From a virus, in the IMG/VR virus record IMGVR_UViG_3300023110_001728, positions 1-30,792 of that record: 30,792 nt of DNA, one strand, 5' to 3'. The notes beneath the pieces were generated by a model, which was not told the origin of the DNA, ran no database searches, and saw nothing but the letters and a program-made list of their open reading frames with translations. Positions 1-30,792 of the stretch are shown piece after piece. Every line of letters starts with the position of its first letter. The stretch's first letter is position 1. Made by a program: the position numbers and the translations under genes.

Positions 1-2
1 TA

Positions 3-731
3 CAGAAACATTCAGTACCATTTGATTGCGAGTACGCATCAGGATTGAATGAAAGAATCTTTAAACACATTAAAGATGAAGCATTAGCAGCAACATTAGA
101 AATGGGTAAACGTCGAGGTGAGGCTCCAGATATGAAAGGTACTGGAAGACGTAATGCACATATGTTAGCTATTGCTCCAAACGCAAACTCTTCTATGATT
201 GTAAATACATCTCCAAGTATTGAACCTTGGAAAGCAAATGCATTTACTTCTCGTACAAGAGTAGGTTCTCACCTAAATAAAAATCCATACCTCGAAGCCG
301 AGCTTGAAAAGATTGGAAAGAATAACGAAGAGGTTTGGTCTTCAATTATTACAAACGGTGGTAGTGTACAACATCTTGATTTTTTACATGACCACGTGAA
401 AGAAGTATTTTTAACAGCAATTGAATTAAATCAATTAGCACTTATCAGATTAGCAGGTGAAAGACAAAAGTACCTATGTCAAGGTCAATCACTAAACATC
501 TTCTTCCCTGCAGGGTGTGATAAGAAAACTTTACATCAAGTCCACTATCAAGCGTGGAAACAAGGATGTAAAGGATTATATTATTTAAGAACAGAAACAT
601 CTAACAGAGCAGAGAATGTAGCACAGAAAATTGAAAGAGAAAAGTTAGATGATATTATTAACCCAGACGCAGTAAAATTCAACAACGGTTCAGAGGAGAG
701 TCAAGATGAGTGCGTTGCTTGTCAAGGATAG
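3..731 (+). CDS. nrdA: Ribonucleoside-diphosphate reductase, large subunit, C-terminal part (partial)
   Basis: C-terminal part of the class I ribonucleotide reductase alpha subunit, which reduces NDPs to dNDPs for phage DNA synthesis. The reading frame is open to the left edge, so the 5' end lies outside the window; the first TTG (45) is not the start. Recognisable are the barrel segment around APNANSSMIVNTSPSIEP, the GERQKYLCQGQSLN region, the tyrosine pair in KGLYYLRTE, and a terminal ECVACQG tail whose CxxC is the usual shuttle that passes electrons from glutaredoxin or thioredoxin to the active site. nrdB follows directly with possible overlap, as expected for an nrdAB unit. Identification is firm. 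Confidence 0.95.
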   Translation, partial: QKHSVPFDCEYASGLNERIFKHIKDEALAATLEMGKRRGEAPDMKGTGRRNAHMLAIAPNANSSMIVNTSPSIEPWKANAFTSRTRVGSHLNKNPYLEAELEKIGKNNEEVWSSIITNGGSVQHLDFLHDHVKEVFLTAIELNQLALIRLAGERQKYLCQGQSLNIFFPAGCDKKTLHQVHYQAWKQGCKGLYYLRTETSNRAENVAQKIEREKLDDIINPDAVKFNNGSEESQDECVACQG

Positions 732-735
732 AAAA

Positions 736-1941
736 ATGGATATAACAATTTATACTAAATCAAACTGCCCTTTTTGCGAAAAGGCAAAAGCTTGGTTTAC
801 TCAACATGGTATGAGCTATACTCAAATCATCTTAGATGATGAAGAACAAAGATTAGCTTTTTATCAAAAATTCTCAAATGGTAAAACTGTAAACTCAGTA
901 CCACAAATTTTTATTGATGATAAACATATTGGAACTTACAACGACCTTATGGAAGTAAGTGATACACTGATTAAGAAGCAAGGTGGATTATTAGAATTCT
1001 CTGAAACATATAAGCCATTCCATTATCCTTGGGCAGTCCAAATTACAACAAGACACGAAAAAGCACATTGGATTGAAGATGAACTTGACTTGTCTGAAGA
1101 TGTATCTGATTGGAAAGGTGGTAAGATTACACCTACTGAAAAAGAATATATTACAAACATCTTAAGATTGTTTACTCAATCTGATGTTGCAGTTGGTCAA
1201 AACTATTATGACCAATTTATTCCTAAGTTTAAGAATAACGAAGTACGTAATATGTTAGGTTCCTTTGCAGCTCGTGAAGGTATTCACCAACGTGCTTATG
1301 CTTTATTAAATGAAACACTAGGTTTACCAGACAGTGAATATCACGCATTCCTAGAGTATTCTGAAATGGCTGACAAAATTGAGTACATGAGAAAAGCAGA
1401 TGTTAATACATTAAGAGGTCTTGGTTTATCTCTTGCTAAATCTGTATTCAACGAGGGAGTTGCTCTATTCGCATCTTTCGTAATGCTGTTGAATTTCCAA
1501 AGATTTGGAAAGATGAAAGGTATGGGTAAAGTTGTAGAGTGGAGTATTCGTGATGAAAGTATTCATGTTGAAGGTAACTCAAAACTATTCAAAACATTTT
1601 GTAAAGAACACAGTCGTGTAGTTGATGATTCGTTTAAGAAAGAAATCTATGAGATGTCAAAAGATATCGTTGACCTTGAAGATAAGTTTATTGATTTAGC
1701 TTATGAAATGGGAGAAATCGATGGTCTCCAGAAATCTGAAGTAAAAGAATATATAAGATATATTACAGACAGAAGGCTGCTTCAACTTGGTATGAAGACT
1801 AACTTTAAGGTAAAGGATAATCCTCTTCCTTGGTTAGAATGGGTATTGAATGGTGCTGACCATACAAACTTCTTTGAAAATCGTGTAACTGAATATGAAG
1901 TTGCTGGATTACAAGGGAACTGGGACGAAGCTTACGCCTAA
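736..1941 (+). CDS. nrdB: Glutaredoxin-NrdB fusion: ribonucleotide reductase radical subunit with N-terminal glutaredoxin
   Basis: A fusion of two activities in about 401 residues. Residues 1-80 are a glutaredoxin (CPFC at 11-14, SVPQIFIDD with the cis-proline, then GTYNDL). Residues 95-401 are the class I RNR beta subunit. All di-iron ligands are visible: D150, E181 and H184 with the radical tyrosine Y188 (EGIHQRAY), E240, E274 and H277 (RDESIH). The C-terminus ends in a tyrosine-containing tail that should dock on NrdA. I chose ATG 736 because the glutaredoxin fold begins there and an AAGGAT element precedes it; ATG 706, in frame, has GAGGAG upstream but would overlap nrdA by 26 bases. The fusion presumably delivers the reductant directly to NrdA. 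Confidence 0.93.
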   Translation: MDITIYTKSNCPFCEKAKAWFTQHGMSYTQIILDDEEQRLAFYQKFSNGKTVNSVPQIFIDDKHIGTYNDLMEVSDTLIKKQGGLLEFSETYKPFHYPWAVQITTRHEKAHWIEDELDLSEDVSDWKGGKITPTEKEYITNILRLFTQSDVAVGQNYYDQFIPKFKNNEVRNMLGSFAAREGIHQRAYALLNETLGLPDSEYHAFLEYSEMADKIEYMRKADVNTLRGLGLSLAKSVFNEGVALFASFVMLLNFQRFGKMKGMGKVVEWSIRDESIHVEGNSKLFKTFCKEHSRVVDDSFKKEIYEMSKDIVDLEDKFIDLAYEMGEIDGLQKSEVKEYIRYITDRRLLQLGMKTNFKVKDNPLPWLEWVLNGADHTNFFENRVTEYEVAGLQGNWDEAYA

Positions 1942-1952
1942 AAAGGTGAGCG

Positions 1953-3152
1953 ATGATTGAAAAAGCATATTTTCAGAATGTTATTGATACATTAAAAGAC
2001 GAAGGAAAATATAGAGTCTTTAACGACATAGTGCGTGAAAGAGGCAACTTTCCTAAGGCAACCTGGTATTCTAAATATTCTCCAAAAACAATAGTTAACT
2101 GGTGTTCCAACGATTACTTGTGCATGGGTCAAAACAAATATGTTATTGATGCTATGCAAACCGCGCTCGACAAGACAGGTTCGGGAAGTGGTGGTACAAG
2201 AAATATTGGTGGAACATCTCACTATCACGTTACTCTCGAAAGAACACTAGCAAAACTCCATAAAAAAGAAAAAGGATTATTGTTCACATCAGCTTATGTT
2301 GCTAATGAATGGACGATGATTGCACTATCACGAATCATTCCAAATATTTGTTTCGTATCAGATAATAAAAATCACGCATCATTGATTATGGGTATTAAAC
2401 ATAGTCGTGCTGAAAAAATTATCTGGGAACATAATAACATGGACGAATTAGAGTTGGCATTACAGACAGCTCAAATGAGCAATCAAGTTCCTTGTATTGT
2501 TTTTGAATCAGTGTATAGTATGGACGGAGATGTTGCACCAATCAAAGAAATATGTGACCTTGCAGATAAGTATAATGCAATTACATATATTGATGAAGTT
2601 CATGCAGTAGGACTTTATGGTGACACAGGTGCTGGATATTGTGAAAAATTAGGTCTATCTGATAGAGTCGATATCATAAATGGCACTCTAGGCAAGGCTT
2701 TTGGTGGCCATGGTGGTTATATTGTTGGAGAAGATATTGTCTTAGATGCCATTAGAAGTGTCGCCAGTGGATTTATATTCACCACATCGTTAAGTCCTGT
2801 TATGTGTGCAGGTGCTATTGCTTCAATAAGATGGTTAAAAGAACACAACGAACTTAGAGAACAACATCAAGAACGAGCTCAAACGCTACGTGAACTTTTT
2901 ATAGATAATAATATAGAGGTGCATGAAGCATCTACAACGCATATTCTTCCAGTGATGGTAAGAGATGCAAAAAGAACTAAAGCAATGTCAGATAGGTTAT
3001 TAAACGAGTATGGAATTTATATTCAACCAATTAATTATCCAACAGTCGATGTTGGTACTGAACGACTTAGAATTACACCAACACCATTACACACCAATGG
3101 TATGATGGAAGACCTCGTATCTGCATTGAAGGAGACGTTTAAAGAATTATGA
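1953..3152 (+). CDS. hemA: 5-aminolevulinate synthase (Shemin pathway)
   Basis: PLP enzyme condensing glycine with succinyl-CoA to 5-aminolevulinate, the first step of heme and other tetrapyrroles. At 399 residues it matches full-length alphaproteobacterial ALAS almost end to end. Visible motifs: [10 protein letters not shown] (51-60), [17 protein letters not shown] (76-92), [36 protein letters not shown] with the PLP-binding D214, and [10 protein letters not shown] with Schiff-base lysine K248, the same number I recall for the Rhodobacter enzyme. The [19 protein letters not shown] region near the C-terminus is typical of ALAS rather than of KBL or BioF relatives. The gene starts 11 bases after nrdB with GGTGAG upstream, and its stop overlaps the next start. 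No key residue is missing, so an active enzyme is expected. Confidence 0.94.
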
Positions 3153-4027
3153 AATGGTTAACACTATTTACATCACTAACGCTAGCATCAACTGCAGCGT
3201 ATTTTAGCATCATAGGATTGATGACTATTTTCAGTGGTGCAGCGTTGAGCATTTTAGTTATGGCTTCAGTATTAGAATTTGGAAAAATTGTGAGTGCTGC
3301 TTGGCTACACTACGAATGGGAACGTATTAATAATTTAGTACGTGCATATTTCACGACAGCAGTCGTGGTATTGATGTTAATAACTTCAATGGGTATTTTT
3401 GGATTCCTTTCCAAGGCTCATATTGATAGTTCAATTACATCAGACAGTTATTCACTTGAAGCAAGCATAGTGGATAAAAGATTAGAAGGTAAACAACTTC
3501 AACTAGACAACTTAACTGGTCGTTTAGAAAACTTGGATTATGTACTACAAACAAGTAGACCAGAAGATAGAAATTACGTTAACAGAGTACAAACAGAAGA
3601 ACGTAATGAAATCAATTTAGATATTGATAACTTAGTCGCCGACATCGTAGAATTGAATGAACAAAAAATGCCTATTCAAAAACTTCAACTTGAACAAGAA
3701 GCTGAATTAGGTCCAGTAAAATATATTGCAGATATGATTTACGGAGAAGATGCGGAGTCGTTCTACGACAATGCAGTCCGTTGGGTAATACTCACAATCA
3801 TATTTGTATTTGACCCTCTTGCAATTATGTTGTTGATTGTATCAACCGCAGCGTTCAAGAGAGATAGAGAGCAAATGAATCCACTCGTAGATGAAGAACA
3901 AATTCATAGAATGGATAAAAAGAAACAGTCAGATGAAATTGACTGGGACCGTGCTCCAAAGAAAACACCATCTAAGTCTCAAGACTCAGGTGGATTAAGT
4001 ACAACATTAAATAGAAGACCAATATAA
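3149..4027 (+). CDS. Membrane protein with central coiled coil, unknown function
   Basis: 292 residues. Three hydrophobic segments near the N-terminus (about 4-24, 28-48, 66-88) are followed by a charged, heptad-rich stretch (about 104-190) that should form a coiled coil, then a fourth membrane segment (about 211-235) and a hydrophilic Lys/Asp-rich tail. With four spans, both ends and the coil's position relative to the membrane suggest an inner-membrane protein with a large extra-membrane helical hairpin. The start overlaps the aminolevulinate synthase stop (ATGA), implying coupled translation. I recognise no catalytic motif. Similar architecture is seen in marine T4-like phage membrane proteins of unknown role; that link is from memory. 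Confidence 0.85.
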
Positions 4028-4028
4028 T

Positions 4029-4445
4029 ATGAATATAAAAAGAAGTCTATGGTTCGTCGCAGGACTAATATTACTAGGAATCGCATACATAGGGGTAGTT
4101 ATGCCAGGTATTCCTTTCTCAATCCCCGCAGTATTTGCTGCTTATTGCTTTGCAAGAAGTTCAGATAGAATGCACAAGTGGTTATACAACCATAAAATCT
4201 TTGGACCATTTTTAACAAACTGGGAAACAAAGAAAGTATTTCCATTAAAAGCAAAATATGGAATGTTAGGATTTATGGCAATTGCTTTAATCTTAATGAT
4301 TGTCACAACAGGTAATTGGAAAGCAGTTATGTATTCTGGTACCTTTATGGCACTCGGTGCATGGTGGGGTTGGCAATATCCTTCTAGTCCAGAAGAGTAC
4401 GACCAACGTGTGAAAGAAGGAAAGAAAATAGGTCTATTCAAGTAA
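4029..4445 (+). CDS. YbaN-like inner membrane protein (DUF454 family)
   Basis: 138 residues with the hallmark pattern of the DUF454/YbaN family: an N-terminal span followed by GVVMPGIPFSIPAVFAAYCF, then CFARSSDRMHKWLYNH and KIFGPFLTNWE, then KAKYGMLGF and two more spans. The family is bacterial, small and integral to the inner membrane, with no settled function. It begins one base after the preceding membrane protein ends, so the two are probably co-translated, and both follow the aminolevulinate synthase gene. The family match rests on motif recognition. A role linked to tetrapyrroles is only a guess from position. Confidence 0.82.
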   Translation: MNIKRSLWFVAGLILLGIAYIGVVMPGIPFSIPAVFAAYCFARSSDRMHKWLYNHKIFGPFLTNWETKKVFPLKAKYGMLGFMAIALILMIVTTGNWKAVMYSGTFMALGAWWGWQYPSSPEEYDQRVKEGKKIGLFK

Positions 4446-4455
4446 GGAGAATAGT

Positions 4456-4677
4456 ATGTCGGAAAATTTTAGAGAACCAGATAAGCTTCCTAAGATGACA
4501 CCGCACCAGTTTTATCAAGCATTACATAGAATGCATTATGCACATAAAATTGCTGATGAATTGGAAACTTTAGACCAGATTGATGCAATAGTCGATATGA
4601 TGGAAGGAGAATATCCAGAAGCAGACTATATCATACAAAAAATCTTAAGGAGATTATATAATGACAGACATTTTTGA
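4456..4677 (+). CDS. Small hypothetical protein
   Basis: 73 residues, soluble and helical by composition, with a TPHQFYQALHRMHYAH segment and acidic middle (DQIDAIVDMMEGEYPEAD). AAGGAGAATAGT upstream gives a good ribosome binding site. It overlaps the next gene by 17 bases. I do not recognise a family. Position in a tight same-strand run and codon use like its neighbours support a real gene. Confidence 0.75.
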   Translation: MSENFREPDKLPKMTPHQFYQALHRMHYAHKIADELETLDQIDAIVDMMEGEYPEADYIIQKILRRLYNDRHF

Positions 4678-4849
4678 GAGTCCTGATAGAGGAAAAACAG
4701 TATATAGAAGACCATTTGGTGCGCCATATACTGAGAGAGTTTTAGTTGAAACTAAAAGACCATACAACAATGGAGTTGAAAAGGAGAGTTCTAACGAATT
4801 CGAGTCGGCTCGTAACCAGAGCAAAACTTGGAGCATGGAACAAGATTAA
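4661..4849 (+). CDS. Small hypothetical protein
   Basis: 62 residues, rich in Arg, Glu and Asn, no membrane segment. The start ATG lies inside the end of the preceding gene and has AAGGAG about 10 bases upstream, which supports this start. The N-terminal part (RGKTVYRRPFGAPYTERVLV) looks ordered and the C-terminal half looks disordered. No family recognised. Confidence 0.7.
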   Translation: MTDIFESPDRGKTVYRRPFGAPYTERVLVETKRPYNNGVEKESSNEFESARNQSKTWSMEQD

Positions 4850-4852
4850 TAC

Positions 4853-4960
4853 TTGAGAGTAATAGAATATCAAAGAAAAAGCTTTGCAAGAGATTTTGTA
4901 TTTGTATGTTCGATAGGATTTAATATAGGATTAGTTTTAGGTATTTTGATTTTTATATAA
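4853..4960 (+). CDS. Possible tiny membrane protein (TTG start)
   Basis: Candidate 35-residue protein in the same frame as, and two codons after, the previous stop. It has a basic N-terminus (RVIEYQRKSFARD) followed by a 20-residue hydrophobic helix (VFVCSIGFNIGLVLGILIFI). Only TTG is available as start and there is no clear ribosome binding site. It fills an otherwise empty 126-base gap, and other tiny membrane proteins occur in this genome, but it could be non-coding. Confidence 0.4.
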   Translation: MRVIEYQRKSFARDFVFVCSIGFNIGLVLGILIFI

Positions 4961-4975
4961 GTGGAGTGATTTATT

Positions 4976-5323
4976 ATGGCAGATAAGTTCGTGAAAGTGG
5001 AATTAATATCGTCGTTTAGACAAACATACGTAATTCCGTATGAAGCATTACAGGAAATGAATACGAAAGTTCAGTTGACTGATGAGCTCGCATTACAGTG
5101 GGCAGAAGAAAGTGTTATGTGTGAGGAAATAAAAGAACTCGCACAACAATGGATTGGTGAAAATGTATTTGATAAAAGTATAATCAATACTGAACAAGCA
5201 ATCAAACAGTTTCGAAAACAAAACCCAGATTATTCAAAAGAAATGAGTGACGCTCAAGTCGTTGATTGGATTAATGACTGGGAAGACCCAATTGCTAAAG
5301 GGAAGAAGAAAGCAGATGAGTAA
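4976..5323 (+). CDS. Hypothetical protein
   Basis: 115 residues, soluble, with alternating beta-like N-terminus (FVKVELISSFRQTYVIPYEAL) and a helical remainder; the Lys-rich tail KGKKKADE is probably flexible. GTGGAGTG upstream acts as ribosome binding site and the start context is ATTATGG, as for many genes here. The stop overlaps the next gene's ATG. No family recognised with confidence. Confidence 0.75.
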   Translation: MADKFVKVELISSFRQTYVIPYEALQEMNTKVQLTDELALQWAEESVMCEEIKELAQQWIGENVFDKSIINTEQAIKQFRKQNPDYSKEMSDAQVVDWINDWEDPIAKGKKKADE

Positions 5324-5567
5324 GTGGCATGGTGGAAAAGGTAGTAAACCTCGTCCTATAAAAGACATGAAAAAATTTGATTCTGAATGGGACAGGATTT
5401 TTAATAAAGAGAAAAAAGATTTGAATTACGAATCTGACAATCCTTTAGAAAGACCTTTTGAACCTTCACCACCTTCAGCTGTTGATGATGCAGCAGACGT
5501 TATGAGTAAGTATGCTCACCCAGCTTACACAAGATATCCTCATTTAAAGAAAATAATTAAAGAATGA
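5316..5567 (+). CDS. Conserved small T4-like phage protein (SKWHGGKGSKPR type)
   Basis: 83 residues. The start at ATG 5316 is chosen because MSKWHGGKGSKPRPI is the N-terminus I recall from small proteins of marine T4-like phages located near glutaredoxin/RNR genes; upstream in-frame starts would only extend into the preceding gene. The C-terminus is Pro-rich, then YAHPAYTRYPHL. The preceding stop overlaps this start and the next gene's ATG overlaps this stop. Function unknown. Confidence 0.78.
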   Translation: MSKWHGGKGSKPRPIKDMKKFDSEWDRIFNKEKKDLNYESDNPLERPFEPSPPSAVDDAADVMSKYAHPAYTRYPHLKKIIKE

Positions 5568-5818
5568 TAACAATTTATGGAACCGCATCTTGCGGTGCTT
5601 GCATTAATGCAATTAATTTATGTCGAAAAAATAACCTTACATTCAGGTATAAAGACGTAAGTTTCAGACAGCATTATATAGAATGCGAACAACTCGGTGT
5701 TGATATGACAAAAATACCACACATAACAGTTGACAAACACTACATAGGATGTTATAATAGTCTGAAAGAATATATTTGGGAACAAAATGCTAAAAGACAA
5801 GATAATAGAATGGTTTAA
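5564..5818 (+). CDS. nrdC: Glutaredoxin
   Basis: 84-residue glutaredoxin, electron donor for ribonucleotide reductase. Active site C10-G-A-C13 after the ITIYGTAS strand, cis-proline region KIPHITVD, and the glutathione-site segment GCYNSLKEY. The CGAC active site is unusual beside the common CPYC. This is the second glutaredoxin in the window, besides the domain fused to NrdB. The gene starts by ATGA overlap. A perfect sigma70-type promoter lies inside its coding sequence (5730-5758), encoding the conserved VDKHYIGCYNS part. The gene symbol follows T4 usage and is an inference. Confidence 0.88.
   Translation: MITIYGTASCGACINAINLCRKNNLTFRYKDVSFRQHYIECEQLGVDMTKIPHITVDKHYIGCYNSLKEYIWEQNAKRQDNRMV
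5730..5758 (+). promoter_or_regulatory. Strong sigma70-type promoter inside the glutaredoxin gene
   Basis: TTGACA at 5730-5735 and TATAAT at 5753-5758 with a 17-base spacer, preceded by AACAG as in nine other promoters of this window. It would transcribe the small membrane protein at 5787 and the genes after it. Confidence 0.8.
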
Positions 5819-5927
5819 TATTTGTAAGATTCATTGGAAAGAAATCTTTGCACTGAGCTTTGCATTACATTTCGTTATCGACATCTTTGTATTTTGGTTA
5901 GGATTTATTATTGGGAGAATGACATAA
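5787..5927 (+). CDS. Small membrane protein, 46 residues
   Basis: Begins inside the end of the glutaredoxin gene in another frame and ends by overlapping the next ATG (TAATG). The protein has an amphipathic basic N-terminus (MLKDKIIEWFNICKIHWKE) and one hydrophobic helix (IFALSFALHFVIDIFVFWLG). It lies about 22 bases after the predicted transcription start of the internal promoter at 5730. Tiny inner membrane proteins of this form are common in marine T4-like phages (recollection). Function unknown. Confidence 0.7.
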   Translation: MLKDKIIEWFNICKIHWKEIFALSFALHFVIDIFVFWLGFIIGRMT

Positions 5928-6214
5928 TGGCAAAATGGCCTAAAAGAACACCATGGCACGATGGTGAGAGAATAGAATGGAACTTGGATAATGGATACAT
6001 CATTTCGGCTGTAAAATTTACGGGTTCTTATGGATATAAAGAAAATAAGTGGGAACTTGCTATTATAGATAAAGATTTAAAAACATTCGTAGACCCACCT
6101 GCGGATAGAATGGAAAATATATTAGATGACTATCATAAAGCCGATGAAGGCATTTATGGTTATCTAAACGACCCTGATGTGGACAGGATTGTAGAAATGG
6201 TAAAGAGGTTATAA
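5927..6214 (+). CDS. Hypothetical protein
   Basis: 95 residues. The start at ATG 5927 (MAKWPKRTPWHDGERIEW) is chosen over an upstream in-frame possibility because GGGAGAATGACATA just upstream contains a ribosome binding site and the TAATG overlap with the membrane protein gene is typical here. Tryptophan-rich N-terminus, mixed alpha/beta composition, no membrane segment. No family recognised. Confidence 0.75.
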   Translation: MAKWPKRTPWHDGERIEWNLDNGYIISAVKFTGSYGYKENKWELAIIDKDLKTFVDPPADRMENILDDYHKADEGIYGYLNDPDVDRIVEMVKRL

Positions 6215-6429
6215 TGCCAGTAAAGATAGGAAAATCAGTAAGGAAAGTTGTAAGAGGAGCGAGTAGACCAAGTTTCGAATATACACATGAATATATAAAA
6301 ACAAAATCAAACGGTGAATTGATTGATATGTACAATGCTTCAGGAACAATCCCTAAGAAAAAACAAAAAATTAAAAACGAATTAGTGAGACGAAATAAAG
6401 TTGGAAAAGCAAGAGTCGTATTTAGATAA
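6214..6429 (+). CDS. Small basic hypothetical protein
   Basis: 71 residues, strongly basic, ending in a Lys/Arg-rich helix (KKKQKIKNELVRRNKVGKAR). The start overlaps the previous stop (TAATG) and AAGAGG lies just upstream. The segment THEYIKTKSNGELIDMYNASG is similar to small proteins I recall from marine T4-like phages, where the function is not known. A nucleic acid binding role is possible from the charge only. Confidence 0.75.
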   Translation: MPVKIGKSVRKVVRGASRPSFEYTHEYIKTKSNGELIDMYNASGTIPKKKQKIKNELVRRNKVGKARVVFR

Positions 6430-6607
6430 GTTAGCGTATAAAGCAACTATACTTCTTCTTTGGAGTGGTGTTATATTGTGGACAGTGTTAATTGGTTCAG
6501 CTGTATATTCGTTGTTTGAAGATGATAAAAAAATAATTGGATACACCTATCACGGTCTTCCAATTTATGAAAGTGATATAGAGGAGAAAGATGGCGACGA
6601 AAAGTAA
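6401..6607 (+). CDS. Small membrane protein (TTG start)
   Basis: 68 residues if translation begins at TTG 6401, inside the end of the previous gene. One hydrophobic segment (about 14-38, ATILLLWSGVILWTVLIGSA), then a short domain containing GYTYHGLPIYESD and an acidic tail. There is no ATG near the N-terminus and no clear ribosome binding site for TTG, so the exact start is uncertain; coupled translation from the upstream gene is likely. Function unknown. Confidence 0.6.
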   Translation: MEKQESYLDKLAYKATILLLWSGVILWTVLIGSAVYSLFEDDKKIIGYTYHGLPIYESDIEEKDGDEK

Positions 6608-6734
6608 AGCTTACGCGAGTACCCACAATGGTATTAAAAAAGGCACATCTATTGGAAAGAATCCAAAGAGTCGTGCTACAATGAACAAGTCTAAAAAACG
6701 GTCATTTAAGAAATATCGTGGTCAAGGAAAATAA
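6591..6734 (+). CDS. Small basic conserved phage protein, 47 residues
   Basis: Very basic (about one third Lys/Arg), with STHNGIKKGTSIGKNPKSRA and ending SFKKYRGQGK. It has the best ribosome binding site of the region (GAGGAGAAAG directly upstream of ATG). I recall near-identical small proteins, with the same pattern KKGTSIGxxPKSR...YRGQG, in many marine T4-like phages. Function unknown; RNA or DNA binding is a guess from composition. Confidence 0.8.
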   Translation: MATKSKAYASTHNGIKKGTSIGKNPKSRATMNKSKKRSFKKYRGQGK

Positions 6735-7311
6735 ACAAGCAATCATATTAGGAAACGGAGAATCTCGTTTAGGATACAACTACAGAGAAAAGTTTCCAAA
6801 TGCGACTGTGTTCGGTTGTAATGGAGCGTATAGAGAATCTCCAGATTTTTTAATATGTACAGATGTTTATATGCAACATCTGATTTATAAAACCGGATAT
6901 TGCAAAGACAACCTTTGTTACTTTTCTGAATGGGAAACTCTTCCCGGTGATGAAGGTTATAACTTAGCAAAACAATTAGGTAAACCTGTTATTTCAAATG
7001 ATAGAGATAATAGAATGAGTTGTGTTGTTAACGGTACAGAAAATTTCACGTATGTAACTTGGACTGAAGAAGAAGATTCAGTACAAAAATTACTTGAAAT
7101 TCCAATCAGCTCTGGTTCAAGAGCATTATTATTAGCATGTGAATTAGGATTTAATGAAATCCATTTACTTGGATTCGATGGTATAGGAGCTCAGAATGTT
7201 TATCAACAAACTGAGGGATATGAAAATTCTACACCAAGAGAAATCTGGGTAAAAGAAAGAAATGATATTAAGCAATTCTATAAGAGTAAAATAAAATTTT
7301 ATGATTTATAA
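6718..7311 (+). CDS. Rossmann-type glycosyltransferase-like protein (DUF115/GT42-like)
   Basis: 197 residues with GTG start at 6718, overlapping the preceding gene by 17 bases. The layout resembles DUF115 and GT42 sialyltransferase-like proteins: IILGNGESR at the N-terminus (nucleotide-sugar loop), FGCNGAYRESPDFLICTD after the second strand, then SSGSRALLLACELGFNEIHLLGFDG, the pattern in which a G-[FI]-D motif closes the active site. It would act on a surface glycan or other sugar acceptor. The fold assignment is from motif recognition and the substrate is unknown. Four other surface- or sugar-modification genes follow in this window. Confidence 0.65.
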   Translation: MVKENKQAIILGNGESRLGYNYREKFPNATVFGCNGAYRESPDFLICTDVYMQHLIYKTGYCKDNLCYFSEWETLPGDEGYNLAKQLGKPVISNDRDNRMSCVVNGTENFTYVTWTEEEDSVQKLLEIPISSGSRALLLACELGFNEIHLLGFDGIGAQNVYQQTEGYENSTPREIWVKERNDIKQFYKSKIKFYDL

Positions 7312-7390
7312 TCGATTAGCTTCAGCAGCTTATGGTGAAGGAAGAAGATATTTTAAATGGTGGGTACGTGTATGGTGTAAACGAAGATAA
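7301..7390 (+). CDS. Possible 29-residue basic peptide
   Basis: ATG inside the end of the preceding gene, reading MIYNRLASAAYGEGRRYFK and then an aromatic, basic tail WWVRVWCKRR. Ribosome binding site weak. It fills the gap before iscU exactly, and the composition (Trp, Arg) is not what random AT-rich sequence gives, so I think it may be real. Confidence 0.4.
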   Translation: MIYNRLASAAYGEGRRYFKWWVRVWCKRR

Positions 7391-7393
7391 ATA
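7386..7393 (+). promoter_or_regulatory. Possible weak late-type promoter upstream of iscU
   Basis: GATAAATA, one mismatch from the T4 late promoter TATAAATA. It sits 6 bases before the iscU ATG, which has no visible ribosome binding site. Low certainty in so AT-rich a sequence. Confidence 0.25.
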
Positions 7394-7399
7394 CTATCC

Positions 7400-7846
7400 A
7401 TGCCATACTCAAAGAAAGTTATAGAAAGATTCGAAGCAGTTACCAATAACCCTGCTGCACATGGTGTCGGAAGGTTTGACCCTAATGACCCAAACGTTGC
7501 AACGGGACTTACGGGTGCACCTGCATGTGGTGATGTTATGAAATTGGATTTAAAATTAAATCCAGAAACTGAGGTCATCGAAGATGTTAAATTTAAAACT
7601 TATGGATGTGGTTCTGCTATCGCTTCAAGCAGTATGTTCGTTGAAATGTTAATTGGTAAAACCATTGAAGAAGCGAAGAATATTAAAGATAAAGAAATTG
7701 CGGATGCTTTAGAATTACCTCCAATCAAAATTCATTGTTCAGTGTTGGCCGAAGATTCAATCAAACGTGCTATCCAAGATTGGGAAGAAAAGAAAGCAGG
7801 TCGCAATGAAACATGGTTAGAAAAGATGACCATAAAGGAAGATTAA
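7400..7846 (+). CDS. iscU: Fe-S cluster assembly scaffold IscU
   Basis: 148 residues, clearly IscU: the scaffold on which IscS-derived sulfur and iron are built into [2Fe-2S] clusters before transfer by HscA/HscB. The three ligand cysteines are present: C43 (GAPACGD), C70 (KTYGCGSAIASSS) and C113 (IHCSVLAEDSIK), together with the assembly aspartate D45 and the HscA-recognition motif LPPIK at 106-110. It differs from bacterial IscU by about 8 extra residues near position 13-22 (AVTNNPAAHG) and a C-terminal extension of about 20. No iscS, iscA or chaperone gene is near, so it must work with the host machinery. No clear ribosome binding site; start chosen by similarity to the IscU N-terminus. 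Confidence 0.92.
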   Translation: MPYSKKVIERFEAVTNNPAAHGVGRFDPNDPNVATGLTGAPACGDVMKLDLKLNPETEVIEDVKFKTYGCGSAIASSSMFVEMLIGKTIEEAKNIKDKEIADALELPPIKIHCSVLAEDSIKRAIQDWEEKKAGRNETWLEKMTIKED

Positions 7847-7848
7847 AG

Positions 7849-8319
7849 ATGTATGAGTATAAAGCAAAATTAATTAAAGTAGTAGACGGAGATACCGTAG
7901 ATGTCGATATTGATTTGGGGTTTGGTATTTGGATGCGTAATGAGCGTGTTCGTATTATGGGAATTGATACACCAGAGTCCAGAACTAGGAATAAGATTGA
8001 AAAATTATTTGGCCTCGCTGCAAAGAAAAGATTAAAAGAATTATTAACAAAGGATATCATTCTAAAAACATTTAAAGGTCGTGGTGGAGAAGATGCTAAA
8101 GGTAAATTTGGTAGAATCCTTGGTGACTTTAATGTCTATTATCCAGAACAAGACCGTTGGTGTTTAGTTACAGAAATTATGTTCCACGAAGGACATGGTG
8201 TACCTTACACTGGTGGAAGTAAAGATGATGTCGAAGAACAACACTTAAAGAATAGAGATAAGTTATTAAAAGAAGGTGTTGTTGATAGAGCAAAATACGA
8301 AAAATTAATTAATAACTAA
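7849..8319 (+). CDS. Staphylococcal nuclease (thermonuclease) homologue
   Basis: 156 residues of the SNase fold. VVDGDTVDVDIDLGF is the calcium-site strand, RVRIMGIDTPE supplies catalytic R35 and E43 and calcium-binding D40 (numbering agrees with the classical enzyme by chance), and KFGRILG supplies the second catalytic arginine, R89. ATG 7849 is chosen: AAGGAAG lies just upstream and the fold begins at once, whereas ATG 7813 would run into iscU. No signal peptide, so it acts in the cytoplasm, plausibly in degrading host DNA or RNA. Homologues are common in marine T4-like phages (recollection). Confidence 0.9.
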   Translation: MYEYKAKLIKVVDGDTVDVDIDLGFGIWMRNERVRIMGIDTPESRTRNKIEKLFGLAAKKRLKELLTKDIILKTFKGRGGEDAKGKFGRILGDFNVYYPEQDRWCLVTEIMFHEGHGVPYTGGSKDDVEEQHLKNRDKLLKEGVVDRAKYEKLINN

Positions 8320-8335
8320 AGGTCCTTTTTATATT

Positions 8336-9142
8336 ATGGAAAATGTTTGTGTCTTAACAAACTTTCGTACCGGAAGTACATCATTCACACTAGAAAAATC
8401 TGAAGAACATCAGTTACCTTATAAAGGTGAATTGTTTTCTCACGAAATACCTTTTGGTTTAGGTGAACTTGAAAGTATTAAGAGAGATGCATTCATTTTT
8501 TCTAATCCTAAAGTAGGGAGACAAGCTTTAAGTCGTTGGAACTTTTTCCAACAATTGCGTAATGGTCACCCTGCTTGTTATAAAATTATGCCGAATCATT
8601 TCGGTGATGATAAAGAACACCTTCAACTTCGTACAGTTATTGGTCAAGCCGATAAAGTCTACTATCTCTATCGAAGAGATTTTATGAAACAAATCGAAAG
8701 TTGGGTTGCAGCACGTCTTACTGGTTCTTGGGCAGAAACTGGGTTTAAAGCATACCCAGAAAATACTGACGGAAAATCTTGGCGCGAGTCTTGGATGCAC
8801 GTTGAAGAAATATACGTCAAGAGAATGCACGGTATTCATAGAGGTGTATTTGGAGATAAAGAAGAACCTTATAAAGCATCCATCAATCCCTCGAAAGGAG
8901 TCAACCACGGTCAAGGTCACGATTTAAATCTTACTCGTATGGTTTGGCAACTCGTCTACAATTATAAAGTAATGGGTAGAATGTGGAAAGAATTTCCTGG
9001 TGAACTCGTTTGCTATGAAGATTATTTTCAAAAAGAAAAATATAAACCATATAATAGAGAGATTACTTGGGAATCTGAACTCGATATGGACGTCATCAAC
9101 GAACAGGTAGACACCTGGGATATCGAAAGTTATTTCAAATAA
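8336..9142 (+). CDS. Sulfotransferase-like protein
   Basis: 268 residues. NFRTGSTSFTLE at 9-20 resembles the 5'-phosphosulfate loop of PAPS-dependent sulfotransferases, and VYYLYRRDFMKQIESW in the middle resembles the 3'-phosphate site (R...D......S). The remainder is Trp- and Tyr-rich, as in these enzymes. If right, it would transfer sulfate to a sugar or other surface acceptor. The motif match is partial, so the reaction is tentative. AAAGGTCC upstream is a weak ribosome binding site and the start context is TATATTATGG. Confidence 0.55.
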   Translation: MENVCVLTNFRTGSTSFTLEKSEEHQLPYKGELFSHEIPFGLGELESIKRDAFIFSNPKVGRQALSRWNFFQQLRNGHPACYKIMPNHFGDDKEHLQLRTVIGQADKVYYLYRRDFMKQIESWVAARLTGSWAETGFKAYPENTDGKSWRESWMHVEEIYVKRMHGIHRGVFGDKEEPYKASINPSKGVNHGQGHDLNLTRMVWQLVYNYKVMGRMWKEFPGELVCYEDYFQKEKYKPYNREITWESELDMDVINEQVDTWDIESYFK

Positions 9143-9145
9143 CAG

Positions 9146-9174
9146 TTGACAAATGCAATAAAACCTGTTATAAT
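9146..9174 (+). promoter_or_regulatory. Strong sigma70-type promoter P1 upstream of bS21
   Basis: TTGACA 9146-9151, 17-base spacer, TATAAT 9169-9174: a full consensus, with AACAG before the -35 box. Predicted transcription start near 9181, only about 4 bases before ATG 9185 of a possible leader peptide. Confidence 0.85.
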
Positions 9175-9184
9175 AGTCAAGTAA

Positions 9185-9271
9185 ATGGAAATATTTGCGA
9201 AAAAAATGAAAAAAACAGTTGACAATTCCGTCAAACTGTGGTATATTATACAGTATGAGAAAAAGATTTGA
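9185..9271 (+). CDS. Possible leader peptide upstream of bS21
   Basis: A 28-codon frame beginning [19 protein letters not shown] and ending 17 bases inside the bS21 gene. It would be translated from an almost leaderless transcript of promoter P1, and its stop past the bS21 start would allow coupled translation. Part of it encodes promoter P2, so codon evidence is worthless. No ribosome binding site. Speculative. Confidence 0.25.
9219..9247 (+). promoter_or_regulatory. Strong sigma70-type promoter P2 abutting the bS21 start
   Basis: TTGACA 9219-9224, 17-base spacer, TATATT 9242-9247, with AACAG before the -35 box and an A-rich stretch upstream. The predicted transcription start (about 9254-9255) coincides with the first base of the bS21 ATG, so the mRNA would be leaderless. 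Confidence 0.82.
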
Positions 9272-9551
9272 TAATGCGGTAAGTGGTACTACCGTTATTT
9301 TGGCACCACGAAAAAGACATCCTAGAGATAAAAGACCACCTCAAGCTATGCCATTTGATGTAGCGATGAGAAAGTTTAAGAAAGCGGTTGAAAAGGCTGG
9401 GATTCTTAAAGAACTCAAGAAAAGAGAGTTCTATGAAAAACCTTCAATTAAAAGAAATAGAAAAAAAGCTGAAGGTATTAAAAGGCATCAAAAAGCTCGT
9501 GCCAAAGAGATGGCAATGAGTAATTTGCCAAGAGGCTTTAGAAGATATTAA
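9255..9551 (+). CDS. rpsU: Ribosomal protein bS21
   Basis: 98 residues. Residues 33-85 are bS21: [17 protein letters not shown], then [20 protein letters not shown] and [16 protein letters not shown]. bS21 sits near the mRNA exit/anti-Shine-Dalgarno region of the 30S subunit and helps initiation. The wording (EKAG, REFYEKP, KRHQK) resembles gamma/betaproteobacterial S21 more than the short alphaproteobacterial form. The extra N-terminal 31 residues are basic ([14 protein letters not shown]); an internal ATG at 9348 would give a protein of the usual 67 residues, so the start is uncertain. No ribosome binding site precedes either ATG. Phage S21 genes are known from marine phages (recollection). 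Swapping host S21 could bias ribosomes towards phage mRNA. Confidence 0.88.
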
Positions 9552-9569
9552 TTAATTGAGATTTATATT

Positions 9570-9989
9570 ATGGGATTAGCTAGAGGATTGTCTACGCTTA
9601 ACACTCGTAAGCGTAAACTAAAAATCACAAAAGCAAAATACGCTGAACTTGAACTTCAGTGGAGACAACATAATCGTGATATGAAACGTAAAGGTATGCA
9701 CGATTTAAGATATGACACACTTCAACAATACATCGATTATTGTTATGGTCGTACAAAAATCCAAACAGAATTCAAACCTTACACACCAACTACAACATGG
9801 CGAGTTGACAATCATCGTGAACTCTATCCATCAGCACCTTTAACTGAGTCTGATGGACGTGGTACTGCTAAAGATTCACCTAAATATACTGGGACTCTTA
9901 TAAAGGGTATTGCAACAATGCATAAATCCAATGCAGTTCCAGTTATTAATCAAAAAGAAGCTGAAGATATCAGCAGGATGGCACGATGA
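9570..9989 (+). CDS. Conserved T4-like phage protein, unknown function
   Basis: 139 residues. Both ends are ones I recall from marine T4-like phages: MGLARGLSTLNTRKRKL at the start and KYTGTLIKGIATMHKSNAVPVI towards the end. Basic N-terminal helix region, proline-rich middle, no membrane segment. The upstream context is TTATATTATGGG without a convincing ribosome binding site. The next gene overlaps its stop (ATGA). Function unknown. Confidence 0.82.
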   Translation: MGLARGLSTLNTRKRKLKITKAKYAELELQWRQHNRDMKRKGMHDLRYDTLQQYIDYCYGRTKIQTEFKPYTPTTTWRVDNHRELYPSAPLTESDGRGTAKDSPKYTGTLIKGIATMHKSNAVPVINQKEAEDISRMAR

Positions 9990-10153
9990 AAATTGACTAT
10001 CCTATTCATAAATTTTCCTGCGACATATGTGGGAAAGCGTTTACAAACCTAGTATATTATAAAGTAGAAAAGAATGGTTATCATTCTCAAGTGTATTGCG
10101 GACCTGAATGTAGTTTGAAAGGTCATGCCGTACACAGAGGACCTGAGAGATGA
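9986..10153 (+). CDS. Small zinc-finger-like protein, 55 residues
   Basis: Contains C12-x2-C15 (SCDICGKAF) and C38-x3-C42 (VYCGPECS), a likely four-cysteine zinc site, with several histidines nearby. ATGA overlaps at both ends place it in a translationally coupled run. The first half looks like a treble-clef or C2H2-type knuckle. Function unknown; nucleic acid or protein binding is possible. Confidence 0.75.
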   Translation: MKIDYPIHKFSCDICGKAFTNLVYYKVEKNGYHSQVYCGPECSLKGHAVHRGPER

Positions 10154-10353
10154 GTGATTTAGAAACACGTATTCAAGAAAGATTGGATAAGCTTGAAAAG
10201 TTAATGAAAGAAAATAAACACATTGGTCATGCGGAAGCAGCAATGGATTTTACAACAGACATTACAAAATTTTGGAGTGTGCTTAGTGAAGAGGATAGAG
10301 ACTTTTTACAAGGTGTACAACATGCAATCGAAGAGCAAATACGCTGGGAGTAA
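10150..10353 (+). CDS. Small helical hypothetical protein
   Basis: 67 residues, almost all helix by composition: a coiled-coil-like N-terminus (LETRIQERLDKLEKLMKE) then FTTDITKFWSVLSEEDRDFL. ATGA start overlap with the zinc-finger gene and a 3-base gap to the next gene. No family recognised. Confidence 0.72.
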   Translation: MSDLETRIQERLDKLEKLMKENKHIGHAEAAMDFTTDITKFWSVLSEEDRDFLQGVQHAIEEQIRWE

Positions 10354-10356
10354 TAT

Positions 10357-10656
10357 ATGACGCAATATAACGATAAAGTCGAAAGACAAAGACTACTCAT
10401 TGCCGCTGAGAAATGGGCAAAAGGAGTAGAAGGTATACACGTACATTCTTTAAATAGTATGTGGTATGATGATAGACCAGAAGATACGGCAGACAATCAG
10501 TATGTAACTGATACTACGTATAATAGTGGTTTAATCGTGAGAGAGAAAAACGGAAAGGTGATTCATACATTTGGTGAGAAGCTTGATGGTGATGCACTTA
10601 TTGACGATTACCAAAGAAAGGTAACGCCTTCTCAAACTCAAGCATTATTAGCATGA
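10357..10656 (+). CDS. Hypothetical protein
   Basis: 99 residues, soluble. N-terminal helix (RQRLLIAAEKWAKGVEGIHV) followed by an acidic loop and GLIVREKNGKVIHTFGEKLD, a likely beta hairpin. GGGAGTAATAT upstream serves as ribosome binding site. Its stop overlaps the start of the lysis gene. No family recognised. Confidence 0.72.
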   Translation: MTQYNDKVERQRLLIAAEKWAKGVEGIHVHSLNSMWYDDRPEDTADNQYVTDTTYNSGLIVREKNGKVIHTFGEKLDGDALIDDYQRKVTPSQTQALLA

Positions 10657-11210
10657 GCAAATTCGATAAAAACTTTCATTTAAATATGAGTCCTCTATAC
10701 GTGACCCTTATATTCATGATTTTTATATTATGGTCAAGTGAAGTGAAAGCTGAGCCTGGTATTGATTACGATTGGGTAGTATCAAAAGAAGAACATTGTC
10801 TAGCATTAAACATTTATCACGAATCACGTTCAGAAAACTTAGCAGGTAAATATGCAGTTGCTGATGTTGTTTTAAATAGAGTAAGAGACGACAGGTACCC
10901 TAATGATATATGTGGTGTAATATACCAAGGGAAGCACAAACCTTCTTGGAAAGACCCAGAGAGGCTCGTACCAATAAGGAATGCATGTCAGTTTAGTTGG
11001 TATTGTGATGGTAAGAGTGATGACCCACTTGATACTGACTCTTGGAATGAATCACTTAACATCGCTTATCATGTTATTAAAAATAATAAGTACCGTGGAT
11101 TAACAGAAGGTGCAACACATTATCACACGACATGGGTAAGTCCTTATTGGGCTCCTACATTACAACAAGTAGGAACGATAGGAACTCATATATTTTACCG
11201 TCAAGAATGA
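10653..11210 (+). CDS. SleB-type cell wall hydrolase with signal peptide (endolysin candidate)
   Basis: 185 residues. Residues 13-33 form a hydrophobic segment ending VKA before EPG, a plausible Sec signal peptide. The rest matches the Hydrolase_2/SleB family: CLALNIYHESRSE with the catalytic-type glutamate E57, AGKYAVADVVLNRVRD, DICGVIYQG, ACQFSWYCDG, ATHYHTTWVSPYW and IGTHIFYR. Members cut peptidoglycan glycan strands. A phage enzyme with its own signal would reach the periplasm through the host Sec system, so it may be a signal-peptide endolysin not needing a classical holin for export. The start overlaps the previous gene (ATGA). Confidence 0.88.
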   Translation: MSKFDKNFHLNMSPLYVTLIFMIFILWSSEVKAEPGIDYDWVVSKEEHCLALNIYHESRSENLAGKYAVADVVLNRVRDDRYPNDICGVIYQGKHKPSWKDPERLVPIRNACQFSWYCDGKSDDPLDTDSWNESLNIAYHVIKNNKYRGLTEGATHYHTTWVSPYWAPTLQQVGTIGTHIFYRQE

Positions 11211-11248
11211 ATAAATATCTCTATGTACAGTGAAACAAGAGATATGTT

Positions 11249-11815
11249 ATGGTTATTGCAGGAATAGATTACAGTTTAAGTAGCCCTGCTATTTGTGTTC
11301 ACGAAGGTAAAGAGTGGGATTATAAGAATTGCACTTTTTACTATTTAGTAAGTAAAGAAAAGTTTTTGAATACAGAGGACTCTCAATACTTACCAACTCT
11401 ATATCCTCAATATAGAGAAGATATGGAGAGATTTGACAGACTTGCAGAATGGTCTATAAGTACTTGTTTAAATCGAGGTGTAGATATAGTTTCACTAGAA
11501 GGTTATGCATTTGGTGCAGTTGGAAGAGTATTTCAAATTGCTGAGAATGCTGGCTTACTAAAATATAAATTATGGGAACAACATATTGGTGTAGATATTT
11601 ATGCACCAACAATGATAAAGAAATTTGCCACTGACAAAGGGAATTGCAATAAAGAAATGATGATAGAAGCTTTTGAATCTGAAACAGGGGTTGACATTCG
11701 CGAGAAATGTGGTATAATAAACAAACAGTGGAATCCTATAAGTGATATAGCCGACTCATACTATATGGCAAAATTTGGATTCCATCAGATTTTTAATTTG
11801 GAAAAAGACGTATGA
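11249..11815 (+). CDS. RuvC-like Holliday junction resolvase
   Basis: 188 residues with the RNase H-like fold of RuvC: D7 in VIAGIDYSLSS, E84 in DIVSLEGYAFG, and the pair D166/D169 in SDIADSYYMAK. These would form the two-metal site that resolves branched DNA during replication and packaging. The middle (RVFQIAENAGLLKYKL) also follows the RuvC pattern. It may replace the T4 gp49 endonuclease VII function, which is not seen here. Start ATG 11249, with AAGAGA upstream. A consensus promoter lies inside its 3' end. Confidence 0.82.
   Translation: MVIAGIDYSLSSPAICVHEGKEWDYKNCTFYYLVSKEKFLNTEDSQYLPTLYPQYREDMERFDRLAEWSISTCLNRGVDIVSLEGYAFGAVGRVFQIAENAGLLKYKLWEQHIGVDIYAPTMIKKFATDKGNCNKEMMIEAFESETGVDIREKCGIINKQWNPISDIADSYYMAKFGFHQIFNLEKDV
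11691..11718 (+). promoter_or_regulatory. Consensus promoter inside the RuvC-like gene
   Basis: TTGACA 11691-11696 and TATAAT 11713-11718 with a 16-base spacer. Unlike the other promoters it lacks the AACAG lead and A-tract. It would drive the kinase gene at 11812. It also encodes part of the protein, so chance is possible. Confidence 0.55.
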
Positions 11816-12465
11816 TAGTAATTTTCAATGGCCCGCCCGGTTCAGGTAAAGACGAAGCTGCTTCTTTATTTAAAGAAGTATTTGGTTTCGGTAACCTGAG
11901 TTTTAAATACCAATTGTTCAAAGAAACAATTAATCACTTCGAAGTCGATAAAGACTGGTTTATGGAAGGTTATGACGATAGAGAAGTAAAAGAAAAGAAA
12001 GAGTTCGCTCTTAAAGAAATGTCTCGTAGAGAAGCAATGATTCATGTATCTGAAGATATAGTCAAACCAAAAAATGGAAAAGATTATTTTGGACGCATGG
12101 TTGCTGAAGAGATTGAAGATGGAAAAAGCTATGCTATTGCAGATGGTGGATTCATCGAAGAGTTAGAACCAATAATCGAAAAATTAGGTGAAGAAAACAT
12201 TGTCCTTGTTCAAATCACAAGAGAGGGACATGATTTCTCAACTGATTCACGTAGATACTTCGACGGAAAACTTTTTAAAGAATATACAATTGGTCATGAA
12301 ACACCGATTGAAAAGTCTTTTGTTTTAGATGAAAAGTTCGATATTAAAACATATCGAATTCATAACAATGGTTCTTTAAGAAATTTCCACAATACATTAA
12401 TGGACATACATAGTGAGTTAAAATTACAATATGACTTATCGACTGAAGAACCTACCGACGCTTAA
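11812..12465 (+). CDS. P-loop kinase, probable deoxynucleoside monophosphate kinase
   Basis: 217 residues. Walker A loop GPPGSGKD at 7-14 after the strand MIVIFN. The aspartate in IADGGFIEELEPI is placed like the LID/Walker B position in T4 gp1-type dNMP kinases, and IVLVQITREGHDF with SRRY supplies arginines for phosphate binding. It would phosphorylate dNMPs to dNDPs, fitting the RNR genes. The start overlaps the preceding stop (ATGA). The P-loop is certain; the substrate is an inference. Confidence 0.78.
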   Translation: MIVIFNGPPGSGKDEAASLFKEVFGFGNLSFKYQLFKETINHFEVDKDWFMEGYDDREVKEKKEFALKEMSRREAMIHVSEDIVKPKNGKDYFGRMVAEEIEDGKSYAIADGGFIEELEPIIEKLGEENIVLVQITREGHDFSTDSRRYFDGKLFKEYTIGHETPIEKSFVLDEKFDIKTYRIHNNGSLRNFHNTLMDIHSELKLQYDLSTEEPTDA

Positions 12466-13207
12466 CGTCATAAACTTAAAAGAGTGTACTGATAGAAAAG
12501 AGTTAACAGAAAGCGAATTCAAACGCTTAGGTGTTGACAACTATAAGATACACGTTTATGATAGATATGAAGAAGGAGTCAGTATTCCTTTTGAAGGTGA
12601 CCCTGATTTAATTAGCAAATGTACCAAAGGTGTTACATCATCTCACCTTTTAACTATTAAGTGGTGGTACGAAAATACTGACGAAGAGTATGGTATTTTC
12701 TTAGAAGATGATGTTGACTTCACACCTTTAGAACATTGGAATTTTACGTTAAGTGAATACATTGAAAGGTGTAATGATTATGATTGGGGTGCTCTACAAC
12801 TAGGATTAGTATTTGAGTATCCTTATGATGTTTGGCATGAATATCCTCCCATGTTCCCGCGTAGGCGTACGGAATGGGACCACGGATTACAAGTTTATGT
12901 ACTGAAAAGAAAGTATGCTGAAGTATTACTCGACTATTATTTTGGTGCCTTCCCAGGCAAACTTCATTTTAGAATGCCACTCGGTTCCGCTAACGCATTT
13001 GAAAATAATGTATTATGCGGATTTGGAGATGTGATTACATTCCCATTGTTTAATCATAACGTCACTGACTTCCGTTCGAAGAATATATATTGTTATAACG
13101 AACAAACGCCGTCAGCGATTTATTCTTATGAATACTTAACAGATTGGTGGGACAAGAAAGGAAGTCAAAAATCATTAGATGACATATTTGGAGATGCAAA
13201 ATTATGA
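12431..13207 (+). CDS. Glycosyltransferase, GT25-like (LPS type)
   Basis: 258 residues. The N-terminus LNVINLKECTDRKELTESEF is typical of the GT25/LPS glycosyltransferase family, followed by GVTSSHLLTIKWWYEN, the DxD-like FLEDDVDF and the family's later segment LQVYVLKRKYAEVLLDYY. It would move a sugar from a nucleotide donor to an acceptor, perhaps a virion or host surface glycan, or modified DNA. Its start lies 35 bases inside the kinase gene; a downstream start cannot be excluded, but the family motif begins by residue 9. Confidence 0.8.
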   Translation: MTYRLKNLPTLNVINLKECTDRKELTESEFKRLGVDNYKIHVYDRYEEGVSIPFEGDPDLISKCTKGVTSSHLLTIKWWYENTDEEYGIFLEDDVDFTPLEHWNFTLSEYIERCNDYDWGALQLGLVFEYPYDVWHEYPPMFPRRRTEWDHGLQVYVLKRKYAEVLLDYYFGAFPGKLHFRMPLGSANAFENNVLCGFGDVITFPLFNHNVTDFRSKNIYCYNEQTPSAIYSYEYLTDWWDKKGSQKSLDDIFGDAKL

Positions 13208-13389
13208 GATTAAGTAAAGTAAATAAACTCAAAGCAATTTGGGAATTAGTAGAAGAATTTAAACGTGAACTAGGTGGTCAAGCAAAAGGTCATTTCTATA
13301 CTACAATTAGTGTATTGGAAAATAGAGCAGAACAACTAGAAAAAGAAATCGATAATGAAACTGTTAATGTTCAGGAGTATGTAAAGTGA
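13204..13389 (+). CDS. Small coiled-coil hypothetical protein
   Basis: 61 residues, helical throughout, with two amphipathic stretches (KVNKLKAIWELVEEFKREL and TISVLENRAEQLEKEI). ATGA start and GTGA stop overlaps link it to the two glycosyltransferase genes on either side, so it may be translated with them. No family recognised. Confidence 0.7.
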   Translation: MRLSKVNKLKAIWELVEEFKRELGGQAKGHFYTTISVLENRAEQLEKEIDNETVNVQEYVK

Positions 13390-14357
13390 GTGTAGTATAT
13401 AAAGGTCAAGTAATCGATTCAGAACTATCCAAAAATTCAAAGGGTGGAACTGAAATGATGCGTCAACGTTTCGTTGATAACGTTGATAAAGGTATTTTAG
13501 AGAAAGTTGCAGTACATTTATCAAGACCAAGAGAGATGTATGAAGATGTACCTAATGTTTTATGGTGCCATGATTTAGCTGAAGACCCAGAGAATAAAAT
13601 CTTATTAGACGATGGTTGGAAAAAATTTGACCATTTCGTTTTTGTATCAGCATGGCAAAGAGACCAATATGTCTTAAGATTTGGTATTCCATATTCTAAG
13701 TGTTCAGTTATTCATAATGCTGTTGAGAAAGAATACTCACCAAAAGAAAAAGATATGGAAACAATCCGTTTCGTTTATCATACAACACCTCATCGTGGAT
13801 TAGAACTTGTCGTTCCAATCTTTGATGCTTTGTGTAATGATTTCGATAATATACATTTGGATGTTTATAGTTCATTCGATATTTACGGTTGGCCACAAAG
13901 AGATGAGCCTTACCAAGGATTGTTTAAAACTATAGAGTCGCATGACAATATGACTTACCATGGAAATGTTTCGAATGAAGAAGTACTAGAAGCATTAGAC
14001 AAATCGCATATTTTCATGTATCCCAACGTGTGGAAAGAAACTTCTTGTATTGCGTTGATTGAAGCAATTAAGAGTCAGATGATTTGTATTCACCCAAATT
14101 ACGGTGCATTACCAGAGACTGCTTCAAACGCTACAATCATGTATGATTTTAATGAAGTGAATCAGGCACATGCAAACTATTGTTATGCAGTGACAAAACA
14201 AGTATTACAGAGTATGAAACAAGACTCTAACTATTTCCACGGTTTCACTTATTCGGACCGTTTCAACTTAGCTCGAAATAATATCGCTTCATTTAAAGTT
14301 ATGTGGGAAACGCTTCTAAGGAATATTATACATGGCAAAGAACAAGAAGCCGGATAA
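13386..14357 (+). CDS. Glycosyltransferase, GT-B fold (GT4-like)
   Basis: 323 residues with GTG start overlapping the previous stop. KFDHFVFVSAWQRDQY, SKCSVIHNAVEKEY, then FVYHTTPHRGLELVVPIFDAL and the donor-site segment KETSCIALIEAIKSQ with its two glutamates, and HPNYGALPETAS, all follow the GT4/GT1-superfamily pattern of nucleotide-sugar transferases. The protein is a little short for the family (N-terminal domain reduced). It probably acts with the GT25-like enzyme two genes upstream on the same glycan. The acceptor is unknown. Confidence 0.83.
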   Translation: MSVVYKGQVIDSELSKNSKGGTEMMRQRFVDNVDKGILEKVAVHLSRPREMYEDVPNVLWCHDLAEDPENKILLDDGWKKFDHFVFVSAWQRDQYVLRFGIPYSKCSVIHNAVEKEYSPKEKDMETIRFVYHTTPHRGLELVVPIFDALCNDFDNIHLDVYSSFDIYGWPQRDEPYQGLFKTIESHDNMTYHGNVSNEEVLEALDKSHIFMYPNVWKETSCIALIEAIKSQMICIHPNYGALPETASNATIMYDFNEVNQAHANYCYAVTKQVLQSMKQDSNYFHGFTYSDRFNLARNNIASFKVMWETLLRNIIHGKEQEAG

Positions 14358-14727
14358 TGTTGTTCAATTTCCAAACATACACATAGACAACCCTCCACTT
14401 AGTGCGAGTGATGTTAGTGACAGATTATTAAGATATAAAGAAAGCTATTCTACAGAATTAGCAGAAATATTATGGGAAAACGTTCTGGGTGAAATGACCA
14501 GAGCAGGGTGTGATTTTGATTCACAGATTGACAAATACTTTCCAAGTATGATTTTAATTTTTGAATCCATCAAATCATTACATTCATTAACTATGGGCTT
14601 AGACCACCCTCTTCAAAGGTTTGCAGAGGAAAATGTAGTTATAATGGAGAGTGGTGAAGCTCAAACTGTAGGCGGTCTGAAAAAAGATTTGCAAAAAACA
14701 GTTGACAATGATGAAGAAATAGATTAA
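14332..14727 (+). CDS. Hypothetical protein
   Basis: 131 residues, soluble, mostly helical after a Pro/Asn-rich start. It begins 26 bases inside the glycosyltransferase gene with AAGGAA upstream. Its last codons (KKTVDNDEEID) coincide with the promoter at 14702-14730, so the C-terminus is partly set by the promoter sequence. No family recognised with confidence. Confidence 0.75.
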   Translation: MAKNKKPDNVVQFPNIHIDNPPLSASDVSDRLLRYKESYSTELAEILWENVLGEMTRAGCDFDSQIDKYFPSMILIFESIKSLHSLTMGLDHPLQRFAEENVVIMESGEAQTVGGLKKDLQKTVDNDEEID

Positions 14728-14730
14728 AAT
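14702..14730 (+). promoter_or_regulatory. Sigma70-type promoter upstream of RNase H
   Basis: TTGACA 14702-14707, 17-base spacer, TAAAAT 14725-14730, with AACAG and an A-tract before the -35 box. It lies in the 3' end of the preceding coding sequence and drives the gene at 14764. Confidence 0.78.
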
Positions 14731-14763
14731 ATACACTGAATTAAATTAAATTGGAATTATATT

Positions 14764-15624
14764 ATGGCTATTTTAGTAGATTATAACCAAATGATGCTCT
14801 CATCTTTGTTTGCACAGATTGGTAATCATACGGACATTGACCTTGATGAAAACTTATTAAGGCATATGTTCTTAAACTCGTTACGCTTCAATAGGAAAAA
14901 GTTTCACGAAGATTATGGTGAAATTATCCTATGTGTCGATAATAAAGACGTATGGAGACGTGACTACTTCCCTTATTATAAAGCGAATAGGAAAAAGAGT
15001 AGAGATGAATCCGACATGGATTGGAACAAGCTCTTCGAAGCTATTCATCAAATAAGAGAAGAAATTACTGAGTACTTTCCTTATAAGGTACTCTATATCG
15101 AAAGGTGTGAAGCTGACGATATTATTGCAACCATTATTCACGAAGAAGGTACTGAACTGAATACTGGTGGCGAAAGGTTTTTAATTCTTTCTGGTGATAA
15201 GGACTTTATTCAATTACATAAGTATGCGAATGTAGACCAGTACAATCCAACTCTTAAGCGTTGGGTAAGGAATGACAATCCAAATAAATACCTTTCAGAA
15301 CACATATTGAAAGGTGATGTAGGCGACGGTATTCCTAATATTCTTAGTGCTGATAATTGTCTCGCCATTGGTGAACGTCAAAGACCAATGACTAAGAAAA
15401 AGATTACTGCGTTTACAACTGAACCAGAATGTATGGACGAAGAAACAAAACTTCGATACAATCGAAATAAGAAGATGATTGACTTATCTGAAATTCCACA
15501 AGAATATAAAGATACAATTCTCGAAGCATACCACACTGAAAAGAATGTGGGTAGAGAACATCTCTTTAATTTCTTTGTTAAGAAAAAATTAAAAAACTTA
15601 ATAACAGATATACAGGATTTTTAA
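14764..15624 (+). CDS. rnh: T4 RNase H-like 5'-3' exonuclease
   Basis: 286 residues, flap-endonuclease family. Acidic metal ligands are visible in order: D6 (LVDYNQM), CVDNKDVWRRDYFPYYKANR with the arch-region Tyr/Lys/Arg, EADDIIATIIHEE, LSGDKDFIQL, and GDVGDGIPNIL for the helix-hairpin DNA-binding part. In T4 the enzyme removes RNA primers and works with the replication complex. Length is close to T4 Rnh. The gene has its own promoter; only weak ribosome binding (TTGGAA) precedes the TATATTATGG start context. Confidence 0.92.
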   Translation: MAILVDYNQMMLSSLFAQIGNHTDIDLDENLLRHMFLNSLRFNRKKFHEDYGEIILCVDNKDVWRRDYFPYYKANRKKSRDESDMDWNKLFEAIHQIREEITEYFPYKVLYIERCEADDIIATIIHEEGTELNTGGERFLILSGDKDFIQLHKYANVDQYNPTLKRWVRNDNPNKYLSEHILKGDVGDGIPNILSADNCLAIGERQRPMTKKKITAFTTEPECMDEETKLRYNRNKKMIDLSEIPQEYKDTILEAYHTEKNVGREHLFNFFVKKKLKNLITDIQDF

Positions 15625-15627
15625 ATT

Positions 15628-16065
15628 ATGGCTATCAAACTATCAATCTCTGAAGTACTGAATAAGTGCAAAGAGTTTAAATCAGTAAAAGAAAAAGCAG
15701 AATGGCTTCAACAAAATGATGCTGTTCCAGTAAGAACTGTACTAAGACTTATCTATGATGAAGATATCGAATTCTTAGTACCAGACACTCCACCACCTTG
15801 GAAGAAAAATAATTTTCCAGATGCGACAACTCTACTTTATAGAGAAGCTCGTAGACTGCGTATTTTCTTTAAAGGAGGAGGCTATGACGATTTACCACAA
15901 GTCAAAAGAGAATCACTATTCATTTCTTTATTAGAAGATATTGAAAATGGTGACGCTGACTTATTGGCAAAAAATATGATTAGTCACACTGCAGTGAAAG
16001 GACTTACTAAGAAAACAGTTGAAACTGCTTTCCCAACAATTTTCACAGACCCTATTAGAGTCTAA
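15628..16065 (+). CDS. Conserved phage protein next to RNase H, unknown function
   Basis: 145 residues. LSISEVLNKCKEFKSVKEK, then a hydrophobic strand near VLRLIYDEDIEFLVPDTPPPW, then SLFISLLEDIENGDADLL. I recall a family of unknown function with this layout (possibly DUF6433) in T4-like phages, but am not certain. It starts 3 bases after RNase H, so shared transcription is likely. In T4 the neighbours here are replication and late-transcription factors, which is a hint but no proof. Confidence 0.75.
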   Translation: MAIKLSISEVLNKCKEFKSVKEKAEWLQQNDAVPVRTVLRLIYDEDIEFLVPDTPPPWKKNNFPDATTLLYREARRLRIFFKGGGYDDLPQVKRESLFISLLEDIENGDADLLAKNMISHTAVKGLTKKTVETAFPTIFTDPIRV

Positions 16066-16103
16066 ATTAGATTTGGTCTATATGACCTAAGGATAATGAT
16101 TCG

Positions 16104-16277
16104 ATGTCTCGGAAAGGCTTTAGAAGCTTTCGTGATAAAAATAAAGAAGAGTGGAACGAATATAACAGACGAGAAGATAGAAAGTCTGAACGTAAGAAGA
16201 AACAAAGACGTGACACTCGACGTCAACGCAGGTCAGAAAAATTCAAAAATTTTAAAGATTGGTCAGACAACAGTTGA
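16104..16277 (+). CDS. Small very basic protein, 57 residues
   Basis: Starts MSRKGFRSFRDKNKEEW; the middle (RREDRKSERKKKQRRD) is nearly all charged, likely disordered or nucleic-acid binding. AAGGATAATGATTCG gives a ribosome binding site before ATG 16104. The stop codon TGA is formed by bases of the -35 box of the following promoter. Another frame over the same bases is open but lacks a ribosome binding site and has poor composition. Confidence 0.68.
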   Translation: MSRKGFRSFRDKNKEEWNEYNRREDRKSERKKKQRRDTRRQRRSEKFKNFKDWSDNS

Positions 16278-16302
16278 CAAATGCAAAAAACTGTGTTATA
16301 AT
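16274..16302 (+). promoter_or_regulatory. Strong sigma70-type promoter upstream of the HAD gene
   Basis: TTGACA 16274-16279, 17-base spacer, TATAAT 16297-16302: full consensus with AACAG lead. Predicted transcription start near 16309, about 5 bases before ATG 16314, so the mRNA would be nearly leaderless. Confidence 0.85.
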
Positions 16303-16313
16303 ACAACTTGATT

Positions 16314-16934
16314 ATGAAAATTTACGGTAGTAACACTAACGTGTTTAGAGAAATGGATATAAGCGACAAGGTGATTCTTGTCGATTGTGATGGTGTTCTT
16401 CTTGATTGGGAATATAGCTTCTATCAGTTTATGATTAATAGAGGGTATGAAGTAAAAGAACCTGGTCATTATAAGATTAATGAAAGCTTTGGTATACCAT
16501 ACGCTGAAGGTAAATCATTAATCATTCAATTTAATGAAAGTGCACAGATTGGTTTCCTTCATTCTCTTAGAGATGCAGTTAAGTATGTAAGAAAATTACA
16601 TGAAGAACATGGATACGTATTCCATTGTATTACTTCTCTAAGCACAGACCCTTATGCTAAAAAACTGAGAGTAAGAAACCTCGAAAAGCTATTTGGTAAA
16701 AATATATTTGAAGAAGTAGTTTGCCTACCTTGTGGCGCTGATAAAGACGATGCACTGGAACCATACAGAAACACAGGATGTATTTGGGTGGAGGATAAAC
16801 CTGTCAATGCAGAACTAGGGCATGAATTAGGTCTGAGACCCTTCCTGATTGAACACACTCATAATAAAGACTACCAATCAGATAATTTTCCAAAAGTTAA
16901 AAATTGGAAAGAACTGTACGAACATATCGTATAA
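16314..16934 (+). CDS. HAD-superfamily phosphatase, nucleotidase-like
   Basis: 206 residues. Motif I is VILVDCDGVLLDW with nucleophile D24 and acid/base D26; motif II is the ITSLS segment (about 106-110); the motif IV acid lies in CIWVEDKPVNAE (D161). The N-terminal cap region and the ILVDCDGVLLDWE wording resemble 5'(3')-deoxyribonucleotidases and related small phosphatases, so a role in nucleotide pools is plausible but unproven. Start at ATG 16314; a TTG two codons upstream would begin at the predicted transcription start. No ribosome binding site. Confidence 0.82.
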   Translation: MKIYGSNTNVFREMDISDKVILVDCDGVLLDWEYSFYQFMINRGYEVKEPGHYKINESFGIPYAEGKSLIIQFNESAQIGFLHSLRDAVKYVRKLHEEHGYVFHCITSLSTDPYAKKLRVRNLEKLFGKNIFEEVVCLPCGADKDDALEPYRNTGCIWVEDKPVNAELGHELGLRPFLIEHTHNKDYQSDNFPKVKNWKELYEHIV

Positions 16935-16937
16935 ATA
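16930..16937 (+). promoter_or_regulatory. T4-type late promoter
   Basis: TATAAATA, exact match to the T4 late consensus, 29 bases before the start at 16966. Late promoters need phage sigma gp55 and the clamp, neither of which is in this window. Confidence 0.7.
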
Positions 16938-16965
16938 AATTTATGAAAGTCTGGATTACTATTTA

Positions 16966-17208
16966 ATGCCAACATACGAATTTCAAGATAAAGAAACAGG
17001 CGAAACCTTCGAGAAAATTCTCAAAATCTCGGAAAGGGAAGCCTTCCTCAAAGATAATCCCAACCTTAAACAAATTATTAGCGGACAAACCGTGATTGAG
17101 TCTGCGCGTCTTGGTCGAATGAAACCCGACCAAGGATTTCGTGATTTGCTTTCGTCGATGAAAAACAATAAAAGTTACACAGGAAACAAAATCAACGATT
17201 GGAAATAA
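16966..17208 (+). CDS. Small FmdB-like N-terminus protein without zinc cysteines
   Basis: 80 residues. It begins MPTYEFQDKETGETFEKIL, which resembles FmdB-type zinc ribbons, but the cysteines are absent. Small proteins of this form occur in marine T4-like phages (recollection), where the role is unknown. The late promoter upstream suggests a product made late, perhaps for the virion. No clear ribosome binding site. Confidence 0.75.
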   Translation: MPTYEFQDKETGETFEKILKISEREAFLKDNPNLKQIISGQTVIESARLGRMKPDQGFRDLLSSMKNNKSYTGNKINDWK

Positions 17209-17252
17209 TAACCTTTACATTATGATGTTGATTTGCCATAAGGAGGTTATAT

Positions 17253-18020
17253 ATGTCGAAACAACGTCGTATTTCTCAAAAGGAGAGACGAAGATTAGAA
17301 CGTGAATTGAAGACCGGAACGCTAAATTCCAAATTCAGTATGAGACCGATAAAACCCATTACAATCACACAGGAAGATATGTTTGACTCATATCGTGCGG
17401 GATATAATATAGCAGCAATCGGTACAGCAGGGACTGGAAAAACTATGTGCGCCATGTACTTAGGATTAAAATCCATTCTCGAATCAGACCAATACGAACA
17501 ATTAATTATCGTAAGGTCGGCTGTACAAACACGGGAACAAGGATTCATGCCAGGTACTCAGGCACAAAAAGAAGCTGTTTATTCTACACCTTATGCAGAC
17601 ATCACATGTGATTTATTTGGGAGAGGCGATGCTTGGGAAATTCTCAAACAAAAACGCCAGGTCAAATTTATGACTTCTTCTTTTGTACGAGGATTGACGT
17701 TTGATAATTCTATTATTGTAGTAGATGAATGTCAATCAATGACATATCATGAACTTGATAGTATCATCACAAGAGTAGGTGAATCTTCACGAATCATATT
17801 CTGTGGAGATACTAAACAAGATGACTTGTTGAATTCGAGAAATCGAAACGACGTATCGGGATTAGACGGCTTTATGAGTGTTATTAATAAGATGCATAAA
17901 TCTTTCAGAACAATTGAGTTCAATGTAAATGACATCGTAAGAAGCGGTTTAGTTAAAGAATATATAATAGCAAAGGAGACAATTAACACTAAGTTTTCGC
18001 CCCAATTTGCGGTGGCTTAA
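17253..18020 (+). CDS. phoH: PhoH-like ATPase
   Basis: 255 residues. Walker A GTAGTGKT at 57-64, Walker B IIVVDECQ at 154-161, sensor-like IIFCGDTKQDD, and IVRSAVQTREQGFMPG, all typical of PhoH. The N-terminal 40 residues are basic (KERRRLERELK). PhoH genes are widespread in marine phages; the role is unsettled (RNA or phosphate metabolism has been suggested). AAGGAGG lies about 8 bases before ATG, the strongest ribosome binding site in the window. It is followed by a terminator. Confidence 0.95.
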   Translation: MSKQRRISQKERRRLERELKTGTLNSKFSMRPIKPITITQEDMFDSYRAGYNIAAIGTAGTGKTMCAMYLGLKSILESDQYEQLIIVRSAVQTREQGFMPGTQAQKEAVYSTPYADITCDLFGRGDAWEILKQKRQVKFMTSSFVRGLTFDNSIIVVDECQSMTYHELDSIITRVGESSRIIFCGDTKQDDLLNSRNRNDVSGLDGFMSVINKMHKSFRTIEFNVNDIVRSGLVKEYIIAKETINTKFSPQFAVA

Positions 18021-18030
18021 ATTTTGACGA

Positions 18031-18060
18031 GGTGGCGAGGGCAACCTCGCCATTCTTTTT
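18031..18060 (+). terminator. Rho-independent terminator after phoH
   Basis: GGCGAGG (18034-18040), loop GCAA, CCTCGCC (18045-18051), then ATTCTTTTT. A perfect GC-rich stem in an AT-rich genome, closed by a GNRA loop. Confidence 0.9.
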
Positions 18061-18073
18061 AGAGAATAGAATT

Positions 18074-18334
18074 ATGATACAGGAAACAGTAGACAATTAC
18101 AAATTACAATGGTTAACTAAAAACTCATACCGAGTTAAGTTACCAAAAAATCTTAAAGATTCAGGTGCTGAATGCCTAGCATGGTGTACATCAGTACTTG
18201 ATGAAAAAGTCTGGTCTCACTCATTCAACCCAGAAGACCAACAATATACTTTCTTTTTTGAAAGTCCTCATATTGCAGAACAATTTAGAGCTCAATGGAA
18301 AATAGGAGATTCTAGAACTGTAGACATCACATAA
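18074..18334 (+). CDS. Hypothetical protein
   Basis: 86 residues. The start at ATG 18074 (MIQETVDNYKLQWLTKNSYR) is used because an earlier in-frame start would lie in the terminator hairpin. Mixed alpha/beta, with aromatic-rich QQYTFFFESPHIAEQFRAQW. Start context is AGAATTATG. No family recognised with confidence. Confidence 0.75.
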   Translation: MIQETVDNYKLQWLTKNSYRVKLPKNLKDSGAECLAWCTSVLDEKVWSHSFNPEDQQYTFFFESPHIAEQFRAQWKIGDSRTVDIT

Positions 18335-18354
18335 GCTCAAGGAAATATTATATT

Positions 18355-19044
18355 ATGTTATTTGAACACCACAACCACGGGATTGATTTACCTCCCATAA
18401 CAAGAAAAACAACAGAACAAGGAAGAAGATACTTCACACCAACAGGTGAAGCATACCCATCAGTCACAACTGTGTTAGGTATTCTAGGAAAAGCTTCATT
18501 AATGGCCTGGCGGAAACGTGTAGGTGAAGAAGAAGCGAATCGTATTTCTTCTCAAGCTGCTAGACGAGGTACTGCAGTTCATAAACTCTGTGAAAACTAC
18601 TTAGACAATAAAGAAGATTATAAAGAAGGTGTACAACCTGCTAATCTTTTTATGTTTAACACTATGAAACCACTACTTGACAATAAGATAAATAATATAT
18701 GGTTCCAGGAAGCTTTTCTATATTCTGACGAATTGCAAACTGCGGGCCAAGTAGATTGTATCGCTGAATATGATGGTAAACTTTCGGTTATTGATTTTAA
18801 AACTTCTCGAAGATTAAAATCAGTTGACCAAATACAAAACTATTTTATGCAAGTGTCTTTTTATGCGAAAGCATTTGAAGAAAGAACAGGACAAAAAGTA
18901 GAACAAGGAGTAGTTTTAATCGGGGTAGATGACGCTGAACCACAAGAATTCTTTATCAACCCAGACGATTATATAGAACACTTCAAAGCGGTTAGGGAGA
19001 CATATGCCAACCTCTATGAAAAAGAAAAGGTACATAATAATTGA
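18355..19044 (+). CDS. PD-(D/E)XK nuclease (RecB/MGME1-like)
   Basis: 229 residues. The order fits exonucleases of the PD-(D/E)XK superfamily: PSVTTVLGIL, ARRGTAVHKLCE with H76, E119 in WFQEAFLY, GQVDCIAEYDG with D134, VIDFKTSRR with D147 and K149, and QNYFMQVSFYA with Q166. It resembles the Cas4/RecB-nuclease and MGME1 group, which cut single-stranded DNA ends. It may act in recombination or host DNA degradation. AAGGAAA upstream and TATATTATG at the start. Confidence 0.88.
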   Translation: MLFEHHNHGIDLPPITRKTTEQGRRYFTPTGEAYPSVTTVLGILGKASLMAWRKRVGEEEANRISSQAARRGTAVHKLCENYLDNKEDYKEGVQPANLFMFNTMKPLLDNKINNIWFQEAFLYSDELQTAGQVDCIAEYDGKLSVIDFKTSRRLKSVDQIQNYFMQVSFYAKAFEERTGQKVEQGVVLIGVDDAEPQEFFINPDDYIEHFKAVRETYANLYEKEKVHNN

Positions 19045-19363
19045 TAAAGACATGGGTGTATTCCTAGGCACTTACGATGGGCGTGAACTAGGAAGAGAAG
19101 ATGATAATAGAATTTATGCGTGTTTTGCTGCTAACAATCCTTTCGGATTGACAACCGCATGTTCTTTCAAATCTGATAAGGCAGCAAACTTCTATATAAA
19201 AGATATGTTCCACGCGGGAAAGAAACGAGATTTACTCGTAGCTGAAGTGGATACAGATACTGAATTTCCTCATGTAGTAGATATAATTAAGGCAGGTTAT
19301 ACAGAACACTGTCACGATATGCTTGACGTTATGTTTGAAACTGGAAATCAAACTGTTCATTAA
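19004..19363 (+). CDS. Hypothetical protein
   Basis: 119 residues, beginning 41 bases inside the nuclease gene. AGGGAGA just upstream favours ATG 19004; ATG 19016 (MKKKRYIIIDKDMGVFLGTY) is an equally good protein start. Alpha/beta composition with RYIIIDKDMGVFLG strands and KSDKAANFYIKDM. No family recognised. It ends directly before a promoter. Confidence 0.72.
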   Translation: MPTSMKKKRYIIIDKDMGVFLGTYDGRELGREDDNRIYACFAANNPFGLTTACSFKSDKAANFYIKDMFHAGKKRDLLVAEVDTDTEFPHVVDIIKAGYTEHCHDMLDVMFETGNQTVH

Positions 19364-19366
19364 CAG

Positions 19367-19395
19367 TTGACATTTTCAAAAAGCTGTGGTATAAT
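19367..19395 (+). promoter_or_regulatory. Strong sigma70-type promoter upstream of the FkbM gene
   Basis: TTGACA 19367-19372, 17-base spacer, TATAAT 19390-19395 with AACAG lead. Drives the methyltransferase and, by its position, probably the alarmone hydrolase gene as well. Confidence 0.85.
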
Positions 19396-19422
19396 ACGAT
19401 TTTGAAGAAGGTGAATTAATAA

Positions 19423-20145
19423 ATGAATCATGAAGCTTTGAATAAGAATATGGATATGGGCAACTTGGATATGGACCACGTTGCAAACATGCATAAAGAG
19501 TTCTTTGTTCATAATGATTATGAATGGTGGAACCCTCCTAAAACTGGTGATGTAGTTGTTGATGTGGGAGCTTGCGTTGGTATGTTCTCATGTATGGCAT
19601 TAGACAAAGGTGCTGATAAGGTTTATATGATTGAACCAAATAAAGACCTTTTAATGACTGCTATTAAAAACACTGCTGATTATGTTATTAATGAGACAGA
19701 ATCAAAGGTTGTACCAGTACATGCAGCGATTCTTTCAGATGATAACCATGTACAACACATTTATAATGAAGATACTTCTGGTAGTTGGTTGAAATTTAGT
19801 TTCGACCAATTTATTGATTTTTATAAAATAGATAATATAGATTTTTTAAAGATTGATTGTGAAGGTGGAGAATATGATATTCTCACAAAAGAAAATTTTG
19901 AATGGATTTGCGATAATGTAAATCATATAGCACTCGAAGTTCATAGACGACATGGACCAAGTGGTGCAAAGGATTTTAAAAAGTTTAGAGATGATTTTTT
20001 AAAACCATATCTAGAACGAGGCGGACAAGTTCGTTACCAACATCCCCAATATGGAGAGTTTATTTGGAACGACAAGATGATAGATGAAAAAATCTATACT
20101 GAAGATTTACCCGCTGAGTTTATGATATATTTTACAAAGAAATAA
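19423..20145 (+). CDS. FkbM-family methyltransferase
   Basis: 240 residues. SAM-binding loop VVVDVGACVGMFS at 44-56, acidic ribose-binding residue in YMIEPN (E71), and the FkbM signature IDFLKIDCEGGEYDIL followed by IALEVH. Family members O-methylate sugars, lipids or polyketides. Target unknown; a surface glycan is plausible given the glycosyltransferases upstream. AAGGTG about 12 bases before ATG. Confidence 0.87.
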   Translation: MNHEALNKNMDMGNLDMDHVANMHKEFFVHNDYEWWNPPKTGDVVVDVGACVGMFSCMALDKGADKVYMIEPNKDLLMTAIKNTADYVINETESKVVPVHAAILSDDNHVQHIYNEDTSGSWLKFSFDQFIDFYKIDNIDFLKIDCEGGEYDILTKENFEWICDNVNHIALEVHRRHGPSGAKDFKKFRDDFLKPYLERGGQVRYQHPQYGEFIWNDKMIDEKIYTEDLPAEFMIYFTKK

Positions 20146-20147
20146 AG

Positions 20148-20681
20148 ATGGCAAAAGACAAAAAATTAATTAGTGAAGCTCTTATGTTTGCGGTAAAAGC
20201 GCATGGAGACCAACGAAGAAAATACACAGGTGAACCTTACATCGTTCACCCAGTTGGTGTCGCGAAAATCCTTGAAGACTCAGTTGAGCACACTGATGAA
20301 ATGATAGTTGCAGCTCTATTACATGATGTAGTAGAAGATACACCTGTAACTTTCCAAGATGTAAAAGAAAAGTTCGGCTCAACAGTTGCTGAATACGTAC
20401 ACTACTGTACGAACGTCTCAGAAAAGGAAGATGGAAACCGTGCATTTCGTAAGAAAATGGATGCGGACCATTTTGCGCTAGGTCCAGCTGAGACTCAAAC
20501 GATTAAGGTTGCGGATTTGATACACAATAGTGAAACTATCATTCCTCACGACCAAAAATTCTTTCATAAAGCTTACAAGCATGAGAAACAGTATCTCTTG
20601 AAAGTATTGACTAAGGCTGACCCAATACTATTAGATAGAGCTCAAACCATCCTCTCAGATGCTTGGGAGCCTTCTAAATAA
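20148..20681 (+). CDS. ppGpp hydrolase (MESH1/SpoT HD domain only)
   Basis: 177 residues, a stand-alone HD hydrolase like MESH1 and small alarmone hydrolases, removing pyrophosphate from (p)ppGpp. Visible: AHGDQRRKYTGEPYIVHP (H34), AALLHDVVEDT with H59-D60 and E63-D64, and IKVADLIHN with D123; together these give the full Mn-binding and catalytic set. No synthetase, TGS or ACT domain. It starts 2 bases after the methyltransferase. A phage enzyme could switch off the host stringent response during infection. ADP-ribose or NADPH substrates of MESH1-type enzymes are the alternative. Confidence 0.88.
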   Translation: MAKDKKLISEALMFAVKAHGDQRRKYTGEPYIVHPVGVAKILEDSVEHTDEMIVAALLHDVVEDTPVTFQDVKEKFGSTVAEYVHYCTNVSEKEDGNRAFRKKMDADHFALGPAETQTIKVADLIHNSETIIPHDQKFFHKAYKHEKQYLLKVLTKADPILLDRAQTILSDAWEPSK

Positions 20682-20724
20682 CATAATTAGCCATATTTTT
20701 GGTTCCTTATAACAAATTGATATA

Positions 20725-20760
20725 AAAAAAGTGCAACTTTTTTGCAAAAAACAGTTGACA
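20725..20760 (+). repeat. 36-base repeat, copy 1: hairpin plus -35 box
   Basis: Identical to 21176-21211. It holds AAAAAAGT-GCA-ACTTTTTT, a stem-loop of A and T tracts, then GCAAAAAACAG and TTGACA. See the findings. Confidence 0.85.
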
Positions 20761-20783
20761 TTTGCTTTGAAATGGTATAGAAT
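20755..20783 (+). promoter_or_regulatory. Sigma70-type promoter
   Basis: TTGACA 20755-20760, 17-base spacer, TAGAAT 20778-20783 (one mismatch); AACAG lead. Drives 20817, which has AAGGAG 8 bases before its ATG. Confidence 0.75.
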
Positions 20784-20816
20784 GGTATCATAATCAATTG
20801 GAAAAGGAGTTAAATT

Positions 20817-21170
20817 ATGGCTGATTATTCTTACTGGGGTGGAACAGGAAAGTTTCAAGACCTCGCCGATAAAATGCAAAACATGGTTCCAGTATCTGGT
20901 CCTTGTTACAACATACCTGATGATGATACTTCAGGAATCAATAAGCCTCTTGACACATTTCGTCAAGTTGTCAACGCATACTACGACATCTTCAACAATG
21001 GTGGATGTAATAACGATACTCGTAAAGTTTCAAAATTCTTCCCAGGTGTAATGCAACATCTTCGTGGACGTAATTTCAATAATCCTGATTGGGATACTAT
21101 CTCTTCTAAAGCTGACGCTCTTATGGATAAGCATGTCCAACGAGCTGCTAAGTCTATGGATTTACTTTAA
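20817..21170 (+). CDS. Hypothetical protein with its own promoter
   Basis: 117 residues, soluble, Asp/Asn-rich, beginning MADYSYWGGTGKFQDL. AAGGAG and the ATTATGG context mark the start. Its position as a separate promoter-led unit, in a run of such units, suggests expression at high level, probably early. No family recognised. Confidence 0.75.
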   Translation: MADYSYWGGTGKFQDLADKMQNMVPVSGPCYNIPDDDTSGINKPLDTFRQVVNAYYDIFNNGGCNNDTRKVSKFFPGVMQHLRGRNFNNPDWDTISSKADALMDKHVQRAAKSMDLL

Positions 21171-21175
21171 AAGTG

Positions 21176-21211
21176 AAAAAAGTGCAACTTTTTTGCAAAA
21201 AACAGTTGACA
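21176..21211 (+). repeat. 36-base repeat, copy 2: hairpin plus -35 box
   Basis: Identical to 20725-20760. It lies 6 bases after the stop of the preceding gene, so the hairpin could end that transcript while the adjoining promoter starts the next. Confidence 0.85.
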
Positions 21212-21234
21212 AATTCGCTTTGATTTGGTATAAT
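21206..21234 (+). promoter_or_regulatory. Strong sigma70-type promoter
   Basis: TTGACA 21206-21211, 17-base spacer, TATAAT 21229-21234; AACAG lead. Drives the genes from 21263. Confidence 0.85.
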
Positions 21235-21262
21235 GGTACAGTAAATAGGAAAAGGAGTCAAA

Positions 21263-21616
21263 ATGAAGAATTTTACAGTTAAACAAATCAAGTTCACTGA
21301 ATCAGAAAGTGAGCTTCCAAACGAACTAGGTTGGAATGGTGCTATGGAAAAATGCCCAAAGTGGAAGGTTAAACTAGACCTTCAAATGGATTCTAATCTT
21401 TTCGAATCAAACATGTTGGAGCACTTCACTCCAGTCTTTGAAGTTCAAGCTCAAGACTTAGAACATGTTTTCAGAATCACTAATCTCTGGGACGAACCAG
21501 ATTTAGTTCATACTTTAAACGTAGGTCACAGCACATCAGTTGGTGACTTAGTTGTCGATAACGACACTGGTGAGACTTTCATCTGTGCAGACTTTGGATT
21601 TGATAAGGTAGCATAA
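21263..21616 (+). CDS. Hypothetical protein
   Basis: 117 residues. The C-terminus (HSTSVGDLVVDNDTGETFIC, then ADFGF) resembles small proteins of marine T4-like phages that I recall ending in a similar VGD...DFGF segment. AAAAGGAGTC upstream. The stop overlaps the next start (TAATG). Function unknown. Confidence 0.76.
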   Translation: MKNFTVKQIKFTESESELPNELGWNGAMEKCPKWKVKLDLQMDSNLFESNMLEHFTPVFEVQAQDLEHVFRITNLWDEPDLVHTLNVGHSTSVGDLVVDNDTGETFICADFGFDKVA

Positions 21617-21816
21617 TGAAATATCTTCCAGGAATTCTTTTTACATCACTACTTGGTTTTGGATTCTACATGGGTACACTTAGCTTAGTAAATATGCCCG
21701 ATGTACATATTTCAAACACGACAGGAGAGTGCGTAAAGGTAATTAATTACGATGAGCGTTTTGATTATACTTGCGAAAACTATCCTTCAAAATACAATCA
21801 CGTATGGGTACAGTAA
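21616..21816 (+). CDS. Small exported or membrane-anchored protein
   Basis: 66 residues. Hydrophobic N-terminus (about 4-25, LPGILFTSLLGFGFYMGTLS) followed by SNTTGECVKVINY and DYTCENYPSKYNHVWVQ, with two cysteines that could pair in the periplasm. I recall closely similar small proteins (TGECV.VINY...Y.CE..P..Y..VWV) in marine T4-like phages. TAATG overlaps at both ends. Function unknown. Confidence 0.8.
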   Translation: MKYLPGILFTSLLGFGFYMGTLSLVNMPDVHISNTTGECVKVINYDERFDYTCENYPSKYNHVWVQ

Positions 21817-21977
21817 TGAAGTTACAAGAATATTTTGATTTTTTAGATGCTCTTCGCGAAGGTGGCTCGATTAATATGTTTGGTGCACCTTCAGTTTTAC
21901 AACAAGAGTTTGGTTTAACGAAAGCAGAAGCTTTCGAAATTTTCACAGCATGGACGGAGAAGTTCAAAAATGTATAA
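21816..21977 (+). CDS. Small conserved phage protein, 53 residues
   Basis: ATG 21816, overlapping the preceding stop, gives MKLQEYFDFLDALREGGSIN and MFGAPSVLQQEFGL, then AFEIFTAWTEKF. The LDALRE.G..NMFGA pattern is one I recall from marine T4-like phages. The fold is probably helical. The next gene starts 7 bases before its end. Function unknown. Confidence 0.77.
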   Translation: MKLQEYFDFLDALREGGSINMFGAPSVLQQEFGLTKAEAFEIFTAWTEKFKNV

Positions 21978-22179
21978 CGAAGAAATCGTTGAAGTAAAAA
22001 ACATCGAAGCGAAAATCGCTTCTATTGGAACAGCGCAAGCAGCATGTTCTGCAATTAATTCTCATCTAGGAAATGAGTCAATCGGTAAGGAAGTTTTTGC
22101 AATGCTTTCTGAACTCAAGGTTGACCTCTATGAGATTCAGTATCAAAATAAATTGAAATTAATTGCACAAAACAGTTGA
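21970..22179 (+). CDS. Small helical hypothetical protein
   Basis: 69 residues, helical, beginning MYNEEIVEVKNIEAKIASIG. The stop TGA is part of the -35 box of the promoter that follows, as also for the gene ending at 16277. No family recognised. Confidence 0.68.
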   Translation: MYNEEIVEVKNIEAKIASIGTAQAACSAINSHLGNESIGKEVFAMLSELKVDLYEIQYQNKLKLIAQNS

Positions 22180-22204
22180 CAAACGCTTTGAAATGGTGTA
22201 TAAT
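22176..22204 (+). promoter_or_regulatory. Strong sigma70-type promoter upstream of the DUF932 gene
   Basis: TTGACA 22176-22181, 17-base spacer, TATAAT 22199-22204; AACAG lead. Followed by GAAAGGAGTAAATTATGG. Confidence 0.85.
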
Positions 22205-22247
22205 AGTACCCATAAATTAAATTAATTCATATTGAAAGGAGTAAATT

Positions 22248-23204
22248 ATGGCACATGAATTAGAAATGGTAAACGGCCAAGCCTCAATGGCCTATAGAAT
22301 CTCAAAAGGTGTACCTTGGCACGGCCTTGGTGTTCCAGTTGATGATGATATGACACCCATCGAAATGATGAAAGCAGCTAACCTTGATTGGGAAGTTGAG
22401 TTGAAAGATTCTTTCGTCAATATTGATGGTGAGAACGTCCCTACTGGACAACAGTCACTTGTAAGAAAGACTGATAATAAAATTCTTACAAACGTAGGTG
22501 GTAAGTGGAATCCTTGCCAAAACTCTCAAGCATTTGAATTCTTTAATGAGTTCGTAAATGCTGGTGATATGGTAATGGATACTGCGGGCTCTTTAAAAGA
22601 TGGTCAAATCGTCTTTGCCGCTGCTGATGTTAAAGATGGATTCACTCTCTTTAACGGTGACGAAGTGAAAGGTTATCTTCTCTTCTCAAATCCTCACGTT
22701 TATGGAAGGTCTATTGACGTTAAGTTCATTATGACAAGGGTTGTATGTAACAACACTTTGAGTATGGCACTTACTGAAAAAGGTCAACCTGCTATCAGAG
22801 TTTCTCACAGAAACGAATTTGATGCTGAAAAGGTTAAAGAACTTCTTGGTATTTCACATACAAGGGTACAACAGTTCAAAGAAGCTGCTGAGTTCCTTGG
22901 TTCAAAAAGATATGGAGACGAAGCTTTCCAAACTTTCCTTGGAAAAGTTTTTGGTACTTCCTCGCAAGACAATAAAGTTTTAAGTAGAACAGCTGAAAGG
23001 GCTTTTGAAATTGTAGACACTCAACCAGGTGCTCACTTCAAGCCAGGTTCATGGTGGAATGCTTATAACGCAGTCACTTACATGACTGACCATGAATTAG
23101 GTAGAACTGCTGATGCAAGGGCTACTTCAGCATGGTATGGTGTTAACGCAAAGAGAAAACTCGATGCACTTGACCTTGCGGTTGAAATGGCGGAGGCTGC
23201 GTAA
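22248..23204 (+). CDS. DUF932 family phage/plasmid protein
   Basis: 318 residues. PWHGLGVPV near the N-terminus, MKAANLDWEVELKD, GYLLFSNPHVYGRS and the segment MTRVVCNNTLSMAL are the landmarks of DUF932, a family found in phages and plasmids, with unclear function (DNA-related suggestions exist). Usual length for the family is 250-400. It has its own strong promoter and good ribosome binding site (AAAGGAG), and its stop codon lies in the loop of a terminator. So it is a single-gene transcript, probably abundant. Confidence 0.86.
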   Translation: MAHELEMVNGQASMAYRISKGVPWHGLGVPVDDDMTPIEMMKAANLDWEVELKDSFVNIDGENVPTGQQSLVRKTDNKILTNVGGKWNPCQNSQAFEFFNEFVNAGDMVMDTAGSLKDGQIVFAAADVKDGFTLFNGDEVKGYLLFSNPHVYGRSIDVKFIMTRVVCNNTLSMALTEKGQPAIRVSHRNEFDAEKVKELLGISHTRVQQFKEAAEFLGSKRYGDEAFQTFLGKVFGTSSQDNKVLSRTAERAFEIVDTQPGAHFKPGSWWNAYNAVTYMTDHELGRTADARATSAWYGVNAKRKLDALDLAVEMAEAA

Positions 23205-23227
23205 GCAGCTTCCATTTTTTTATTTTT
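23192..23227 (+). terminator. Rho-independent terminator overlapping the DUF932 stop codon
   Basis: GGAGGCTGC (23192-23200), loop GTAA, GCAGCTTCC (23205-23213), then A and seven T. The stem has one G-T pair. The TAA stop is in the GNRA loop. Confidence 0.9.
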
Positions 23228-23241
23228 GGAAAAGGAATATT

Positions 23242-23583
23242 ATGATTAAATTTGATAACAAAGGAAAAACTAGAACTGAAGCTTATGTTGGTACATTCTC
23301 AACTGAATGCGCTGGTGATATGATGGAAGTTGAGAGTATTAGAACTCTAGTAAAAAACTTTAATAAAGACTTGAAAGCTTCAGGCGCTACTTGTAAAAGA
23401 GGCAGACCTCTTAGATACAGAGTTGATTTAAAAGCAAGACAACCAATCAATAAAGTACTCAATAGGAGAACTGGCAGATTGAATGGTTACACTTGGGGCG
23501 GTGACGTCATTGGTGGAATTGCTAATGCTAGGGCAGTGGATTTATACATCCATAGGAATTGGAATTATTACTATGAAAATTAA
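23242..23583 (+). CDS. Hypothetical protein
   Basis: 113 residues. ATG 23242 with AAAGGAATATT upstream. Basic middle (KRGRPLRYRVDLKARQPINK) and GYTWGGDVIGGIANARAVDL near the end. An upstream in-frame start would lie inside the DUF932 gene and terminator and is rejected. No promoter is seen between the terminator and this gene, so readthrough is needed. Function unknown. Confidence 0.74.
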   Translation: MIKFDNKGKTRTEAYVGTFSTECAGDMMEVESIRTLVKNFNKDLKASGATCKRGRPLRYRVDLKARQPINKVLNRRTGRLNGYTWGGDVIGGIANARAVDLYIHRNWNYYYEN

Positions 23584-23680
23584 AATAGAAATCGAACTTG
23601 ATACCGTAAGAGATGCTGAAGAAGTTCAGTCTCTTATGGACCTCGTAGAAGCTATTCGTCAAAAAGAAGAAGACGAATAG
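23573..23680 (+). CDS. Very small acidic protein, 35 residues
   Basis: Begins MKIKIEIELDTVRDAEEVQ, a beta strand followed by an amphipathic helix. It overlaps the previous gene by 11 bases. Short proteins with the same strand-helix form occur in marine T4-like phages (recollection). Function unknown. Confidence 0.6.
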   Translation: MKIKIEIELDTVRDAEEVQSLMDLVEAIRQKEEDE

Positions 23681-23701
23681 TAAAAAAAGTGAAAAAAACA
23701 G

Positions 23702-23730
23702 TTGACAAATTCACTTTGATTTGGTATAAT
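23702..23730 (+). promoter_or_regulatory. Strong sigma70-type promoter
   Basis: TTGACA 23702-23707, 17-base spacer, TATAAT 23725-23730; AACAG lead. Spacer and leader are almost the same as at 21206, but the T-arm of the upstream hairpin is missing. Confidence 0.85.
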
Positions 23731-23760
23731 GGTACAGTTAATTGGGAAAAGGAGTAAATT

Positions 23761-24042
23761 ATGACATTAACAAAAGCTGAAATTACGAAGTTCACTAACA
23801 TCGTAAACAAAATGGATACTGAAGATTCTAAAATTCTTATCCAAATCTGGAAGAACGCTCAAAACATGAAGTCAGCAAATCAAGCTGCTCAGTTTCAAAA
23901 GGGCAATCTTGTTCAATTCACCTCTAGGACTGGCGAAGTGATTACTGGTACAGTATCGAAAGTCAACAGGAAGTCAATCGCTGTTGAAACAACTAAAGGT
24001 AGTTGGAAAGTATCTCCATCTCTTCTTACTCTAATCGACTAG
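23761..24042 (+). CDS. Small hypothetical protein with SH3-like end
   Basis: 93 residues. The C-terminal half KGNLVQFTSRTGEVITGTVS, then VNRKSIAVET and WKVSPSLLTLI, reads as a small beta barrel (SH3/KOW-like), a pattern I recall from marine T4-like phages. The N-terminal half is helical. AAAAGGAGTAAATT precedes ATG. Possible nucleic-acid binding; unproven. Confidence 0.76.
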   Translation: MTLTKAEITKFTNIVNKMDTEDSKILIQIWKNAQNMKSANQAAQFQKGNLVQFTSRTGEVITGTVSKVNRKSIAVETTKGSWKVSPSLLTLID

Positions 24043-24051
24043 GAGGTTCTC

Positions 24052-24363
24052 ATGATTGAGATTCTACAGGAGATTACTGACTGGGGTGATGCCCCAGTTG
24101 CCAATGGAATATACCATGTTAATAGTGCTGGACAACTCGTTCAGCACAACGACACAGTCTTTAAAAATCCACTTAAAGGCTTTTCAAAAACAAGACGTAA
24201 GTTTAAAAAGATTGGTGAAAGACCAGAGACAGTCGCACCAACTGCAATCTTAGTGAAAGGTTCAAAAGGAAACTATTATAGTATTAATAATGGCAAGTGT
24301 ACATGCCCTGGATTCACGTTCAGAGGTACTTGCAAACATCTAAAGGAGGCTGAAAATGTATGA
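24052..24363 (+). CDS. SWIM zinc-finger protein
   Basis: 103 residues. GKCTCPGFTFRGTCKHL near the C-terminus has C83-x-C85-x8-C94-x-H96, the SWIM zinc-finger signature, used for DNA or protein binding. The N-terminal part is beta-rich with basic KTRRKFKKIG. AGGAGG lies just upstream of ATG. It overlaps the next gene by 8 bases. Confidence 0.82.
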   Translation: MIEILQEITDWGDAPVANGIYHVNSAGQLVQHNDTVFKNPLKGFSKTRRKFKKIGERPETVAPTAILVKGSKGNYYSINNGKCTCPGFTFRGTCKHLKEAENV

Positions 24364-24562
24364 AGTTCTTGAAACCCTCTTTGTGATTGGAATAATGTTT
24401 TTCATGTTCATTTTCGCATACATGTCTAATCATGTTGTCGAAGAAAAAAGACAGAAAAAATACCTTCCTCTCGCATGGGAAGAAGGCGGATTCTTAAATA
24501 AAACTTTTCATAAAGTTTTTGATAAGAGTGAAGTTAAATACACTGATGGAGACAACACATAA
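24356..24562 (+). CDS. Small membrane protein
   Basis: 68 residues with one N-terminal membrane helix (about 6-24, ETLFVIGIMFFMFIFAYMS), then a Lys-rich stretch and an acidic tail. AAAGGAGGC precedes ATG within the SWIM gene. Function unknown. Confidence 0.73.
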   Translation: MYEVLETLFVIGIMFFMFIFAYMSNHVVEEKRQKKYLPLAWEEGGFLNKTFHKVFDKSEVKYTDGDNT

Positions 24563-24715
24563 ATGAACTATAAGTACTGGGGAAAGGTGGCACTAGTAAT
24601 TGTGCCTGTTGTATTGTGGACAGTTTGGTATTATGCTATTAAGTATATTGCCAAAGGAACTGAGTTTGTTCAAAACTACGGTGATGAACTGCTTGAAGAA
24701 TTTATGAGAGATTAA
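24563..24715 (+). CDS. Small membrane protein, 50 residues
   Basis: ATG follows the preceding stop directly. It begins [19 protein letters not shown], with one membrane helix to about residue 29 and an acidic C-terminal helix ([11 protein letters not shown]). Possible partner of the membrane protein before it. Confidence 0.7.
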
Positions 24716-24726
24716 GGAGAGTCTCG

Positions 24727-25884
24727 TTGAGAATTGATAACGAAATAAAGCTTGACTATAAGGATGTTTTAATTCAACCAAAACGGTCAACACTTGGAAG
24801 TCGTAAAGAAGTAGATTTATATCGTGGATTTACTTTTCGTAATTATGAACCACCAGAAATGTCGATAGAATCTATCCGCGCGTCTGGAGAAACTCCGCAC
24901 TATTATGGTATTCCTATTATGGCTGCCAATATGGACGGAGTAGGAACGATGGAAATGGCTGACACTCTTTCGAAACAAGGATTGTTTACCACTCTAGTGA
25001 AAACATATAGTGAAGATGAATTGATTGCATTCTATAATGACGACCAAATTCTTCGTACTGAATTTGTAGCATATAGCATGGGCATTAGTGATGAAGATTT
25101 AACTAAATTCATTAAGGTTTACACATACAATAGAGAGTCGATTAAGTATGTCTGTGTAGATGTTGCAAATGGATATAGTAGTAGATTTAGAGATTTCATC
25201 GCAACCCTCAGAGAAAAGGCACCAAACATCGTCATTATTGCTGGTAACGTAGTAACAAAAGAAATGACAGAGGAGTTAATTTTAAGTGGAGCAGATATCG
25301 TTAAAGTCGGCATTGGTCCTGGGAGTGTATGTACTACTCGTATTCAGACTGGGGTGGGTTACCCTCAACTCTCTGCGGTCATCGAGTGTGCTGACGCGGC
25401 GCATGGTCTTGGAGGACATATCATTGCTGACGGTGGGTGTACTAATCCTGGTGATGTATGTAAAGCATTTGCCGCAGGAGCAGATTTTGTAATGTTGGGT
25501 GGAATGCTCGCAGGACATGATGAAGGTGGTGGTAATGTAATTACTGAATCTATTATTTCAAACGTGCAGGCGCCCGCTACGTCCGCGGGGATTGGTAAAC
25601 GTATTGAGAAACAATTTGTAGAGTTTTATGGTATGAGTTCTAAATCTGCTAATGATAAACACTTTGGTGGATTAAAAGAGTATAGAGCGAGTGAAGGTCG
25701 TACAGTAAGAGTTCCTTATAGAGGTGCTGTACAAAATACTATTAATGATATTTTAGGTGGCTTACGTAGTGCATGTACATATGCAGGGGCCGCAAAGCTT
25801 AAACATTTAAATAAGTGTGCAACGTTTGTTCGTTGTACTCAAACACATAACTCAGTTTATGAATCATCTACAATAGGAGTATAG
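24727..25884 (+). CDS. guaC: GMP reductase
   Basis: 385 residues, IMPDH/GMPR family, closest to Gua[45 protein letters not shown] with catalytic C202, [33 protein letters not shown] and RSACTYAGA. It converts GMP to IMP with NADPH, feeding guanine nucleotides back to adenine. No CBS domains, as usual for GMPR. It is about 40 residues longer than E. coli GuaC through inserts near 41-60 and 271-297; the second is GC-rich in sequence. Start is TTG 24727, with AAGGAGAG 5-12 bases before. Confidence 0.94.
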
Positions 25885-25885
25885 T

Positions 25886-26167
25886 ATGAAAAAAGTAGCA
25901 CCAAACCCGTTTGGCGGAGAAGATGAAGTGCTTTATGATTCTGATTCAACAGAATCTCATAGTAGAGGAACTGCTGTTGAACTACAACTCTCAAGAAAGT
26001 TAGCAAACGAAATTGAGTGGGTAATTCAAAGCGGTGGCGTAATGCCAGTTCAAATCAGAAATGCATATGATGAATTGAAAAAATATTATGAAGTGCAAAT
26101 GGAAAATGAGGAATATCGAAATTCAACTCAGTTTCCAGAGCCATTGCAAACTGATTTGTTCGAGTAA
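25886..26167 (+). CDS. Hypothetical protein
   Basis: 93 residues, soluble, acidic; RGTAVELQLSRKLANEIEWV and a long helix ELKKYYEVQMENEEYRN. AGGAG about 8 bases upstream, 1 base after guaC. Coupled to guaC expression. No family recognised. Confidence 0.73.
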   Translation: MKKVAPNPFGGEDEVLYDSDSTESHSRGTAVELQLSRKLANEIEWVIQSGGVMPVQIRNAYDELKKYYEVQMENEEYRNSTQFPEPLQTDLFE

Positions 26168-26267
26168 TTGTAACAATTCTGTAAATAATTGCAATTATTT
26201 TAAATTTTTATAATATATTATAAATTCTATGTATATATAGTATCGTACAACGATGGGGAAGTTGTAC
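26166..26267. promoter_or_regulatory. Palindrome-rich leader region
   Basis: Three inverted repeats in 102 bases: AATTGTAACAATT (26166-26178), AAATAATTGCAATTATTT (26183-26200), and a stem GTACAAC...GTTGTAC (26245-26251/26261-26267) with a 9-base loop holding GGGGAA. TATAAT occurs at 26209-26214 with only a poor -35 box. Possibly an operator or RNA switch ahead of 26280. Confidence 0.5.
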
Positions 26268-26279
26268 TAGAAACAACGG

Positions 26280-26462
26280 ATGTTCGAATTGAAAAAAGAA
26301 ACAGCACTAAAAATCGCGAATCTTTCACCTGGTGAGAGTGTCGTAGAAAAATTAGTTGAAATCCACCCAATGAAACAAGTTGCTTATGCATCGATTATCC
26401 AAGTATTAGTACTTGGTTTTATGCTAGGTAGTATGGCGCTGATTCAATACTTCATAGTATAA
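26280..26462 (+). CDS. Small membrane protein, 60 residues
   Basis: A charged N-terminal half (KKETALKIANLSPGESVVEK) and one membrane helix near the C-terminus (about 38-58, SIIQVLVLGFMLGSMALIQY). No ribosome binding site at normal spacing; the purine-rich GGGGAAG lies in the loop of the hairpin upstream, about 20 bases away. Function unknown. Confidence 0.62.
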   Translation: MFELKKETALKIANLSPGESVVEKLVEIHPMKQVAYASIIQVLVLGFMLGSMALIQYFIV

Positions 26463-26483
26463 CATCCACAACCTTGGAATATA

Positions 26484-26738
26484 ATGAATAAGAAAATTAT
26501 GATAGCGATAGCAGCATGCTTTATTGCTGCTCCAGCGTATGCTGACTGGAGGATGGAACGATTCGATTTGGATGGTGACAAACTAATCAGCAAAGCCGAA
26601 CTCAAAGCTGCGGGATGTACCGTTAAGAATGGATTATTTAAAGCAGCCGATAAGAACAAGGATTCTTATTTAGATAAAAAGGAAGCTAGAATAGCATCTC
26701 AGTATATCTTTAGAAGTAATTGTCCTAAAGGAGAATAA
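26484..26738 (+). CDS. Secreted EF-hand calcium-binding protein
   Basis: 84 residues. Residues 1-20 are a clear signal peptide (MNKKIMIAIAACFIAAPAYA, cleavage before D21). Two EF-hand loops follow: D28-LDGDKLISKA-E39 and D56-KNKDSYLDKK-E67, both with acidic or polar residues at positions 1, 3, 5 and 12. Two cysteines (C45, C80) could form a disulfide. The mature protein of 64 residues would bind calcium in the periplasm or outside. EF-hand proteins are uncommon in phages. Function unknown. Confidence 0.87.
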   Translation: MNKKIMIAIAACFIAAPAYADWRMERFDLDGDKLISKAELKAAGCTVKNGLFKAADKNKDSYLDKKEARIASQYIFRSNCPKGE

Positions 26739-26827
26739 TGAAAGAAAAGATGCAAGAACGAGTTGAACTGTTTGTTCTCGTTGGTATTTTTTGCATTTCA
26801 TTAATGGGAGTAAATCCCAATGTTTAA
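26738..26827 (+). CDS. Tiny membrane peptide, 29 residues
   Basis: ATG overlaps the EF-hand gene stop, with AAAGGAGAATA upstream. Sequence MKEKMQERVELFVLVGIFC and ISLMGVNPNV, one hydrophobic helix. The next ATG overlaps its end. Chain of overlaps supports translation. Confidence 0.55.
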   Translation: MKEKMQERVELFVLVGIFCISLMGVNPNV

Positions 26828-26909
26828 AGCGTTAAAAAGGTTCTTCACCCGTGGTTGGACTAGAACGTTCTTTAAATATTGGGTACAACCATGGCATCCG
26901 GGTAGATAA
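26820..26909 (+). CDS. Tiny basic aromatic peptide, 29 residues
   Basis: MFKALKRFFTRGWTRTFFKY then WVQPWHPGR: an amphipathic, Arg/Trp/Phe-rich peptide that should bind membranes. GGGAG lies upstream inside the previous frame. Stop overlaps the next ATG (TAATG). Confidence 0.52.
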   Translation: MFKALKRFFTRGWTRTFFKYWVQPWHPGR

Positions 26910-27037
26910 TGGAACTATTTTTTATTATACCTTTCGGTCTGTTTATATCATACCTTTTTTTAAAGTATGCTCCAATGTGGGATATCAGAGTTGCTAACTA
27001 CCTCTCTGAAGTTCAAAAACAAAAACACAACAAATAA
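26909..27037 (+). CDS. Tiny membrane protein, 42 residues
   Basis: MELFFIIPFGLFISYLFLKY forms one membrane helix, followed by a hydrophilic C-terminal helix with a Lys/Gln tail. Start overlaps the preceding stop. Confidence 0.58.
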   Translation: MELFFIIPFGLFISYLFLKYAPMWDIRVANYLSEVQKQKHNK

Positions 27038-27047
27038 GGGAACTGTT

Positions 27048-27164
27048 ATGAAAGCAATGGCACAAAAAGTGTGGTTGCGTGTAAATGGGGAGCTTTGTGT
27101 TGAGTGCTTATTAACCACAATCTTTTTAGGAATGATGGTTTATAGCATAAGTACCATTGTCTAA
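27048..27164 (+). CDS. Tiny membrane protein, 38 residues
   Basis: ATG 27048 with AAGGGAAC upstream. MKAMAQKVWLRVNGELC then one helix (VECLLTTIFLGMMVYSISTI). Last plus-strand gene before the convergent terminator. Confidence 0.6.
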   Translation: MKAMAQKVWLRVNGELCVECLLTTIFLGMMVYSISTIV

Positions 27165-27188
27165 ACTTTATCTGCAATCACAGAACAC

Positions 27189-27219
27189 AAGGGAGTCGAA
27201 AGGCTCCCTTATCTTTTTT
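27189..27219. terminator. Bidirectional terminator between converging genes
   Basis: AAGGGAGTC (27189-27197), loop GAAA, GGCTCCCTT (27202-27210), then ATCTTTTTT. On the minus strand the stem is preceded by the minus-strand gene's last codons, whose TAA stop lies in the stem. The minus-strand U-tract is poor, so function is clearest for plus-strand transcripts. Confidence 0.82.
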
Positions 27220-27880
27220 CGCACTGTCTCTCGGCTTTATTAATTAATCTAAAATTATTTGCTACAACAAGTCCAGTTGAAACGCCTGCACCTAATTTCC
27301 AATCATACCAAAAGGTATCATCACCATCTAAAACAAATTTTATTCCACCAATAACACCTAACTTTAAACCGACCATTTCATGTACTTCTGGAACTTCAGG
27401 TAATAAAGGATTCGCTTCAGTTAAACAAGAATACTTCATACCTTTATAAGTTGAATATACATCGAGTATCTGTGTGGTCCAAAAGAATAAATCAATCCAT
27501 CTTTTTTCTCTTTCATTCCAATAAAATTCTGGAGAGGACATGTCAAGATTTAAATTTATACTATTTTCTGAGAATTGTGGGGTTGGTTTCTTTTCCTTAA
27601 ACTTTGGGTGATGCATTAAATCTTTTAGAGGAGGAACAAGTTCTGGTCCGTGTGGTAAAGTAATAATAGCACCGTTTTCCATTATTCGAGCTTTACCTAC
27701 AACAACTCGACGAACATATGCGTCATCATAAGGTGCGGTATGACCTGCTTTGAATTTTGCAATCATTGCAGGGTCAACGTAAGTTGGATAAAATTTTTGT
27801 TTTGGTATGTAAGCTTCAGCTGGAAGTGCTAATAAAAGAACTCCAATTAATAACTTATTTAGTCGTAGCAATAAAGACAC
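27209..27880 (-). CDS. Secreted or membrane protein, unknown function
   Basis: 223 residues. Signal peptide of about 23 residues (LNKLLIGVLLLALPAEA, then YIPKQ). The central part is hydrophilic (HPKFKEKKPTPQFSENSINL), and the C-terminal third (FFWTTQILDVYSTYKGMKY, EANPLLPEVPEVHEMVGLK) resembles the membrane proteins with an xxANPLLP segment (DUF5658-like), a weak match. Its start overlaps the cyclase gene by 26 bases, so the two are co-transcribed and possibly coupled. A role with the cyclase or curlin protein at the envelope is inferred from position only. Confidence 0.78.
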   Translation of the reverse strand: MSLLLRLNKLLIGVLLLALPAEAYIPKQKFYPTYVDPAMIAKFKAGHTAPYDDAYVRRVVVGKARIMENGAIITLPHGPELVPPLKDLMHHPKFKEKKPTPQFSENSINLNLDMSSPEFYWNEREKRWIDLFFWTTQILDVYSTYKGMKYSCLTEANPLLPEVPEVHEMVGLKLGVIGGIKFVLDGDDTFWYDWKLGAGVSTGLVVANNFRLINKAERQCEKR

Positions 27881-29897
27881 CGTTCCAATCCTTCGGTAAA
27901 TCTTGCGTTTTCATATATTCGCAACGCTCAATCCACATCTTGTAGTAACCTTCCATCTGACCTTCAAAACATTCCATAAGGTCGTTACATATTTTAATAG
28001 CTTTATCGAAGTTTTGTTTACGGTAATTCTGATGCATTGCTTCATGCATCTCGGCCGGTTTAATATATTTATTCTTATCAAGGTCTAATACTGTGTATAT
28101 TCCAATTCCTACTGTTTTTCCTTTTACTGCAAGGTCGTCTACTTTAAGGAAAAAGAAATCATTAGGAGAACATCGTTTAACTGTTTCTTCGCCAACTAAT
28201 AATAAGCAACCATATTCTTTACATTTTGACTCAATTCGTGCAGCAGTTGAAACGCTGTCACCAAGTACATCATAACTGTGTCGTTCTGTAGAACCCATCT
28301 CACCAAGATAACCAAGACCAGTGTTAATCCCAGCCCCCATGCCAATTGGTGGTCGACCTTCTGCTGTAATCTTTTCATTGAATTTTTCTACACTCCTTAG
28401 CATATTGATTCCAGTTTGTACTGCAGTTTTAGGATGTTCAGGGTCGTCAATAGGCGCATTGTGTATGTGCATCGAAGCATCGCCTATATACTTTATAATC
28501 ATTCCATCAGCGTTAAGGACAGGCTCAGTGATTGAATCCATATACCCATTCATTAACTTCGTTAATCCTTGTACGTCATCTCCGAAGCTTTCACCCAGTG
28601 GTGTAAATCCTCTTAAATCAGAAAAACAAATACTAATTTCTTTTTTCATTCCCTCTTTAACGAGAGAAGGATTCTCTTGGAGTAAACGAACGACTGTAGG
28701 AGAAGCATAACCAGCGAACTGTTTTGCTAGTTGACGTTTCTCTAAAAATGTGATAAAATACTTGTTAAAACTTGATTGGGCAAAAACTACTAAGGAAGCA
28801 AATGAACTTAAGGTCGCGTCAACAAAGATTAAAGCATCATTCCAGAGATACAATGATACTCCATAAGAACCGCAAATCAGAATTAGACTCTTTATCACCC
28901 CAAGAGTTATGGGCAAGATATAGACCGCTCCAAGGATACCTAGACTCAATAACACCAGAAGACCGAGCTCGGCTATTGGCTTCCAGTCGGGAATCTGTAT
29001 TTCGACTCCTGAAAGAACGGTCTGAATTAAATGACCTTGAACTTCGTGGGGATACACTGCACCCAATGGGGTTGCAACTGGATTAGCATATCCTTCAGCT
29101 GTAATACCAAAGATTAAAACTTTACCTTCGGGTAATGGGTCTAATATACTGACTTGTTCGAATTCATTCCAGAAAGCTATAGGGACTTCTGCGAAGGAGT
29201 TTGTAGTGATTGGGTCTTGTCGACCCATGCGAATCCATTCGACACCATTGGTGCCTACTTTCATTTGATAGCTTGGTTCTCCGGTGTACACACGTAGTGT
29301 GTCGAGGGCGAGAGATGGATAGGGATTCCCGGCTGCTTTAACAACGAGGGGTGCTCTTCGCACGACACCTGTTGGTTCATCAGGAATAGCAACGGTGGCC
29401 CCAACACCAAAAACCCAATTAGAAAGAGATTCAATAGGGTACAAAAGGCCTGGAAATTCATACAACCAATTTTCATCTTGTTCTCCAAAAGTGGCAACAC
29501 CTACAAAGGTTCCTATTCCACCAGATGTTTGTTGTGTGGGTGCTGATGATAATACAACAGCTCTATTGGCCAGTGCTTCTGCAAGTTCGTTATCTTCACC
29601 AAATCTATCTTCTTCAGAATATATTATGTTTAAGACATAAAGAGAATCAGCAGGACCAGCATTAATGAAATCAGCAATGTTCCCCCTAGGCCAAGGATAT
29701 TGGCCTTGTGCTCTGATAGCTCTTTCGTCAATGTTGACGAGGACGATATCCTCCGACGCAATTTTTTCCTTTTTTGAATGGAGATAGTCATAATAAGAAT
29801 ACTCTATACTTTGAATAAAATTTGGGTTTGATATTTGTAACGCTGAAAAACCAGCAATGGTGAATAATACCGTCCACCACTTTGTTAACCATTTCAT
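27855..29897 (-). CDS. CHASE2-domain class III adenylate cyclase
   Basis: 680 residues. Membrane helix 6-22; CHASE2 sensor about 25-300 (VLVNIDERAIRAQGQYPWPR, LYVLNIIYSEEDRFGED), outside the inner membrane; three helices at about 308-378; then a class III cyclase domain about 415-605. Metal aspartates D427 (CFSDLRGFT) and D473 (KYIGDASMH); adenine-type K469 and D543 (YDVLGDSVS); catalytic R554. The transition-state Asn usually found in the GDxVNxAAR motif is Ser (S550). C-terminal extension 606-680 is helical and looks TPR-like. It would make cAMP in response to an outer signal, if active. Such multi-domain sensors are typical of alphaproteobacteria, so transfer from a host is likely. Confidence 0.92.
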   Translation of the reverse strand: MKWLTKWWTVLFTIAGFSALQISNPNFIQSIEYSYYDYLHSKKEKIASEDIVLVNIDERAIRAQGQYPWPRGNIADFINAGPADSLYVLNIIYSEEDRFGEDNELAEALANRAVVLSSAPTQQTSGGIGTFVGVATFGEQDENWLYEFPGLLYPIESLSNWVFGVGATVAIPDEPTGVVRRAPLVVKAAGNPYPSLALDTLRVYTGEPSYQMKVGTNGVEWIRMGRQDPITTNSFAEVPIAFWNEFEQVSILDPLPEGKVLIFGITAEGYANPVATPLGAVYPHEVQGHLIQTVLSGVEIQIPDWKPIAELGLLVLLSLGILGAVYILPITLGVIKSLILICGSYGVSLYLWNDALIFVDATLSSFASLVVFAQSSFNKYFITFLEKRQLAKQFAGYASPTVVRLLQENPSLVKEGMKKEISICFSDLRGFTPLGESFGDDVQGLTKLMNGYMDSITEPVLNADGMIIKYIGDASMHIHNAPIDDPEHPKTAVQTGINMLRSVEKFNEKITAEGRPPIGMGAGINTGLGYLGEMGSTERHSYDVLGDSVSTAARIESKCKEYGCLLLVGEETVKRCSPNDFFFLKVDDLAVKGKTVGIGIYTVLDLDKNKYIKPAEMHEAMHQNYRKQNFDKAIKICNDLMECFEGQMEGYYKMWIERCEYMKTQDLPKDWNGVFIATTK

Positions 29898-29898
29898 T

Positions 29899-30213
29899 TT
29901 AACTAAACTTCTTTTGGATATACTTTACTGCTGCATATAATGTTAAACCATATACTGCGAAAATTGTTAATGGTACTGCCATATTTAAAATAGTCCAAAT
30001 ATCCAAGAACAATAAATCCGTTGTGAAATCTATAATTGCTTCAGCATCGCCCATCGGCTCAACTTGGAATGTTTCTGTATTATAATACATATCAGCTTCA
30101 GAAAGCATTTGGTTAAATCCTTCTTCGGTTAAACAAATCATATCTTGAGGGCAACCTTCATCACCCGGATATAATGTTCCTACTGGATTTCCAAAATCAT
30201 CTAACTCTTGCAT
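29899..30213 (-). CDS. Small membrane protein between curlin and cyclase genes
   Basis: 104 residues. Start is the ATG overlapping the curlin-like stop (TAATG on the minus strand); an upstream start would overlap more. N-terminal part has a cysteine pair (GCPQDMIC), then acidic EEGFNQMLSEADM, then a C-terminal membrane helix (about 70-95, WTILNMAVPLTIFAVYGLTL) with a basic end KKFS. The N-terminal domain is probably outside, anchored by the tail. It begins right after the curlin-like gene and ends one base before the cyclase gene. Family unknown. Confidence 0.75.
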   Translation of the reverse strand: MQELDDFGNPVGTLYPGDEGCPQDMICLTEEGFNQMLSEADMYYNTETFQVEPMGDAEAIIDFTTDLLFLDIWTILNMAVPLTIFAVYGLTLYAAVKYIQKKFS

Positions 30214-30792
30214 TATTCTTGTAGCACATTCACTGAGCAACCACCAACTGTATAACAATCCACTGATAAATTGTATGTTTGATTGGTTGTGCTATTTTGT
30301 CTAATAGTTGCTGTCGTTCCGTAAATACCATCTAAGGTAATATTTGCTGAGTGAGTTGCGTTAGCTCCTTTCTGTCTAAATGTTAAAACGTTGTCTGAAT
30401 TATAAAGTGTAATGTTTGCTTCTTTTGCGCCTGAAGATTGTTGTCTTCCATCTATCCAATTATCAGACCCAGCAACATGTAAGTTAAAATCATGTCCGTC
30501 AGTTGCATCACTTTGATTTGTTTGATGCCATTCAACAAAGTTATCATTACCATATAAATCTATTTCCATATAATGACCACCGCCTTCGGCACCATCATAG
30601 TTCCAACCTTGTGTGGTGTTATCAAAAGCAACACCTTGACCCAATTTAAATTCGTTACCTGTTCCACTGATTTCATCAAATACTATTGTGTTATCATTAC
30701 CTGCAGTATTATATTGAACAACTAATAAATCTAACGATGACGCGTTAATATACGAATATTGGTCTAACATTTTAATTTCGTTATCAGCACCG
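30213..30792 (-). CDS. Curlin-repeat (CsgA/B-like) fibre protein, partial
   Basis: At least 192 residues; the frame is open to the right edge (codons GADNEIKM before the first ATG at 30770), so the N-terminus is outside the window. It has repeats of about 20-25 residues around x-G-x-D-N-x-[IV]-x-x-x-Q: AGNDNTIVFDEIS, YGNDNFVEWHQTNQS, AGSDNWIDGRQQS, YNSDNVLTFRQKGAN and NITLDGIYGTTATIRQN. Such Asn/Gln ladders are the hallmark of curlin-associated repeats, forming beta-helical amyloid fibres on cell surfaces. The C-terminus carries two cysteines (DCYTVGGCS). I recall curli genes in some marine T4-like phages; not checked. Confidence 0.85.
   Translation of the reverse strand, partial: GADNEIKMLDQYSYINASSLDLLVVQYNTAGNDNTIVFDEISGTGNEFKLGQGVAFDNTTQGWNYDGAEGGGHYMEIDLYGNDNFVEWHQTNQSDATDGHDFNLHVAGSDNWIDGRQQSSGAKEANITLYNSDNVLTFRQKGANATHSANITLDGIYGTTATIRQNSTTNQTYNLSVDCYTVGGCSVNVLQE

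Follow-up and report, generated by a model that had tools for sequence, protein, structure and literature searches.

The window analysed here, a 30.8-kb virus record with T4-like phage genes, encodes a membrane-bound class III cyclase that is probably active and appears from its sequence to be a phage-specific active-site variant of the known cyclase of phage curli modules. Its gene is the 'AC' published in 2022 as the last gene of the curli (T8SS) operon in marine phages, among them Melnitz and HTVC008M. The product is most likely an ATP cyclase gated by FecR and CHASE2. As far as the literature shows, five observations are new: the split of the phage cyclases into D543/S550 and S543/N550 types, the exchange of these types, the constraint on the cyclase domain, the co-divergence of FecR and CHASE2, and the absence of class I and III cyclases and of Crp-type receptors from the sampled SAR11 genomes.

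The protein starts with a helix (residues 7-23) and continues with CHASE2 (about 21-319), helices between 306 and 394, the cyclase domain (417-605) and a tail (606-680) that ends in DWNGVFIATTK and is common to alphaproteobacterial CHASE2 cyclases. Pfam detected CHASE2 at 21-319 with E 1.4e-28 (100.6 bits vs a cut-off of 26.3) and Guanylate_cyc at 417-595 with E 2.6e-16 (60.2 bits vs 21.9). In the AlphaFold model (pLDDT 85), the N-terminal helix 7-23 is followed by an ectodomain to about residue 305, by helices 306-327, 330-355 and 362-394 and then by the cyclase, whose fold has matches in the PDB to CyaC, CyaB, Cya2 and Rv1625c. The protein qualifies as a CHASE2 receptor by its ectodomain, which scores above the Pfam cut-off and precedes three transmembrane helices, and as a class III cyclase by Guanylate_cyc above the cut-off together with the cyclase fold. 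The first-pass annotation, which had described a phage-coded protein with CHASE2, three helices and a class III cyclase, was thereby borne out. Its residue numbers also agreed exactly with the sequence: the metal-binding D427 and D473, the purine pair K469/D543 and the transition-state R554 are all present. The transition-state Asn of class III cyclases is replaced in the motif YDVLGDSVSTAAR by S550, a residue fixed in one clade, and a check for a register error found no Asn one register away. Because residues 535-544 have a pLDDT below 50, the model does not resolve the active-site geometry.

Table 1. Features of the cyclase locus and other genes in the window.
Feature	Position	Strand	Remarks
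CHASE2 / three-helix / class III cyclase gene	27855..29897	(-)	680 aa; ORF, Pfam, AlphaFold model
Codons 542-554, YDVLGDSVSTAAR: D543 (predicted adenine contact), S550 (site of the conserved Asn), R554	28236..28274	(-)	
Codons 467-473, IIKYIGD: K469 (predicted adenine contact), metal-binding D473	28479..28499	(-)	
Codon of metal-binding D427 (FSDLRGFT)	28617..28619	(-)	
Second curlin-repeat protein of the operon	30213..30792	(-)	cut by the window end; L002 orthologue 245 aa
104-aa protein, one C-terminal transmembrane helix	29899..30213	(-)	between curlin and cyclase
DUF5658-like membrane protein, likely signal peptide	27209..27880	(-)	Pfam E 0.0039, below cut-off
Glutaredoxin-NrdB fusion	706-1941	(+)	
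5-aminolevulinate synthase	1953-3152	(+)	TIGR01821, 559 bits vs cut-off 339
IscU-like scaffold	7400-7846	(+)	
Small RelA/SpoT-type HD protein	20148-20681	(+)	
GMP reductase	24727-25884	(+)	

The order CsgF-CsgG-curlin-FecR-curlin-cyclase was found in almost all related loci whose upstream DNA is long enough to show it, including those of Melnitz and HTVC008M. The window breaks off within the second curlin gene; the terminal position of the cyclase in the operon is seen in L002, a 90%-identical relative, and in almost all of the complete loci. In L002, Pfam confirmed CsgF, CsgG and FecR, and the curlin repeat scored slightly under the cut-off. In three loci (L019, L021 and L022), the curli genes run in the opposite orientation to the cyclase, so that the cyclase is divergently placed. 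The curli context and the FecR partner provide the best leads to function and had been missed in the first-pass annotation. In the clade of the window, a gene for a 104-aa single-helix protein often separates curlin from cyclase. The start codon of this gene shares bases with the curlin stop (TAATG), and 1 nt lies between its stop and the ATG of the cyclase gene. A frameshift at the curlin/104-aa boundary was ruled out, since L002 has the same two ORFs, and the boundary is a real stop-start overlap. Downstream of the cyclase in the operon, the DUF5658-like gene overlaps the cyclase 3' end by 26 bp. These gene overlaps suggest translational coupling. No Rfam RNAs, riboswitches included, were detected within the window.

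Among the other genes of the window, the 5-aminolevulinate synthase had best matches of only about 35% identity in 50,697 phage records, and the annotated ones were other oxoamine synthases; a phage HemA therefore seems unusual. In a close relative (L062), a uroporphyrinogen decarboxylase (HemE-like) gene lies between the second curlin and the cyclase (5070-6005, (+)) and adds a second gene of the haem pathway to this phage group.

The distribution of the serine was followed in 158 non-redundant phage homologues, of which 87 carry D543 with S550 and 71 carry S543 with N550; intermediates were not found (0 of 158). At positions 468/477/543/550, the Ser type reads I, H, D, S and the Asn type D, A (once C, once G), S, N, and S550 came together with D543, I468 and H477 in 87 of 87 cases. 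The metal, phosphate and purine residues as well as R554 are invariant across the Ser-type clade. A sequencing error or a recent lesion was ruled out as the source of S550 by its fixation across the 87 homologues. All 54 aligned cellular relatives carry S/T543 with N550, so that the Ser form appears to be phage-only so far. The near bacterial relatives have Ser or Thr at 543, and D543 is therefore, as judged from the alignment, a derived change that accompanies S550 and not a retained residue. The first-pass annotation was right about the presence of an adenine-type D543 and wrong in calling this residue 'kept'. No Ser-type cellular source was found among the best hits aligned from 289, 399 and 199 sampled genomes; a rarer cellular Ser form is possible. 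Three Ser-type matches came from genome contigs (L084, L085 and L086), all of which carry phage-type genes and phage-type curli operons inside MAGs. These contigs were binned as Rhodobacteraceae and Pirellulales, and the respective MAGs probably contain phage sequence.

The gene had been called rare for a phage. This holds among deposited phages, of which 9 of 50,697 records match the cyclase protein (6 of the 9 over at least 80% of the protein), but not among marine phage contigs, where two scans gave 491 and at least 585 related stretches. The gene is conserved in related phages, and an objection from lack of conservation, anticipated in the annotation, falls away.

The cyclase is the most constrained domain of the protein and is under strong purifying selection. 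Among 33 Ser-type genes, the median pairwise identity was 84% for the cyclase and 36% for CHASE2, and in the window's own clade dN/dS was 0.05 and 0.19, respectively, with synonymous sites near saturation for some pairs. The high identity and low dN/dS of the cyclase argue against a decaying enzyme. The low dN/dS is also hard to reconcile with a passenger gene that came with the curli operon from alphaproteobacteria and has no role in the phage. An alphaproteobacterial origin of the phage curli modules, which contain cyclase and FecR, is likely according to Wittmers et al. 2022 (PMC9599517), and a missing receptor in 12 phage records would fit a passenger as well; still, the operon is well kept, dN/dS is low throughout (0.05-0.19) and related stretches number in the hundreds in marine phage contigs, which makes this explanation highly improbable.

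The two cyclase types have apparently replaced each other on common CHASE2 sensors some three times, repeatedly among related phages. In the cyclase tree, each type forms a single clade; in the CHASE2 tree, the cyclase type switches at least three times, and at least two of these switches are forced by strongly supported branches (quick tree, with support by SH-aLRT only). In L014 and L074, a sensor resembling that of the window (74%) is joined to an Asn cyclase, which shares 38% identity with the window's cyclase and 65% with that of HTVC008M; conversely, L060 and L298 combine a sensor of the HTVC008M group (76%) with a Ser-type cyclase. Both swapped forms occur in pairs of contigs, each pair from different samples. 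The join between sensor and cyclase lies near residue 390, directly past the last helix. The DUF5658-like gene stays with the window-type CHASE2 even where the cyclase type is swapped (L014 and L074). As each domain replaces the other under one sensor, the two output domains most likely have a common function. The low dN/dS and the exchange of domains are evidence that the cyclase domain is in use but do not reveal its product.

S550 is a fixed phage variant and not damage, and the repeated swapping of the Ser form with the ordinary version suggests that the cyclase still works. The loss of the Asn could otherwise point to a pseudo-cyclase or a weak cyclase, a domain that merely dimerises or signals by contact and makes little product. 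The Asn is almost universally present, and it matters in mammalian cyclases (Yan 1997, as cited in PMC4215837); its replacement by Ser is found in more than half of the phage homologues. Such a domain is nevertheless unlikely in view of the invariant metal, phosphate and purine residues and R554, the conservation of the cyclase above all other domains and its replacement of, and by, the Asn type. In addition, Ma1120 of M. avium, with a K/D pair and Ala for Asn, is active and loses its activity when Asn is introduced (PMC4215837). By analogy with this enzyme, the transition-state Asn is not strictly defining for class III cyclases. Of the two options offered in the first-pass annotation, reduced activity or a Ser that substitutes for Asn, the second is thus favoured on present sequence evidence, and a reduced turnover is still conceivable.

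The FecR-domain protein of the operon is the candidate partner of the sensor. With CsgG and CsgF corrected for, FecR distances correlated with those of CHASE2 (partial r 0.56; 0 of 2000 permutations), and the distances of CsgG and CsgF did not correlate with those of CHASE2 once corrected for FecR. Linkage may contribute to this co-divergence because FecR is closer to the cyclase gene than CsgG and CsgF are. In bacteria, a FecR gene adjoins the CHASE2 cyclase in six of six plasmid loci examined, one of them also with a Crp gene. On chromosomes, only 3 of 20 loci show this arrangement, so that general adjacency is weaker than the plasmid loci implied. The cyclase is probably gated by FecR.

The explanation that we favour, with moderate confidence, is an active FecR/CHASE2-gated cyclase that serves as membrane receptor and output enzyme of the phage curli module. 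The periplasmic CHASE2 would sense a partner, most likely the FecR-domain protein, and through it monitor the condition of the envelope or the export of curlin via CsgG/CsgF. Judging from the architecture, the bundle of three helices, together with the long helix that reaches residue 394, would relay the signal to the cyclase, which would work as a homodimer. In the step that has support, the active cyclase would turn ATP into cAMP, with the metals bound by D427/D473, the adenine by K469/D543 and the phosphates by R539 and K592/K594, while R554 would serve the transition state. S550, standing where the Asn would be, would belong to a re-set active site that has become fixed in a single phage lineage. 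The messenger would finally be read by a putative host protein; a search of the phages and of the sampled SAR11 genomes gave no standard receptor.

A cNMP-binding domain is absent from 12 phage records, among them the complete isolates Melnitz and HTVC008M, and no phage-encoded cAMP receptor was found in these records. On the host side, 78 genomes of one order (that of G209) were searched, which we take to be SAR11 from an exact match to the 16S probe SAR11-441R and from genome size. No class III cyclase, no class I cyclase and, in a search aimed at Crp-type receptors, no HTH_Crp_2 above the cut-off was found in these genomes. A cNMP-binding domain occurs in only 5 of the 78, within a frame of 870 aa that does not look like a Crp protein; in this protein (L304-L308), the domain is apparently joined to an acyltransferase-like part. 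The host of HTVC008M belongs to the SAR11 order, Melnitz is an OM43 phage, and the RNase H of the window phage is nearest to that of Melnitz (53%). A resetting of host catabolite control, as proposed in the first-pass annotation, does not fit SAR11 because the sampled genomes have neither class I/III cyclases nor Crp-type receptors and the 12 phages have no cNMP-binding domain; it is unlikely for SAR11 hosts. More tentatively, the phage might bring a complete sensor-gated second-messenger pathway into hosts without cAMP signalling of their own, with a phage-evolved D/S site and a receptor of a novel kind.

The re-set site might also make another cyclic nucleotide (e.g. cGMP, cCMP or cUMP), perhaps a defence-related signal as in Pycsar. 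The joint difference of four active-site positions, the match of the cyclase domain to the PADLOC PycC models (E 3e-15) and the missing Crp-type cAMP reader in the sampled SAR11 genomes would agree with this. However, the pair K469/D543 is the usual one for ATP selection, the PycC match reflects a class III domain common to many cyclases, and the 12 phage records hold no cNMP-binding effector, so that a different product is rather improbable. A Pycsar anti-phage system, which consists of a cyclase and a cNMP-binding effector, is not supported, given the same lack of an effector domain in these 12 records.

The sea is rich in phage curli operons, whose purpose is a matter of dispute, and the cyclase provides a testable handle on this question. 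It combines a diversifying sensor with a frozen, interchangeable output, in hosts (at least SAR11) without a known cAMP source or Crp receptor. It is also a natural experiment on whether the 'essential' class III Asn is needed when the purine pair changes too.

The closest known system is the pelagiphage curli cyclase (Melnitz gp103; HTVC008M AGE60353; PMC9599517), which is the same gene at the same operon-end place. The cyclase of Melnitz, a phage described by Buchholz et al. 2022 (PMC9004378), is 52% identical to the window protein over its full length; that of HTVC008M is of the Asn type, unlike the Ser type of the window. CHASE2, the D/S active site and the exchange of cyclase types are not mentioned in the accessible part of Wittmers et al. 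2022 (PMC9599517), and in the full-text literature on CHASE2 cyclases in phages no paper treating this gene was found. Alphaproteobacterial CHASE2 cyclases share CHASE2, three helices and the class III cyclase with the window protein, most of them have a DWxGVF tail and a FecR gene is sometimes adjacent; the aligned ones carry S/T543 with N550 at about 23-30% overall identity. In S. meliloti, the CHASE2 cyclases CyaD1, CyaD2 and CyaK work with the outer-membrane protein NsrA and the Crp-family receptor Clr (PMC13001267), a receptor type not found in the sampled SAR11 genomes. Ma1120 (PMC4215837) resembles the window protein in its K/D purine pair, a small residue in place of Asn and the retained Arg, and differs in that this residue is Ala and not Ser and in having no close relation to it. 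The BiofilmReg system of Burkholderia (PMC5192318), which is linked to biofilm, likewise pairs a FecR-domain periplasmic protein with a CHASE2 receptor, but its output is a histidine kinase with a response regulator and it has no curli genes.
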